Assembly: GCA_018000455.1 (NCBI GenBank)
Contig: JAGNJW010000005.1
Coordinates: forward strand, 124,001-188,000
Direction of reading: 5' to 3'
Length of the DNA: 64,000 nt
Source: Acidobacteriota bacterium
Lineage (GTDB): Bacteria; Acidobacteriota; Vicinamibacteria; Vicinamibacterales; UBA2999
In this document: positions 1-64,000 of the stretch, in pieces
How the letters are laid out: each line of letters opens with the position of its first letter
Numbering within the stretch: the stretch's first letter is position 1
The notes under the pieces: generated by a model
Databases searched by the model: none
Told to the model about the DNA's origin: nothing
The model's input: the letters and a program-made list of their open reading frames with translations, nothing else
Made by a program: the position numbers and the translations under genes

Positions 1-404
1 CCGATGGCGGTCGGGTCGAGTTCCGCGTCGGCCTGAAAGACCCGGGACCGTCAGCCGCGCCGACGCAGCCGTCCGCGCTCAACGCCATCACGCTCTCGCA
101 GTACCGCGTGGTCTTCCGGCGTTCCGATGGCCGCAACACGCAGGGCGTCGACGTGCCCTACGCGTTCGACGGCGCCTTGACCTTCACGGTGCCGCCCGCC
201 GGCACGGCGTCGGGCACCTTCGCCGTCGTGCGTCATCAGGCCAAAGAGGAGCCGCCGCTGCGCAACATGGCCTACAACGGCGGCGCTCAACTTATTTCGA
301 CCGTTGCCGAGATCACGTTCTACGGCAGGGACCAGTCCGGAAACGACGTCGTCGCCACTGGCACGATGTCGGTGAACTTCGGCGACTTCGGCGACCCCCA
401 GTAG
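1..404 (+). CDS. C-terminal part of a hypothetical protein (5' end outside window)
   Basis: The reading frame is open from base 3 and ends at the TAG at 402-404, giving 133 visible residues. It has no start inside the window, so the gene is truncated by the window edge. The visible part is rich in beta-forming residues (alternating V/T/F and G) and has no transmembrane segment. This suits an extracellular or periplasmic beta-sandwich domain. I do not recognise a family. It lies 19 bases upstream of a PKD lipoprotein in the same direction, so the two are probably co-transcribed and both envelope-located. Confidence 0.7.
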   Translation, partial: DGGRVEFRVGLKDPGPSAAPTQPSALNAITLSQYRVVFRRSDGRNTQGVDVPYAFDGALTFTVPPAGTASGTFAVVRHQAKEEPPLRNMAYNGGAQLISTVAEITFYGRDQSGNDVVATGTMSVNFGDFGDPQ

Positions 405-423
405 GCAGGAAAGGACTCGAGCT

Positions 424-1497
424 GTGACGTTCCCTATGTCTCGCACCCTCTCGACGCTGGTCGCGCTCGCCACCACGGTGGCGCTCGGCGGCTGCACCGT
501 CAAGAAAACTGAGGCGCCGTCGCTCGCGGGGCCCTCGGAGTTCGGCCTCTCCGTGCGCACGACCGCCGTGCCCGATATCCTCGGGCAGGACGGCCTCTCG
601 CAGTCGCAGGTCGAGATCGTGGCCCGCGGTGCCGACGGGCGGCCCGCCCGCGCGGTGGCCATGCGGGTCGAGATGATGGCCTTGCGCGCGCTCGCCGATT
701 ACGGGCGTCTGTCGGCGCGCACCGTCGTCACCGGCGACGACGGCATCGCGCGGCTCGTGTATACCGCGCCGCCGCCGCTGCCCGAGCCGGTCGACCCCTA
801 CACCATCGTCACGCTGCTCGTGACGCCGATCAACGGCGACTACGCCGGGTCGAATACGCGCAGCGTCGAGATCCGGCTGGTACCGCCCTCGACGGTGCCG
901 GTCATCATTCCGCCCAACGGGGCGCCGCAGCCGTCCTTCATCGTGACGCCGACGCCGGTCACGACCTACACGCCCGTGACCTTCGACGCCTCGGCCACTC
1001 GCGACGAGGGTGTCCTGTGCGGCGTCAACTGCACCTATGCGTGGGATTTCGGCGACGGCTCGTCGGGCACCGGCATGATCGTCAGTCACGAGTACCGCAC
1101 CGCCGGCACGTTCATCGCGCGGCTGACCGTGACCGACTTACGCGGCCAGTCTGCCACCACGCCGCTGTCAGTGGTCGTCACCACGACGGCGGCACCGAAG
1201 GCCGAGTTCACCTTCTCGCCGGCCGTGCCGCGCTTCGGCCAGGAAGTGTTCTTCAATGCCGCGGCGTCGACGGCGGCGCCCGGGCACAGGATCGTCGCCT
1301 ACGACTGGGACTTCGGCACCGGCCGCAAGGGCACTGGACTGACCGTGGCCAAGCGCTACGACATCGACCTGATTCCGCCAGGCTCGGTGACGGGCGAGGA
1401 TGTCGCCTTCAACGTCACCCTGACGGTGACCGACGATACCTTTGCGCCAGCGGGCGTGGGCGTCGTGACCAAGGCGGTCACGATCAAAGTTCCGTAG
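424..1497 (+). CDS. PKD-domain lipoprotein
   Basis: A 357-residue protein starting at GTG 424 with AGGAAAGG about 8 bases upstream; ATG 436 is an alternative. The N-terminus is a short basic stretch, a hydrophobic segment and a lipobox LGGC with Cys24 as the lipidated residue. Residues about 45-155 form an Ig-like region. Two PKD domains follow, with the signature WDFGDGSS near residue 207 and WDFGTGRKG near 295. PKD domains mediate protein or polysaccharide contacts at the cell surface. No catalytic motif is visible, so a structural or binding role in the envelope is inferred. Confidence 0.8.
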   Translation: MTFPMSRTLSTLVALATTVALGGCTVKKTEAPSLAGPSEFGLSVRTTAVPDILGQDGLSQSQVEIVARGADGRPARAVAMRVEMMALRALADYGRLSARTVVTGDDGIARLVYTAPPPLPEPVDPYTIVTLLVTPINGDYAGSNTRSVEIRLVPPSTVPVIIPPNGAPQPSFIVTPTPVTTYTPVTFDASATRDEGVLCGVNCTYAWDFGDGSSGTGMIVSHEYRTAGTFIARLTVTDLRGQSATTPLSVVVTTTAAPKAEFTFSPAVPRFGQEVFFNAAASTAAPGHRIVAYDWDFGTGRKGTGLTVAKRYDIDLIPPGSVTGEDVAFNVTLTVTDDTFAPAGVGVVTKAVTIKVP

Positions 1498-1504
1498 GAG
1501 TTAC

Positions 1505-2731
1505 GTGTCTCCGTCCCGCATCGATGAACTCCGGCGCCGGGTCCAGAACGACCCGGCGTCGATCGCCTTCGCGCAGCTGGCGGAGGAGTACCGCCGCTCG
1601 GGGCAGACCGACGATGCCGTTCGCATCTGCCGCGAGGGGCTGGTGCGCCATCCCGGCTACCTCTCGGCGCGCGTGACGCTCGGCCGGGCGCTGCTCGACC
1701 TCGGCGAGCTGGCCGAGGCGCGTGGCGAGTTCGAGTTCGTGGTGGCCGAGGCGCCCGAGAACCTGGCCGCGGTGCGCGGCCTGGCCGAGATCTTCCACCG
1801 CGACGGGCAGATGGCCGAGGCGCTCACCTACTACGAGCGCGCGCTGGCCCTGGCGCGCCACGACCCGGAAATCGAAGAGATCGTCCAGCAGCTGTCGCGC
1901 CAGATCGGCATGGCGGCGTCGGGTCCGCCGGGCGGACTCTCCTTCGAGGAAGCGCACCAGGAGCTGCTGTCGGCCGCTGAACGCGTGCCGCTGGCGCCAC
2001 AAAGCGCGTCGCCGCCTCCGGCCCGCAATGCCGCCGAGGGCTCGACGGCGCCCTTCGACTTCGACCGGCTCGTCGCCGCACTGGGCACGCCGTCGGCGCC
2101 ACCCCAACTCGAGGCGGTCGTTCAGGGCCTGGCGGCGCCGGTCATCGACCTCCCGGATCCGGTGGATCTCGGCCCCAATCCCTTTGCCGCGCTCGAGGCG
2201 GAGCTTCGCGCGCATGGCGCGCCAGCCGGTGAGACTGCGGCGGCGTGGGGGCTGGAGCCGGCCATGACGGCCACCGACACGGCCGCCGCCCAGCCGGCCG
2301 CCGGCGTCGCCGAGGTCGCTGACCACGAAGTCGACGCGCAGTCAGCGGGCGCCCTCACCGCGGCAGCGGTGCCCGCACTCGACGACCCAGAGCGTCCGAC
2401 TGATGTCGGCGCGACCGTCCCGCCGCTCGCTCCCGGCGCGCTGAGTGAGGACGCCCAAGGTGAAGAAGCGGCGGCGTTCTCGGGCTCGAGCCACCCGGAT
2501 GAGCTTGCGGCGTTCGTCGCGACGCCGGAGGAGGCTGAGAGAGGAGCCGAGGCCGAGAGCGAGGGCGACGCGGGCGCTGTGGCCGTGACCGACACGAGGT
2601 CGCTCGATACCGCGCCGCTCGAGACTCCGGCGGCCGGCGACGACACGGTGGCAGCCGAACAGCGCCCGGAGGACGTGCTCGGCGATCTCGAGACGTGGCT
2701 GAACACCTTGCACGACCGGTCCACCGAGTAG
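1505..2731 (+). CDS. TPR-repeat protein with long low-complexity tail
   Basis: A 408-residue protein starting at GTG 1505 just after the lipoprotein stop, with TAGGAG directly upstream. Residues about 15-140 form three to four tetratricopeptide repeats (alternating G/A/Y/L helix pairs such as the stretch around LGRALLDLGELAEA). Residues about 145-385 are Ala/Pro/Glu-rich and probably disordered. The last 20 residues contain a short conserved-looking helix, DLETWLNTLHDR. TPR proteins are scaffolds. No signal peptide is seen, so it is probably cytoplasmic. The exact role is unknown; the C-terminal helix could be a docking motif. Confidence 0.75.
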   Translation: MSPSRIDELRRRVQNDPASIAFAQLAEEYRRSGQTDDAVRICREGLVRHPGYLSARVTLGRALLDLGELAEARGEFEFVVAEAPENLAAVRGLAEIFHRDGQMAEALTYYERALALARHDPEIEEIVQQLSRQIGMAASGPPGGLSFEEAHQELLSAAERVPLAPQSASPPPARNAAEGSTAPFDFDRLVAALGTPSAPPQLEAVVQGLAAPVIDLPDPVDLGPNPFAALEAELRAHGAPAGETAAAWGLEPAMTATDTAAAQPAAGVAEVADHEVDAQSAGALTAAAVPALDDPERPTDVGATVPPLAPGALSEDAQGEEAAAFSGSSHPDELAAFVATPEEAERGAEAESEGDAGAVAVTDTRSLDTAPLETPAAGDDTVAAEQRPEDVLGDLETWLNTLHDRSTE

Positions 2732-2756
2732 TCGGAACGCCGCCGGCGGTCCCAAG

Positions 2757-3878
2757 ATGCCTCCACCGCCCGACATCCTGCTGACACGCCTCAAAGCTGC
2801 ACAGAACGGCATCGTAGCCACCGGCGCCGATAGCCTCCTCATCACGAGCCCCATCAACCTCCGATACCTCACCGGCGTCAGTGCCTCGGCCGGCATGGCG
2901 CTGCTCTCGACCGAAGGCGCCGTCGTCATCGTCGACCATCGCTACCTCCAGCAGTTCCAGGAGGCCGCTGCCGTGCTGGGCCACCTTTCCGTTGTCGGCG
3001 TCCCGGTTGGCGAGAGCTACGAGGCGACGGCAGCCGCGGTCGTTGCCGACCGCGACCCGCAAGTCCTGGGAATCGAGGGCGACCACCTGACGGTGGGGCG
3101 CCTGGCCGGCCTGCGGACCGAGGCCAATGTCGGCGGCCGCGAGATCCGAGAGACCTTCGGATTCATTGAGGGATTCCGGGCGATCAAGGATGCCTGGGAG
3201 CTCGGTCGGCTGCGCGAGGCAGGAGGGCGGCTCGCGGAAGTGGCCGCGTGTATACTTCCGGAGGTGTTTGACGGCCGTTCCGAGCGCGAGGTGTCCTGGA
3301 GAGTTGAGCTGGCGCTGCACGATGCCGGCTTCGAACGCCCGGCATTCGAGACGATTGTCGCCTCGGGGCCCAATGCCGCCCGCCCTCACCACCGGTCCAC
3401 CAGCCGTCCCATACAGACCGGGGAGCTGGTGATCGTGGATTTCGGAGGGGTGCTCGACGGCTATGCCGTGGACATGACCCGCACGGTGGCCGTCGGCGCC
3501 GTGCCAGCCGAGTGCGAGTCCTGGGTCCGCGCGGTGGCCGAGGCTCAGACCGCCGCCATCGACGCGACCGCTCCGGGCGTGCTGCCCTCGGCAATCGATG
3601 GCGCGGCGCGCGCCGTCCTGACGCGGCACGGTCTCGCCGAGGTCTTCGTGCACGGTACCGGGCACGGCCTGGGGCTGGAAGTGCACGAACGGCCCACAAT
3701 CGGGCCGCGCGGCGACCGCGAGGGGCCGGTGGTGCCGGGGATGGTCTTCACCGTCGAGCCCGGCGTCTACCTCGCCGGACGCGGTGGCGTGCGCATCGAG
3801 GACGACTTCGTCGTGACATATTCCGGCGTCGAGCGCCTCACCGGCGCGCCGTCGGGTTTCGAGGACCATGAACTCTGA
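2757..3878 (+). CDS. M24 family metallopeptidase, Xaa-Pro aminopeptidase type
   Basis: A 373-residue cytoplasmic dimetal peptidase predicted to remove N-terminal residues before proline. An N-terminal creatinase-like domain (about 1-130) is followed by the pita-bread catalytic domain. The metal ligands are all visible: Asp228 in VDFG, Asp239 in AVDM, His303 in GTGHG, Glu334 in VEPG and Glu348 in RIED. It starts at ATG 2757, and its 3' end overlaps accB by 11 bases, implying translational coupling. In many bacteria this peptidase sits next to efp and accBC; here efp is absent between them. Confidence 0.88.
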   Translation: MPPPPDILLTRLKAAQNGIVATGADSLLITSPINLRYLTGVSASAGMALLSTEGAVVIVDHRYLQQFQEAAAVLGHLSVVGVPVGESYEATAAAVVADRDPQVLGIEGDHLTVGRLAGLRTEANVGGREIRETFGFIEGFRAIKDAWELGRLREAGGRLAEVAACILPEVFDGRSEREVSWRVELALHDAGFERPAFETIVASGPNAARPHHRSTSRPIQTGELVIVDFGGVLDGYAVDMTRTVAVGAVPAECESWVRAVAEAQTAAIDATAPGVLPSAIDGAARAVLTRHGLAEVFVHGTGHGLGLEVHERPTIGPRGDREGPVVPGMVFTVEPGVYLAGRGGVRIEDDFVVTYSGVERLTGAPSGFEDHEL

Positions 3879-4329
3879 CGACATCAAGGAACTGCTCGAG
3901 CTCGTCCAGGCCCACGACCTCGCGGAATTCGAACTCGAGGACGGTGGCTTCAAGCTGCGAGTGAAGCGCGGCGGGCCGCACATCGTGACCCACGTGATGC
4001 CGGCCGCGTCGGCGATGGCGGCCCCGCCGGCACCCGCCTCCGGCCCGGCCCCGACGGCCACCGCGCCGGTCGAGGATGGGACGCAGCTGGCGATCGTGAA
4101 ATCGCCGATCGTGGGCACGTTCTACCGGTCGGCCGAGCCGGGCGCGGCCGCCTTCGTCAACGTGGGCGACACGGTGAAGAAGGGGCAGGTGCTCTGCATC
4201 ATCGAAGCGATGAAGCTGATGAATGAGATCGACTCTGAGTACGAAGGCGAGATCACCAACGTCTACGTGGAGAACGGTCAGCCGGTGCAGTACGGCGAGC
4301 GCATCTTCGCCATCCGCCTGCGTTCGTAG
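3868..4329 (+). CDS. accB: Acetyl-CoA carboxylase biotin carboxyl carrier protein
   Basis: A 153-residue BCCP that carries the biotin shuttling CO2 between biotin carboxylase and carboxyltransferase in the first step of fatty-acid synthesis. An N-terminal domain (1-35) is followed by an Ala/Pro linker (about 45-70) and the biotinyl domain (75-153). Biotin is attached to Lys116 within EAMKLM. The gene overlaps the upstream peptidase and is followed 6 bases later by accC, the usual accBC pair. Length and architecture are normal. Confidence 0.97.
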   Translation: MNSDDIKELLELVQAHDLAEFELEDGGFKLRVKRGGPHIVTHVMPAASAMAAPPAPASGPAPTATAPVEDGTQLAIVKSPIVGTFYRSAEPGAAAFVNVGDTVKKGQVLCIIEAMKLMNEIDSEYEGEITNVYVENGQPVQYGERIFAIRLRS

Positions 4330-4335
4330 CCGCCA

Positions 4336-5706
<1,371 letters not shown>

Positions 5707-5716
5707 CCACGCGCAG

Positions 5717-6355
5717 ATGTCACCGCTCTACGCCATTGTCGACGTCGATGTGTGTACAGCGGCGGGCCGGACGCCGACGGCGGTCGCGGAGGCCTTCCTC
5801 CGAGCCGGTGTCAGCCACGTGCAGATTCGCGCCAAGCGACTTGGCTCCGGCGCCTTTCTCGCCCTCGTGACGCACCTGGCACCGGCAGCGGAGGCCGTCG
5901 GCGCGCACCTCATCGTGAACGACCGGGTCGATGTGGCAAAGACGGCCGGCCTCGGCGTGCACCTCGGCCAGAGCGATCTGCCGGTGAAGGATGCCCGGCG
6001 CCTGCTCGGGCCCGATGCCATCATCGGGTGCTCGACGCACACACCGGCCGAATTGGCGGCCGCGCTCATCGAGCCGGTCACCTACGTGGCCTACGGCCCG
6101 GTATTCCCAACCGCCACCAAGGCCAACCCCGACCCGGCCGTCGGCCTCGAGGGTGTGCGCTTCGCCGCCGGGCGGGCCGCCAGTGCCGGCAAAGCGCTCG
6201 TGGCCATCGGCGGGATTACGCTTTCGACCGCCCGACCGGTGACCAACGCCGGAGCCCGTGCCGTGGCCATCATCAGTGACCTACTGCGCAACGGTGAGGA
6301 TCCAGGGGCTCGGGCCAGCCAGTTTCTCTCGGCTCTGCGAACTGAGCCTGTATAA
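5717..6355 (+). CDS. thiE: Thiamine-phosphate synthase
   Basis: A 212-residue TIM-barrel enzyme that joins HMP pyrophosphate and HET phosphate to form thiamine phosphate. Family motifs are visible: VQIRAKR near residue 36, NDRVDVA near 70, GVHLGQSDLP near 82, YGPVFPTATK near 119 and AIGGI near 155. The start is ATG 5717, 10 bases after accC, so it is probably the last gene of the accBC operon. No other thiamine gene or TPP riboswitch is nearby; the 10-base gap leaves no room for one. Its placement with fatty-acid genes is probably incidental. Confidence 0.93.
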   Translation: MSPLYAIVDVDVCTAAGRTPTAVAEAFLRAGVSHVQIRAKRLGSGAFLALVTHLAPAAEAVGAHLIVNDRVDVAKTAGLGVHLGQSDLPVKDARRLLGPDAIIGCSTHTPAELAAALIEPVTYVAYGPVFPTATKANPDPAVGLEGVRFAAGRAASAGKALVAIGGITLSTARPVTNAGARAVAIISDLLRNGEDPGARASQFLSALRTEPV

Positions 6356-6393
6356 TTCCCCGGGCTTGGGGCCCGGTCCGGCGCCTGCGCCGG
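6351..6393 (+). promoter_or_regulatory. Candidate -10 box followed by two hairpins upstream of the permease
   Basis: A perfect TATAAT lies at 6351-6356 across the thiE stop codon, with no convincing -35 box. Two perfect hairpins follow immediately: a 6-bp stem at 6360-6376 (CCGGGC/GCCCGG) and a 7-bp stem at 6378-6393 (CCGGCGC/GCGCCGG). If the -10 is used, both hairpins lie in a roughly 55-base 5' leader of the permease mRNA. They lack a U-tract, so they are not an obvious intrinsic terminator. Confidence 0.45.
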
Positions 6394-6418
6394 CATCCGG
6401 AGCCCACATGGAGGCCGA

Positions 6419-8107
6419 ATGGATTCGAATCTGCTCAAGACGAAGTCGATCGAGCAACTCGTCGGTGACGTCGAGCATGGCAGCAAGGCGCTCCGGCGCA
6501 GCCTGACGGCGTGGGATCTCACGCTGCTCGGCATTGGGGCCATCATCGGCACCGGCATCTTCGTCCTGACCGGCACGGCCGCCGCCAACCAGGCCGGTCC
6601 CGGCATCATGATCTCGTATCTCGTCGCGGGCATGGCCTGTGGCTTCGCCGCGCTCTGCTACGCCGAGTTCGCGTCGATGATCCCGATCGCCGGCTCCGCC
6701 TACACCTACGCCTACGCGACGATGGGCGAACTGTTTGCCTGGATCATCGGTTGGGATCTCATCCTCGAGTACGCCGTCGGCTCGATGACCGTCGCGATCG
6801 GCTGGAGCGGCTACATGCAGAAGCTGCTGTCGGGTGCCGGCATCACGCTGCCGGCGTGGATGTCGGCAGCGCCGAGCGCCGCATCACCCGGCGCCATCAT
6901 CAACCTGCCGGCCGTGCTCATCGTGCTCGGCATCATGTATCTGCTGATCGTCGGCATTCGTGAAAGCGCACGCTTCAACGCCATCATGGTCGGCGTGAAG
7001 CTGGCGGCGGTGCTGTTCTTCATCGGCGCCGGCGCCGTCTACGTGAAGCCCGACAACTGGGATCCGTTCATTCCCTACGGCTGGGCGGGCGTGATGGGCG
7101 CCGCCGGGGTCGTCTTCTTCGCCTACATCGGCTTCGACGCCGTCTCCACGACCGCCGAGGAAGCCAAGAACCCGCAGCGCGACCTGCCGATTGGCATCAT
7201 CGCCTCGCTCGTCGTCTGCACGGTGCTCTACCTTGCGGTCGCCGCCATCCTCACGGGGATCGTGCCGGTGGTCGACTACAAGACCGATCCGGAGTTCCTC
7301 AATGCGCCTGTCGCCTTCGCGCTCAGCCTCATCGGGCAGGACTGGGCGGCCTACCTGGTCTCGGCGGGCGCCGTGGCCGGCATCACCTCGGTGCTGCTCG
7401 TGATGCTGATGAGCCAGCCGCGCATCTTCTTCGCGATGAGCCGCGACGGGCTGCTGCCCCAGGGCGTCAGCAAGGTGCATCCGAAGTTCGGTACTCCTTA
7501 CATCACGACCATCATCACCTGCGTCATCGTGGCGATCGTGGCCGGCCTGACGCAGATTCAGACCGTCGGAGAAATGACCTCGATCGGGACGCTGTTTGCC
7601 TTCGGCATCGTGTGCGGTGCAGTCCTGATACTGCGGGTCAGCCGCCCGGAGGTTCCGCGGCCGTTCCGTGTCCCGTTCGGCCCGGTGTTCCCGGTGCTCG
7701 GAATCGTGTTCTGTGCCTATCTGATGTTGAACCTGCCCATCCTCACCTGGGTGCGATTCCTCGTCTGGCTCGACCTCGGCATGCTCATCTACTGGTTCTA
7801 CGGCCGCACCCACAGCCCGCTCGTGGACCAGGCGGAGGCCGGGCGGCGCACCTCGTTTCAGGGGCTGGCCAATTTCGTCTTCATCGCCGGCGCCCTGGCC
7901 GTCTTCAACTTCGCGTGCGTCACACTGCTCGCCTACATGACCGAGTTCGGGATCACGACCGAGACGATCGCCAAGTGGCACGAGATCGGCGTGACCGCCG
8001 AAGAGGCCGACGCCTTCGCGCTGCGCTGGCTCGCGGTGTCGGTGGCCATCTTCCTGGCCGGGTTCGGCCTGCGGAAGGCCAGCGGCGCCGATTCCACCAC
8101 CGCGTGA
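6419..8107 (+). CDS. APC-superfamily amino acid permease
   Basis: A 562-residue inner-membrane transporter of the cationic amino acid transporter (CAT/YfnA) type, probably taking up amino acids with protons. The first helix carries the family motif GIGAIIGTGIFVLTG near residue 38. About 12 to 14 hydrophobic segments follow, with the conserved GFDAVSTTAEEAKNPQRDLP stretch near residue 238. The start is ATG 6419 with GGAGG four bases upstream; an out-of-frame ATG at 6408 is not used. Substrate specificity cannot be read from the sequence. Confidence 0.88.
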   Translation: MDSNLLKTKSIEQLVGDVEHGSKALRRSLTAWDLTLLGIGAIIGTGIFVLTGTAAANQAGPGIMISYLVAGMACGFAALCYAEFASMIPIAGSAYTYAYATMGELFAWIIGWDLILEYAVGSMTVAIGWSGYMQKLLSGAGITLPAWMSAAPSAASPGAIINLPAVLIVLGIMYLLIVGIRESARFNAIMVGVKLAAVLFFIGAGAVYVKPDNWDPFIPYGWAGVMGAAGVVFFAYIGFDAVSTTAEEAKNPQRDLPIGIIASLVVCTVLYLAVAAILTGIVPVVDYKTDPEFLNAPVAFALSLIGQDWAAYLVSAGAVAGITSVLLVMLMSQPRIFFAMSRDGLLPQGVSKVHPKFGTPYITTIITCVIVAIVAGLTQIQTVGEMTSIGTLFAFGIVCGAVLILRVSRPEVPRPFRVPFGPVFPVLGIVFCAYLMLNLPILTWVRFLVWLDLGMLIYWFYGRTHSPLVDQAEAGRRTSFQGLANFVFIAGALAVFNFACVTLLAYMTEFGITTETIAKWHEIGVTAEEADAFALRWLAVSVAIFLAGFGLRKASGADSTTA

Positions 8108-8145
8108 CGGCGTCCGCCACCCGGTGAGCGCCCTGAGCCGCCATA

Positions 8146-9191
8146 GTGTTGACCGCGTCGAGAGGGCGTTCGCTGTCCTGGGCCCGGGGCCCCGGACTCG
8201 GCGTCGTGCTCGTGCTGGCGGTCAGCATCGTCGGCACGGTGGGCTACGTCGTCATCGAAGGCTGGTCCTGGTGGGACGCGGCTTTCATGACCATCATCTC
8301 GGTCACGACGGCCGGCTACGCCTACGTCCATCCACTCAGCCGCGCCGGCGAGGTGTGGACGTCGGTCGTCCTGCTCGTCGGCGTCTCCGCGCTCTTCTAC
8401 ACGGCGTTCGTGCTGATGGCGATGGTGGTCGACGGCGGCTTGCATCGAGGGTTCGAGGATCGGCGGTTCAAGCGCATGCTGGATGAACTCACCAATCACT
8501 TCATCATCTGCGGCTACGGGCGCATCGGCAGCACGATTGCCGAGGAGTTTGGCCGCCAGGGCGTGCCCTGCGTCGTCATCGATCGCAATGCCGACAAGGT
8601 GCACGGCATCATCGCCGGCGGCGGCATCGCGGTCGAAGCCGACGCCAGCCGCGACGAGGTGCTGCTGCGGGTTGGGCTCGAGCGGGCCCGCGGCCTGATC
8701 GCCGCCGTCTCGACCGATGCCGAGAACGTCTACACGGTGCTCACCGCCCGCGGCCTCAGACCCGACCTCTTCATCATCGCGCGCGTCGAATCCGAGGACG
8801 CGGAGTCGAAGCTGACACGGGCCGGCGCCAATCGCGTCATCTCGCCCTACACGCTGGGGGCCATCCAGATGGCTCACACCGCCCTGCGCCCCGCGGTGGT
8901 CGACTTCATGCGGCTGGCCACCAGCTCCGAACACATCGACCTGTCGGCTGAGCAGATCGAGCTGGCGCCCGGGGGCAGTCTCATCGGGCGCTCGATCCGC
9001 GAGGCCGAACTGCGGCAGCGGTTCGGCGTCATCGTCGTGGCCATCCGCCGTGCTGAGGGACATATGGAGTTCAACCCGCCGCCGGAGGCGCGCATGCACG
9101 CTGGCGACCAGCTGGTGCTGCTCGGCAGCACCGAGAAACTGCGGCAGCTCGATGGTGTCGCCCGTCCTGCGCCGCCAGCCGGGGTGCGGGC

Positions 9192-9195
<4 letters not shown>
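8146..9195 (+). CDS. RCK-domain potassium channel-like protein with altered selectivity filter
   Basis: A 349-residue protein with the two-helix pore plus RCK layout of MthK/KCNQ-like bacterial channels. TM1 is about 15-38, a pore loop is near 45-60 and TM2 is about 70-95. An RCK_N (TrkA-N) domain begins at about 117 with the nucleotide-binding GYGRIG (123-128), and a TrkA-C domain spans about 255-340. The filter reads T54-T-A-G-Y-A-Y instead of the canonical TVGYGD/E, so the second filter glycine is Ala59. K+ selectivity is therefore doubtful. The start is GTG 8146. The gene overlaps folD by 4 bases. Confidence 0.82.
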
Positions 9196-10133
<938 letters not shown>

Positions 10134-10140
10134 GGCGTCC

Positions 10141-10740
10141 GTGCGCGTCGCGCTGACGGGCGGCATCGCGACGGGGAAAAGCGTGGTCGGCCGCGGCCTG
10201 CGCGACCACGGCGTGGCGACCATCGACGCCGACCAGGTGGCGCGCGAGGCGGTGGCGCCTGGCTCGCCGGGCCTCGAGGCCGTCGTCGCGCGCTTCGGCG
10301 CCGGCATCCTCGACGCCGACGGCGCGCTCGACCGGCGGGCCCTGGCGGCGCTGGTGTTCGACGACCGCGCCGCGCGCGCGGACCTCGAGCGCCTGGTGCA
10401 CCCGCGCGTCCGCGCCGGCATCGACGCCTTCTTCGCCGACCTGCCGCGCGGGACGGCAGGCGTCGCCGAGATCCCGCTGGTCTACGAAACCGGCTGGGCG
10501 ACGACCTTCGAGCTGGTCGTCGTGGTGGCGTGTCACCCCGGCACGCAGCGGGCGCGGCTGATGGCGCGCGACAGGCTGGACGCGGCAGATGCCGACCGCC
10601 GGCTGGCCGCGCAGTGGCCGATCGACCACAAGGTGCGGCTGGCTGATGCCGTCGTGATGACCGACGGCGACATGGCGGCGACCCTGCGCCAGGCCGCGCG
10701 CCTGGCGGCGTGGCTCAGAGCTCGTTGCCGTCCTTCGTGA
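10141..10740 (+). CDS. coaE: Dephospho-CoA kinase
   Basis: A 199-residue kinase catalysing the last step of coenzyme A synthesis, phosphorylation of dephospho-CoA. The P-loop GGIATGKS (7-14), DADQVAREA near residue 30 and the lid region HPRVR near 90 are visible. The start is GTG 10141. The 3' end overlaps by 26 bases the 3' end of the convergent lapB gene. Confidence 0.94.
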   Translation: MRVALTGGIATGKSVVGRGLRDHGVATIDADQVAREAVAPGSPGLEAVVARFGAGILDADGALDRRALAALVFDDRAARADLERLVHPRVRAGIDAFFADLPRGTAGVAEIPLVYETGWATTFELVVVVACHPGTQRARLMARDRLDAADADRRLAAQWPIDHKVRLADAVVMTDGDMAATLRQAARLAAWLRARCRPS

Positions 10741-11935
10741 CGGGTGCGATCCGCTCCTCCACGAAGGTGTTCCATTCGTGGCAGTGCGGGCACTGCCAGA
10801 GGAGTTCCGTGCTGCGATAGTGGCAGCGCAGGCACACATGCGGATCGAGGTAGAACACTGCCGCCCGGGCATGGGTGACGTAGCGCTCGACCGACACCCG
10901 CTCGAGTCCGGTGTCGAGCAGCAGCGCCCAGATCGCCTCGTGCACGGTCAGGCCGTGCGGATTGTGACTGAGCGCTTCGAGGAACTGATCGAGAGCGGCT
11001 GGACGCTGGTCGGCGTCGGCGAGCGCGTGGCCGAGCGCCAGGCGGGCGCGCCAGTTGTGGGGATGCGCCGCCGCCACGCGCCGGCACAAGTCGAGGAACC
11101 GCTCGGGGTGGCCGGCGGTCCGGTAGGCGTCGCGCAGGCGTTCGAGCACGAGATGCGAGCGGTCCGGGGCGTCGTCGATGACGCCCTCCCAGAGCCGCAC
11201 CGCGTCGCCCGTCTCACCGGCCCTCGCCATCACGTCGCCGAGGTTCACCGACGCCGGCGTGACGGCCGCATCGAGATCGAGGGCGGCTACGAAGCGGGCC
11301 CGCGCCGCCGCCAGGTCGCCGGCCTTGAGCGCCGTCAGTCCGCGCTCGTTCTCGAGGAAGGCCAGAATCGTCTGGCTGCGCGCCGGCGACTCCGGGCCCG
11401 CCATCGCCAGCAGTTCCTGCCGCACGGTGGCCGCCTCTTCCCACTGGCGCTGCTCCTCGTAGACCTTCTCGAGGTGCAGCAGGGCATAGGCGTTGGCCGG
11501 ATCGAGCCGCCGCGCTTCCTTGAACGCCTCGACGGCCCGGTCGACGAAGCCGCCGCGCTTGTAGTCCAGGCCGAGGCAGAGCATCACGTAGGCGTGCTCG
11601 AGGCGCGTCAGCTTCTGGCGTTGCAGGAGCGATTGATGCACCTGGATGGCGCGCGAGACCTGGCCGCGCTCGCGGTAGACGTTGCCGAGGATGAGGTGGA
11701 TCTCCAGGGCGTCGGCGTCGACGCGCGCCGCCTGGCTGAGTTCTTCGATCGCCAGATCGATCTGGTTCGCCACCAGGTAGTTGAGGCCGAGGACGTAGTG
11801 GTGCGAATCGCGCGCCTTGCGGCGGTCAATCCAGCGGCCATCCCGCAGCTTGTAGCGCTCCCAGGCCTTGCCGATGGCGACGCCCGCCAGCAGCGCGAGC
11901 AGGGCCGAGATGAAGGCGAGGGAGTCGGCCAGCAC
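10715..11935 (-). CDS. lapB: LapB-like TPR protein with C-terminal rubredoxin-type zinc ribbon
   Basis: A 406-residue membrane-anchored protein with the architecture of LapB/YciM: one N-terminal transmembrane helix (about 4-22), a long array of TPR repeats (about 45-330) and a C-terminal metal site. The cysteines are Cys368, Cys371, Cys382 and Cys385 (CLRC, CPHC). In E. coli LapB regulates LPS synthesis through LpxC turnover. Its place at the end of the Kdo operon supports the same role here. The start is GTG 11935 with TAGGGAGA upstream, 12 bases after kdsD. Confidence 0.88.
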   Translation of the reverse strand: MLADSLAFISALLALLAGVAIGKAWERYKLRDGRWIDRRKARDSHHYVLGLNYLVANQIDLAIEELSQAARVDADALEIHLILGNVYRERGQVSRAIQVHQSLLQRQKLTRLEHAYVMLCLGLDYKRGGFVDRAVEAFKEARRLDPANAYALLHLEKVYEEQRQWEEAATVRQELLAMAGPESPARSQTILAFLENERGLTALKAGDLAAARARFVAALDLDAAVTPASVNLGDVMARAGETGDAVRLWEGVIDDAPDRSHLVLERLRDAYRTAGHPERFLDLCRRVAAAHPHNWRARLALGHALADADQRPAALDQFLEALSHNPHGLTVHEAIWALLLDTGLERVSVERYVTHARAAVFYLDPHVCLRCHYRSTELLWQCPHCHEWNTFVEERIAPVTKDGNEL

Positions 11936-11947
11936 GGAGCGGTCTCC

Positions 11948-12907
11948 CTACACCAGTCCCGTGCGCCAGAGGTCGTGCAGGTGCACCACGCCCAGCACGC
12001 GACGGTCGTCGTCGACGACGACCAGCGCCGTGATCCGGCGCTCCTCGAGCAGGTGCAGCGCCTCGGCGGCCAGCACGTCCGGCGCCACGACGACCGGGCT
12101 GCGGCTCATGGTGTCGTCCGCCCTGAGGGCCAGGACGTCGGTGTCGGCGGCCAGGGCCCGGCGGACATCGCCGTCGGTGACCACGCCGGCCAGCGTGCCG
12201 TCGGCCGCGGTGACGCAGGCAATGCCCATCCCGCCACGCGTGATCGCGGCGATGACGTCCCGCATCGGCGTGCCCGGCGGCACACTCGGCAGGCCGTCGC
12301 CGCTGCGCATGATGCCGTCGACGCGCCGGGCGCGACGGAACAGCGTCCCCCGGGGATGGAGATCCGCGAAGTTGTCAGGGCTGAAACCTTTTTCGACGAG
12401 CACCGACATGGCGAGTGCATCGCCGAGGGCCAGCGCCGCCGTCGTGCTCGCTGTCGGCACGAGGTTCATCGGGCAGGCCTCGGCCGGCACGCTGCAATCG
12501 AGCACCACGGTCGCCGCGCGACCGAGGGTGGAGGCGGGGTTACCGGTCAGGGCGATGAGCGTCGCGCCGAGGCGTTTCAGCGTCTCGAGCAGGCGTGTGA
12601 GCTCCTCGGTTTCGCCGCTGTGCGACAGGGCGATGACGACGTCACTCGGCTGAATCATCCCGAGGTCGCCGTGCACGGCCTCGGCCGGGTGGACGAAATA
12701 GGCGGGCGTCCCGGTGCTCGAGAGCGTGGCGGCAATCTTGCGACAGACGATGCCCGACTTGCCCATGCCGGTGAGGATCACGCGACCGCGACAGTCGCGC
12801 ACCAGGGCGACCGCAGCGGAGAAGCGTTCGTCGAGCCGATCGGCCAGGGCCCGAACGGCGTCCGCCTCGGTGTGCAGCACCCTGCGGGCCAGCGCCAGAT
12901 CAACCAT
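11948..12907 (-). CDS. kdsD: Arabinose-5-phosphate isomerase (KdsD/KpsF)
   Basis: A 319-residue isomerase converting ribulose 5-phosphate to arabinose 5-phosphate, the first committed precursor of Kdo. The SIS domain occupies about 35-175, with GMGKSG near 48, the HPAEAVHGDLGM stretch near 78 and SHSGETEE near 96. A tandem CBS pair follows (about 205-318). The ATG at 12907 overlaps the kdsA stop by 8 bases, so the genes are coupled. Cytoplasmic. Confidence 0.95.
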   Translation of the reverse strand: MVDLALARRVLHTEADAVRALADRLDERFSAAVALVRDCRGRVILTGMGKSGIVCRKIAATLSSTGTPAYFVHPAEAVHGDLGMIQPSDVVIALSHSGETEELTRLLETLKRLGATLIALTGNPASTLGRAATVVLDCSVPAEACPMNLVPTASTTAALALGDALAMSVLVEKGFSPDNFADLHPRGTLFRRARRVDGIMRSGDGLPSVPPGTPMRDVIAAITRGGMGIACVTAADGTLAGVVTDGDVRRALAADTDVLALRADDTMSRSPVVVAPDVLAAEALHLLEERRITALVVVDDDRRVLGVVHLHDLWRTGLV

Positions 12908-13733
12908 GTGATTTCACGATGCGGTCCACGGCGACCAGCTGGGAGAGCAGGGCCTCGAGCTCGCCGAGCGGCAGCGCATTGGCGGCGTCGCTCTTGGCGC
13001 GCCGCGGGTCGTCGTGGACCTCCATGAAGATGCCGTCGACGCCGGCCGCCACACCGGCGCGAGCGAGCGGCGCAATGTACTCCGCCAGGCCGGTGGTGAC
13101 GCCGTCGCCGGCGCCAGGGAGCTGCAGGCTATGCGTGACGTCGAGCACGACCGGATGGCCGAGTTCGCGCATCATCGGCAGGCCGCGCATGTCGACGACG
13201 AGGTCGTTGTAGCCGAACGACGTGCCGCGCTCGGTGAGGAGCACGCCCGACGCGCCGCTGTCGACGAGCTTCGCCACCACGTGCCTCATGTCGCGAGGGG
13301 CGAGGAACTGCGCCTTCTTCACGTTCACGGTGCGCCCGGTCTTGGCGGCGGCCACCAGCAGGTCGGTCTGCCGCGACAGAAAGGCGGGAATCTGCAGCAC
13401 GTCGCAGACCGCGGCTGCCGCCGCCGCCTGCGACGCCTCGTGGATGTCGGTCAGAATCGGCAGTCCCGTGCGTGCCTTGACGACCGCCAGCGCCGCCAGG
13501 CCCGCGGTCAGACCCGGGCCGCGAAACGATCCGATCGAGGTGCGGTTGGCCTTGTCGAACGAGGCCTTGAACACGAGCGGCACGCCCACGCGCGTCGCGA
13601 TCGCGGCGATCTCGATCGCCATGTCGAGGACGTGGGCGTCGCTCTCGATCACGCACGGCCCGAGGATGAAGGCGAGTGGGTGCCCGGTGCCGAAAGTGAC
13701 GGCGCCAGCGGCCACCTCACGAACGGACGTCAT
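12900..13733 (-). CDS. kdsA: Kdo-8-phosphate synthase (metal-dependent class inferred)
   Basis: A 277-residue TIM-barrel aldolase condensing PEP with arabinose 5-phosphate to Kdo-8-phosphate. It contains ILGPCVIES near residue 23, KKAQFLAPRDM near 132 and LTERGTSFGYND near 164. Cys27 in GPCVIE corresponds to the metal-binding Cys of class II enzymes (Aquifex type); the E. coli class I enzyme has Asn there. I chose ATG 13733, directly after the pyrG stop. TTG 13742, overlapping pyrG, is the alternative. Confidence 0.94.
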   Translation of the reverse strand: MTSVREVAAGAVTFGTGHPLAFILGPCVIESDAHVLDMAIEIAAIATRVGVPLVFKASFDKANRTSIGSFRGPGLTAGLAALAVVKARTGLPILTDIHEASQAAAAAAVCDVLQIPAFLSRQTDLLVAAAKTGRTVNVKKAQFLAPRDMRHVVAKLVDSGASGVLLTERGTSFGYNDLVVDMRGLPMMRELGHPVVLDVTHSLQLPGAGDGVTTGLAEYIAPLARAGVAAGVDGIFMEVHDDPRRAKSDAANALPLGELEALLSQLVAVDRIVKSHG

Positions 13734-13734
13734 C

Positions 13735-16148
<2,414 letters not shown>

Positions 16149-16228
16149 GACGAATAATACCACAGTGCACACGATGGCACGGGTGATAGGCGCGCCGTCC
16201 AGTGTGACCGATACTATGCTGCAGAACG
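16149..16228. promoter_or_regulatory. Divergent promoter region between kdsB and the GspC/PilP-like gene
   Basis: This 80-base gap separates two divergent genes. On the minus strand TATTAT at 16162-16157 stands 8 bases before the proposed kdsB GTG. On the plus strand TACTAT at 16213-16218 stands 10 bases before ATG 16229. Neither start has a Shine-Dalgarno and neither -10 has a clear -35 at 16-18 bases. Short-leader or leaderless transcription in both directions is inferred. Confidence 0.45.
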
Positions 16229-16756
16229 ATGCGCACTGGATCACACCAGCTCGCTGGCAGCCTCGTGGCCGCCGGCTTCGTCGCGGGATGGCTCGCGGCC
16301 TCGTGGGTGAGCCCACCGGCGGCGGCGACGCAAGTCGCTCCACCACGAGCCGGGAGCGTGCCAGCCGACGTGTCGATACCGCGTATCGCCCTCGACATCG
16401 TAACCGCGCCCGAGACGACGCCGGAGACGGCCCGAAATCCCTTCCTGTTTTCGGCCCGCCGCGACGCTGCGCAAACGCGGCAGCCGGGCCCGGGAGGCGA
16501 GTTCGGGCCGTCCTCACCCGCGGCCCAGTCCTCTGTCTTGTCGGCACCGGCGGCCGCGACACCGGTTTGGCGGGTGTTCGGCATCGCGTCTGACGCCGAT
16601 GGCCACTACACGGCGGTCATGAGCGGGGGTGGCGAGGTCTTGTTGCTGAGCGTCGGGGATGACCTGCCTGACGGATCGACCGTCGCCGAGATCGACGCCG
16701 GCGGCGTCGTGCTCACGCGGGTCGGTGGCGAGCCGCTCGTCCTTCGTCTACCCTGA
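16229..16756 (+). CDS. Membrane-anchored GspC/PilP-like protein
   Basis: A 175-residue protein with one N-terminal hydrophobic helix (about 7-25), a Pro/Ala-rich linker and a conserved block beginning NPFLF near residue 72. A C-terminal beta-domain (about 113-175) reads like the homology region of type II secretion GspC or pilus PilP: a short barrel with a G/D-rich turn (VGDDLPDGSTV) and a final LRLP. No other secretion genes are in the window. The assignment rests on pattern resemblance and is tentative. Confidence 0.5.
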   Translation: MRTGSHQLAGSLVAAGFVAGWLAASWVSPPAAATQVAPPRAGSVPADVSIPRIALDIVTAPETTPETARNPFLFSARRDAAQTRQPGPGGEFGPSSPAAQSSVLSAPAAATPVWRVFGIASDADGHYTAVMSGGGEVLLLSVGDDLPDGSTVAEIDAGGVVLTRVGGEPLVLRLP

Positions 16757-16761
16757 GCTTC

Positions 16762-17700
16762 TCACTCTGGCGGCGTGGTCACCACGTTGCGGGCGACACC
16801 GGTGGTCAGGAAATCACGGACGGCGGCAGCCGCCTCCAGACCCACACGCTCCAGCGCTTCGATTGTCGACGCGGCCACGTGCGGCGTTGCCACCACCGCC
16901 GGATGGCAGGTCAGCGTCGTGTCCACCGGCGGCTCGTGGGCGAAGACGTCGAGTGCCGCCCCGCCGACGTGGCCGGAGTCGAGCGCCGCCAGCAGCGCCC
17001 GGTCATCGATGAGGTCACCACGGGCCGTGTTCACGAGCCGCACGCCGCGCCGGCACCGTGCCAGCCGCGCCCCATCGAACAGCCGCAAGGTCGCCGGCGT
17101 GACCGGCACGTGCAGGGTGATGTAGTCGGCCTCCGCGCACAGCTCGTCGAGCGAGACCAGGCGCACTGGGGGCTCGACCGTGACGGTCGCCGCGTCGTGC
17201 GCGAGCACCCGCATGTCGAAGGCTGCCGCCAGTCGTGCCACCCGGCGACCGATGCGGCCGAATCCGACGATGCCGAGCGTCTTGGCGGCGAGTTCGGTTC
17301 CTGAAAACGCCTTCTTGTCCCAGCGCCCGGCCTTCATCGAGCGGTCGGCGGCGCTGACATGACGCGCCAGGTTGAGCAGGCCGGCGAGCGTGAGTTCCGC
17401 AACGCTGGTCGTCGTGGCCTCGGGTGCGTTCATCACGACGATGCCGCGCTGGCGGGCCGCCTCCAAGTCGATGTTGTCGACACCGACGCCGGCGCGGGCA
17501 ATCACCCGAAGTTTCGGGCCGGCTGCGATCAGTGCGGCGTCCACCAGGGTCGCGGAGCGCACGATCAAGGCGTCGGCGCTGGCGACATCCACCAGCAGCT
17601 CCGGTCGTGCCCGCCCGGCCCGCGCATCGGTGTGCCAGCCGGCGTCAGCGAGTACCGCGATCGCGGACGGAGGGAGATCGTCAGGAATCAGAATGTGCAT
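16762..17700 (-). CDS. serA: D-2-hydroxyacid dehydrogenase, phosphoglycerate dehydrogenase-like
   Basis: A 312-residue NAD-dependent dehydrogenase with motifs RAGVGVDNID (substrate domain), GIVGFGRIGRRVA (nucleotide-binding), NTARGDLID and the catalytic HVAAST near the C-terminus. This matches 3-phosphoglycerate dehydrogenase, which opens serine synthesis. It lacks the C-terminal ACT domain of feedback-regulated SerA, so a short SerA or a related 2-hydroxyacid dehydrogenase is possible. I chose ATG 17700 because MHILIPDD begins the conserved fold; the frame upstream is open but low-quality. Confidence 0.82.
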   Translation of the reverse strand: MHILIPDDLPPSAIAVLADAGWHTDARAGRARPELLVDVASADALIVRSATLVDAALIAAGPKLRVIARAGVGVDNIDLEAARQRGIVVMNAPEATTTSVAELTLAGLLNLARHVSAADRSMKAGRWDKKAFSGTELAAKTLGIVGFGRIGRRVARLAAAFDMRVLAHDAATVTVEPPVRLVSLDELCAEADYITLHVPVTPATLRLFDGARLARCRRGVRLVNTARGDLIDDRALLAALDSGHVGGAALDVFAHEPPVDTTLTCHPAVVATPHVAASTIEALERVGLEAAAAVRDFLTTGVARNVVTTPPE

Positions 17701-17984
17701 ATCGAACGCCGGAGAAGGGAACTGCTCGTGAACGCCACGATATAATGGCACGCTTGCGCGGCCGACCGGGCCCGCGCATGAGGAAGCGGGTCGGCGGCAC
17801 CGGCGCGCACCACGCATGGTGCAAAGTGGTGTTTTGCTCGACTTCGCGCGGGAAACGGGCTAACCGATGGTGCCTTTTCCACAAGGTTTTCCACAGAAGG
17901 TGTTGATCGTTCGGATCGCGCGCAGCGGGGGCCTGACCTAATCATCGGCGCCGCGGCGGATTCGCGGAGTGCAGGAGCGTAGCA
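17701..17984 (+). promoter_or_regulatory. 284-base intergenic region with structured leader of the mdh-sucCD operon
   Basis: No protein gene is supported here. TATAAT occurs at 17741-17746 on the plus strand without a good -35. Downstream are a hairpin with arms 17761-17767 and 17788-17795 (GCCGACC with GGGTCGGC), then a perfect 6-bp hairpin at 17807-17822 (GCACCA, loop CGCA, TGGTGC), then two TTTTCCACA repeats. If TATAAT is used, the mdh mRNA has a leader of about 230 bases with strong secondary structure. A ribosome-binding GGAG sits at 17973-17976, 8 bases before mdh. Confidence 0.4.
17875..17895 (+). repeat. Tandem TTTTCCACA repeat
   Basis: TTTTCCACA occurs at 17875-17883 and again at 17887-17895, start-to-start spacing 12 bases, with AAGG or GAAGG after each copy. 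Each copy differs by one base from the DnaA-box consensus TTATCCACA. The pair sits about 90 bases upstream of mdh in a GC-rich region, so it stands out. It could be a binding site for a regulator, or for DnaA acting as a transcription factor. Confidence 0.5.
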
Positions 17985-18938
<954 letters not shown>

Positions 18939-18945
18939 GGCCCCG

Positions 18946-20112
18946 GTGAAGATTCACGAATATCAAGCCAAGGCCATCCTCGCCAAGTACGGCGTGCCGG
19001 TGCCGCGCGGTGAAGTCGCCCTCACGCCGCAGGACGCGGTCGAGATCGCCAAGCGTCTCGGCGGACCCGTGGCCGTCGTCAAGGCGCAGATCCACGCCGG
19101 CGGGCGCGGCAAGGGCGGCGGCGTCAAGGTCTCCAAGGGCATCGAGGCCGTCGAGGCCAACGCCAAGGCCATCCTCGGCATGCAGCTGGTGACGCACCAG
19201 ACCGGGCCGGCCGGCCAGCGCGTCGGGCGCGTGCTGGTTGAAGAGGGGCTCGCCATCGCGCGGGAGCTCTACGTCGGCATGCTCGTCGACCGCTCGAGTG
19301 GCAAGATCGTGCTCATGGCCAGTGCCGACGGTGGCATGGATATCGAGGAGGTGGCCGCCAAGACGCCCGAGCGGATCTACAGGGCGCTGGTCGAACCGGG
19401 AGTGGGCCTGTTGCCCTTCCAGGCGCAGCAGCTCGCCTTCGCGATCGGCCTTACGGGCGACAGCGTCAAGAAGGCCGCCAAGCTGATGCTGGCGCTCTAC
19501 CAGGCGTTTCTCTCCTCCGATGCCTCGCTGCTCGAGGTCAATCCGCTCATCGTGACCGAGAGCGGCGATCTGCTGGCGCTCGACGCCAAGATGACGATCG
19601 ACGACAACGCCCTGTATCGGCACGCGGATTTGCGCGATCTTCGCGACTTGAGCGAGGAAGACCCGCTCGAAGTCGAAGCATCGAAGTTCTCGCTCAACTA
19701 CATCCGCCTCGAGGGCAACATCGGCTGCATGGTGAACGGTGCCGGCCTGGCCATGGCCACGATGGACATCATCAAGCTCTCGGGCGGCCAGCCGGCCAAT
19801 TTTCTCGACGTCGGCGGTGGCGCCAACGCCGAGCAGATCCGTAACGCCTTCAAGATCCTGATGTCGGACACCAACGTGAAGGCGGTGCTCATCAACATCT
19901 TCGGCGGGATCCTGCGCTGCGACGTGCTGGCGGCTGGGGTGATCGCTGCAGTGAAGGAACTTGGGGTGCCGGTGCCGATTGTGATCCGCATGAAAGGCAC
20001 CAATGTCGTCGAAGGAAAGAAGATGCTGGCCGAGAGCGGCCTGAACTTCACGACGGCGGACACGATGGGCGAGGCGGCCGTGCAGGTCGTCACGCTGGCG
20101 GCAAAGAGCTAG
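18946..20112 (+). CDS. sucC: Succinate-CoA ligase, beta subunit
   Basis: A 388-residue ATP-grasp subunit of succinyl-CoA synthetase, which couples succinyl-CoA cleavage to nucleotide triphosphate formation. It contains [11 protein letters not shown] at the N-terminus, [12 protein letters not shown] near residue 47 and the C-terminal [10 protein letters not shown]. Length is typical. The start is GTG 18946. It pairs with sucD directly downstream. Confidence 0.97.
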
Positions 20113-20141
20113 CCGCCGGCTACTGGGAGCGATTGACGACG

Positions 20142-21017
20142 ATGGCTGTACTGCTCGACTCGAATACCCGACTGATCGTCCAGGGCCTGACCGGACGCGA
20201 AGGCACGTTCCACGCCAAAGCCGCTGCGGCCTACCACACGAATGTCGTCGGTGGCGTCACGCCCGGCAAGGGCGGCACGACCCACGAAGGCTGGCCGGTC
20301 TTCAACACCGTGCAGGACGCGGTGCAGGCGACCGGGGCGAACGTCTCGGTCATCTTCGTGCCGCCGCCGTTTGCGGCCGACGCCATCATGGAGGCGGCGG
20401 ACGCCGGCATCGGTCTTGTCGTCTGCATCACCGAGGGCATTCCGGTCGTCGACATGCTCAAGGCGATGACGTTCCTGCAGGCGCGGCCGACCGCCCGGCT
20501 CATCGGGCCCAACTGCCCGGGCATCATCTCGCCGGGCAAGGGCAAGGCGGGCATCATCCCGTCCAACATCTGCCAGGAAGGCCGGATCGGCATCGTGTCG
20601 AAGAGCGGCACGCTGACCTACGAGGCGATCGACCAGCTGACGCGCCTTGGCCTAGGTCAGTCGACGTGCATCGGCATCGGGGGCGATCCGCTCATCGGGA
20701 CCACCCACATCGACGCCCTCGGGCTGTTCCAGCAGGACCCGGACACCGATGCCGTGATCATGATCGGCGAGATCGGCGGCTCGGCCGAGGAAGAAGCCGC
20801 GGCCTGGATCAAGGAGCACTTCACCAAACCCGTCGTGGCCTTCATCGCCGGGCAGACCGCTCCCCCGGGACGGCGGATGGGCCATGCCGGCGCCATCATC
20901 GCCGGCGGGCAGGGTACGGCCGCCGAGAAGATGGCGGCCCTGACCGCGGCCGGCGTCACCGTGGTGAAAAGCCCCGCCGATATGGCACAATCCCTGGTCT
21001 CACTGCTGAAACCGTAG
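20142..21017 (+). CDS. sucD: Succinate-CoA ligase, alpha subunit
   Basis: A 291-residue alpha subunit that binds CoA and carries the phospho-histidine intermediate. Motifs are [24 protein letters not shown] and the active-site [15 protein letters not shown] chose ATG 20142 because the protein then begins [10 protein letters not shown], matching the family; an in-frame TTG at 20133 would add three residues. A candidate leader ORF starts 3 bases after its stop codon. Confidence 0.96.
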
Positions 21018-21019
21018 CC

Positions 21020-21088
21020 ATGCGTCGCCCCGCCTTCCCGTTCGCGTGTTCGTTTGCCGGCTTTATCGCCGGCCGGGAGGCCGTGTAG
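21020..21088 (+). CDS. Candidate phenylalanine leader peptide (pheL-like)
   Basis: A 22-codon ORF (ATG 21020, TAG 21086) starts 3 bases after sucD and has Phe codons at positions 6, 8, 12 and 15. It lies before an intrinsic terminator and then pheA. A perfect 6-bp hairpin (21056-21073, GCCGGC/GCCGGC) covers the last Phe codon, and a second hairpin (21094-21109, CGACGA/TCGTCG) follows the stop. The arrangement is that of amino-acid attenuator leader peptides such as E. coli PheL. There is no clear Shine-Dalgarno, so translation may depend on coupling to sucD. Function is inferred from layout. Confidence 0.55.
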   Translation: MRRPAFPFACSFAGFIAGREAV

Positions 21089-21121
21089 CGCGCCGACGAC
21101 GCCTCGTCGACCGACACACAC

Positions 21122-21156
21122 CGCCGCCCGAGCCTCACGGTTCGGGCGGCGTTTTT
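21122..21156 (+). terminator. Intrinsic terminator between sucD and pheA, candidate attenuator
   Basis: A perfect 10-bp stem (21122-21131 with 21142-21151, CGCCGCCCGA/TCGGGCGGCG) with a 10-base loop is followed by TTTTT at 21152-21156 and then GTT. It is the only strong rho-independent terminator in the window. It ends 18 bases before the pheA start and 6 bases before the pheA GGAG. It could end the mdh-sucCD transcript, act as a phenylalanine attenuator, or both. The G-rich segment at 21071-21083 could pair imperfectly with its 5' arm as an antiterminator. Confidence 0.85.
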
Positions 21157-21174
21157 GTTCCTGGAGCGTAGCCG

Positions 21175-22338
21175 ATGACCTCGTCACCACTTCCCGATCT
21201 CCGCCGTGCCGTCGACGACATCGACAAGGTGTTGCTGAACGCCCTGGGCGAGCGCGCCCGCCTGATGCGCGACATCACCGCGGCCAAGGCCGAAGCCTCG
21301 CAGCCGCTGCGTGACGAGGCCCGCGAGGCGGCGCTCCTGGCGCATCGCGCCACCTACGGGGAGCGGCTTGGCCTCGACCCGGCGCTCGTGCGGCGCCTCT
21401 ACCGCGAGATCATCGATGATGCGGTGCGCCGGCAGCGCGACTGGCTGAAGGAGGGGCCCGACGACGATACGGCACCGCCACTCGCCATCGCCTTCCAGGG
21501 CACCGAAGGCGCCTACAGCCACGAGGCTGCCATCCGCCACTTCGGTGTCGAGCGCCGGGTGGTCACCTACAAGCCGTATCGGTCGTTTCGCGAGACGCTC
21601 GAAGCCGTGCAGCGCGGTGATGCGCATCGCGCCGTGCTGCCGATCGAGAACAGCACGGCGGGATCGGTGCACGAAGTCTACGACCTGCTGTTCCAGCTGA
21701 GCCTGTCGATCGTCGGCGAAGAGGTGGTCGAGGTGCGGCATTGCCTGCTCGGACCGCCCGGTGCCACGCTGGCCGGGGTCACCAGGGTGCTGTCGCATCC
21801 GCAGGCACTCGCCCAGTGCAGCGAGTACCTCGCCGAGCGGCCGTCGCTCGAGGCGTTGGCCTTCGCCAATACGGCCCTGGCCGCCCGCCGCGTCGCCGAA
21901 GACGGCGACCCCACCCAGGCGGCCATCGCCAGCGCCGAAGCCGGCGATCGCTACGGCCTGGTCGTCCTGGACCGGGACATCGCGAACCAGGCCGTGAATC
22001 TGACTCGGTTCGTGGTCGTCGCGGCAGCGCCGGTGGACTGCGACCCGAAGGTGGATGCCAAAGTGGCGCTCGTCTTCGGCACCCGGCACGAGCGAGGGGC
22101 GCTCGTGCGCTGCCTGAACGTCCTGGCCGACGAAGGAGTCAGCCTGACCAAGCTCGAGTCGCGGCCCCGGCCCGGCGTGGCCTGGGAGTACGTCTTCTAC
22201 GTGGACGTCGAGGGGCATGTGGCCGAGCCGCGCCTGCAGGCGGCCCTGGCCCGGCTCACGGGCGCCACCCAGTTCCTGCGGTTACTCGGGTGTTTCCCGC
22301 GGGCGGTCGGCGCGGCGGGCGAGGCCGCGCAGGTATAA
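21175..22338 (+). CDS. pheA: Bifunctional chorismate mutase / prephenate dehydratase
   Basis: A 387-residue enzyme converting chorismate to prephenate and then phenylpyruvate, the Phe branch of aromatic synthesis. The AroQ-type chorismate mutase domain is about 8-95. The prephenate dehydratase domain is about 102-285, with PIENSTAGSVHE and the catalytic VNLTRF. The ACT domain is about 298-378, with the Phe-binding LESRP. The start is ATG 21175 with GGAG 8 bases upstream. The ACT domain implies feedback by phenylalanine; the upstream leader suggests a transcriptional layer as well. Confidence 0.96.
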   Translation: MTSSPLPDLRRAVDDIDKVLLNALGERARLMRDITAAKAEASQPLRDEAREAALLAHRATYGERLGLDPALVRRLYREIIDDAVRRQRDWLKEGPDDDTAPPLAIAFQGTEGAYSHEAAIRHFGVERRVVTYKPYRSFRETLEAVQRGDAHRAVLPIENSTAGSVHEVYDLLFQLSLSIVGEEVVEVRHCLLGPPGATLAGVTRVLSHPQALAQCSEYLAERPSLEALAFANTALAARRVAEDGDPTQAAIASAEAGDRYGLVVLDRDIANQAVNLTRFVVVAAAPVDCDPKVDAKVALVFGTRHERGALVRCLNVLADEGVSLTKLESRPRPGVAWEYVFYVDVEGHVAEPRLQAALARLTGATQFLRLLGCFPRAVGAAGEAAQV

Positions 22339-22339
22339 T
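22334..22339 (+). promoter_or_regulatory. -10 box of ndk
   Basis: A perfect TATAAT spans the pheA stop codon and ends 9 bases before the ndk ATG. There is no TTGACA-like box at 16-18 bases. AGGA at 22344-22347 is only one base from the ATG and too close to act as a ribosome-binding site. A leaderless or very short-leader ndk transcript is inferred. Confidence 0.5.
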
Positions 22340-22348
22340 CGACAGGAT

Positions 22349-22762
22349 ATGCAGCGTACATTTGCCATCATCAAACCAGATGCAGTGCGTGCCGGATCGA
22401 TGGGGAAGGTCCTGGCGCGAGTCGAGTCCGAGGGATTCACCGTCAAGGCCGCGCGGATGCTTCACATGTCCAAGGCCGAGGCCGAGGGCTTCTACCACGT
22501 GCATCAGGCTCGCCCGTTCTTTGCCGCGCTCACCGACTTCATGTCATCGGGGCCGTGCCTGGTGCTGTGCCTCGAGGCGCCGGACGCGATCAGGAAGTGG
22601 CGCGACCTGATGGGGGCGACGGATCCGGCCAAGGCCGACGCCGGCAGCCTTCGCAAGGAGTTCGGCGCCTCGATCGACAACAACGCCACGCATGGATCGG
22701 ATGCGCCGGAGACGGCGGCCTTCGAGCTGGCGTACTTCTTCCGCGGCCTGGAGCTGCGCTAG
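22349..22762 (+). CDS. ndk: Nucleoside diphosphate kinase
   Basis: A 137-residue enzyme that transfers the gamma-phosphate of ATP to NDPs via a phospho-histidine. The N-terminal FAIIKPDAV and the active site NATHGSD, with His115 as the phosphorylated residue, are visible. I chose ATG 22349 because the conserved protein begins MQRTFAIIKP; the frame is open upstream into pheA but shows no homology there. Length is typical. Confidence 0.97.
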   Translation: MQRTFAIIKPDAVRAGSMGKVLARVESEGFTVKAARMLHMSKAEAEGFYHVHQARPFFAALTDFMSSGPCLVLCLEAPDAIRKWRDLMGATDPAKADAGSLRKEFGASIDNNATHGSDAPETAAFELAYFFRGLELR

Positions 22763-22769
22763 CACCACC

Positions 22770-22964
22770 GTGGGCCCGGTCCTGGTCGTCCTCGGCGCCG
22801 TCATCGCCGCGGTGGGTGCGCTCGTGTGGCTGGGAGTGCCGCTCGGCCGTCTGCCGGGGGATATCGCCATCGAGCGCGACGGCGTCCGGATTTATATTCC
22901 GCTCACGACGTCGATCGTCGTGAGCGTGGCCTTCATGCTCGTCAGTTGGCTGTTCCGCCGCTAG
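22770..22964 (+). CDS. DUF2905 small membrane protein
   Basis: A 64-residue protein starting at GTG 22770, 7 bases after ndk. Two hydrophobic helices (about 3-22 and 41-60) flank the signature GRLPGDIAIERDGVRIYIPL, which identifies the DUF2905 family. Function is unknown. The length is normal for the family and shorter than most ORF thresholds would list from this start. Confidence 0.85.
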   Translation: MGPVLVVLGAVIAAVGALVWLGVPLGRLPGDIAIERDGVRIYIPLTTSIVVSVAFMLVSWLFRR

Positions 22965-22988
22965 GCGGCCCGGAGATCGAGGACATCG

Positions 22989-23543
22989 ATGGCGATCAAG
23001 AGCGACCGCTGGATTCGCCGGATGGCGATGGAACACGGGATGATCGAGCCGTTCGAGGACCGGCAGGTGCGAGCCGGCGTCGTCTCGTTCGGGTTGTCGT
23101 CCTACGGCTACGACACGCGCGTGGCCGATGAGTTCAAGGTCTTCACCAACGTCTACAACACGGTGGTCGACCCGAAGAACTTCGACCCGAGGTCGTTCGT
23201 CGACATCCAGGCCGCCGAGTGCATCGTGCCGCCGAACTCATTCGCGCTGGCGCGCACCATCGAGTACTTCCGCATCCCGCGTGACGTGCTCACGGTGTGC
23301 CTCGGCAAGAGCACCTACGCGCGGTGCGGCATCATCGTCAACGTGACGCCGTTCGAGCCCGAGTGGGAAGGACACGTCACGATCGAGATCTCGAACACGA
23401 CACCCCTGCCGGCGAAGATCTACGCTAACGAGGGCATCGCGCAGGTGCTGTTCTTCCAGAGTGACGAGCCCTGCGAGGTGTCCTACAAGGACAAAGCGGG
23501 CAAGTATCAGCAGCAGCGCGGCGTGACGCTGCCGAAGATTTAG
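22989..23543 (+). CDS. dcd: dCTP deaminase
   Basis: A 184-residue trimeric enzyme that deaminates dCTP to dUTP to feed thymidylate synthesis. Motifs seen are SSYGYDTRV near residue 37, GKSTYARCG near 107 and the catalytic Glu region in [11 protein letters not shown]. The start is ATG 22989, preceded by GGAG. It follows ndk, another nucleotide enzyme. Whether it is mono-functional or also a dUTPase cannot be decided from the sequence alone. Confidence 0.95.
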
Positions 23544-23571
23544 GCCGGGCCGGACGCGACAGGATGCAGGG

Positions 23572-24099
23572 ATGCTGAGACGATACAAGGGCACGGTGCC
23601 GACAGTGGACGCCACGGCGTTCGTGGACGAGTCCGCCCAGGTCATCGGCGACGTCCACATCGGCGCCGAGTCGTCGGTGTGGATGAACGTCGTCATCCGC
23701 GGTGACGTGCACCACATCCGCATCGGCCGTCGCTCGAACATCCAGGACCTGACCATGGTGCACGTGATGCGCGACACCCACCCGACGACCATCGGCGACG
23801 AGGTCACCGTCGGCCATTCCGCCGTGCTGCACGGTTGCACGATCTCGGATCGCGTGCTCATCGGCATGGGCGCCATGCTGCTGAACGGGTCGTCGGTCGG
23901 TGCCGACAGCATCGTCGCCGCCGGCAGCCTCGTCACCGAGGGCACGCGTATTCCGCCGCGCTCGCTGGCCATGGGACGGCCGGCCACGGTCAGGCGCCCC
24001 CTCACCGACGACGAGGTCGCCAGCATTCGTTGCTACGCCGACAACTACGTCGCCTATCGACTCGACTACCTGGCCGAGGCCGCGGCGCCGGCACGCTGA
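23572..24099 (+). CDS. Gamma-class carbonic anhydrase-like protein
   Basis: A 175-residue left-handed beta-helix protein of hexapeptide repeats (I/V-G-D/x pattern) with the metal-binding histidines in VHVMRDTHPT and VGHSAVLHGC. This is the gamma carbonic anhydrase / PaaY / YrdA family. Activity in these short members varies, so CO2 hydration is possible but unproven. The stop TGA overlaps the hisS ATG by one base (TGATG), suggesting translational coupling. Confidence 0.88.
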   Translation: MLRRYKGTVPTVDATAFVDESAQVIGDVHIGAESSVWMNVVIRGDVHHIRIGRRSNIQDLTMVHVMRDTHPTTIGDEVTVGHSAVLHGCTISDRVLIGMGAMLLNGSSVGADSIVAAGSLVTEGTRIPPRSLAMGRPATVRRPLTDDEVASIRCYADNYVAYRLDYLAEAAAPAR

Positions 24100-25460
24100 T
24101 GGGGGTCCCGACGACGCCAGCGCGCGGCATGCGCGACTTCCTGCCAGCAGATGTCCGCCGACGCAACTACGTGATTGGCGCCATCGCCGAAGTGTTCGAA
24201 AGCTACGGATTCGAGCCGCTCGAGACGCCGGCGGTCGAGAACATCGAGACGCTGACCGGCAAGTATGGCGAGGAGGGCGACCGGCTCATCTTCAAGATCC
24301 TGAAGCGGGGAGAAGGGGCGGCCAGCGGCGAGGCCGACCTGGCGCTGCGCTACGACCTGACCGTGCCGCTCGCGCGGGTCGTGGCCGAGCACCGGGCGGC
24401 GCTGCCGAAGTACTTCAAGCGCTACCAGGTGCAACCGGTGTGGCGCGCGGATCGCCCGCAGAAAGGCCGTTTCCGCGAGTTCTACCAGTGTGACGTCGAT
24501 GCCACCGGCTCGACGGCGATGACGGTCGAGGCCGAGCTGCTCGCGGCCGGCGCCGACGTGCTCGCTCGCCTCGGCTTCGCTGATTTCACCATCCGCCTCA
24601 ACCATCGGCAACTCCTCTCGGCGATCCTCGACGTGGCCGGGGTGCCCGGTGACCTGCACGGTTCGACGCTGGTGGCGCTCGACAAGGCCGACAAGATCGG
24701 GCGCGAGGCGGTGGTCGCGGAGATGACCGGGCGCGGCGTGACGGCGGCGGCCGCTGGCGCCCTCATCGACCTCCTGTTCGCTCCGGCCGGCCGCGACAAC
24801 GCCTCGACGCTCGACGTCGTGGCCGGATTCCTCGGCGCGCATGACAAAGGGGCCGGCGCACTGATGGAGCTGCGGGAGATTCTCGCGCTCGTCACGCCGC
24901 TCTCGGCGGGCGCGCACGTGCGCATCGACCTGACCCTGGCGCGCGGGCTCGGCTACTACACTGGCGCGATCTTCGAGATTGCCGTGGCCGACCTGGCCGG
25001 CAGCCTCGGCGGGGGCGGGCGTTACGACGACCTGGTCGGCATGTTCCTCGGCCGCAAGGTGCCGGCGTGCGGCCTCTCGCTGGGTCTCGAACGCATTCTC
25101 GTCGTCATGGGGGAGCGCAGCATGTTTCCCGCATCGGTCGAGCGCGCGCCGGCCGCCGCCCTCGTTGCGAACTTCGATCGGGCCGCGGTCGGCGATACGC
25201 TGACGCTGGCTGCGGAGCTGCGGCGCGGCGCCGGCGGCACGGCGCTGGCAGTCGAGGTCTATCCCGAAGTCGACAAGCTCGGTAAGCAGTTCAAATACGC
25301 CGCCGACCGCGGTATTCCCTTCGTGGTGGTGGTCGGCGCCGACGAACGTCAGCAGGGCCAGGTGACGGTCAAGTCCCTCGGCGCCGGCACGCAGGAGGCC
25401 GTGGCGCGTGACCGCGCGGCCGAGTACATCGTCTCGAACATGAGGACCCCACGTGGCTGA
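24099..25460 (+). CDS. hisS: Histidyl-tRNA synthetase
   Basis: A 453-residue class II aminoacyl-tRNA synthetase. The N-terminus has GMRDFLPAD. Motif 2 is around the Arg in RPQKGRFREFYQCDVD, the histidine-binding GLGYYTGAIFE is near residue 285, and GGGGRYDDL occurs near 305. A C-terminal anticodon-binding domain follows. The start is ATG 24099, overlapping the upstream stop. The 3' end overlaps aspS by 8 bases, the common hisS-aspS pair. Confidence 0.96.
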   Translation: MGVPTTPARGMRDFLPADVRRRNYVIGAIAEVFESYGFEPLETPAVENIETLTGKYGEEGDRLIFKILKRGEGAASGEADLALRYDLTVPLARVVAEHRAALPKYFKRYQVQPVWRADRPQKGRFREFYQCDVDATGSTAMTVEAELLAAGADVLARLGFADFTIRLNHRQLLSAILDVAGVPGDLHGSTLVALDKADKIGREAVVAEMTGRGVTAAAAGALIDLLFAPAGRDNASTLDVVAGFLGAHDKGAGALMELREILALVTPLSAGAHVRIDLTLARGLGYYTGAIFEIAVADLAGSLGGGGRYDDLVGMFLGRKVPACGLSLGLERILVVMGERSMFPASVERAPAAALVANFDRAAVGDTLTLAAELRRGAGGTALAVEVYPEVDKLGKQFKYAADRGIPFVVVVGADERQQGQVTVKSLGAGTQEAVARDRAAEYIVSNMRTPRG

Positions 25461-27219
25461 GCAACTTGGATCTCTTGCCCGCACCGACACCTGCGGCGCG
25501 CTCAGGGTGTCGGACGTCGGCCGGCGCACCGTCCTGCTCGGCTGGGTGCAGAAGATCCGCGACCTCGGATCGATCGTCTTCCTCGACATCCGCGACCGGC
25601 ACGGCCTCACGCAGGTCATCGTGCAGGACGACGCCGGGCTGCTCGAGCGCGCCAAGCGCCTGCGCAGCGAGTTCGTCGTCGGCATCGAGGGCGTCGTCGA
25701 GCAACGGGCGGCCGACACGGTCAACGCCAAACTGCCGACCGGCGACGTCGAGGTGCGCGCGACTGGTATACGTCTGCTGAACGAGGCCAAGACGCCGCCC
25801 TTTCTCATCGGCGACGATCAGAACGTGTCGGAAGAGACGCGCCTGCGCTACCGCTACCTCGACCTGCGCCGGCCTCCGTTGCAGCACAACATCGCCCTGC
25901 GCCACAAGATTACGATGGCGCTCAGGAAGTATTTCGACGCCGAAGGCTTCTACGAGATCGAGACGCCCATTCTCACCAAGTCGACGCCAGAGGGCGCGCG
26001 CGACTTCCTGGTGCCGAGCCGGGTGCATCCCGGAGAGTTCTACGCGCTGCCACAGTCACCGCAAATCTTCAAGCAGATCCTGATGATCGCCGGCTTCGAT
26101 CGCTACGTGCAGATCGCGCGCTGCTTCCGCGACGAGGCGCTCAGGGCCGATCGCCAGCTCGAGTTCACACAGGTCGACCTCGAGATGGCCTTCGCGCGCC
26201 CGGAGATGGTCTACGAGATCGTCGAGGGGGCGCTGGCGGCAGCGTTCCTCGAGATCGGGGTCACCATTTCCCGGCCCTTCCGGCGTATGCCGTATGCCGA
26301 GGCGATCGCCGTCTACGGCTCCGACAAGCCCGACCTCCGCTTCGACTTGAAGATCCAGGACCTCAGCGCGCATTTCACGGCGTCGCCCTTCGGCATCTTC
26401 CGTGAAGCGGTCGAGCACGGCGGCACCGTGCGCGGCTTCGTCATTCCCGGCGCCGCCGGCGCCTCGCGGCGCGAGATCGACGAGTTGGTGGAGATGGCCA
26501 AACAAGCCGGCGCCGCCGGCCTCATCACCATGCGACGCACGGCCGACGGCGTGCAGAGTTCGGCCAAGGCGATCGGCGAGGCGACGACCACCGCCGTGCT
26601 CGAGGCCATGGGAGCCGCCGCCGATGCGCTCGTCGTGCTGGCGTCCGGTGCCGCCGATGCCACGTCGAAGGTACTCGGACAACTGCGCCTGACGGTGGCC
26701 AAGAAGCGCGGCCTGGTTCCTGAAGGCCGGTGGGAACTGCTGTGGGTGACCGATTTCCCGCTCTTCGCCTGGAACGCCGACGAGCAACGGTGGGACTCGG
26801 TGAACCATCCGTTCACGGCTCCCCGTGAAGAGGATCTGGCGCTGCTCGCGAGCGATCCAGGGAAGGTGCTGGCCAAGGCCTACGATGTGATTCTCAACGG
26901 TTGGGAACTCGGCGGCGGCAGCATTCGAATTCACGACCGCGAAACGCAGGCCACCGTGTTCCGCCTGCTCGGGCTGAGCGACGAGCAGGCCAAGTCCCGC
27001 TTCGGGTTCTTCCTCGAGGCGCTCGAGTACGGTACGCCGCCGCACGGCGGCCTGGCCCTCGGGCTCGACCGTGTCGTGGCGCTCCTGGCAGGCGAGTCGT
27101 CGATCCGCGAGGTCATTCCGTTCCCCAAGACGACCCAGGCGGTCGACCTCATGTGCGACGCGCCGTCGACCGTCGACGTGGCACAGTTGCGCGAACTGCG
27201 GCTCAGGACCGAGGCTTGA
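25453..27219 (+). CDS. aspS: Aspartyl-tRNA synthetase
   Basis: A 588-residue bacterial-type class II synthetase. An N-terminal OB anticodon-binding domain (about 20-110) is followed by the catalytic domain, with motif 2 at RCFRDEALRADRQ. The bacterial GAD insertion domain is about 285-420. Motif 3 is in PPHGGLALGLDRVV near residue 530. The start is GTG 25453, overlapping hisS. A strong promoter for phoH overlaps its stop codon. Confidence 0.97.
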   Translation: MAEQLGSLARTDTCGALRVSDVGRRTVLLGWVQKIRDLGSIVFLDIRDRHGLTQVIVQDDAGLLERAKRLRSEFVVGIEGVVEQRAADTVNAKLPTGDVEVRATGIRLLNEAKTPPFLIGDDQNVSEETRLRYRYLDLRRPPLQHNIALRHKITMALRKYFDAEGFYEIETPILTKSTPEGARDFLVPSRVHPGEFYALPQSPQIFKQILMIAGFDRYVQIARCFRDEALRADRQLEFTQVDLEMAFARPEMVYEIVEGALAAAFLEIGVTISRPFRRMPYAEAIAVYGSDKPDLRFDLKIQDLSAHFTASPFGIFREAVEHGGTVRGFVIPGAAGASRREIDELVEMAKQAGAAGLITMRRTADGVQSSAKAIGEATTTAVLEAMGAAADALVVLASGAADATSKVLGQLRLTVAKKRGLVPEGRWELLWVTDFPLFAWNADEQRWDSVNHPFTAPREEDLALLASDPGKVLAKAYDVILNGWELGGGSIRIHDRETQATVFRLLGLSDEQAKSRFGFFLEALEYGTPPHGGLALGLDRVVALLAGESSIREVIPFPKTTQAVDLMCDAPSTVDVAQLRELRLRTEA

Positions 27220-27244
27220 CCGGGCGCAGCGGCCGCGCTAGGAT
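27216..27244 (+). promoter_or_regulatory. Sigma70-type promoter of the phoH-ybeY operon
   Basis: TTGACC (27216-27221) and TAGGAT (27239-27244) are separated by exactly 17 bases. This is the best -35/-10 pair in the window. The -35 overlaps the aspS stop codon. Transcription would begin near 27251, about 10 bases before the phoH GTG, again giving a very short leader. Confidence 0.7.
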
Positions 27245-27261
27245 TCTGTTCTAGAAAGTAA

Positions 27262-28260
27262 GTGACTGATACTGAAGGAGATAGCGGCATCAGTACCACT
27301 ACGACTCGTCGCATAGCAGTGCCCGAATCGAGCGTCGGCGCGCTCTTTGGCCCGTACGACGAGCATCTGCGGCACGTCGAGACGCTGCTCAACGTGAAAA
27401 TTCGGACTCAGGGTCACGAACTGCTCGTCGACGGGCAGCCGCGTGATACCGCCCGGGTAGAGCAGTGGGTCGGACAGGTCAGCGGCCTGCTGCACGATGG
27501 CCACTCGCTGTCGGATACCGACATCCGCACCGCGGCGCAGCTGGTCTCGGCGCACGACGGTATCGACCTTCAGGAGCACTTCCTGAAGGGCGGGCAGTTG
27601 CGCCAGGCCGGCCGGCGCCGCATTACCGCCAAGTCGGCCAACCAGCGACTGTACCTCGACGCCATCGAGAAGCACGACATCGTGTTCGGCGTTGGACCGG
27701 CCGGCACCGGCAAGACCTACCTGGCCATGGCGCAGGCCGTGAGCGCGTTGCTCGCCAAGCAGGTCGCCCGCATCGTGCTGGCGCGCCCGGCCGTCGAAGC
27801 CGGCGAGAAGCTCGGCTTCCTGCCCGGCGATCTCCAGGAGAAGGTCAACCCCTACCTGCGCCCGCTCTACGACGCGCTCTACGACATGCTCGACGTGGAC
27901 CGGGCCGAACGTTTGCTCGAGCGGGGCACCATCGAGGTCGCGCCGATCGCCTTCATGCGGGGGCGCACGCTCAACGACGCGTTCGTCGTCCTCGACGAGG
28001 CCCAGAACACGACCGTCGAGCAGATGAAGATGTTCCTGACGCGCCTCGGCTACGGCTCGAAAGCCGTCGTCACCGGCGACATCACCCAGATCGATCTGCC
28101 ACCAGGCCGCACCTCAGGCCTCGTCGACGCCTTGCAGGTCGTCTCGGGCATCGACGGGATCGCCATCGTGCGGTTCGACGATCGCGACGTCGTGCGCCAT
28201 CGCCTCGTGCAGGCGATCGTCAAGGCGTACGAGGCGGCCACCGCGGCCGCCAGAGGATAG
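27262..28260 (+). CDS. phoH: PhoH-like ATPase
   Basis: A 332-residue PhoH/PhoL-type P-loop ATPase, often linked to RNA metabolism and partnered with YbeY. The Walker A GPAGTGKT is at 145-152 and Walker B is in VLDEAQNTT, followed by GDITQIDLP. An N-terminal KH-like region precedes them. GTG 27262 is the annotated start; GTG 27319 is an in-frame alternative that would drop a Thr-rich leader. ybeY begins 2 bases downstream. Confidence 0.92.
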
Positions 28261-28262
28261 CC

Positions 28263-28715
28263 GTGCTGCGCGTCGCGATCGTCGCCACGCCCGCGGACCG
28301 GGTGGCCGTCCGGGCGCTCGGGCCCTGGCTCGTCCGCACCGCCCCTCGAAGCCTCTGCGGCGAGGTCACCATCGCGCTCGTGAGCGACGCGCGGATGCGC
28401 GCCCTCAACCGCCAGTTCCGCCGGGTCGATGCCGCCACCGACGTGCTGTCGTTTCCGTCGCGCGGTGGTCTGGGTATTGGCGACATCGCCATCGCCCGCG
28501 GCGTCGCGGCGCGCCAGGCGAAAGCCGCCGGCCACACGCTGGCCACCGAGACTCGGATGCTCGCCCTGCATGGGCTGCTGCATCTGGCCGGCTACGACCA
28601 CGCCAGCGACGACGGCCGAATGGCGCGCCTCGAAGCCCGGCTGCGCAAGAAGGGCCGCCTCCCGGCCGGCCTCATCGAACGCGCGGCAGCGCCGCCGAAG
28701 CGGAGGCGTCCATGA
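28263..28715 (+). CDS. ybeY: Endoribonuclease YbeY
   Basis: A 150-residue zinc-dependent RNase involved in 16S rRNA 3'-end maturation and ribosome quality control. The zinc motif [11 protein letters not shown] is at about 102-112, preceded by the ATDVLSFP signature. The start is GTG 28263, 2 bases after phoH. The stop overlaps the next gene by 4 bases (ATGA), so phoH, ybeY and corC are one transcription unit. Confidence 0.94.
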
Positions 28716-29962
28716 CGCCGCTTGCAGTCTTCCTGCTTGCCTGCGGCGCCATCCTCGTCGGCACGGTCTCGGCGGCCTTCAGCTCGATGATGCGGCTGTC
28801 GTTGCGCTTCACGGCCGAGCGCAGCGACCGCGACGACTTGCTCGGTCGCTATCTCGACGATCCGATGCGTCTGTTCATTCCCGCCCGCCTGGTGCTGGCG
28901 ATTATCTACGTCGTGGCCGGCGCGCTGCTGGCACGCGTCATCCGCATCGAGGCCGGCCACGGCCTGCCGACGCTCATCGCTGCCATGGCCGTCTTCGCCC
29001 TGATCGCCGAGCATCTGGTGCCGCTCATTCTCATCCGGCGCGATCCCGAGGCCGTGCTGAGCGCGACGCTGCCGGCCTTCCAGGCCCTCGAGCGCGTGCT
29101 GCGGCCGGTGACGCTGATGCTGCTCAGTGTCAGCCGCAGTCCGGTCGTGCTCGCGGCCCCGACCGAGACCGGCAGTGCCGGGGGCGGCAGTTCACCAGCC
29201 GATGCCTCGCCAGATGCCGATGGCCGGCTCGACTCGACGCCTGACCAGGCCCGGGCGCTGCTCCGGCTGATCATCGATTTCCGTGACACGCTCGTGCGCG
29301 AGGTGATGACGCCGCGTCCGGACATCGTCGCCATCAACGTCACCAGCAGTCTGGCCGATCTCCGTCAGTTGTTCCGCGATCAGCAGTATTCCCGGGTGCC
29401 GGTCTTCGATGGCACGCTCGACAACATCCTGGGTTTTGCCTTCGTGAAAGACCTGGTGCGCGACGACGACCAGTCTCACCTGACGATTCGCGACCTGCTT
29501 CGGCCGGCCCATTTCGTGCCCGAGACCAAGAAGGTGCCGGCCCTGCTCAACGAGTTCCAGCGCGCACATGTGCAGAGCGCCATCGTCGTCGACGAGTACG
29601 GCGGTACGGCCGGTCTTGTCACCCTCGAGGATCTCGTCGAGGAGATCGTCGGCGAGATCCGGGACGAATACGACGTGGAGAGCGAGTCCGTCGTCGACGA
29701 AGGCGACGGTGTCTTCGTCGTGAGCGGCAAGGCCGACGTGTCGCTTCTGGAATCGAACCTCGGGGTGTTCGTCGAGCGGGCGGGCTTCGATTCGGTCGGC
29801 GGCTACCTGCTCGCGTCCCTGGGACGTGTGCCGTCGAAGGGCGAGCGGTTCGACGTCGGCGACCTGGCCGTCGAAGTTCTGGAGGCCGAGCGGCGCCGCG
29901 TCACCCGCGTGCGCATGCGGCGACGCCCGCCCGACACCGCCGTCGAGCCGGCCGAGGCATGA
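28712..29962 (+). CDS. CNNM/CorC family membrane protein with CBS pair
   Basis: A 416-residue protein. Three or four hydrophobic helices in the first 150 residues form a reduced CNNM (DUF21) domain. A Gly/Ser/Asp-rich linker follows. A CBS pair (about 195-310, with [11 protein letters not shown] and [18 protein letters not shown]) and a C-terminal CorC_HlyC domain (about 325-405) complete it. Family members act in divalent-cation (Mg2+/Co2+) efflux. Here it sits between ybeY and era, as in many bacteria. It overlaps both neighbours by 4 bases. Confidence 0.9.
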
Positions 29963-30876
29963 AGGCGGGCTTCGTCGCGCTGGTCGGCCGGCCCAACGCC
30001 GGCAAGTCGACGTTGCTGAATCAGCTCGTTGGCACCAAGTTGGCCATCGTGTCCGACAAGCCGCAGACTACGCGCAACCGGATCGTCGGCGTGCGGACGC
30101 GGCCCGCCGGCCAGATTGCGTATCTCGACACGCCGGGAATCCACAAGCCGCTCAACCGCCTGAACGCCCGCATGATGGACGTGTCGAGGGCGGCGCTGCG
30201 GGAGGTGGACGTGGTGGCGCTCGTCATCGACGCGACGGCGCCGGAGGGCGCCGGCGACCGCTACGTCCGGGAGCTCGTCGCGACCGTGCGCGTGCCGGTC
30301 GTCGTCGCACTCAACAAAGTGGACCTGGTCGACAAGACGGCGCTTCTGCCGCGCATTGCCGCCCTGGCCAACCGGAAGTTGGCCGCCGACATCGTGCCGG
30401 TATCGGCCACGACCGGCGAGAACGTCGACCGCCTCGAAGCGGTACTGCTGGAGCACCTGCCAGAAGGGCAACCGCTTTTCCCCGAGGACTACCTGACCGA
30501 TCAGCCCGAGCGGTTCTTCGCTGCTGAACTGGTGCGCGAACAGGTGCTCCGGCACACCCACGCCGAACTCCCGTTCAGCACGGCGGTGGTGGTCGATCAG
30601 TTCGGCGAACCGGAGGCGCCCGGCGGCCTGCTGCGCCTGCACTGCTCGATCCTGGTCGAGCGGGCGAGCCAGAAGCCGATCCTGCTCGGCAAGGGCGGCT
30701 CGATGATCAAGGCGATCGGCACGGCCGCCCGCCACGCGCTCGAAGCGTTCTTCGACACGAAGGTGTTTCTCGACCTCCACGTCAAGGTCAAGGACGACTG
30801 GCGCGACGACCCACGCGCGCTGGCCGACATCGGCCTGCCCGAGATCGATCGGCGGGGGGGGCGGCGGAAGCGCTGA
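29959..30876 (+). CDS. era: GTPase Era
   Basis: A 305-residue GTPase that binds 16S rRNA and assists 30S assembly. G1 is GRPNAGKS (9-16), G3 is DTPGIH, G4 is NKVD, and a C-terminal KH domain (about 210-290) contains GKGGSMIKAIG. The start ATG overlaps the upstream stop. A run of eight G (30854-30861) lies in the last codons, just before the RKR C-terminus. Confidence 0.97.
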   Translation: MKAGFVALVGRPNAGKSTLLNQLVGTKLAIVSDKPQTTRNRIVGVRTRPAGQIAYLDTPGIHKPLNRLNARMMDVSRAALREVDVVALVIDATAPEGAGDRYVRELVATVRVPVVVALNKVDLVDKTALLPRIAALANRKLAADIVPVSATTGENVDRLEAVLLEHLPEGQPLFPEDYLTDQPERFFAAELVREQVLRHTHAELPFSTAVVVDQFGEPEAPGGLLRLHCSILVERASQKPILLGKGGSMIKAIGTAARHALEAFFDTKVFLDLHVKVKDDWRDDPRALADIGLPEIDRRGGRRKR

Positions 30877-30969
30877 GCACCGGGCTCGGGCGCCAGTCGG
30901 GCGTTGCTGCCGCGAAAATCGCTGTGATAACCTTGACAGGTTGTGCGGATCTGAGCTTCCCTGACTATC
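30877..30969 (+). promoter_or_regulatory. Gap between era and mgtE with candidate promoter
   Basis: This 93-base gap holds TTGCTG (30904-30909) and GATAAC (30926-30931) with a 16-base spacer. A consensus TTGACA at 30933-30938 has no matching -10 at normal spacing. TATCAT overlaps the mgtE start. The leader is far too short for an M-box Mg2+ riboswitch. mgtE probably has its own promoter here. Confidence 0.35.
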
Positions 30970-32340
30970 ATGGCGCCGCAGCGAAAAATCGACGTCGTGC
31001 TGGATTCGGTCCGGCGGCTGCTGCGGATGGGGGCGACCGCCAACCTCCAGAACCTGCTCCAGAAGCAGCACCCGGCCGATCTCGGCCAAGTGTTCGGCGG
31101 CCTTCACGACGGCGAACGTGCGGCCGTCTTCAGCATTTTGGTCGAACGTCAGCCCAAGCTGGCCATGGAGAGCGTCAGCGAGCTCGGTCCGGAGCGCGGC
31201 GCGGCGCTCCTGGCCAGCCGGTCGGCTGAAGACATCGCCCGGCTGGCGCAGGAGATCCCGTCGGACGACGCGGCGGCCCTCATCGATCACCTGCCCGAGG
31301 AGCTGTCGAACGAAGTCCTCGAACTGATGCGACGGCGCGAGTCGGGCCAGGTCGAAAGCCTGCTCGATTACGCGGAGCAGACCGCCGGCCGCATCATGAA
31401 CCCGAACGTCTTCGCCTTGAGCGAAGACCTGACGGTGGCTGAAGCAGTGTCGGCGCTCCAGAGCGCCACCAACGTCGAGATGGTCTTCTATCTCTACGTC
31501 GTCGACCCGCGGCGGCATCTCGTGGGTGTCACGTCGTTGCGGCGCCTGCTGCTCGTGTCGCCGGAAACGCCGCTCAAGCGGATCATGACGCCCGACGTCT
31601 TCAGCGTCCGCGTCGATACCGACCAGGAGGAAGCGGCCCGGCTCGTCGCCTCGTACAACCTGCTCGCCATCCCGGTGGTCGACGAAGAGAACAAGCTCGC
31701 AGGTGTCATCACGGTCGACGACGTGATCGACGTGCTCAAGGACGAGGCCACCGAAGATCTCTACCGCCTGGCCGGCGTTTCGGGTGACGAGCGGATCGAG
31801 ACACCGGCCTTCGAGGCCCTCAGCAAGCGTCTGCCGTGGCTGGGCGTCAACCTCGGCACGGCTTTTCTCGCAGCGTCAGTGGTCGCGGCCTTCGAGGATA
31901 CGATCAGTCAGGCCACAGCGCTCGCGGTCTTCATGCCGATCGTGGCCGGCATGGGCGGCAACGCCGGCATGCAGACGCTCACGGTCATCGTGCGGGGGAT
32001 CGCGCTCGGTGAGCTGTCGTGGCCCAACGCCCGTCAGACGCTCTTCAAAGAGGTTGGCATCGGGCTGGGCAACGGTGTGGCCCTCGGCGTGGTGGCGGCG
32101 CTGGTGGCCTGGGTGACCAAGGGCAACCCGGTGCTCGGGCTGCTGCTGGGCATGGCCATGGTCTGCAACATGCTCGTGGCCTCGACGGCCGGGACGCTCG
32201 TACCGCTCGGTCTCAAGGCGCTGAAGATCGACCCCGCGCTGGCCTCCTCGGTCTTCATCACGACCTTCACCGATGTCGTGGGCTTTGCATCCTTCCTGGG
32301 CCTGGCGACGATATTTCTGCGATATCTCGGGCCTTTGTAG
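30970..32340 (+). CDS. mgtE: Magnesium transporter MgtE
   Basis: A 456-residue channel of the MgtE family. The N-terminal helical domain (about 20-130) and the CBS pair (about 140-255, ending GVITVDDVIDVL) form the cytoplasmic Mg2+ sensor. The C-terminal 165 residues have five hydrophobic helices and the family pore signatures MPIVAGMGGNAGMQTLT and TTFTDVVGF. The start is ATG 30970. It sits between a CorC-type gene and corA further on, so this stretch carries three Mg2+-related transporters. Confidence 0.95.
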   Translation: MAPQRKIDVVLDSVRRLLRMGATANLQNLLQKQHPADLGQVFGGLHDGERAAVFSILVERQPKLAMESVSELGPERGAALLASRSAEDIARLAQEIPSDDAAALIDHLPEELSNEVLELMRRRESGQVESLLDYAEQTAGRIMNPNVFALSEDLTVAEAVSALQSATNVEMVFYLYVVDPRRHLVGVTSLRRLLLVSPETPLKRIMTPDVFSVRVDTDQEEAARLVASYNLLAIPVVDEENKLAGVITVDDVIDVLKDEATEDLYRLAGVSGDERIETPAFEALSKRLPWLGVNLGTAFLAASVVAAFEDTISQATALAVFMPIVAGMGGNAGMQTLTVIVRGIALGELSWPNARQTLFKEVGIGLGNGVALGVVAALVAWVTKGNPVLGLLLGMAMVCNMLVASTAGTLVPLGLKALKIDPALASSVFITTFTDVVGFASFLGLATIFLRYLGPL

Positions 32341-32380
32341 AGCAGGGAAGCGGATAGAATGAGCAGCGAGGTCGGCGTCG

Positions 32381-33145
32381 GTGCCTCTCTATTCCACTGA
32401 CGCGCTGGTGCTGCGCACGTACAAGCTCGGCGAAGCCGACCGCATCGTGGTCTTCCTCACCCGCGATCGCGGCAAGAAGCGGGGTGTGGCGCCCTCGGCG
32501 CGCCGCCAGCGTTCGCGCTTCGCTGGCGCACTCGAACCGCTGACGGAGGTGAGGTTGGCCTACTTCGAGAAGGAGCAGCGCGAGCTGGTGAACCTGAACT
32601 ACGCCGAACCCGTGCGGTCGCCGATGGCCACGCCGAACCCAGAGGCGCTCGGCTACAGCGCCTACTTCGCGGAGCTACTCGACGCCGTCGCTGCCGATGC
32701 CGACCCCGACGAACGGCTCTACCGGCTGGGTACCGCCACGCTCGAGGCCATCACGGCCGGCGGGCCGGTGGCGCCGCTGGCCCGCTACTTCGAATGCTGG
32801 CTGCTGCGTCTGCAGGGCGTTTACCCGGCTGACGTCGCCTGTGCCGAGTGCGGCACCGATTTCCTGACCGACGACGGTGCCTTCCTGGCGGTCGAGGGGC
32901 ACGGATTCGTCTGCCGGCCGTGTCACGGTGCTCAGGGGACCGCTGACCGGTTCCTGTCGGCGCGGGCGCTGGCCTTCATCCGCGCGGCACGGCGGGTCCG
33001 ACCGCTCGACGCCGCCGGCCTGGGGGCGCCCGACAGCGTGCTCCGCGAACTCGATATCGTGCACCGGGCGCTGCTCGGCTCACACCTCGATCGACAGTTG
33101 AAGTCGGTGCGCGTCGTGCAGGCGCTCGGCCGGCCCTCCCGATAG
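32381..33145 (+). CDS. recO: DNA repair protein RecO
   Basis: A 254-residue recombination mediator that loads RecA with RecR. An N-terminal OB-fold (about 1-80, with [18 protein letters not shown]) is followed by a helical domain with a zinc site formed by CAEC and CRPC. The start is GTG 32381; TAGAAT at 32355-32360 upstream may be its -10. era, recO, glyQ and glyS in this order are also found in Firmicutes. Confidence 0.92.
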
Positions 33146-33155
33146 GCGATTCCCG

Positions 33156-34049
33156 GTGACCTTCCAGGACCTCATACTCAAACTCTCGACCTTCTGGGCC
33201 TCGCGCGGCTGCCTGTTGCAGCAGCCGCTCGACCTCGAGGTCGGTGCCGGCACGTCGCATCCTGAAACCCTGTTCCGCGTGCTCGGCCCCGATCACTGGC
33301 AGGTCGCCTACGTGCAGCCTTCGCGGCGGCCCGACGATGGCCGGTTCGGGCAGAATCCGAACCGCCTGTTCAAGCACCATCAGTTCCAGGTCATCCTCAA
33401 GCCATCGCCCGACGAGATTCAGCAGATTTTTCTCGACAGTCTCGAGGCCTGCGGCATCAATCCGCGCCAGCACGACGTGAGATTCGAAGAAGACAACTGG
33501 GAGTCGCCGGCGCTGGGCGCCTGGGGCATCGGCTGGCAGGTGATGCTCGACGGGCTGGAAATCACCCAGTTCACCTACTTCCAGCAGGTCGGCGGCGTGA
33601 ACCTGGCCCCCATCTCGGTCGAGATCACCTACGGGCTCGAACGGATCGCCATGTTCCTGCAGAAGGTCGACAACGTCTTCGATCTCGAGTGGGCCCCAGG
33701 TGTGACCTACGGCGAAGTGCGGCTGCGCGAGGAGATCGAGCAGTCGAAGTACGCCTTCAATCAAGATACCGGTATTTCCGCCGCGGACTTTGCGGCCTTT
33801 CATCGCTCGCAGTTCGACGCCAACTACGGCTTTGCCGGCCGCCTCGCCGACGCGCAGCTGCTGCTGCCGGCTCTCGAGTACGCCCTCAAGTGCTCGCATC
33901 TCTTCAACCTGCTCGACTCGAGTGGCAGCATCGGTGTCACGGAGCGAACCGCCTACATCCTAAGGGTGCGCCAGCTGGCCGTCCGGCTGTGCCGCGAGTA
34001 TGCAGCCCAGGCCGAGGCCGCCGCGGCCGCGAAGGCCGAGCTCGCCTAG
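33156..34049 (+). CDS. glyQ: Glycyl-tRNA synthetase alpha subunit
   Basis: A 297-residue catalytic subunit of the bacterial heterotetrameric GlyRS. It shows the family pattern [33 protein letters not shown] and [13 protein letters not shown]-type motifs (here [13 protein letters not shown]). The start is GTG 33156, 10 bases after recO, so there is no room for a T-box leader. glyS follows 14 bases downstream. Confidence 0.97.
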
Positions 34050-34063
34050 GCCGTGTGACTGCC

Positions 34064-36292
34064 ATGGACAGAGAACTGCTCATCGAAATCGGAACCGAGG
34101 AACTGCCGGCGCCCTGGCTGCCTGGCCTCACCGCGCAGTTCGGCGCGCGGATGGAGGCGCGTCTGACCGAATGGCGCATTCCCTCGGCCGAGCCCGTCGA
34201 GACCTTCAGCACGCCGCGCCGGTTGGTGTCGCGCGCCGCCAGGATTCCGGAGCGGCAGGCGGATTTCGAGGAGCTGGCGATGGGGCCGCCGGTGTCGGCG
34301 GCCTTTCAGGCCGACGGTCAGCTGACGGGCGCCGGTCTCGGGTTCGCGCGCAAGCAGGGCGTCGAGCCGGCGGCGCTCGAGCGCGTCGACACCCCGAAGG
34401 GCGTCTACCTGGCCTACCGCCGCCAAGTGCGCGGCAAAGCCACGGTCGACGTGCTCCCTGAGGTGCTTGCGGGCGCGCTGCGCGACCTGCAGTATCCGAA
34501 ACAGCTTCGCTGGGATGCGCAGCTCGAGGACGGCAAGGGCGAACTGCTGAGCGGGCGGCCGATTCGCTGGGTGCTGTTCCTCTTCGGGGGCCGCGTCGTG
34601 CCGTTCGACATCACGCGCACCGCGTCGGCGTCAGGACCGCTCGTGCAGGACATCCGTTCGGGAGCGGTGACCTTCGGCCACCGATTCCTCACGACCAGCG
34701 GCCGCGCCGGCCGGGCCATCAAGGTCAAGGGCTTCGACGACTACCGGCGGCGCCTGGCTGAGAACTTCGTCGTCGTCGAACGCGGCGAGCGCCACGACCG
34801 GATCGCCCGTGAGCTCGACGCGGAGGCCCGCCGTCGGGGCGGACGGGTCGAGGTTTCGGCGGCGGGGCAGGAGGCCCTGGCGGAGGTGCCGGATCTGGTC
34901 GAGCACCCGTCGGTGATCTCGGGCACGTTCCCGGAGGAGTTCCTGCAGCTCCCTTCCGAAGTGCTGTCGACGACGATGATTCACCACCAGCATTTCTTCC
35001 CGCTGGTCTCTGACCATGGCGTGCTCATGCCGGTCTTTCTCGCCGTGCTCAACATGGAGCCGGAGAAGCCCGAGACGGTGGCGCGCAATCTCGAACGCGT
35101 GCTGACGGCACGGTTGCGGGACGCACGTTTTTTCTGGGATGCCGACCGCGCGCAGAGCCTCGAGCAGCAGCGCGCACGTCTGGCCACGGTGACCTTCCAT
35201 CAGTGCCTCGGCAGCTTCCGTGACAAGGCCGATCGGCTGGAGCCGTTGGCGCGCTGGATCGCCACCGAGGTGTTCGGGCATGCCGAGGCCGGTGACGCGG
35301 CCGCCCTGGCCGCCCGCCTCTCGAAGGCGGATCTGGCGACCAACATGGTGCGCGAGTTGACTGAGCTGCAAGGCGCGATGGGCGGCATCTACGCCAGGAA
35401 CGAAGGGCTGCCAGAGCCGGTGTGGAAGGCGATCTACCATCACTACCTGCCGACGGCCGTTGAGCCGACTGGAGCGCCGAGCCGGGCCGATCTCGGCGAC
35501 GCGGCCATTACCTGGGCCGCCGTGGCGCTGGCCGACAAGGTCGACACGCTGACCGGGATGTTCGTGGCCGGCGAGCGGCCCACCGGGTCGCGCGATCCGT
35601 TCGGCATGCGGCGCGCTGCGCAGGGCGTCATCCGGATCTTGGCCGATCTTCCGGAGCTGACGGGGGTCGGTCGCGCGATCGCGATCGATGGCCTCACCGC
35701 CAAGGCCTTGGAAGCGTATTCCGGGCAGCCGGGACTCGCCGACGCGCCGGCAGCCCTCGCAGCATTCCTCGGTGAGCGCGTCGCGAGTGTGTTCGAGCAA
35801 CGCGGCGCCGACGTGCGCAATGTCCGCGCGGTCATGGCGGGGCAGACCACGCTCGTGCCGCTCACCATCCGCCGCCGCCTCGACGTGTTGCCCGAGTTCA
35901 CCGACACGGCCGAATTCAAGCAGCTCGCCGTGCTGTTCAAGCGCGTGCGCAACATCGCCAGGCAGCTGCCGGAAGACGCGTTCCAGGCAGGCGAGGCCGC
36001 CGGCCTAGCGCTCACCGCGCTGTCAGAGCCGGCCGAGGTGGCGCTTCGCGACGAGATCGCACGTCGCACACCGGCCATCCAGTCGGCGGTGGAGGCGGGC
36101 GACGGCTACCGCAAGGCATTCAGCGAAGCGGCGGCCTTCGGACCGGCCGTCGCCACCTTCTTCGACGACGTGATGGTGATGGCTGAGGATCCGGCCGTGC
36201 GCGAGGCGCGGCTGCGCCTGCTCCGGCGTCTCGAAGCTCTCATCTTGCAACTCGCGGACATCTCCGAGATGGTGCCGCAATCAGATACGTAA
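34064..36292 (+). CDS. glyS: Glycyl-tRNA synthetase beta subunit
   Basis: A 742-residue beta subunit, slightly longer than the roughly 690 residues usual, that binds tRNA-Gly. The N-terminus LLIEIGTEELPAPWLP is diagnostic. Other family stretches are TMIHHQHFFPL, ARFFWDADR and DPFGMRRAAQG. I chose ATG 34064 because the conserved protein begins there; the frame is open upstream over glyQ. ppdK starts 14 bases downstream. Confidence 0.97.
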   Translation: MDRELLIEIGTEELPAPWLPGLTAQFGARMEARLTEWRIPSAEPVETFSTPRRLVSRAARIPERQADFEELAMGPPVSAAFQADGQLTGAGLGFARKQGVEPAALERVDTPKGVYLAYRRQVRGKATVDVLPEVLAGALRDLQYPKQLRWDAQLEDGKGELLSGRPIRWVLFLFGGRVVPFDITRTASASGPLVQDIRSGAVTFGHRFLTTSGRAGRAIKVKGFDDYRRRLAENFVVVERGERHDRIARELDAEARRRGGRVEVSAAGQEALAEVPDLVEHPSVISGTFPEEFLQLPSEVLSTTMIHHQHFFPLVSDHGVLMPVFLAVLNMEPEKPETVARNLERVLTARLRDARFFWDADRAQSLEQQRARLATVTFHQCLGSFRDKADRLEPLARWIATEVFGHAEAGDAAALAARLSKADLATNMVRELTELQGAMGGIYARNEGLPEPVWKAIYHHYLPTAVEPTGAPSRADLGDAAITWAAVALADKVDTLTGMFVAGERPTGSRDPFGMRRAAQGVIRILADLPELTGVGRAIAIDGLTAKALEAYSGQPGLADAPAALAAFLGERVASVFEQRGADVRNVRAVMAGQTTLVPLTIRRRLDVLPEFTDTAEFKQLAVLFKRVRNIARQLPEDAFQAGEAAGLALTALSEPAEVALRDEIARRTPAIQSAVEAGDGYRKAFSEAAAFGPAVATFFDDVMVMAEDPAVREARLRLLRRLEALILQLADISEMVPQSDT

Positions 36293-36306
36293 GGAGTTCC
36301 GGCAAC

Positions 36307-39204
<2,898 letters not shown>

Positions 39205-39215
39205 CGGGAAGGAGT

Positions 39216-39239
39216 CGGGGGCGGGATTCCTCGCCCCCG
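39216..39239 (+). terminator. GC hairpin after ppdK
   Basis: A perfect 8-bp stem (39216-39223 CGGGGGCG with 39232-39239 CGCCCCCG) and an 8-base loop lie 12 bases after the ppdK stop. No U-tract follows, so it may be a weak or factor-assisted terminator or a 3'-end stabiliser closing the phoH-ppdK block. corA starts 12 bases later. Confidence 0.45.
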
Positions 39240-39251
39240 GCACCCCGCCCT

Positions 39252-40217
39252 ATGATTCGCTACTTCGTCCACCGGGAGGGGACCACGCGCGCGGTCGAGG
39301 CGATTGAGCGCGCGTGGCTCGAGCCCGGCAGCGGTGTCTTCGTGTGGGCCGATCTGGCCGAGCCAGGGCCGGAGGACGGCGTCGTACTTCGTGACGTTTT
39401 CGGCCTTCACGAGCTGGCCGTCGACGACGCGCTCGGCGCGACGCATCACCCCAAGGTCGAGGCCTACGGCGACTTGCTGTATGTCGTCCTCCACGGCATC
39501 AACTTCCACGCCAGCGAACACGCCTTCGACACGCACGATACGGACTTCTTCGTGACGAGCCAGTTCCTCGTGACAGTGCACGACGGCAAGCGGCGGAGCA
39601 TCGCGCACGTGGCCGACCTGTGCGGCAAGAGCGGCCACATCCTTGCCGAAGGGCCGATGGCGCTGATGCATCGGATCATGGATACGATGGTGGGCCACTA
39701 TCTTCCCGAGGTCGACGAACTCGAGACGTGGCTCGACGATCTCGAGCGTCAAGTACTCGAGAGCCCGCGCCAGGGCCTGACGAGCGACATCCTCGCCGTG
39801 AAGCGCGATATCACGGGCCTGCGCCGCATCGTCGTGCCGCAGCGCGACGTCCTCGGCCGGTTGTCACGGCGGGAGTTCGACCTCATCGGGCAGGAGGTGG
39901 CCTACCGCTTCCGCGATGTCTACGATCAGCTCGTGCGGCTCGCCGACGACGCCATCATCTTCCAGGACCGGGTGACCGGCATCCTCGACGCGCACCTGGC
40001 GAGCGTGTCGATTCAGCTCGCGCAGACGTCGAAGCTCATCGCGGTCGTGGCGACGCTCTTCGGCCCGCTCACCGTCCTGACCGGCCTCTACGGCATGAAC
40101 GTGCCGCTGCCGCAACTGCCGGGTGGCGAGCACGCGCAGTTCTGGTGGGTGGTCGGCCTCATGGCCGCCGCCTCGGTCACCATGTTCATCGGCTTCAGGC
40201 GGTCGGGCTGGTGGTAG
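39252..40217 (+). CDS. corA: CorA-type magnesium/cobalt transporter
   Basis: A 321-residue pentameric channel subunit. A long cytoplasmic alpha/beta funnel domain is followed by two C-terminal transmembrane helices. The diagnostic YGMN signature is in the loop between them (LYGMNVPLPQLPGG). The start is ATG 39252. It is the third Mg2+-related transport gene in a 12-kb stretch, after the CorC-type protein and MgtE. Confidence 0.94.
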   Translation: MIRYFVHREGTTRAVEAIERAWLEPGSGVFVWADLAEPGPEDGVVLRDVFGLHELAVDDALGATHHPKVEAYGDLLYVVLHGINFHASEHAFDTHDTDFFVTSQFLVTVHDGKRRSIAHVADLCGKSGHILAEGPMALMHRIMDTMVGHYLPEVDELETWLDDLERQVLESPRQGLTSDILAVKRDITGLRRIVVPQRDVLGRLSRREFDLIGQEVAYRFRDVYDQLVRLADDAIIFQDRVTGILDAHLASVSIQLAQTSKLIAVVATLFGPLTVLTGLYGMNVPLPQLPGGEHAQFWWVVGLMAAASVTMFIGFRRSGWW

Positions 40218-40221
40218 CCGT

Positions 40222-42011
<1,790 letters not shown>

Positions 42012-42015
<4 letters not shown>

Positions 42016-43367
42016 CTGGCGGGCCCCGGCCCTTGTCGCCGAGCCTTGAGCGCCTTCCAGGCGTCCAGTCGGCGCTTGATCTCCTTCTCGTAGCCGCGGT
42101 CAGTGGGCTGGTAGAACTGGCGGCCCTGCAGGCGCGCTGGCAGGCAGTCCATGGCGGCCACGGCGCCGGGCTGGTCGTGCGCATACTGGTAGCCGCGCCC
42201 GTAGTCGAGCGACTTCATCAGGGCGGTCGGTGCATTGCGCAGGTGGAGCGGCACTGGATCGGCGACGTCCCGGCTGGCGGCCTCGGCGGCGGCACCATAC
42301 GCGGCATAGACGGCGTTGCTCTTCGGGGCGGTCGCCAGGTAGAGCGCCGATTGGGCGAGCGCCGTGCTCGCTTCGGGCATGCCGGTGAAGTGGAGCGCGT
42401 CGCGCGCCGCCATGGCGATGACGAGCGCCTGCGGATCGGCGATGCCGACGTCCTCCGAGGCGAAGCGGACGAGCCGCCGGGCGATATACATCGGCTCTTC
42501 ACCGGCCTCGAGCATGCGCGCCAGCCAGTAGACGGCCGCGTCAGGGTCGGAGTTGCGCATCGACTTGTGCAGGGCCGACATCAGGTTGAAGTGTTCCTCG
42601 CCGCCCTTGTCGTAGCGCAGCGTCTTCTTCTGCAACGTATCCTGCACGAGCGCCAGGTCCACCTTGGGGCGGCCAACCGGCTGCGGTGCGGCGGCGACGA
42701 CGAGTTGCAGCAGATTGAGCGCCCGGCGAGCATCACCGTCCGACACCCGAGCCAGGGCGCCCAACGCCTCCTCGCTGACCTCCGGTGCCATGGCGCCAAG
42801 CCCTCGCTCCGGATCGGCGAGGGCACGCGCCAGGATGCGTGCGATCGCCGGCTCGTCGAGCGGCTGCAGCACGAAGACCTTCGAGCGCGAAAGCAGCGCC
42901 GCGTTCACCTCGAACGACGGATTCTCGGTGGTGGCGCCTATCAGCACGATGTCACCGGCTTCGACGCGCGGCAGAAAGGCATCCTGCTGCGCCTTGTTGA
43001 AGCGATGGATCTCGTCCACGAAGACGATCGTGCGGCGGCCGCCGCGTCGCCGCTGCTCGGCAGCGGCCATGACGTCCTTGATGTCCTTGATGCCGGAGAG
43101 CACGGCGCTGAAGGCCACGTAGTGGGCCGCGGTGGCGTCGGCGATGAGCCGCGCCAGCGTCGTCTTGCCAGTGCCGGGTGGACCCCAGAGAATGACCGAC
43201 TGGAGCGCATCTCGCGTGATCGCCTCGCGCAGCGGTCGTCCGGGCGCGAGCAACGCCGCCTGGCCTTCGATCTCGTCGAGCGTGCGCGGCCGCATGCGCT
43301 CGGCCAGGGGGGCCGGCGGTGGCGCGGTGTGACCGTCGACCTCGTCGTCGTCGAACAGCCCGCTCAC
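42012..43367 (-). CDS. rarA: Replication-associated recombination protein A (MgsA/RarA)
   Basis: A 451-residue AAA+ ATPase of the clamp-loader family acting at stalled forks. Walker A is GPPGTGKTT, Walker B is [15 protein letters not shown], and sensor 1 is [13 protein letters not shown]. The C-terminal tetramerisation domain contains [16 protein letters not shown] and YKYAHD-like [11 protein letters not shown]. The start is ATG 43367, overlapping by 4 bases the upstream methylase stop, so the two are co-transcribed. Confidence 0.96.
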
Positions 43368-44215
43368 CGGCGGGCGCTCCGCTGCGCCGCCGCCGCGTAG
43401 ATCACGAGGGCGCCGGCCACGGCGACATTAAGGGATTCGACCGCCGCGGCCATCGGCAGGCTCACGACGTGGTCGGCCTCGGCCACCAAGGCCGCGCTCA
43501 GGCCGGGGCCTTCGCCGCCAAGGAGCAGCGCCGTCGGGCTGGCGAGGTTCACCTCGCCGGGCGGGCGTCCGCCGCGAGGCACCAGCGCCACGAGCTGTAC
43601 CTGGCGCCCACGCGCCGCCGCAACGACCGCCGCCGCATCGGGATGGCGGGCCATCGCCAGGCGGAAGGCGCTGCCCATCGACGCGCGCAAGGCCTTCCAG
43701 CCCAGCGGATCGGCCGACGCCCCGGCGGCGACAAATGCCGTGGCACCGGCGGCTTCGGCGGTGCGCACGAGCGCGCCGATGTTGCCCGGGTCCTGCACGT
43801 CGACAGCGACCACGACGAGTGCCGCCGCTGCACCGGCAAGAACGTCGATCTCCGAGAACGCGGGCCGGCGGGCCAGGGCGACCACGCCGGAGGCGGTGCG
43901 CACCGGGCTCATGGCCTGCAGCACGTCGTCGGTCGCGTGCACGACCTGGGCCCCAGCTTCGATCAGGGCGTCGAGCGCGCGTGCCTCGGCGTCGCCCGGC
44001 GGGTCGCTGTCGACGGCCACGGCGTCCACCGCCAGACCGGCAGCCACTGCCTCGACGAGCAGGTGCCAGCCGTCGAGCAGCAGCGGCTCATCAGGTCCGC
44101 CCGCGCGGGCGTCGCGGCAGGCCTGCACGAGCGGGTGACGACGGCTGGTGATGGAGGGCAGGGACAGGGTCACGGTGGGCGGGCCGCACGGGGTGCGGCG
44201 CTCACGACGGAGCAT
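43364..44215 (-). CDS. SpoU/TrmH family RNA 2'-O-methyltransferase
   Basis: A protein of about 283 residues with an N-terminal substrate-binding domain and a C-terminal knotted SPOUT domain. The three SPOUT motifs are visible: DPGNIGALVRTAEA, LLGGEGPGLS and SLPMAAAVESLNVAVAGALV. The target is probably a 23S rRNA or tRNA ribose. ATG 44215 is preferred because of the adjacent promoter palindrome. GTG 44173 would start nearer the family's usual SITSRRHPLV N-terminus, so the start is uncertain. Confidence 0.87.
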   Translation of the reverse strand: MLRRERRTPCGPPTVTLSLPSITSRRHPLVQACRDARAGGPDEPLLLDGWHLLVEAVAAGLAVDAVAVDSDPPGDAEARALDALIEAGAQVVHATDDVLQAMSPVRTASGVVALARRPAFSEIDVLAGAAAALVVVAVDVQDPGNIGALVRTAEAAGATAFVAAGASADPLGWKALRASMGSAFRLAMARHPDAAAVVAAARGRQVQLVALVPRGGRPPGEVNLASPTALLLGGEGPGLSAALVAEADHVVSLPMAAAVESLNVAVAGALVIYAAAAQRSARR

Positions 44216-44231
44216 AGCACCCCGTGTGCTA
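44215..44231. promoter_or_regulatory. Inverted repeat in the divergent methylase-greA promoter gap
   Basis: A perfect palindrome TAGCAC-CCCGT-GTGCTA lies in the 34-base gap between two divergent starts. It touches the methylase ATG on one side and the greA -10-like TACAGT (44230-44235) on the other. Its position makes it a candidate operator controlling both directions, or a small hairpin in both RNAs. Confidence 0.45.
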
Positions 44232-44249
44232 CAGTTACCGACTGAAGCG

Positions 44250-44714
44250 ATGAAAGCACGAATTCTCAAGCGATTTGACGACGAAATCGCCGGTCTCGAG
44301 CGCGAGCTCTACTCGGAACTCCCCAAGGAGATCCAGCGGGCGCGCGAGTTCGGCGACCTGCGCGAGAACGCGGAGTACTCGGCCGCCAAGGAGCGCCAGA
44401 GCTTTGTCCAGGCGCGAATCGCGATGCTCCAGCGCCGCCGCAATGAGGTGGCCCTCATCAACCTTGACCGCGTGCCGCACGACAAGTCTGGCTTCGGGTC
44501 GACCGTCACGCTGCGCGAGCAGGGCGGCGGCGAGGTCGTCTACCAGCTCGTGATGCAAGAGGACGCTGATGCGGAAAAGGGCCTCATCTCGACGGCCTCG
44601 CCCATCGGGCGCGGACTGCTCAACAAGGAAGAGGGTGACGAAGTAAGCGTCACCACCCCGGCCGGCACCCGCACGTTCGAGGTCATCAAGGTCGTCACGA
44701 TCCACGACGAGTAG
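44250..44714 (+). CDS. greA: Transcription elongation factor GreA
   Basis: A 154-residue factor that rescues backtracked RNA polymerase by stimulating transcript cleavage. The N-terminal coiled-coil contains the acidic tip GDLRENAEYSAAKE. The C-terminal FKBP-like domain contains SPIGRGLLNKEEGDEV. I chose ATG 44250 because the conserved protein begins MKARILKRF. Length is typical. Confidence 0.96.
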   Translation: MKARILKRFDDEIAGLERELYSELPKEIQRAREFGDLRENAEYSAAKERQSFVQARIAMLQRRRNEVALINLDRVPHDKSGFGSTVTLREQGGGEVVYQLVMQEDADAEKGLISTASPIGRGLLNKEEGDEVSVTTPAGTRTFEVIKVVTIHDE

Positions 44715-44724
44715 GACGGCACTG

Positions 44725-46152
44725 GTGGCGCGAGGCTCTCGAGCCCAGCACGAACTGTATTCGCCCGAGCGGCCGACGGCCGTAGTTCTGAGCGGCACCG
44801 GCGTCGACGGCGCCTACCACGCCGGCGTCCTCGAAGCCCTGCACGAGGCCGGCGTCAAGATCGACCTGGTTGCCGGTCGCGGCGTTGGCGCCCTGGCTGC
44901 CGTCCTCTTCGCCCTCGACGGCGCCGCGGCGCTCTGGGATGCGCGCGGATTCTGGCGTCGGCCGGTGAAGCGCGCGGCCTATGGCCTTACCTGGCCCTAT
45001 CGCGCCGTCGGCTTGGCCCTGGCGGTCGCCGCCGGGCTCGTCGCCAGCCCGTTGGTGCTGCTGCTGGCCGCGGTGGCCGTGTGGCCTCTCAGCCTGGTGG
45101 CCGGTTGGACCGGTCTCGACCTCACGCCGACGCTCGCCGTCCGCTACGCCACCTGGCTCGGTTGGGTGTTCCAGCCCGATCATCTCGCCGGCTGGATCGC
45201 CCGCCTGGTGCTCCTGGTGGCCACGGTGTTGCTCGGGGCGCTCGCCGTCGGCGCGGCCGTCACGGCGGCCCGCGCCCCGCGGCGCCACCGCGGACACCTG
45301 GCCTGGCGCCTGCTCGGGGCACCGGTGGATTCGGCCCGCTTTGCGGTGGTGGCGATGAGCGCGTTGTGGGACCTCCTGCGCGGCGGCGCGACGCTGGCGC
45401 GCCCTCGCGCCACCGACCTCAGCCTCCGTCTCTCCGAGCTGCTGGTGTCCGGGGCTGGACAGCCGGGCCATCGCGACCTGCTGCTCACCGTGCACGACCT
45501 CGACGCCAGGCGCGATCTCGTGTTTGGCATGATCGGTGGGGAAGCGGGGCGCCGGCTCTTCCCGGGCGCCACCGGTCCGGCGGCCCGGCGCGCTGAGGCC
45601 TTCGATCTCACGGGACTGGCCAAGGCGGCGATCATCGACGTGGTGAGCGGCGCCTTGACGCTGGCCGACCTCTCGGATCCGCATCCGGTAGCGTTTCCGG
45701 CCGACAGCTACTGGCGGGGCGAAGTACATCGACTCGCCGACCGCCCGGCGTCGCTGTCGCGCCTGCTCGAGGAGGCGGCGGCCGCCGGCATGGAGCAGGC
45801 GATCATCGTCACGGCATCGCCCGACGCCGGAGGGCCGCACGAACTCAGGCCGGCACGTCTCGATCCGCGCGGCCGCGCCGGCGAGTGGTTGGCAGCCCAG
45901 GAGGCGGCGGCCGTGCGCGACGCCGCGCGCTACGCGCAGGCCCACTTCCACGCCGTGTTCGTCATTCGTCCGACCCACAACGCCCTGACGCCGCTCGATT
46001 TGGCCGGCGCCGACGATGCCCGCTCCGACCGGCGAGCCACGCCGGCCGATCTCGTCACGCGCGGTCACGAAGACGCGCACCGCCTGTTCATCGAACCTGC
46101 CCTCGGCGCTGCCGGCGAACGCGTGGGTGAAGAATCCAGAGGACGATCATGA
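44725..46152 (+). CDS. Degenerate patatin-like membrane protein
   Basis: A 475-residue protein. The N-terminus has the patatin oxyanion loop pattern GTGVDGAYHAGVLEAL (24-39), but the nucleophile elbow that should read GxSxG is GRGVG (51-55), with Gly53 in place of the catalytic Ser. No clear D-G-A/G Asp motif is found later. Two hydrophobic segments (about 94-126 and 158-181) are inserted after the elbow, so it is probably membrane-bound. It is likely a non-hydrolytic pseudo-enzyme. The start is GTG 44725. It overlaps the next gene by 4 bases (ATGA). Confidence 0.65.
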   Translation: MARGSRAQHELYSPERPTAVVLSGTGVDGAYHAGVLEALHEAGVKIDLVAGRGVGALAAVLFALDGAAALWDARGFWRRPVKRAAYGLTWPYRAVGLALAVAAGLVASPLVLLLAAVAVWPLSLVAGWTGLDLTPTLAVRYATWLGWVFQPDHLAGWIARLVLLVATVLLGALAVGAAVTAARAPRRHRGHLAWRLLGAPVDSARFAVVAMSALWDLLRGGATLARPRATDLSLRLSELLVSGAGQPGHRDLLLTVHDLDARRDLVFGMIGGEAGRRLFPGATGPAARRAEAFDLTGLAKAAIIDVVSGALTLADLSDPHPVAFPADSYWRGEVHRLADRPASLSRLLEEAAAAGMEQAIIVTASPDAGGPHELRPARLDPRGRAGEWLAAQEAAAVRDAARYAQAHFHAVFVIRPTHNALTPLDLAGADDARSDRRATPADLVTRGHEDAHRLFIEPALGAAGERVGEESRGRS

Positions 46153-47324
46153 CCACTCGTGCCAGTCACGGTCCGGCGACGCGCCTGATTCACGCCGGTG
46201 AGCGGCCACCCGCCGCCGCGTCACTCACCGTCCCGATTTATGCGACGAGCACCTTCGTCTTCGACTCGGCGTCCGACGTCGAGGCCTACGCGGCCGGGAC
46301 GAAGCCGGCATATCTCTACAGCCGTTACGACAATCCCACGGTGGTCGCCACCGAAGCCAAACTGGCCGAGGTCGACGGCGCCGAGGCGTCGCTGGTCTTC
46401 GCCTCGGGCATGGCAGCGATCTCGACGGCCGTCTTCGGGCTGCTCGAGGCCGGCGACGAAGTGGTGTGCTGCGCCGCGATTTACGGCGGCACGTTCCATC
46501 TGTTGACGAGCCTCGCCTCACGCTTCGGGGTGACGGCACGATTCGCCTCGCTCGACGAGTTCCGCACTCCGGCCGCCGTCATCGGTCCCAAGACCAAGAT
46601 GGTGTGGTTCGAGTCGCCGATCAATCCGACACTGCGCGTCATCGACGTCGCCGCGGTGGCGGCGGCCAGCCGCGCCGCCGGCGTGCTGTCGGTCATGGAC
46701 AACACCTTCGCGTCACCACTCAACCAGCCGGTGCTGGCCATGGGCGTGGACCTCTCGATGCAGAGCGTCACCAAGTACCTGAACGGCCACAGCGATGTCA
46801 CCGGCGGCGTGCTGTCGGGCCGCGCCGGCCTCATCGGCCGGCTGGCCAAGACGCGCCGGCTGCTGGGCGGCATCCTCGACCCGCAATCGGCCTACGCACT
46901 CGGTCGCGGCCTCAAGACCCTGACGTTGCGCGTCGCCCGCCACAACGAGACCGCCCTGGCCCTCGCACAGGCGCTGGAGGGCCACCCGGCGCTTGCCGCC
47001 GTCCACTACCCGGGCCTGGCCTCCCATCCAGACCACCCCGTTGCCCGGGCCCAGATGACGGGATTCGGCGGCATGATCTGCCTTGACCTCGCTGGCGGAC
47101 AGCCGGCCGCGTTTCGCGCCTTCGATCGGCTGCAGGTGGTCCAGCGGGCGGCGAGCCTGGGCGGCGTCGAGAGCTTGTGCAGCCTGCCGATCCTCACTTC
47201 ACAGTTCGGCCTGAGCGACGATGCGCTGGCGCGCGCCGGCGTCACCCGCGGCATGATGCGGCTGTCGGTCGGTCTCGAAGACGTCGACGATCTCATCGCC
47301 GACCTGCAACAGGCGATCGGGTAA
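46149..47324 (+). CDS. Cystathionine gamma-synthase/lyase family PLP enzyme
   Basis: A 391-residue fold-type I PLP enzyme of Cys/Met metabolism. PLP binds Lys209 in SVTKYLNGHSD. The YSRYDNPT motif (57-64), SGMAA near 86 and the Asp in VMDNTFASP are all typical. The member could be cystathionine gamma-synthase, gamma-lyase, beta-lyase or methionine gamma-lyase; sequence motifs do not separate these securely. It overlaps the patatin-like gene by 4 bases and is probably co-translated with it. Confidence 0.92.
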   Translation: MTTRASHGPATRLIHAGERPPAAASLTVPIYATSTFVFDSASDVEAYAAGTKPAYLYSRYDNPTVVATEAKLAEVDGAEASLVFASGMAAISTAVFGLLEAGDEVVCCAAIYGGTFHLLTSLASRFGVTARFASLDEFRTPAAVIGPKTKMVWFESPINPTLRVIDVAAVAAASRAAGVLSVMDNTFASPLNQPVLAMGVDLSMQSVTKYLNGHSDVTGGVLSGRAGLIGRLAKTRRLLGGILDPQSAYALGRGLKTLTLRVARHNETALALAQALEGHPALAAVHYPGLASHPDHPVARAQMTGFGGMICLDLAGGQPAAFRAFDRLQVVQRAASLGGVESLCSLPILTSQFGLSDDALARAGVTRGMMRLSVGLEDVDDLIADLQQAIG

Positions 47325-47340
47325 CGGCGAAGGGGCGCCT

Positions 47341-48804
47341 CTAGCGCTCCTTCTTGCCGTTCAGCTCGTGCAGGAAGCCGAGCACGAGGTCGAGCATCCG
47401 CTGATTGATACGGTTGCCCTCGTGCACGCCGAACTTCGTCTGGAAAGCCTCGAGCGGCACCACGGCCTTGGCCATCGTCCGGTGTCCGCCGGCGCTGCCG
47501 ATGTCGTTGAACCAGCGCCGCACGAAATCTCCCGCATTGCGTGAGTAGCCGAGGTTGCGCACCGAGATGACCATCTGGTCGTTGACCACACCCGACACCA
47601 CCGTCCACTGCACGTCTTCGAGCTGCAGGTAGAAGTCCGCCACGTAGGGGATGAAGTCGTCGCGCGGCGGCTCTCCGAGGAAAGCACAGAACACGCGCTC
47701 GACCATCCGGCCCTGCTGCCAGGCCTTGATGACGAAATCGAGGCGTTCGCGCGTGATTTCGGCGCCCTCCATCTTGCGAATGAGGCTGGCATCGGCCAGC
47801 GGATAGAGGAACGAGAAAGCATCGAGGTCGGCGCGGTTGGCCTGCCGGTTGAAGAACAGGGTGTCGGACTTGATGGCGTAGAGCATCGCCGTCGCCGTGC
47901 GCTCCGAGATGTCGAGGTCGACGGCCTGCAGATGCTCGGTCAAGATGGTCGAGGTCGAGCCGTAGTCGGGCCGGATATCCTTGAAGACCGCGGTGTAGCC
48001 GCTGGTTTCAGGATGATGATCGACGACCAGGTCGACATGACGCAGCGCCTCACCGAAATAATGCGGCTGCACGTCGACCAGCGCGATCTTTTCGAACGAG
48101 CCGAACTGCTCGGCCGTCACCTGCTCGACGCCGATCTCGAGCAGCTTCAGCATCCGCAGGTTCTCGGGCCGCGCGACCGGCTGCATCGTGCCGATGATTG
48201 CGGTCTGCTTGGTACGGCGAAGCAGGGTGCGCAGGGCGAGGCCGCTGGCGATCGCATCAGGATCCGGATCGTGATGCGTCAGGATGAGCACACGGTCGGC
48301 GTCGCTGAAGTAGCGCTGATACTGCTGCACCTTCTGCCGCGTGACCGAGCGGTTGAGTTCCGCCGACAGCCGCGACTCGACCAGTTCGGCCAGTGTGATG
48401 TTGGTGAGCTCCGGAAAGTCCGCTCGAAACGCGGCGGCACGCTTGTCGTCTTCCGCGCCGAGCGTGCCCAGGAGGTAGACGAGCACGCCGCCGGCATCGC
48501 GCACCGCGTCGAGCACCTTCGGCAGGTTGCGCTGGTGCGCATCCTCGATGATGACCGACGTCGTGGGCAGCAGGCCGGCCTTGACGTAGGTGTCGACGCG
48601 CTTCGGGTCGACCGTTACGACGGTGGCCCCGGCGTCGTGGAGGCGCTTGGCGAGCACCTTGCTCTCGACCAGGAACTCGATCTCGACCCGCGGACTCAGC
48701 ACGGCGTGCAGAAGGCGCCCCACGAGTTCGGTCTGGCAGACGGCCAGGCACCTCATCGAGGGCAGTCCGTTGGTGTCGGCGTCGGTGACATCTGCGTCAA
48801 CCAC
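47341..48804 (-). CDS. DHH phosphoesterase with N-terminal TrkA-N-like domain
   Basis: Two domains: an N-terminal Rossmann/TrkA-N-like part (about 130 residues) and a DHH/DHHA1 phosphoesterase. The DHH part shows [27 protein letters not shown] and the DHHA1 GGH motif in [12 protein letters not shown]. Related proteins are nanoRNases or cyclic-dinucleotide phosphodiesterases. The longest frame starts at GTG 48804, only 2 bases after a TATAAT box. ATG 48756 (MRCLAVC, 471 residues) fits transcription better and starts the conserved fold. Confidence 0.85.
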
Positions 48805-48806
48805 CC

Positions 48807-48812
48807 ATTATA
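48807..48812 (-). promoter_or_regulatory. -10 box of the DHH phosphoesterase gene
   Basis: A perfect TATAAT on the minus strand. A transcript starting about 7 bases downstream would exclude GTG 48804 but include ATG 48756, which argues for the shorter protein. No -35 is visible. The rest of the 137-base gap to uvrB holds TACGAT at 48879-48884 as a possible plus-strand -10 for uvrB. Confidence 0.5.
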
Positions 48813-48941
48813 GCGCCGCGCCGTCTGGCACCAGCGCAACATCGCCTGCCGCGCGGGTTTGCACGGGACTGCCTGTGGTACGATCCTCGGGTCTGCGCCG
48901 GCCGACGCCTGCTTCTGGGCGGCGGCCGTGAGGCCATCTGC

Positions 48942-50953
<2,012 letters not shown>

Positions 50954-50957
<4 letters not shown>

Positions 50958-51724
50958 CGGCGTTCACGGAGTGGTTGAAGCGCGCGCTGCTCGAGGTGCA
51001 GGAGTACACCAGGCTCGCCGGTGCCACTGCCCGCGGCGCGGTATCGCGTCCGTTCTACTGGCACGACTTCGTCGAGCAGCTCGATGTCATCGGCATGGGC
51101 TCGATGACCGTCGTCGTCCTGACCGGCCTCTTCACCGGTGCCGTGCTGGCACTTCAGATGGGCTTCACCCTCGATCAGTTCGGCGCCCGCCCCTTCGTGG
51201 GACGCCTGGTGAGCGCCTCGATGATCAAGGAGCTCGGCCCGGTGCTCACGGCCCTGATGCTGGCCGGGCGCGTCAGCTCCGGCATCGCCGCCGAGATCGG
51301 TTCGATGGTGGTGACCGAGCAGGTGAACGCGTTGCGTGCCCTCGGCACCGATCCGGTGCGCAAGCTCGTGGTGCCGCGTGTGCTCGCCGGCATCCTCATG
51401 ACCCCGGTGCTCACCGTCATCGCCAACACCGTCGGCCTGCTCGGCGGCTGGGTCGTCTCGGTTCAGAATCTACGGGTCGCCTCCGGTGTCTACTGGTCGG
51501 CTGTCGTCGACGGCCTGTTCATCGAGGACGTCTGGATGGGACTGCTCAAGCCGTTCTTTCTCGGGTTCATCATCGTCACGGTCGGCTGCCACGTCGGGCT
51601 CAGGACGAGCGGCGGCACCCAGGGCGTCGGACGCGCCACCACCAACGCCGTGGTGGCGGCCTCGGTAGGCGTCATTGCGATGGATTTCTTCGCCACGCAG
51701 CTGTTGCTGGAGCTGCTCTTCTGA
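50954..51724 (+). CDS. mlaE: MlaE-type ABC transporter permease
   Basis: A 256-residue permease of the MCE/Mla phospholipid transport system, with five to six hydrophobic helices and the family block [20 protein letters not shown] near residue 90, followed by [19 protein letters not shown]. It forms the inner-membrane channel that works with MlaF and the MCE protein MlaD, next in line. ATG 50954 overlaps the uvrB stop, and its own stop overlaps mlaF. Confidence 0.94.
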
Positions 51725-52569
51725 TGATGCCGGTTAGCGATGCGCTGCGCGGGCCCGCGAAGGGTCGACCCGGCGAAGTCCCGATCATCGAGTTCGACGA
51801 CGTGCGCCTGGCGTTCGACGACAAGGTGGTGCTCGACGGCATCGGCTTCAAGGTCTACGCCGGATTCACCAAGATCTTCATCGGTGCGAGCGGGTCCGGG
51901 AAGTCGACGGTGCTGAAGCTGATTCTTGGCCTGCTGGCGCCGGATTCAGGGCGCATCTGGGTACACGGCCAACAGATCGAGCACATGACGGAGAATGAGC
52001 TCCTGGCGGTACGCGATCACACGGGCATGGTGTTCCAGGAAGGCGCGCTGTTCGACTCGCTCACGGTGGGCGAGAACGTGGGCTTCAAGCTCTACGAAGA
52101 GACCGACATGCCGCTCGCCGACGTCCGGGCCCGGGTCGAGGAGGTATTGGGATTCGTCGAACTCGGGCCATACATCGACCGCAAGCCGTCTGAGCTCTCA
52201 GGCGGCCAGCGGCGCCGGGTGGCGATTGCCCGCGCCATGGCCTTCAAGCCGAAGCTCCTCTTGTACGATGAACCGACGACCGGCCTCGACCCGATGACGG
52301 CACTGACCGTGGATGCCGAGATCATCAAGCTTCGCGACCTCGAAAACGTCACGACGGTGCTCGTCACGCACCAGCTGCGTGACGCCTTCTACATCGCGAC
52401 GCATGTCGCGACGCGGTCTGCCCGGGGCCACGTCATCGCCAGCGCGTCACAGGCCAAGATCGAAGAAGCGGACTTCGTGATGCTGCGTAGCGGCAAGATC
52501 GTGTTCGAGGGCTCGGCCGACGAGCTGCGATCCGCGACCGATCCGTATCTGCAGGCGTTCCTGTCGTAG
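51724..52569 (+). CDS. mlaF: MlaF-type ABC transporter ATPase
   Basis: A 281-residue ATPase powering the Mla-type transporter. Walker A is GASGSGKST, the Q-loop is in VFQEGALFDSLTV, the ABC signature is LSGGQRRRVAIARA, and Walker B is LLYDEPTTGLDP. The start ATG 51724 overlaps the mlaE stop (TGATG); ATG 51727 is adjacent. The first 20 residues form a short extension before the fold begins. Confidence 0.95.
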   Translation: MMPVSDALRGPAKGRPGEVPIIEFDDVRLAFDDKVVLDGIGFKVYAGFTKIFIGASGSGKSTVLKLILGLLAPDSGRIWVHGQQIEHMTENELLAVRDHTGMVFQEGALFDSLTVGENVGFKLYEETDMPLADVRARVEEVLGFVELGPYIDRKPSELSGGQRRRVAIARAMAFKPKLLLYDEPTTGLDPMTALTVDAEIIKLRDLENVTTVLVTHQLRDAFYIATHVATRSARGHVIASASQAKIEEADFVMLRSGKIVFEGSADELRSATDPYLQAFLS

Positions 52570-52581
52570 GAGATTGAAGAG

Positions 52582-53622
52582 ATGCCGCGTACGCGTTCCC
52601 TGGCATGGTCGGAATTGAAGATCGGCATCATCACCGTGTTCTCGCTGGCCATGGCCGCCGGGCTGGTGCTGGCGGTGGGTGGCGCCGGCGGCTTCTTCTG
52701 GCAGCGCTATCCGCTCAAGACGCGGTTCCCGAACATCGCCACCGTGAAGAGCGGAACACCGGTGCGGGTCGCCGGCATCGAGATGGGTGTGGTGAGCCAG
52801 GTGCACCTCGACGGCGACGGCGTCGAGGTCTGGCTGGAGGTCGCCAACGAGGTGAGGCCGCTCATCACCAACAGGTCCCTGGCCGTCATCGGGTCGATTT
52901 CGCTGCTCGGCGAAGGGGCCGTCGACATCACGCCGACGCCGGGCGGCACACCGATTCCTGAGTGGGGCTACGTGCCCTCGGGCATCGACCCGGCCTCGAT
53001 TGCGGCCTTGTCGGCCGTGGCCGGCCACGGCCTCGACGAGACCACGCGGCTGCTGGCAGATCTGCGGGCGGGCAAGGGTACTGTGGGGCGCCTGTTCACG
53101 GATGATGCGGCCTACCTGGAGCTGACCGCGCTCATGGCCTCGGCCACGCGGGTCACCGAGGCGGTTGATCGCGGGCGGGGAAGCCTGGGGCGCCTCGTGA
53201 AGGACCCGGCGGTCTACAACGAACTGGTGGCCTCGACCTCGGCGCTCAACGCGATCACCGCCAAGGTCGCGCGCGGGGAGGGGAGCCTGGGCGCCCTGGT
53301 GCACGATCCGGCGCTGGCGAAGTCGGCGACGCAGGCGGCCTCGAACCTCGAGTCCATCACCGGCGGGCTGGCGCGCGGCGAAGGGACGGTCGGCAAGCTG
53401 CTGACCGACGAACAGCTCTTCACCCGCCTCAGCTCGACTGCCACCCGGCTGGACGACATCTCCGCCCGGCTGGCGTCCGGTCAGGGCACGGCCGGGATGC
53501 TTCTGCAGGACCGGCAGCTTTATGAGAACATGAGTGCTGCGGTCACCGAGTTGCGAGGACTCGTTTCGGATATCCGCAAGGATCCCAAGAAATATCTCAA
53601 CGTGAAGGTCAGCCTGTTCTGA
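52582..53622 (+). CDS. mlaD: MCE-domain lipid transport protein with five 34-residue repeats
   Basis: A 346-residue periplasmic substrate-binding component. One N-terminal transmembrane helix (about 14-34) is followed by the MCE domain (about 43-125, FPNIATVKSGTPVRVAGIEMGVV-type core). The C-terminal half carries five tandem units with the core G-x-G-[ST]-x-G-x-L-x-x-D. They begin at Gly164, 198, 232, 266 and 300, an exact 34-residue period. Helical repeats in MCE proteins build a tunnel or needle. Good AGGAG before ATG 52582. Confidence 0.93.
   Translation: MPRTRSLAWSELKIGIITVFSLAMAAGLVLAVGGAGGFFWQRYPLKTRFPNIATVKSGTPVRVAGIEMGVVSQVHLDGDGVEVWLEVANEVRPLITNRSLAVIGSISLLGEGAVDITPTPGGTPIPEWGYVPSGIDPASIAALSAVAGHGLDETTRLLADLRAGKGTVGRLFTDDAAYLELTALMASATRVTEAVDRGRGSLGRLVKDPAVYNELVASTSALNAITAKVARGEGSLGALVHDPALAKSATQAASNLESITGGLARGEGTVGKLLTDEQLFTRLSSTATRLDDISARLASGQGTAGMLLQDRQLYENMSAAVTELRGLVSDIRKDPKKYLNVKVSLF
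53068..53577 (+). repeat. Five in-frame 102-base repeat units in mlaD
   Basis: The coding units for the 34-residue protein repeats are 102 bases each. Protein-level identity is concentrated in GxG[ST]xGxLxxD, while DNA identity is low. This indicates an old duplication kept by selection on the protein. Confidence 0.75.
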
Positions 53623-53647
53623 TCGCGTGGGGCCTAGGAGGAGTGTG

Positions 53648-53935
53648 ATGTCGAGAGATACCAACGGTGGCGGATCGGTGATGCTGGCCTTCCTGCTCGG
53701 CGCGGTGGCCGGGGCGTCGGTGGCGTTGCTCTACGCGCCGGCGACGGGTGACGAGACGCGCGAGTACCTCGGTCGGCGCGCCCGCGAGAGTCGCGACAAG
53801 GCCCGCGACGCCGCCCGTGATGCGAGCGACCAGGGTCGCGAGTTCTATCAGCGCAACCGCGACAGCGTGACGAGCGCCATCGAGCGAGGCCGCGAGGCTT
53901 TCCAGCAGGCGCGTGAAGAAGGGCGCAACGCGTGA
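53648..53935 (+). CDS. YtxH-like small envelope protein
   Basis: A 95-residue protein with one N-terminal hydrophobic segment containing the YtxH-type signature GAVAGASVALLYAPATGDETRE, followed by a charged Arg/Asp/Glu-rich helical tail. ATG 53648 has AGGAG 7 bases upstream. Function is unknown; such proteins are often stress- or envelope-associated. The 3' end overlaps the next gene by 4 bases. Confidence 0.8.
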   Translation: MSRDTNGGGSVMLAFLLGAVAGASVALLYAPATGDETREYLGRRARESRDKARDAARDASDQGREFYQRNRDSVTSAIERGREAFQQAREEGRNA

Positions 53936-54363
53936 CCGACGTCTGGCTGGCCATCATCGCCCTGGCGGTCGCCGTGATGGCGGCCATTCAGGTTGGTGCG
54001 ATCGTGCTCGGCCTGCGTCTCGCCCGCCGCGTCGACCACCTCACGACCAAGATCGAGCACGACATCCAACCACTCATCCAGAACCTCACGGACGTCACCG
54101 CGGAAGCGCGGCGGGCAACGGCCCTGGCAACGGCGCAGGTCGAGCGTGCCGATCGTCTGTTTGGCGACCTGGCCGTCACCGCCGAGCGCACGGTGGCGGT
54201 GGCGTCGGAGTTCGTGCGCGGACCGGCGCGCAACGGGCTGGCGCTCGTGACGGCGGCCCGGGCGGCGTTCTCGGCTTTCCGCGAGCTGCAGAACGCCTCA
54301 CGGCGGCGTCGGGCCTACAAGTCATCTGCGCCTGAGGACGAAGAATCGCTCTTCATCGGTTGA
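53932..54363 (+). CDS. DUF948-like single-pass membrane protein
   Basis: A 143-residue protein with one N-terminal transmembrane helix (about 5-27) followed by a long amphipathic helix (about 30-115) rich in heptad-like A/V/L and R/E. It resembles DUF948-type or methyl-accepting-like coiled-coil proteins. It has no catalytic motif. GTG 53932 overlaps the YtxH-like gene stop. Probably part of the same envelope transcript as mlaEFD. Confidence 0.65.
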   Translation: MTDVWLAIIALAVAVMAAIQVGAIVLGLRLARRVDHLTTKIEHDIQPLIQNLTDVTAEARRATALATAQVERADRLFGDLAVTAERTVAVASEFVRGPARNGLALVTAARAAFSAFRELQNASRRRRAYKSSAPEDEESLFIG

Positions 54364-54401
54364 CCGGCACGCGCCGCACGTGGCGCCAGGAGTCAGTGGG
54401 C

Positions 54402-54950
54402 ATGCATGGATTGAATCAGCTTGTCAGGTGGCTCATCGTCGCGCTCGCGACCGTGGCTGTCACGGCGCAGCCTGTGTGGGCCCAGGAGCCGAAGTCGGCG
54501 GCCGGGGCGAAGGAGCTGGCGCAGTTGCTGGCTGCGAAGAAGCTGGATGCGGTGGCGGTTCGAGCGCCTGACTCGAGCGACACCTTCCTGGCCGCGCTGG
54601 TCTTCCCCTCGCAGATCATCGTGGTCTCGGCCCAGTATGCCGCGCCGCCCCTTCTCAACGAGAAGCTCGCCCGCTCCGAGTACCGCGACGTCTACATCGA
54701 GTTGAACAGCGCCTCGGTCGTCGAGTCGCGTTTCTTCGTCACCGACATCGGCGCCGATGGCGTTCGCCCGAAGCGCGCCAGGCGCGACGATCCGTTCGAC
54801 ACGCGCGATGCGGGGGGCGAGGCGTTCAACTTCGACGGCAATTGGCGCGAAGACAAGATGTCCGAAGCCGACTACATGAAGGTCTATGCCGAGACCGACG
54901 AGCGGTACGCGCGGATTCTCGCGGCACTGCTGGGGGAAGCGAAGAAGTAG
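54402..54950 (+). CDS. Secreted hypothetical protein
   Basis: A 182-residue protein with a clear signal peptide (basic start, hydrophobic core, cleavage probably after VWAQ near residue 28). I chose ATG 54402 because AGGAG lies 9 bases upstream; the longer frame from TTG 54360 would spoil the signal peptide. The mature part is mixed alpha/beta with a charged Asp/Arg-rich middle (RARRDDPFDTRD). No known domain is recognised. It follows the envelope transport genes and is probably periplasmic. Confidence 0.7.
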   Translation: MHGLNQLVRWLIVALATVAVTAQPVWAQEPKSAAGAKELAQLLAAKKLDAVAVRAPDSSDTFLAALVFPSQIIVVSAQYAAPPLLNEKLARSEYRDVYIELNSASVVESRFFVTDIGADGVRPKRARRDDPFDTRDAGGEAFNFDGNWREDKMSEADYMKVYAETDERYARILAALLGEAKK

Positions 54951-54955
54951 CGCGC

Positions 54956-55669
54956 GTGCCGGTGCGCATCGTCGATCGCACGCCCGGCGCCGTCGTGGTC
55001 GTCAAACCGGCCGGTCTGGCCAGCGAGCTGCCTCGAGATCCGACCGCCGATTCGTTGTTGCGGCGGCTCGCACGCGGCGGCGACGTCGACCTGAAGCTCG
55101 TGCATCGTCTCGACGCGCCCGCTTGTGGCCTGGTGCTCGTCGCGCGCTCGAAGGGCGCCGCCGCTCACTACGCCCGCGAGATCGAGGCGCGCCGCTGGCT
55201 GAAGTGGTACGTCGCCCGCGTGCCGGTGCCGCTCGAGGCGGCCCGCCGCCTGGTCGGTGCGCACAAGGCCTTTCTGCGGACCCAAGGACGTCTGGCGGCC
55301 GTTGTCCGCTCTGGTGGCAGACCGTCGTTTCTTGACGTGGTGCTCGCCACCCCCGTGCCGGATGGCACCGGCGACAGCCACCTCCTGATCCAGCTCCGCA
55401 CCGGACGCTTCCATCAGATCCGCGCCATGCTGGCCAGTCTCGGCGCACCGCTCACGGGCGACGCGAGCTACGGAGGCGCGGGCGACCGGCCGCTGTACCT
55501 CGAGCACGTCGTCCTGGCCAGCTACGCCGACACGAGCGGCGCCTGGACCGTCTGGGAGGGCCCAGTTCACGCCGATCGCGAGGCGTGGACGGCGGAGCTC
55601 GCCGCCGCCGTTGCGGCGCACGCTGTCAGGGCGCGAACAGCACCGCCGCCACGCGATTCGGCTCCCTGA
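54956..55669 (+). CDS. RluA-family pseudouridine synthase
   Basis: A protein of about 237 residues that isomerises uridine to pseudouridine in rRNA or tRNA. The catalytic Asp is in LVHRLDAPACGL. The C-terminal TGRFHQIRAMLASLGAPLTGD block is diagnostic. The N-terminus starts directly at the catalytic domain with no S4 domain. The start is GTG 54956 (GTG 54962 is possible). It overlaps the convergent methylase gene by 44 bases. Confidence 0.88.
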   Translation: MPVRIVDRTPGAVVVVKPAGLASELPRDPTADSLLRRLARGGDVDLKLVHRLDAPACGLVLVARSKGAAAHYAREIEARRWLKWYVARVPVPLEAARRLVGAHKAFLRTQGRLAAVVRSGGRPSFLDVVLATPVPDGTGDSHLLIQLRTGRFHQIRAMLASLGAPLTGDASYGGAGDRPLYLEHVVLASYADTSGAWTVWEGPVHADREAWTAELAAAVAAHAVRARTAPPPRDSAP

Positions 55670-56642
55670 CATCGAGTGGCCACGGCGGCAGCGGCAACCA
55701 GCGCGGCGCTCGCGTGAGGGCGGCGCTCACAACGGCCCTGAGTGCGCCCGCCGCCGCGAGTTCGCGCGTGTTCGAGGCGGCGAACACGACGCCGCGGGGC
55801 GACAGGACGCCGACGGCGGCGGCGACCAGGGCGGGGTAGTCGTCGACGGCACGCCAGGCGTCGACGCCCCGGCGCCTGTTGGCAGCGCCAAAGGTCGGCG
55901 GGTCGAGGATCACGAGGTCGAAGCGCTCGTCCGGACGGCGGGCCGCCTGCGACAGAAACTCCATGGCGTGGCGACGCAGGAACCGCATCGGCGAGGCCTC
56001 GAGCCCGTTGAGCGCCAGGTTGCGTCGGCCCCACTCGAGATAACGACCAGAGACGTCCACGTTCGTGACGGCGGCACCCGCGGCGGCCAGCGGCACGGCA
56101 AAGGCGCAGGTGTAGGCAAACAGGTTGAGCGCCCGGTGAGGACGGCGGGCGGCAAGGGCCTGCCGATGCTCGCGGTGGTCGAGAAAGAGTCCGGTGGATA
56201 AGCCGTCGTACGGCCGCACCTCGAAGCGCGTGTCGTACTCCGTCACGACCAGCGTCTCGGGCAGCACCACACCCGCCCGTGGCGTGGCCACCGACGCTTC
56301 GCCCGGTAGGTCGCCGCCACGCCGGCTGCGGTCGCGTGCGAACGCCTTCACGTAGACCGCTGCGACGCCGCCGGGTGCGAGCACGTCGAGTACTACGGCG
56401 GCCATCTCAGTCACGGCCGCGTGAGAGAGCCGCAGGTCGTCGTGAACGTTCAAGACGGCGGCCGCGCCGTAGCGGTCGATGGAAACGCCCGGCGCGTTGT
56501 CGCCAGCGCCATCCAGCACGCGGTAGGCGGTGAGGTCGGGACGGTCGACGAGCGGGCCTCGCTGTCGCAGCGCCGCCTGCAGACTCCGCGCAAACTCCGC
56601 GGCGGAAAATGCGTCGAAGGACGAGTCAGCGGGCAGGACCAC
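55626..56642 (-). CDS. RlmI-like class I rRNA methyltransferase
   Basis: A 338-residue SAM-dependent methylase related to RlmI/RlmK (23S rRNA m5C1962 type). SAM motif I is in LNLFAYTCAFAVPLAAAGA, NVDVSGRYLEWGRRN follows, and the catalytic-type LVILDPPTFG is present. The N-terminal PUA-like part is short, making it about 55 residues shorter than E. coli RlmI. The exact target base is not determined by sequence. Confidence 0.85.
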   Translation of the reverse strand: MVLPADSSFDAFSAAEFARSLQAALRQRGPLVDRPDLTAYRVLDGAGDNAPGVSIDRYGAAAVLNVHDDLRLSHAAVTEMAAVVLDVLAPGGVAAVYVKAFARDRSRRGGDLPGEASVATPRAGVVLPETLVVTEYDTRFEVRPYDGLSTGLFLDHREHRQALAARRPHRALNLFAYTCAFAVPLAAAGAAVTNVDVSGRYLEWGRRNLALNGLEASPMRFLRRHAMEFLSQAARRPDERFDLVILDPPTFGAANRRRGVDAWRAVDDYPALVAAAVGVLSPRGVVFAASNTRELAAAGALRAVVSAALTRAPRWLPLPPWPLDVREPNRVAAVLFAP

Positions 56643-56712
56643 GGGCCCGCCATCGTAGCAAAGCCACGCCGGCGGGGTTCGGACTGGCGATCGCCGCTCG
56701 GTTGTCAGAGGG

Positions 56713-56787
56713 TGGTGCGCGCTCCAGGATTCGAACCTGGGACCCCCGCCGTGTGAAGGCGGTGCTCTACCGCTGAGCCAAGCGCGC
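56713..56787 (-). tRNA. tRNA-Val (anticodon CAC)
   Basis: A complete cloverleaf on the minus strand. The acceptor stem is GCGCGCT/AGCGCGC with discriminator A and encoded CCA. The D-arm contains GGCTCAGCGGTAGAGC. The anticodon stem is CCGCC/GGCGG with loop TTCACAC (anticodon CAC, reading GUG), and the T-arm contains GGTTCGAATCC. Total length is 75 bases including CCA. Confidence 0.97.
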
Positions 56788-56853
56788 GAGAAGGTGAGAC
56801 GAGCAGTTTACCCGTTAGCCCGGCCTTCGGCAACCGGCCGGCCCCTGCGATCG

Positions 56854-57474
56854 TCAGACCGTGCCAAACAGCCGATCGCCGAAATCGCCGAGGCCCGGCA
56901 CGATGAACTTGTGGGCGTTCAGCTCGCGGTCGACGGCCGGCGTGTAGATGGGCACGTCGGGGAAGCGTCGTTCGATGGCCGCGATGCCTTCTGGCGCGGC
57001 GACGATGCACACGAAGCGGATATCTCTGGCGCCGGCCGCACGCAACAGCTCGATCGACGCCACGGCGCTGCCACCAGTGGCGAGCATCGGATCGGTGACG
57101 AGCACCACGTCGTCGGCGAGATCGGGCGGCAGCTTGACGTAGTAGCGCATGGCCTGGGCGGTGGCCTCGTCGCGCTGCAGGCCGATATGGCCAACGCGTG
57201 CCGTTGGCAGCAGGTCCAGCACGCCGTCGATCATGCCGAGCCCGGCCCGCAACACCGGCACCAGGGTGACCCGAGCGCCGACGCGGCGCGCAAAGGCCGC
57301 GCCGAGCGGAGTCTCCACCGTGCCTTCAATCGTCGGCACGTCCTTGAGCACGTCGGCGGCGATGAGCAGTGACATCCGGCGCGCGACGCGGCGGAAGATG
57401 TCGGGCGGCGTCGACTGGTCGCGCAGCGTCGCCAGTGCGTCGTGCACGAATGGGTGGGTGATGAGGTGGACCAC
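56854..57474 (-). CDS. upp: Uracil phosphoribosyltransferase
   Basis: A 206-residue salvage enzyme forming UMP from uracil and PRPP. The PRPP loop is in VLVTDPMLATGGSA, and the uracil-binding C-terminus has VPGLGDFGDRLFGT. I chose GTG 57474, giving VVHLITHPFVHD, which matches the family; the frame is open upstream. A TATAAC box ends 10 bases before this GTG. It is divergent from the amidohydrolase gene. Confidence 0.94.
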   Translation of the reverse strand: MVHLITHPFVHDALATLRDQSTPPDIFRRVARRMSLLIAADVLKDVPTIEGTVETPLGAAFARRVGARVTLVPVLRAGLGMIDGVLDLLPTARVGHIGLQRDEATAQAMRYYVKLPPDLADDVVLVTDPMLATGGSAVASIELLRAAGARDIRFVCIVAAPEGIAAIERRFPDVPIYTPAVDRELNAHKFIVPGLGDFGDRLFGTV

Positions 57475-57484
57475 GGGTGGCGCA

Positions 57485-57533
57485 GTTATACCACGCGCCT
57501 CGCGCGGGCCGGGGGCAGCCAATCGCCTACAAT
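57485..57533. promoter_or_regulatory. Divergent -10 boxes between upp and the amidohydrolase
   Basis: On the minus strand TATAAC (57490-57485) stands 10 bases before the upp GTG. On the plus strand TACAAT (57528-57533) stands 6 bases before ATG 57540. No -35 or Shine-Dalgarno accompanies either. The arrangement repeats the short-leader pattern seen elsewhere in the window. Confidence 0.5.
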
Positions 57534-57539
57534 CACGCG

Positions 57540-58949
57540 ATGCCATCCGGCCGCCGTGTCGCCCTCCTCGCCTTCCTCGTTCTCGTCGTCGCGGCGGGTA
57601 CCGTGCTCGATGCCCAGGCTCCGAAGACGGTGTCCCTCGTCGTCACCGGCGGCACGGTCGTCACAGTGGATGCGGCGCACACCGTCATTCCGGGGGGCGC
57701 GGTGGCCATCGACGGCGCCCGTATCGCGGGCGTGGGCACCGCGGCAGAGCTCGCCAAGCGCTTCGTCGGGCGTGCGACGATCGACGCCACGGGACAAGTG
57801 GTCCTGCCGGGCCTCATCAACACGCACACCCACGCGCCGATGGTGCTCTACCGGGGCCTCGCCGACGATCTCGCGCTCATGGAGTGGTTGCAGAACTACA
57901 TCTTCCCGGCCGAGGCCAAGACGGTATCGCCGGCCTTCGTTCGCACGGGCACGCGCCTGGCGGTACTTGAGATGATCCAGTCGGGCACCACGACCTACGC
58001 CGACATGTACTACTTCGAAGAGGAGGTCGCGGCCGTGACCAAGGCCGCCGGCGTGCGCGGTGTGCTCGGGCAGACGGTGATCCAGTTCCCGGTGGCGGAC
58101 GCCGTGACGCCTGGCGAGGCGCTGAAGCGCGCCGAGGCGTTCATCCTGAAGTACAAGGGCGACGATCTGATCGTGCCGGCCGTCGCGCCGCACGCCTTCT
58201 ACACCAACGACCAGGCGACGCTGCTGGCGGCGCGCGACCTGGCGGTCAAGCACGGCGTGCCGCTGCTCATCCACCTGGCCGAGACCGAGGACGAGGTGAA
58301 GGCCGCGCGTGAGCGGGGGGGGATGAGTCCCACCGGCTACCTCGAGTCGCTCGGGTTCTGGACCGGTGCTCGCACGCTGGCGGCGCATGGCGTGTGGGTC
58401 TCACCGGATGACATCACGACCCTCGTCAGGCGCGGTGTCGGCATCGCCCACAACCCCGAGAGCAACATGAAGCTGGCCAGCGGCACGGCGCCGGTGACCG
58501 CGTATCTGGCCGCCGGCGTGGCCCTTGGTCTCGGTACCGACGGCGCGGCGAGCAACAACGACCTCGACATGTTCGAGGCCATGCGCCAGGCGTCGTTCCT
58601 CGCCAAGCACGCCTCTCGCGATCCACGCGCGGTGCCGGCCATGACCGCGCTCGAGATGGCCACCATCGGTGGCGCCAGAGCGCTCGGCATGGCGGCGGAG
58701 ATCGGCTCGCTCGAGGCCGGCAAGCGCGCCGACCTCATCATCGTCAGGATGAACCAGGCCCGTCAGACGCCGCTCTACGATCCGGTGTCACACCTGGTCT
58801 ACACGACGCGTGGCGACGACGTCGACACGACCATCGTGAACGGCACAGTGCTGATGCGCGGCAGAGTCGTCCGCACGCTCGACGCCCCGGCCGTGCTGGC
58901 CGAGGCACGCAAGGCTGCGGCGGCGGTGTCGGCTGCGGTCACGAAGTGA
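57540..58949 (+). CDS. Exported amidohydrolase, MTA/SAH deaminase-like
   Basis: A 469-residue metal-dependent deaminase of the methylthioadenosine / S-adenosylhomocysteine deaminase family. Metal and substrate motifs are LINTHTHAPMVLYRG, APHAFY, LIHLAETEDEV, AAHGVWV and LGTDGAASNNDLDMFE. Unlike most members it begins with a signal peptide (basic RR, a hydrophobic core, then LDAQA near residue 29), so export is predicted. ATG 57540 is chosen for that reason. The 3' end overlaps the convergent hpt gene by 11 bases. Confidence 0.88.
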   Translation: MPSGRRVALLAFLVLVVAAGTVLDAQAPKTVSLVVTGGTVVTVDAAHTVIPGGAVAIDGARIAGVGTAAELAKRFVGRATIDATGQVVLPGLINTHTHAPMVLYRGLADDLALMEWLQNYIFPAEAKTVSPAFVRTGTRLAVLEMIQSGTTTYADMYYFEEEVAAVTKAAGVRGVLGQTVIQFPVADAVTPGEALKRAEAFILKYKGDDLIVPAVAPHAFYTNDQATLLAARDLAVKHGVPLLIHLAETEDEVKAARERGGMSPTGYLESLGFWTGARTLAAHGVWVSPDDITTLVRRGVGIAHNPESNMKLASGTAPVTAYLAAGVALGLGTDGAASNNDLDMFEAMRQASFLAKHASRDPRAVPAMTALEMATIGGARALGMAAEIGSLEAGKRADLIIVRMNQARQTPLYDPVSHLVYTTRGDDVDTTIVNGTVLMRGRVVRTLDAPAVLAEARKAAAAVSAAVTK

Positions 58950-59457
58950 GCGTGCCGATGAACGGCAGATGACGGTAGTGCTCGTCGAAGTCGAGGCCGT
59001 AACCCACGACGAACGTGTCTTCGATCGAAAAGCCAATGTAGTCGACCGGCACGTCGACCTTGCGGCGTGAGGGCTTCGAGAGCAGACACGCCGCCTTGAG
59101 GGACTTCGGCCCCCGCGCCCGCAGCAGATCTTGGAGGTAATGCAGGGTCAGCCCGGTGTCGACGATGTCTTCCACGATGATCACATGCCGGTCCTGCAGG
59201 CCGTGGTCGACGTCCTTGAGCAGCCGCACTTCGCCGGTGGTCTTGGTCCCGGCGTAGCTCGACACGGCGATGAAGTCCATCGTGACGGTGCCTTTCATGG
59301 CTCGCAGGAGATCGGTCATGAAGAAGACCGAGCCCTTCAACACGCCGATGAAATGCAAGTTGGCGTCGGGCGCGTCGTGCCGAATGCCGGCAGCCAGGGC
59401 CTGGATGCGGGCATGGATCTCGGCCGCGGAAATGATCGGGGTCACCGTAGCGGACAT
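58939..59457 (-). CDS. hpt: Hypoxanthine-guanine phosphoribosyltransferase
   Basis: A 172-residue purine-salvage enzyme. It has LHFIGVLKGSVFFMTDLLRA near the N-terminus, SSYAGTKTTGEVR, and the PRPP loop VIIVEDIVDTGLTL. I chose ATG 59457 because the conserved region begins soon after. With upp and the amidohydrolase it forms a small nucleobase-salvage neighbourhood, though the genes are not one operon. Confidence 0.94.
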   Translation of the reverse strand: MSATVTPIISAAEIHARIQALAAGIRHDAPDANLHFIGVLKGSVFFMTDLLRAMKGTVTMDFIAVSSYAGTKTTGEVRLLKDVDHGLQDRHVIIVEDIVDTGLTLHYLQDLLRARGPKSLKAACLLSKPSRRKVDVPVDYIGFSIEDTFVVGYGLDFDEHYRHLPFIGTLTS

Positions 59458-59507
59458 GCGCGGGCGAGAGTACCATACGGAACGCCGGCCGGCCGACGGG
59501 AACTGCG

Positions 59508-60137
59508 ATGACACGCTACGACATGCTCACGGAATCCATCGCGCGCACGCTCGAGCGAGGCTCGACGGCGACGCTCGCGCGCCGTGGCCACGTCACGCCG
59601 CTGGCGCTCGACACCCTGCGTGAGCGGCGGGTGACCCTCGTGCGAGAGGGCGACGCCGGCGACGACCAACACCTGGCGCCGGTGGCCTCACCGACGCGGT
59701 TCGCCGTCGGCAGCGACCACACCGGGCTCGCCCTGCGGAAGGCCGTGCGCGACCATCTGCGGGCGCGCGGGCTCGCGGTGCGGGAAGTGGGCCTCGATAC
59801 CCCCGACCCGGTCGACTACCCTGATATCGCCGGGCAGGTGGCACGGCTGGTGGCGCGCCAGGAGGCCGATGCCGGCATCGTCATCGACGGTGCCGGGCTG
59901 GGCTCGGCGATCGCCGCCAACAAGATCGACGGCGTCCGCGCCGCCATGTGTAGCGACAAGACGCTCGCCCGCTACGCCCGCGAGCACAACGGCGCCAACG
60001 TCCTGGCCCTCGGCGCCACGCTCGTCGGCGTCGAGGCCGCGCTCGCCATCGTCGATGTCTGGATCTCGACGCCCATGACCGAGGCGCGCTACATTCGCCG
60101 CTTGGGCAAGATCCAGGGCCTGGAGCGTACTCGGTGA
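59508..60137 (+). CDS. rpiB: RpiB-family sugar-phosphate isomerase with N-terminal extension
   Basis: A 209-residue protein. Residues about 64-209 are a ribose-5-phosphate isomerase B fold: VGSDHTG at 67-73, [13 protein letters not shown] at 127-139, [18 protein letters not shown]. The usual catalytic Cys in the ICGTG motif is replaced by Asp127 (VIDGAGLG). About 63 extra residues precede the fold. In this family such features are seen in members tied to sugar-phosphate microcompartments. GTG of deoC overlaps its stop codon, so the pair is translationally coupled. Confidence 0.85.
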
Positions 60138-61051
60138 CCGCGCCGCCCGACCCGACTGTCGGCGTCGATCTGGGTCGCCTGGTCGCCATCATCGCCGAAG
60201 AACTGGCGGCCTACCGCAGTCATCCGCCGGCGCGTTGCGGCTGTCACGGTTGGCAGGTGGACTGCTGTCCCACGCGCGTGCAGGAGGTCGTGGATGCCGG
60301 CGCTGCCAGGCTCGGCATGCACGGGGCCAGGGGGGGCGGCGGGGTGATCGCCGGCCTCATCGACCACACACTGCTCAAGGCCGATGCGACCGCTGCCGAG
60401 GTCGAGAGCCTGTGCCAGGAGGCCGCTCAGCACCACTTCGCCACGGTGTGCGTCAATCCGACCTGGGTTGCGCTCGCGGCCCGCCGACTGCGTGGTACCG
60501 GCGTCGGGATCTGCTCGGTCGTGGGTTTCCCACTCGGCGCGACAACATCGGACGTCAAGGCCTACGAAGCCCGCCGCGCCATTGTCGACGGTGCCACCGA
60601 GATCGACATGGTCATCAACGTGGGCGCCCTGAAGTCGGGCGATCTTCGACTCGTCGAGCACGACATCGAGGGTGTGGCCGAGGCCTGCCGTGCCTGCGGG
60701 GCCGCCAGCAAAGTCATCATCGAAGCGGCGCTGCTCACCGATGAGGAGAAGACCACGGCCTGCACGCTGGCCAAGGCCGCCGGCGCCGACTTCGTCAAGA
60801 CCTCGACGGGCTTTGGACCCGGCGGCGCCACGGTGGCCGACGTGGCACTGATGCGGCGAGTCGTCGGAGCCGAGATGGGCGTCAAGGCGGCCGGCGGCGT
60901 TCGCGATCTCGAGCAGATGCGGGCGATGGTCGCGGCCGGGGCGACACGCGTGGGCGCCTCGGCTGGAGTCCGAATCGTGCGCGAATCGCAGGGCGACGCT
61001 GGGTCTCCCGTCTCGACGCCGACGCCGCCAGGACGCCCCGGTAGCTACTGA
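60134..61051 (+). CDS. deoC: Deoxyribose-phosphate aldolase with Cys-rich N-terminal extension
   Basis: A 305-residue aldolase cleaving deoxyribose 5-phosphate to glyceraldehyde 3-phosphate and acetaldehyde. Catalytic residues are intact: Asp158 in [10 protein letters not shown], the Schiff-base Lys222 in FVKTSTGFG, and Lys251 in [10 protein letters not shown]. The first 70 residues are an extension with an amphipathic helix (about 13-27) and four cysteines (35, 37, 44, 45). E. coli DeoC has no such extension. The start GTG 60134 overlaps rpiB. Confidence 0.93.
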
Positions 61052-61146
61052 GCGTGTTTGCGCCGCGCGGCGACGGACCGCTATGATGCGCGGATGCCCT
61101 CGCACGATGACGTGCGGGCCCCCTCACTCACGCAAAGGATTGGTTC
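61052..61146 (+). promoter_or_regulatory. Gap with candidate -10 upstream of the small basic protein gene
   Basis: This 95-base gap has TATGAT at 61082-61087 as a possible -10 without a clear -35. A 6-bp hairpin (CGCACG/CGTGCG at about 61111-61126) follows in the leader. The GTG start of the next gene is preceded by AAAGGA at 61134-61139. Confidence 0.35.
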
Positions 61147-61428
61147 GTGGCCAAAGAACTGAGCAAGGACGACATGAGGCGCTTCGCACGCCTCGGCGCG
61201 ATGCGCCGCCTCGAAGACATCCGGCAAGAGGAGGCAGCGATTCGCAGCGCCTTCCCGGAGCTCTTCTCGGGTGCGCGTCCGGCGCCCCGCGGCGCGAAAG
61301 CTGCCGGCGGGCCCGCGAAGACCGCGAAGGGGCGCAAGCGCTCCAACATGTCTCCAGCCATGCGCAAGGTCGTTTCCGAGCGCATGAAGAAGTACTGGGC
61401 GGGGCGCCGCAAGGCCAAGAACGGGTAA
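61147..61428 (+). CDS. Small basic protein, possible nucleic-acid binding
   Basis: A 93-residue protein starting at GTG 61147 with AAAGGA 7 bases upstream. The N-terminal 40 residues are predicted helical (LSKDDMRRFARLGAMRRLEDI). The middle is Ala/Pro/Lys-rich. The C-terminus has the pattern NMSPAMRKVVSERMKKYWAGRRKAK, split here by a short loop. SPxxRxxxxxRMKxxWA tails recur in small basic proteins of Acidobacteria and Myxobacteria and look histone-like. A DNA-binding role is inferred from charge alone. Confidence 0.6.
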   Translation: MAKELSKDDMRRFARLGAMRRLEDIRQEEAAIRSAFPELFSGARPAPRGAKAAGGPAKTAKGRKRSNMSPAMRKVVSERMKKYWAGRRKAKNG

Positions 61429-61430
61429 CG

Positions 61431-62054
61431 GTGCCGCGCGTCGCCATCTGCGCCTGGTGGGCGACGCTGATCCTGGGGCTCGCCGCCGCGCCTGTCGTCG
61501 GGCAACCCCGTGAGGCGCTTGGCGGCCTCGTGGTGGACGTGCGGGTGGTCAGCACGACCCTGCCGACCGGCGTGGGCTGGACGCCGTCGGTGACGCCGGT
61601 CGGTGCGCTGGTGCCCGGCCGGGGCGTCGGTGCCGACACCGGCCTCCATCTCTTCATGGGGCCGGGACGGTTTCGCCGCCTGTCCGTCGGCGTCAGCGGC
61701 CTGGTGGCGGAGGGCAGGGCCACTGGCGTCGAGGCGCCGACCATCGCCACCCGCATGGTCGCCGCTGCCCCGCATGCGGCTATCAACTTCGGACATCGCC
61801 ACGGCTGGAGCTATCTGTCTCTGGGCGCGGGCACGGCATCAGTGCGCTCGAACGTGAAAGGCACGACAACGCCCGCCACCTGGGGGCTGGCCTTCCACTA
61901 CGGCGCCGGCGCGCGCTGGTTCATCCGCGAGCACGTGGCGGTGAGCCTCGACCTGCGGTTCTGGGCGCTCACGCCGCGCCCGGCCACGGCGACCCTCCAG
62001 AGTGCGGCGGCCACGACGCGGATTGCACTGGGCGCCGGGCTCTCGTTCCACTGA
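61431..62054 (+). CDS. Outer-membrane beta-barrel-like protein
   Basis: A 207-residue protein starting at GTG 61431, 2 bases after the previous gene. A signal peptide ends near residue 25 (PVVGQ). The mature part has alternating hydrophobic strands with Gly/Thr turns and ends in a Phe-containing strand (LSFH), as for an 8-strand OmpA/OmpW-like barrel. No specific family is recognised. The longer open frame upstream, over the small basic gene, is not used. Confidence 0.6.
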   Translation: MPRVAICAWWATLILGLAAAPVVGQPREALGGLVVDVRVVSTTLPTGVGWTPSVTPVGALVPGRGVGADTGLHLFMGPGRFRRLSVGVSGLVAEGRATGVEAPTIATRMVAAAPHAAINFGHRHGWSYLSLGAGTASVRSNVKGTTTPATWGLAFHYGAGARWFIREHVAVSLDLRFWALTPRPATATLQSAAATTRIALGAGLSFH

Positions 62055-62097
62055 GTGCGGCGCCCTGCGCCCGTGCCGGACGGAGGCGGCCGGATGG

Positions 62098-62103
62098 TAG
62101 AAT
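62098..62103 (+). promoter_or_regulatory. -10 box of the tRNA-Gly gene
   Basis: TAGAAT lies 11 bases upstream of the mature tRNA 5' end. No -35 match is visible at 16-18 bases. The spacing suggests a 5' trailer of only a few bases before RNase P cleavage. Confidence 0.45.
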
Positions 62104-62114
62104 GACGGCACTGA

Positions 62115-62190
62115 GCGGGAGTAACTCAGTTGGTAGAGTGTCAGCTTCCCAAGCTGAATGTCGCGGGTTCGATCCCCGTCTCCCGCTCCA
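62115..62190 (+). tRNA. tRNA-Gly (anticodon CCC)
   Basis: A complete cloverleaf: acceptor stem GCGGGAG/CTCCCGC, discriminator T and encoded CCA. The D-arm has AACTCAGTTGGTAGAGT. The anticodon stem TCAGC/GCTGA has loop TTCCCAA (anticodon CCC, reading GGG), and the T-arm has GGGTTCGATCCCC. Length is 76 bases with CCA. The CCA ends 2 bases before the stop codon of the convergent kinase-like gene. Confidence 0.97.
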
Positions 62191-62192
62191 CC

Positions 62193-63133
62193 TCACCCAG
62201 TGTCGTGCCGCAGGAGGCCCTGGCCGCCGGCGATCACGCCCGCCTGGGCCACCTGCCTCGGCCGTACCTTCCTGTCATTGCGGTTTCGGTTCAGCGCCGT
62301 ATAGTAGGCTGACGCGCCCTTCGCGGCGATGAGGGCATCGAAGTGCGCGACCAGGACGTCGCGCCGCTTCATCACGGCCGCGGCTTCGTAGACACTCAGG
62401 CAATGCGCGGTGGACGCCTTCACGGCGGCGCCGTCGAGCGTGCGCAGCGTGGTCAGCACGCGGCGATCGACCTGCGGCAGGTCGCCTGGATGGCGCAACT
62501 CGGTCTGCAGGCGGAAGGCCCGCGTGAAGTCGATCATCCACAGCCGCCAGTCAGGCGTGATGAGGACGTTGCCGAGATTGCGGTCGGTGTCGCCGAAGAG
62601 CGCCGCAAACAGCCGCATCTTGTACATCTGCTGGGCCCAGGCCACGGGGTTCGGCGCCTGGCGCTGCTCCTTGAGCCGCGTGCGTTCGTCGATGGCGTCG
62701 TCAATCCACCACGTGATCGTGCCGCTCCTGCCGTTCCACGTGCGGTGCACCGTCACCGGCATCATCTCGTCGAGACCCAGCATGCCGGCGATCGTGTAGG
62801 CGGCCAGGTTGAAGTGGTGGGAATCGACGAAGTTCGCCTCGCCGCCGCGGTCGAGGAAGTTCGCCACCGCCCGGCGTTGGTCGACGGTCTGGAAACCAGC
62901 GTCGTGCGTAGTGACGCCGTCGGTCAATGTGAGGCGCCACGGGCTCGTGCGCCGGAGCTGAGCTGCCGGCTGCGGAGTACCTTCGCGGTGCGCAGGAACT
63001 CAACCTGCTCCACCCGGGCGGGAATGACGGCCGGTGGCGGGGCAGTGGGCCCCTGCGTTGGGGAGGGCGCCGCGCTGATGGCGAACGCGACCACGAAACC
63101 CCACATGACACGACGACGGTCCAGGTGGATCAC
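62193..63133 (-). pseudogene. Secreted HipA/PI-kinase-like protein, split by a frameshift
   Basis: Two overlapping frames appear to be one gene. The 5' part (63133 to 62924, 69 residues) has a signal peptide and the conserved-looking VEFLRTAKVLRSRQLSSG. The 3' part (to 62193) carries a kinase-like core with GDTDRNLGNVLITPDW and MIDFTRAFRL, resembling HipA or PI3/4-kinase ATP-site motifs. Upstream of the TTG at 62927 the 3' frame still encodes SPWRLTLTDG, which belongs to the fold. A one-base deletion near 62945-62960, a programmed shift or a sequencing error would explain it. Confidence 0.65.
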
Positions 63134-63187
63134 GGGGGCCTCCAGTCGGCCGCTCAGCGGCCAGCCGCTATCCTACCGAACTGGTGC

Positions 63188-64000
63188 TCAGCGGGCGTCG
63201 AGCCTGGCCGTACGCAGACGCAGGCTGTTCGAGACGACGCTCACCGAACTGAACGCCATGGCGGCGCTGGCGAGGACCGGACTGAGCAGCACGCCGAATC
63301 CGGGGTAGAGCAGGCCGGCCGCGATCGGGATGCCGACGACGTTGTAGACGAACGCCCAGAACAGGTTCTGGCGCATCACCCGCATCGTCCGGCGCGAGAG
63401 CACAATCGCTCGCGCAACGCCCCGCACGTCCGGCCGCATGAGCACGATGTCGGCGGCCTCGACGGCCACATCCGTTCCTGATGCGAGCGCGATGCCGACA
63501 TCCGCCTGGGCCAGCGCCGGCGCGTCGTTGATACCGTCGCCAACCATCGCCACGACGTGGCCCTCGGCCTGCAGGCGCGCGATCTCGTCTTTCTTTCCGG
63601 CCGGCAGCACGCCAGCCACGACGCGCGAGATTCCCACGCTCCTGGCAACGCGCTCGGCCGGTCCCGGCCGATCGCCGGTGAGCAGCACCGGCGTCAGTCC
63701 TAGAGCGGCCACACGCGCCACGGCGGCGGCGGCATGCACGCGCACGGGGTCGTGCAGCAGGATGACGCCCGCGTGCCTTCGGTCGACCGAGACGTGCACT
63801 TCGGTCTCGCCGCCGTCACCGGCGTCGTCGCCGGCCGGGGCCGCGCTGACGAACGACCGGCGCCCCATCCGCACCTCGCGACCGTCGACGGCGCCCGCCG
63901 CACCGAGCCCGGGCGTACTCTGGAAGGCCGTCGGACGTGGCAGTCCAAGACCGCGCCGGACCGCCTCGCGGGCGATCGCGGCCGACAGCGGATGCTCCGA
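63188..64000 (-). CDS. Copper-translocating P1B-type ATPase, C-terminal part (5' end outside window)
   Basis: The 270 visible residues are the end of a heavy-metal P-type ATPase. They begin with the P1B signature SEHPLSAAIA of the nucleotide-binding domain. LTGDRPGPAERVA and the hinge motif VGDGINDAPAL follow. Two C-terminal transmembrane helices follow MRVMRQNLFWAFVYNVVGIPIAAG, split here by its helix start; the Tyr-Asn of YN and a later Met/Ser (MAFSS) match Cu+ exporters of the CopA type. The phosphorylation site and N-terminus lie beyond the window. Confidence 0.92.
   Translation of the reverse strand, partial: SEHPLSAAIAREAVRRGLGLPRPTAFQSTPGLGAAGAVDGREVRMGRRSFVSAAPAGDDAGDGGETEVHVSVDRRHAGVILLHDPVRVHAAAAVARVAALGLTPVLLTGDRPGPAERVARSVGISRVVAGVLPAGKKDEIARLQAEGHVVAMVGDGINDAPALAQADVGIALASGTDVAVEAADIVLMRPDVRGVARAIVLSRRTMRVMRQNLFWAFVYNVVGIPIAAGLLYPGFGVLLSPVLASAAMAFSSVSVVSNSLRLRTARLDAR

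Follow-up and report, generated by a model that had tools for sequence, protein, structure and literature searches.

Between sucD and pheA, in the 64-kb window of DNA analysed here, which comes from an uncultured acidobacterium, lie a short open reading frame rich in Phe codons and several hairpins, and the question is whether this stretch couples pheA expression to the supply of phenylalanine or is simply the end of the operon upstream. In E. coli, pheA is controlled by pheL, a Phe-rich leader with mutually exclusive antiterminator and terminator structures, and an initial annotation had read the present locus as a candidate Phe attenuator whose layout copies that arrangement. This interpretation is supported: leader, terminator and antiterminator are all present (Table 1), their computed mode of action is like that of pheL-pheA, and regulation by phenylalanine is predicted. 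The reading frame, the RNA segments and their alternative folds, conservation, covariation and codon enrichment were all computed, with segment boundaries set by eye. The order pheA-ndk is conserved in most relatives and the two genes are likely on one transcript.

Table 1. Features of the sucD-pheA region, in positions of the 64-kb window (forward strand).
Feature	Position	Strand	Description and evidence
mdh, malate dehydrogenase	17985..18938	+	opens the upstream operon; ORF and Pfam Ldh_1_N/Ldh_1_C
sucC, succinyl-CoA ligase beta subunit	18946..20112	+	7 nt past mdh; ORF and Pfam
sucD, succinyl-CoA ligase alpha subunit	20133..21017	+	20 nt past sucC; stop codon 21015-21017; ORF and Pfam
Phe leader peptide MRRPAFPFACSFAGFIAGREAV	21020..21088	+	Phe codons at 21035, 21041, 21053 and 21062; counterparts in 13 further genomes
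Segment 1 (GCCUUCCCG)	21032..21040	+	pairs with 21074-21081 in segment 2; folding
Inner hairpin GCCGGC-UUUAUC-GCCGGC	21056..21073	+	Phe15 codon in loop; stem covaries in relatives
Antiterminator hairpin	21074..21130	+	segment 2 (21074-21086) with segment 3 (21116-21130); -27.1 kcal/mol
Intrinsic terminator (segments 3:4)	21122..21156	+	13 pairs (21122-21151), then TTTTT 21152-21156; -29.5 kcal/mol
GGAG, probable Shine-Dalgarno of pheA	21163..21166	+	sequence
pheA, bifunctional (fused) chorismate mutase/prephenate dehydratase	21175..22338	+	Pfam CM_2 and PDT; presumed regulated gene
ndk, nucleoside diphosphate kinase	22349..22762	+	10 nt past pheA; ORF and Pfam

The leader runs from an ATG at 21020-21022, 2 nt past the sucD stop codon, to a stop codon at 21086-21088. 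Its 22 codons, with Phe at codons 6, 8, 12 and 15, had been read correctly in the initial annotation except for the start, which was placed 2 nt too early. Against a background of 2.7% Phe in the neighbouring genes, the probability of drawing four or more Phe among 21 codons is about 0.002, a figure that is weak alone; a chance Phe ORF was ruled out by conservation in relatives. In the 14 leaders known (the window's included) Phe made up 55 of 323 residues (17%), and the other two frames gave 5 and 9. Among these Phe codons UUU accounted for 31/55 (56%), as compared with 4/44 (9%) in six neighbouring genes (P = 6e-7). The sensitivity of an attenuator depends on which synonymous regulatory codon is used (PMC1183508).

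The locus was compared with those of 43 genomes of the same family, mostly metagenome-assembled, and in 17 of them pheA is preceded by sucD. At 14 of these 17 loci a strong terminator follows a Phe-rich leader (2-5 Phe codons), and the 14 come from three genera: the window's genus (all five genomes), a sister genus (four) and a third genus (five). One of the leaders has two Phe codons only (L007) and another is without the usual stop (L012). The initial annotation had asked whether the Phe-rich ORF and the terminator co-occur in relatives, and they do, being lost together in 2/17 (L015, with a 0-nt gap, and L011). The opposite pattern that it had named, a terminator kept without the Phe ORF, occurred in 1/17 only (L016), where the antiterminator had gone too: the -10 box and the terminator (-24 kcal/mol) are kept, the leader is cut to VNV-stop (3 codons), and the antiterminator energy of -12 kcal/mol is no better than that of shuffles. 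A remnant coding for GCFTAARG, without a terminator, was observed before pheA in L022. Both L016 and L022 are decayed attenuators. The element is limited to one clade, and no leader was seen adjoining the bifunctional pheA of other genera (L019-L021, L032-L034) or the prephenate dehydratase genes examined (L023-L031).

The intrinsic terminator between the leader and pheA lies where the initial annotation had placed it and has the T5 tract described there, but its stem is longer, with 13 pairs instead of a perfect 10 bp. Among terminator-like sites in the 40 kb scanned (12000-51999) no other comes close to it in strength, and in the whole 64 kb, on both strands, it is the sole site passing a strict filter. 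Apart from it, strong intrinsic terminators are nearly absent from 12000-51999, and because they are so few, operons in that region may end mostly by other means.

The competing antiterminator is a single 57-nt hairpin in which CGGG.GGC.GUGU pairs with ACAC..GCC.CCCG. The second hairpin of the initial annotation (21094-21109, CGACGA-CGCC-UCGUCG) was recovered, not as a separate element but as the tip of this structure. The G-rich segment does pair with the 5' arm of the terminator, and more extensively than the 3+3+2 pairs first estimated: 11 of the 13 positions of segment 2 are paired with that arm and the ACAC preceding it. The first hairpin, described as lying over the Phe codons, is also present and spans Phe15. 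Computing the energies of both alternative structures, as had been suggested, showed that the antiterminator nearly matches the terminator in stability (Table 1); in the other intact leaders the values were -19 to -32 kcal/mol for the antiterminator and -21 to -34 kcal/mol for the terminator. Because the balance in most genomes tips slightly towards the terminator, kinetics must play some part in antitermination.

Ribosome positions were then imposed on the folds, a stalled ribosome being modelled as a mask reaching 12 nt beyond the A-site codon. A ribosome placed on a Phe codon led to antiterminator formation in 10/10 leaders folded, in agreement with the earlier proposal that stalling on Phe codons frees a segment for the 5' arm of the terminator; when the stall was on the very last Phe codon, the antiterminator was often partly broken. 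With the ribosome at the leader stop codon the antiterminator was absent in 10/10, and with no ribosome and a complete terminator, segment 2 paired upstream instead in the 10 leaders folded, so that both situations favoured the terminator. If the 3' arm of the terminator was not yet made, most leaders could form the antiterminator without a ribosome too, and the untranslated state therefore hinges on segments 1 and 2 pairing first, that is, on the order of folding. In these modelled folds all three states of the classical attenuation model are present.

Besides constrained folding, shuffling and covariation point to an antiterminator that excludes the terminator. Both the inner hairpin and the terminator stem have positions changed on both sides. 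RNAalifold run on the alignment returned the terminator and the inner hairpin only, because the antiterminator conflicts with those two structures. The outer part of the antiterminator differs by clade (CGACGA/UCGUCG in the window's genus, AGGUCC/GGACCU in L013, GUCUG/CAGAC plus GGGAG/CUUCC in L018). When segments 2 and 3 were exchanged between clades, the pairing of each segment 2 with its own segment 3 ranked second of 120 pairings, the sole better one being, by its energies, a swap of two members of the same genus. The 14-position core alone is a weak test, since segment 3 is nearly invariant and 8 of 120 pairings were equally good; most of the pairing signal comes from the outer helix parts. 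Shuffle tests pooled over five clade representatives gave P = 7e-8 in one case and P = 6e-6 in another, and L014 failed the latter test but passed others.

Could the hairpin be a mere terminator of mdh-sucCD, with Phe codons present by chance and pheA transcribed from a promoter of its own? The terminator directly follows sucD, and L016 retains it without a leader. However, the Phe richness, the frame, the stop position and the antiterminator are conserved in 14 genomes, L011 and L015 lost leader and terminator jointly, just 18 nt separate the T tract from the pheA start, and there is no comparable second terminator in the window. The comparison with relatives has thus largely refuted this explanation, which we regard as very improbable. 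The terminator probably also ends mdh-sucCD transcripts, as the initial annotation had cautioned, but such a role belongs to the attenuation model and is no alternative to it. Nor does it seem at all probable that the small ORF encodes a functional peptide acting in trans, like peTrpL of Sinorhizobium (PMC7298713), with the terminator releasing a small RNA. A recurrent C-terminal pattern (GFTAGREAV, GFTAARGGV, FFTGRVTV) would fit such a peptide, but the nucleotides encoding this stretch also form the inner hairpin and segment 2, reason enough for its conservation, and the N-terminal half of the peptide varies freely among relatives; the two roles are in any case mutually compatible. Searches for a T-box or a known riboswitch gave no Rfam match at the gathering threshold at 15 attenuator loci, and a sub-threshold ftsZ-DE match at 21094-21156 (24 bits vs 72) is merely the two hairpins.

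How the leader is translated raises a further alternative. The initial annotation had listed the missing Shine-Dalgarno as a weak point; indeed none is visible before the leader, and its absence fits either coupling to sucD or a leaderless mRNA. The leader start lies 2-3 nt past the sucD stop codon in the window's genus and overlaps it (ATGA, GTGA) in the sister genus, together 9/9 genomes, and the 40 nt preceding the leader start contained a TAnnnT box in 0/9 of these. In the third genus TATAAT, TATACT or TATGAT stands 6-7 nt before the leader start codon in 5/5 leaders, which would put the 5' end of the RNA at the start codon or beside it. These arrangements suggest termination-reinitiation coupling to sucD in the window's and sister genera and leaderless translation in the third genus. 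A real Phe attenuator might instead have its own promoter within the end of sucD and an independently initiated leader, without coupling. Most genomes of the window's and sister genera do carry a weak -10-like string (CACAAT, GACAAT or GAGAAT) about 30 nt before the leader start, and the third genus has a promoter box immediately before the leader; but the string encodes conserved SucD residues and is lost in L010, a convincing -35 is absent by eye, and the close or overlapping start and stop codons in all nine genomes speak against it. We consider an independent promoter possible but unlikely.

It is highly probable, on these modelled folds and their conservation, that the locus is a classical ribosome-mediated transcription attenuator which would pass polymerase into pheA (and ndk) when charged tRNA-Phe is scarce. 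Transcripts would originate from the mdh-sucC-sucD operon, and we infer that they read through from sucCD. A ribosome finishing sucD, or a new one, would then initiate the leader at the ATG 2 nt further on. With ample phenylalanine, the ribosome at the leader stop codon would cover segment 2, the terminator would form and transcription would stop. If Phe-tRNA is short, the ribosome would stall at a Phe codon and keep segment 1 off segment 2, and the freed segment 2 would pair with the 5' arm of the terminator, allowing polymerase to continue. Without translation, segment 1 would pair with segment 2 and the terminator would form. We lean towards a broader picture in which this is an intercistronic attenuator without its own promoter or ribosome-binding site, read by ribosomes coming off sucD, so that phenylalanine supply gates the extension of the mdh-sucCD transcript into pheA; in the third genus the element would be free-standing, with a promoter making it leaderless, and leader peptides without Shine-Dalgarno sequences would control his, trp and phe genes more widely in Acidobacteriota.

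When a covariance model was made from the Phe leaders, it recovered the pheA loci and, as next best match in the window's genome, a His leader preceding hisI-hisG, VFALHHLHRVHHHLLHRGPAGLHV, with 8 His and the terminator AGCCCCGCCGGAATCCGGCGGGGCTTTTT (L131 / L093, G000:C11:95348-95487, minus strand). A leader with 5-9 His lies upstream of hisI at 30/30 family loci read, with a terminator recognised in nearly all, and a -10-like TAnnnT box stands 8-11 nt before the start codon in 29/29 measured, a leaderless layout. In the same genome an aroDE/trp operon (L128 / L160, G000:C27:209300-219500) of the order aroDE-trpEGDCFBA-chorismate mutase-DAHP synthase is preceded by a terminator and by a leader, VFSSRRFTTAVTFDVSRPAGWYWHWRVTEGDPGLA, that contains Phe, Trp and Tyr; Pfam identified aroDE and trpE, and the genes after them were assigned by eye. 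In the family the aroDE leaders, of the WWWY type, have 2-4 Trp plus Tyr and mostly Phe too at 30/30 loci read, with a terminator recognised in 28; the aro-trp leader may respond to Trp, Tyr and Phe alike. In the ilvB negative control the terminator finder recognised nothing in the roughly 330 nt upstream of the gene at 26/30 loci, which shows that it does not report attenuators everywhere. The ilvB genes of three genera (L175, L173, L188) have an upstream terminator of the type GGCCATCATCCAC...GTGATGGCCTTTTT, preceded in L175 by an Ile-rich ORF, VCACIRANSIIRIIAISIPGVITPGAAG, a candidate Ile attenuator.

The His covariance model also matched other families of the phylum, for example MLRRLHHGHRHHHKTCVPADCHGLI before hisI. 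Leader-peptide attenuation looks spread across the phylum, because in two families outside the window's order, f24 (L211, L212, L214) and f36 (L223, L227), hisI/hisG are preceded by His leaders and a trpE-like gene by Phe/Tyr/Trp leaders (MKFFGAIYYAFNLYTFFWWQFTGASYDRI). Twelve other covariance-model matches (L090-L092, L098, L221, L222, L224-L226, L228-L230) look like chance hairpins, and L088 lies antisense to a real aromatic leader.

These results would extend classical attenuation to Acidobacteriota, a large phylum of mostly uncultured soil bacteria, with three amino-acid pathways probably under such control in one genome. The natural series of operon-coupled, leaderless, decayed and lost elements bears on how attenuators are translated without a Shine-Dalgarno, arise and die. 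A gap regarding attenuators in Acidobacteria was pointed out in a 2010 survey, and no description of such attenuators in Acidobacteria was found in the literature searched, although an earlier comparative attenuator paper (Lopatovskaya and others) may have priority. An intercistronic leader without a Shine-Dalgarno is, to our knowledge, unusual among attenuators.

The E. coli system (Rfam RF01859, Phe_leader) and the present one have in common a Phe-rich leader, mutually exclusive structures and the same target enzyme, but here the leader sits within an operon after sucD and, in the window's genus, lacks both a Shine-Dalgarno and a clear promoter. The RF01859 covariance model gave no match in the window at E<=5 or in the genome at E<=10, and the same search passed the cut-off in 1/14 control genomes. 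The Sinorhizobium meliloti trpL-trpE(G) leader mRNA begins at the leader start codon (PMC7298713), like the leaderless layout deduced for the third genus and the His leaders; that leader is a Trp one, whereas ours is a Phe leader and in the window's genus intercistronic. The classical attenuators of Actinobacteria (trp operons, trpS, leuS and ilvB, with pheA not named in the abstract; PMC1262725) likewise combine, outside Proteobacteria, a leader ORF of regulatory codons with a GC-rich terminator and an antiterminator, but in another phylum. The family's own His and aro-trp leaders, found first through the Phe-leader model, have the same design and differ in having promoter-like boxes of their own just before the leader. 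Judged from its sequence, the Phe attenuator is thus very probably a classical attenuator in an intercistronic variant without a Shine-Dalgarno, in Acidobacteriota.
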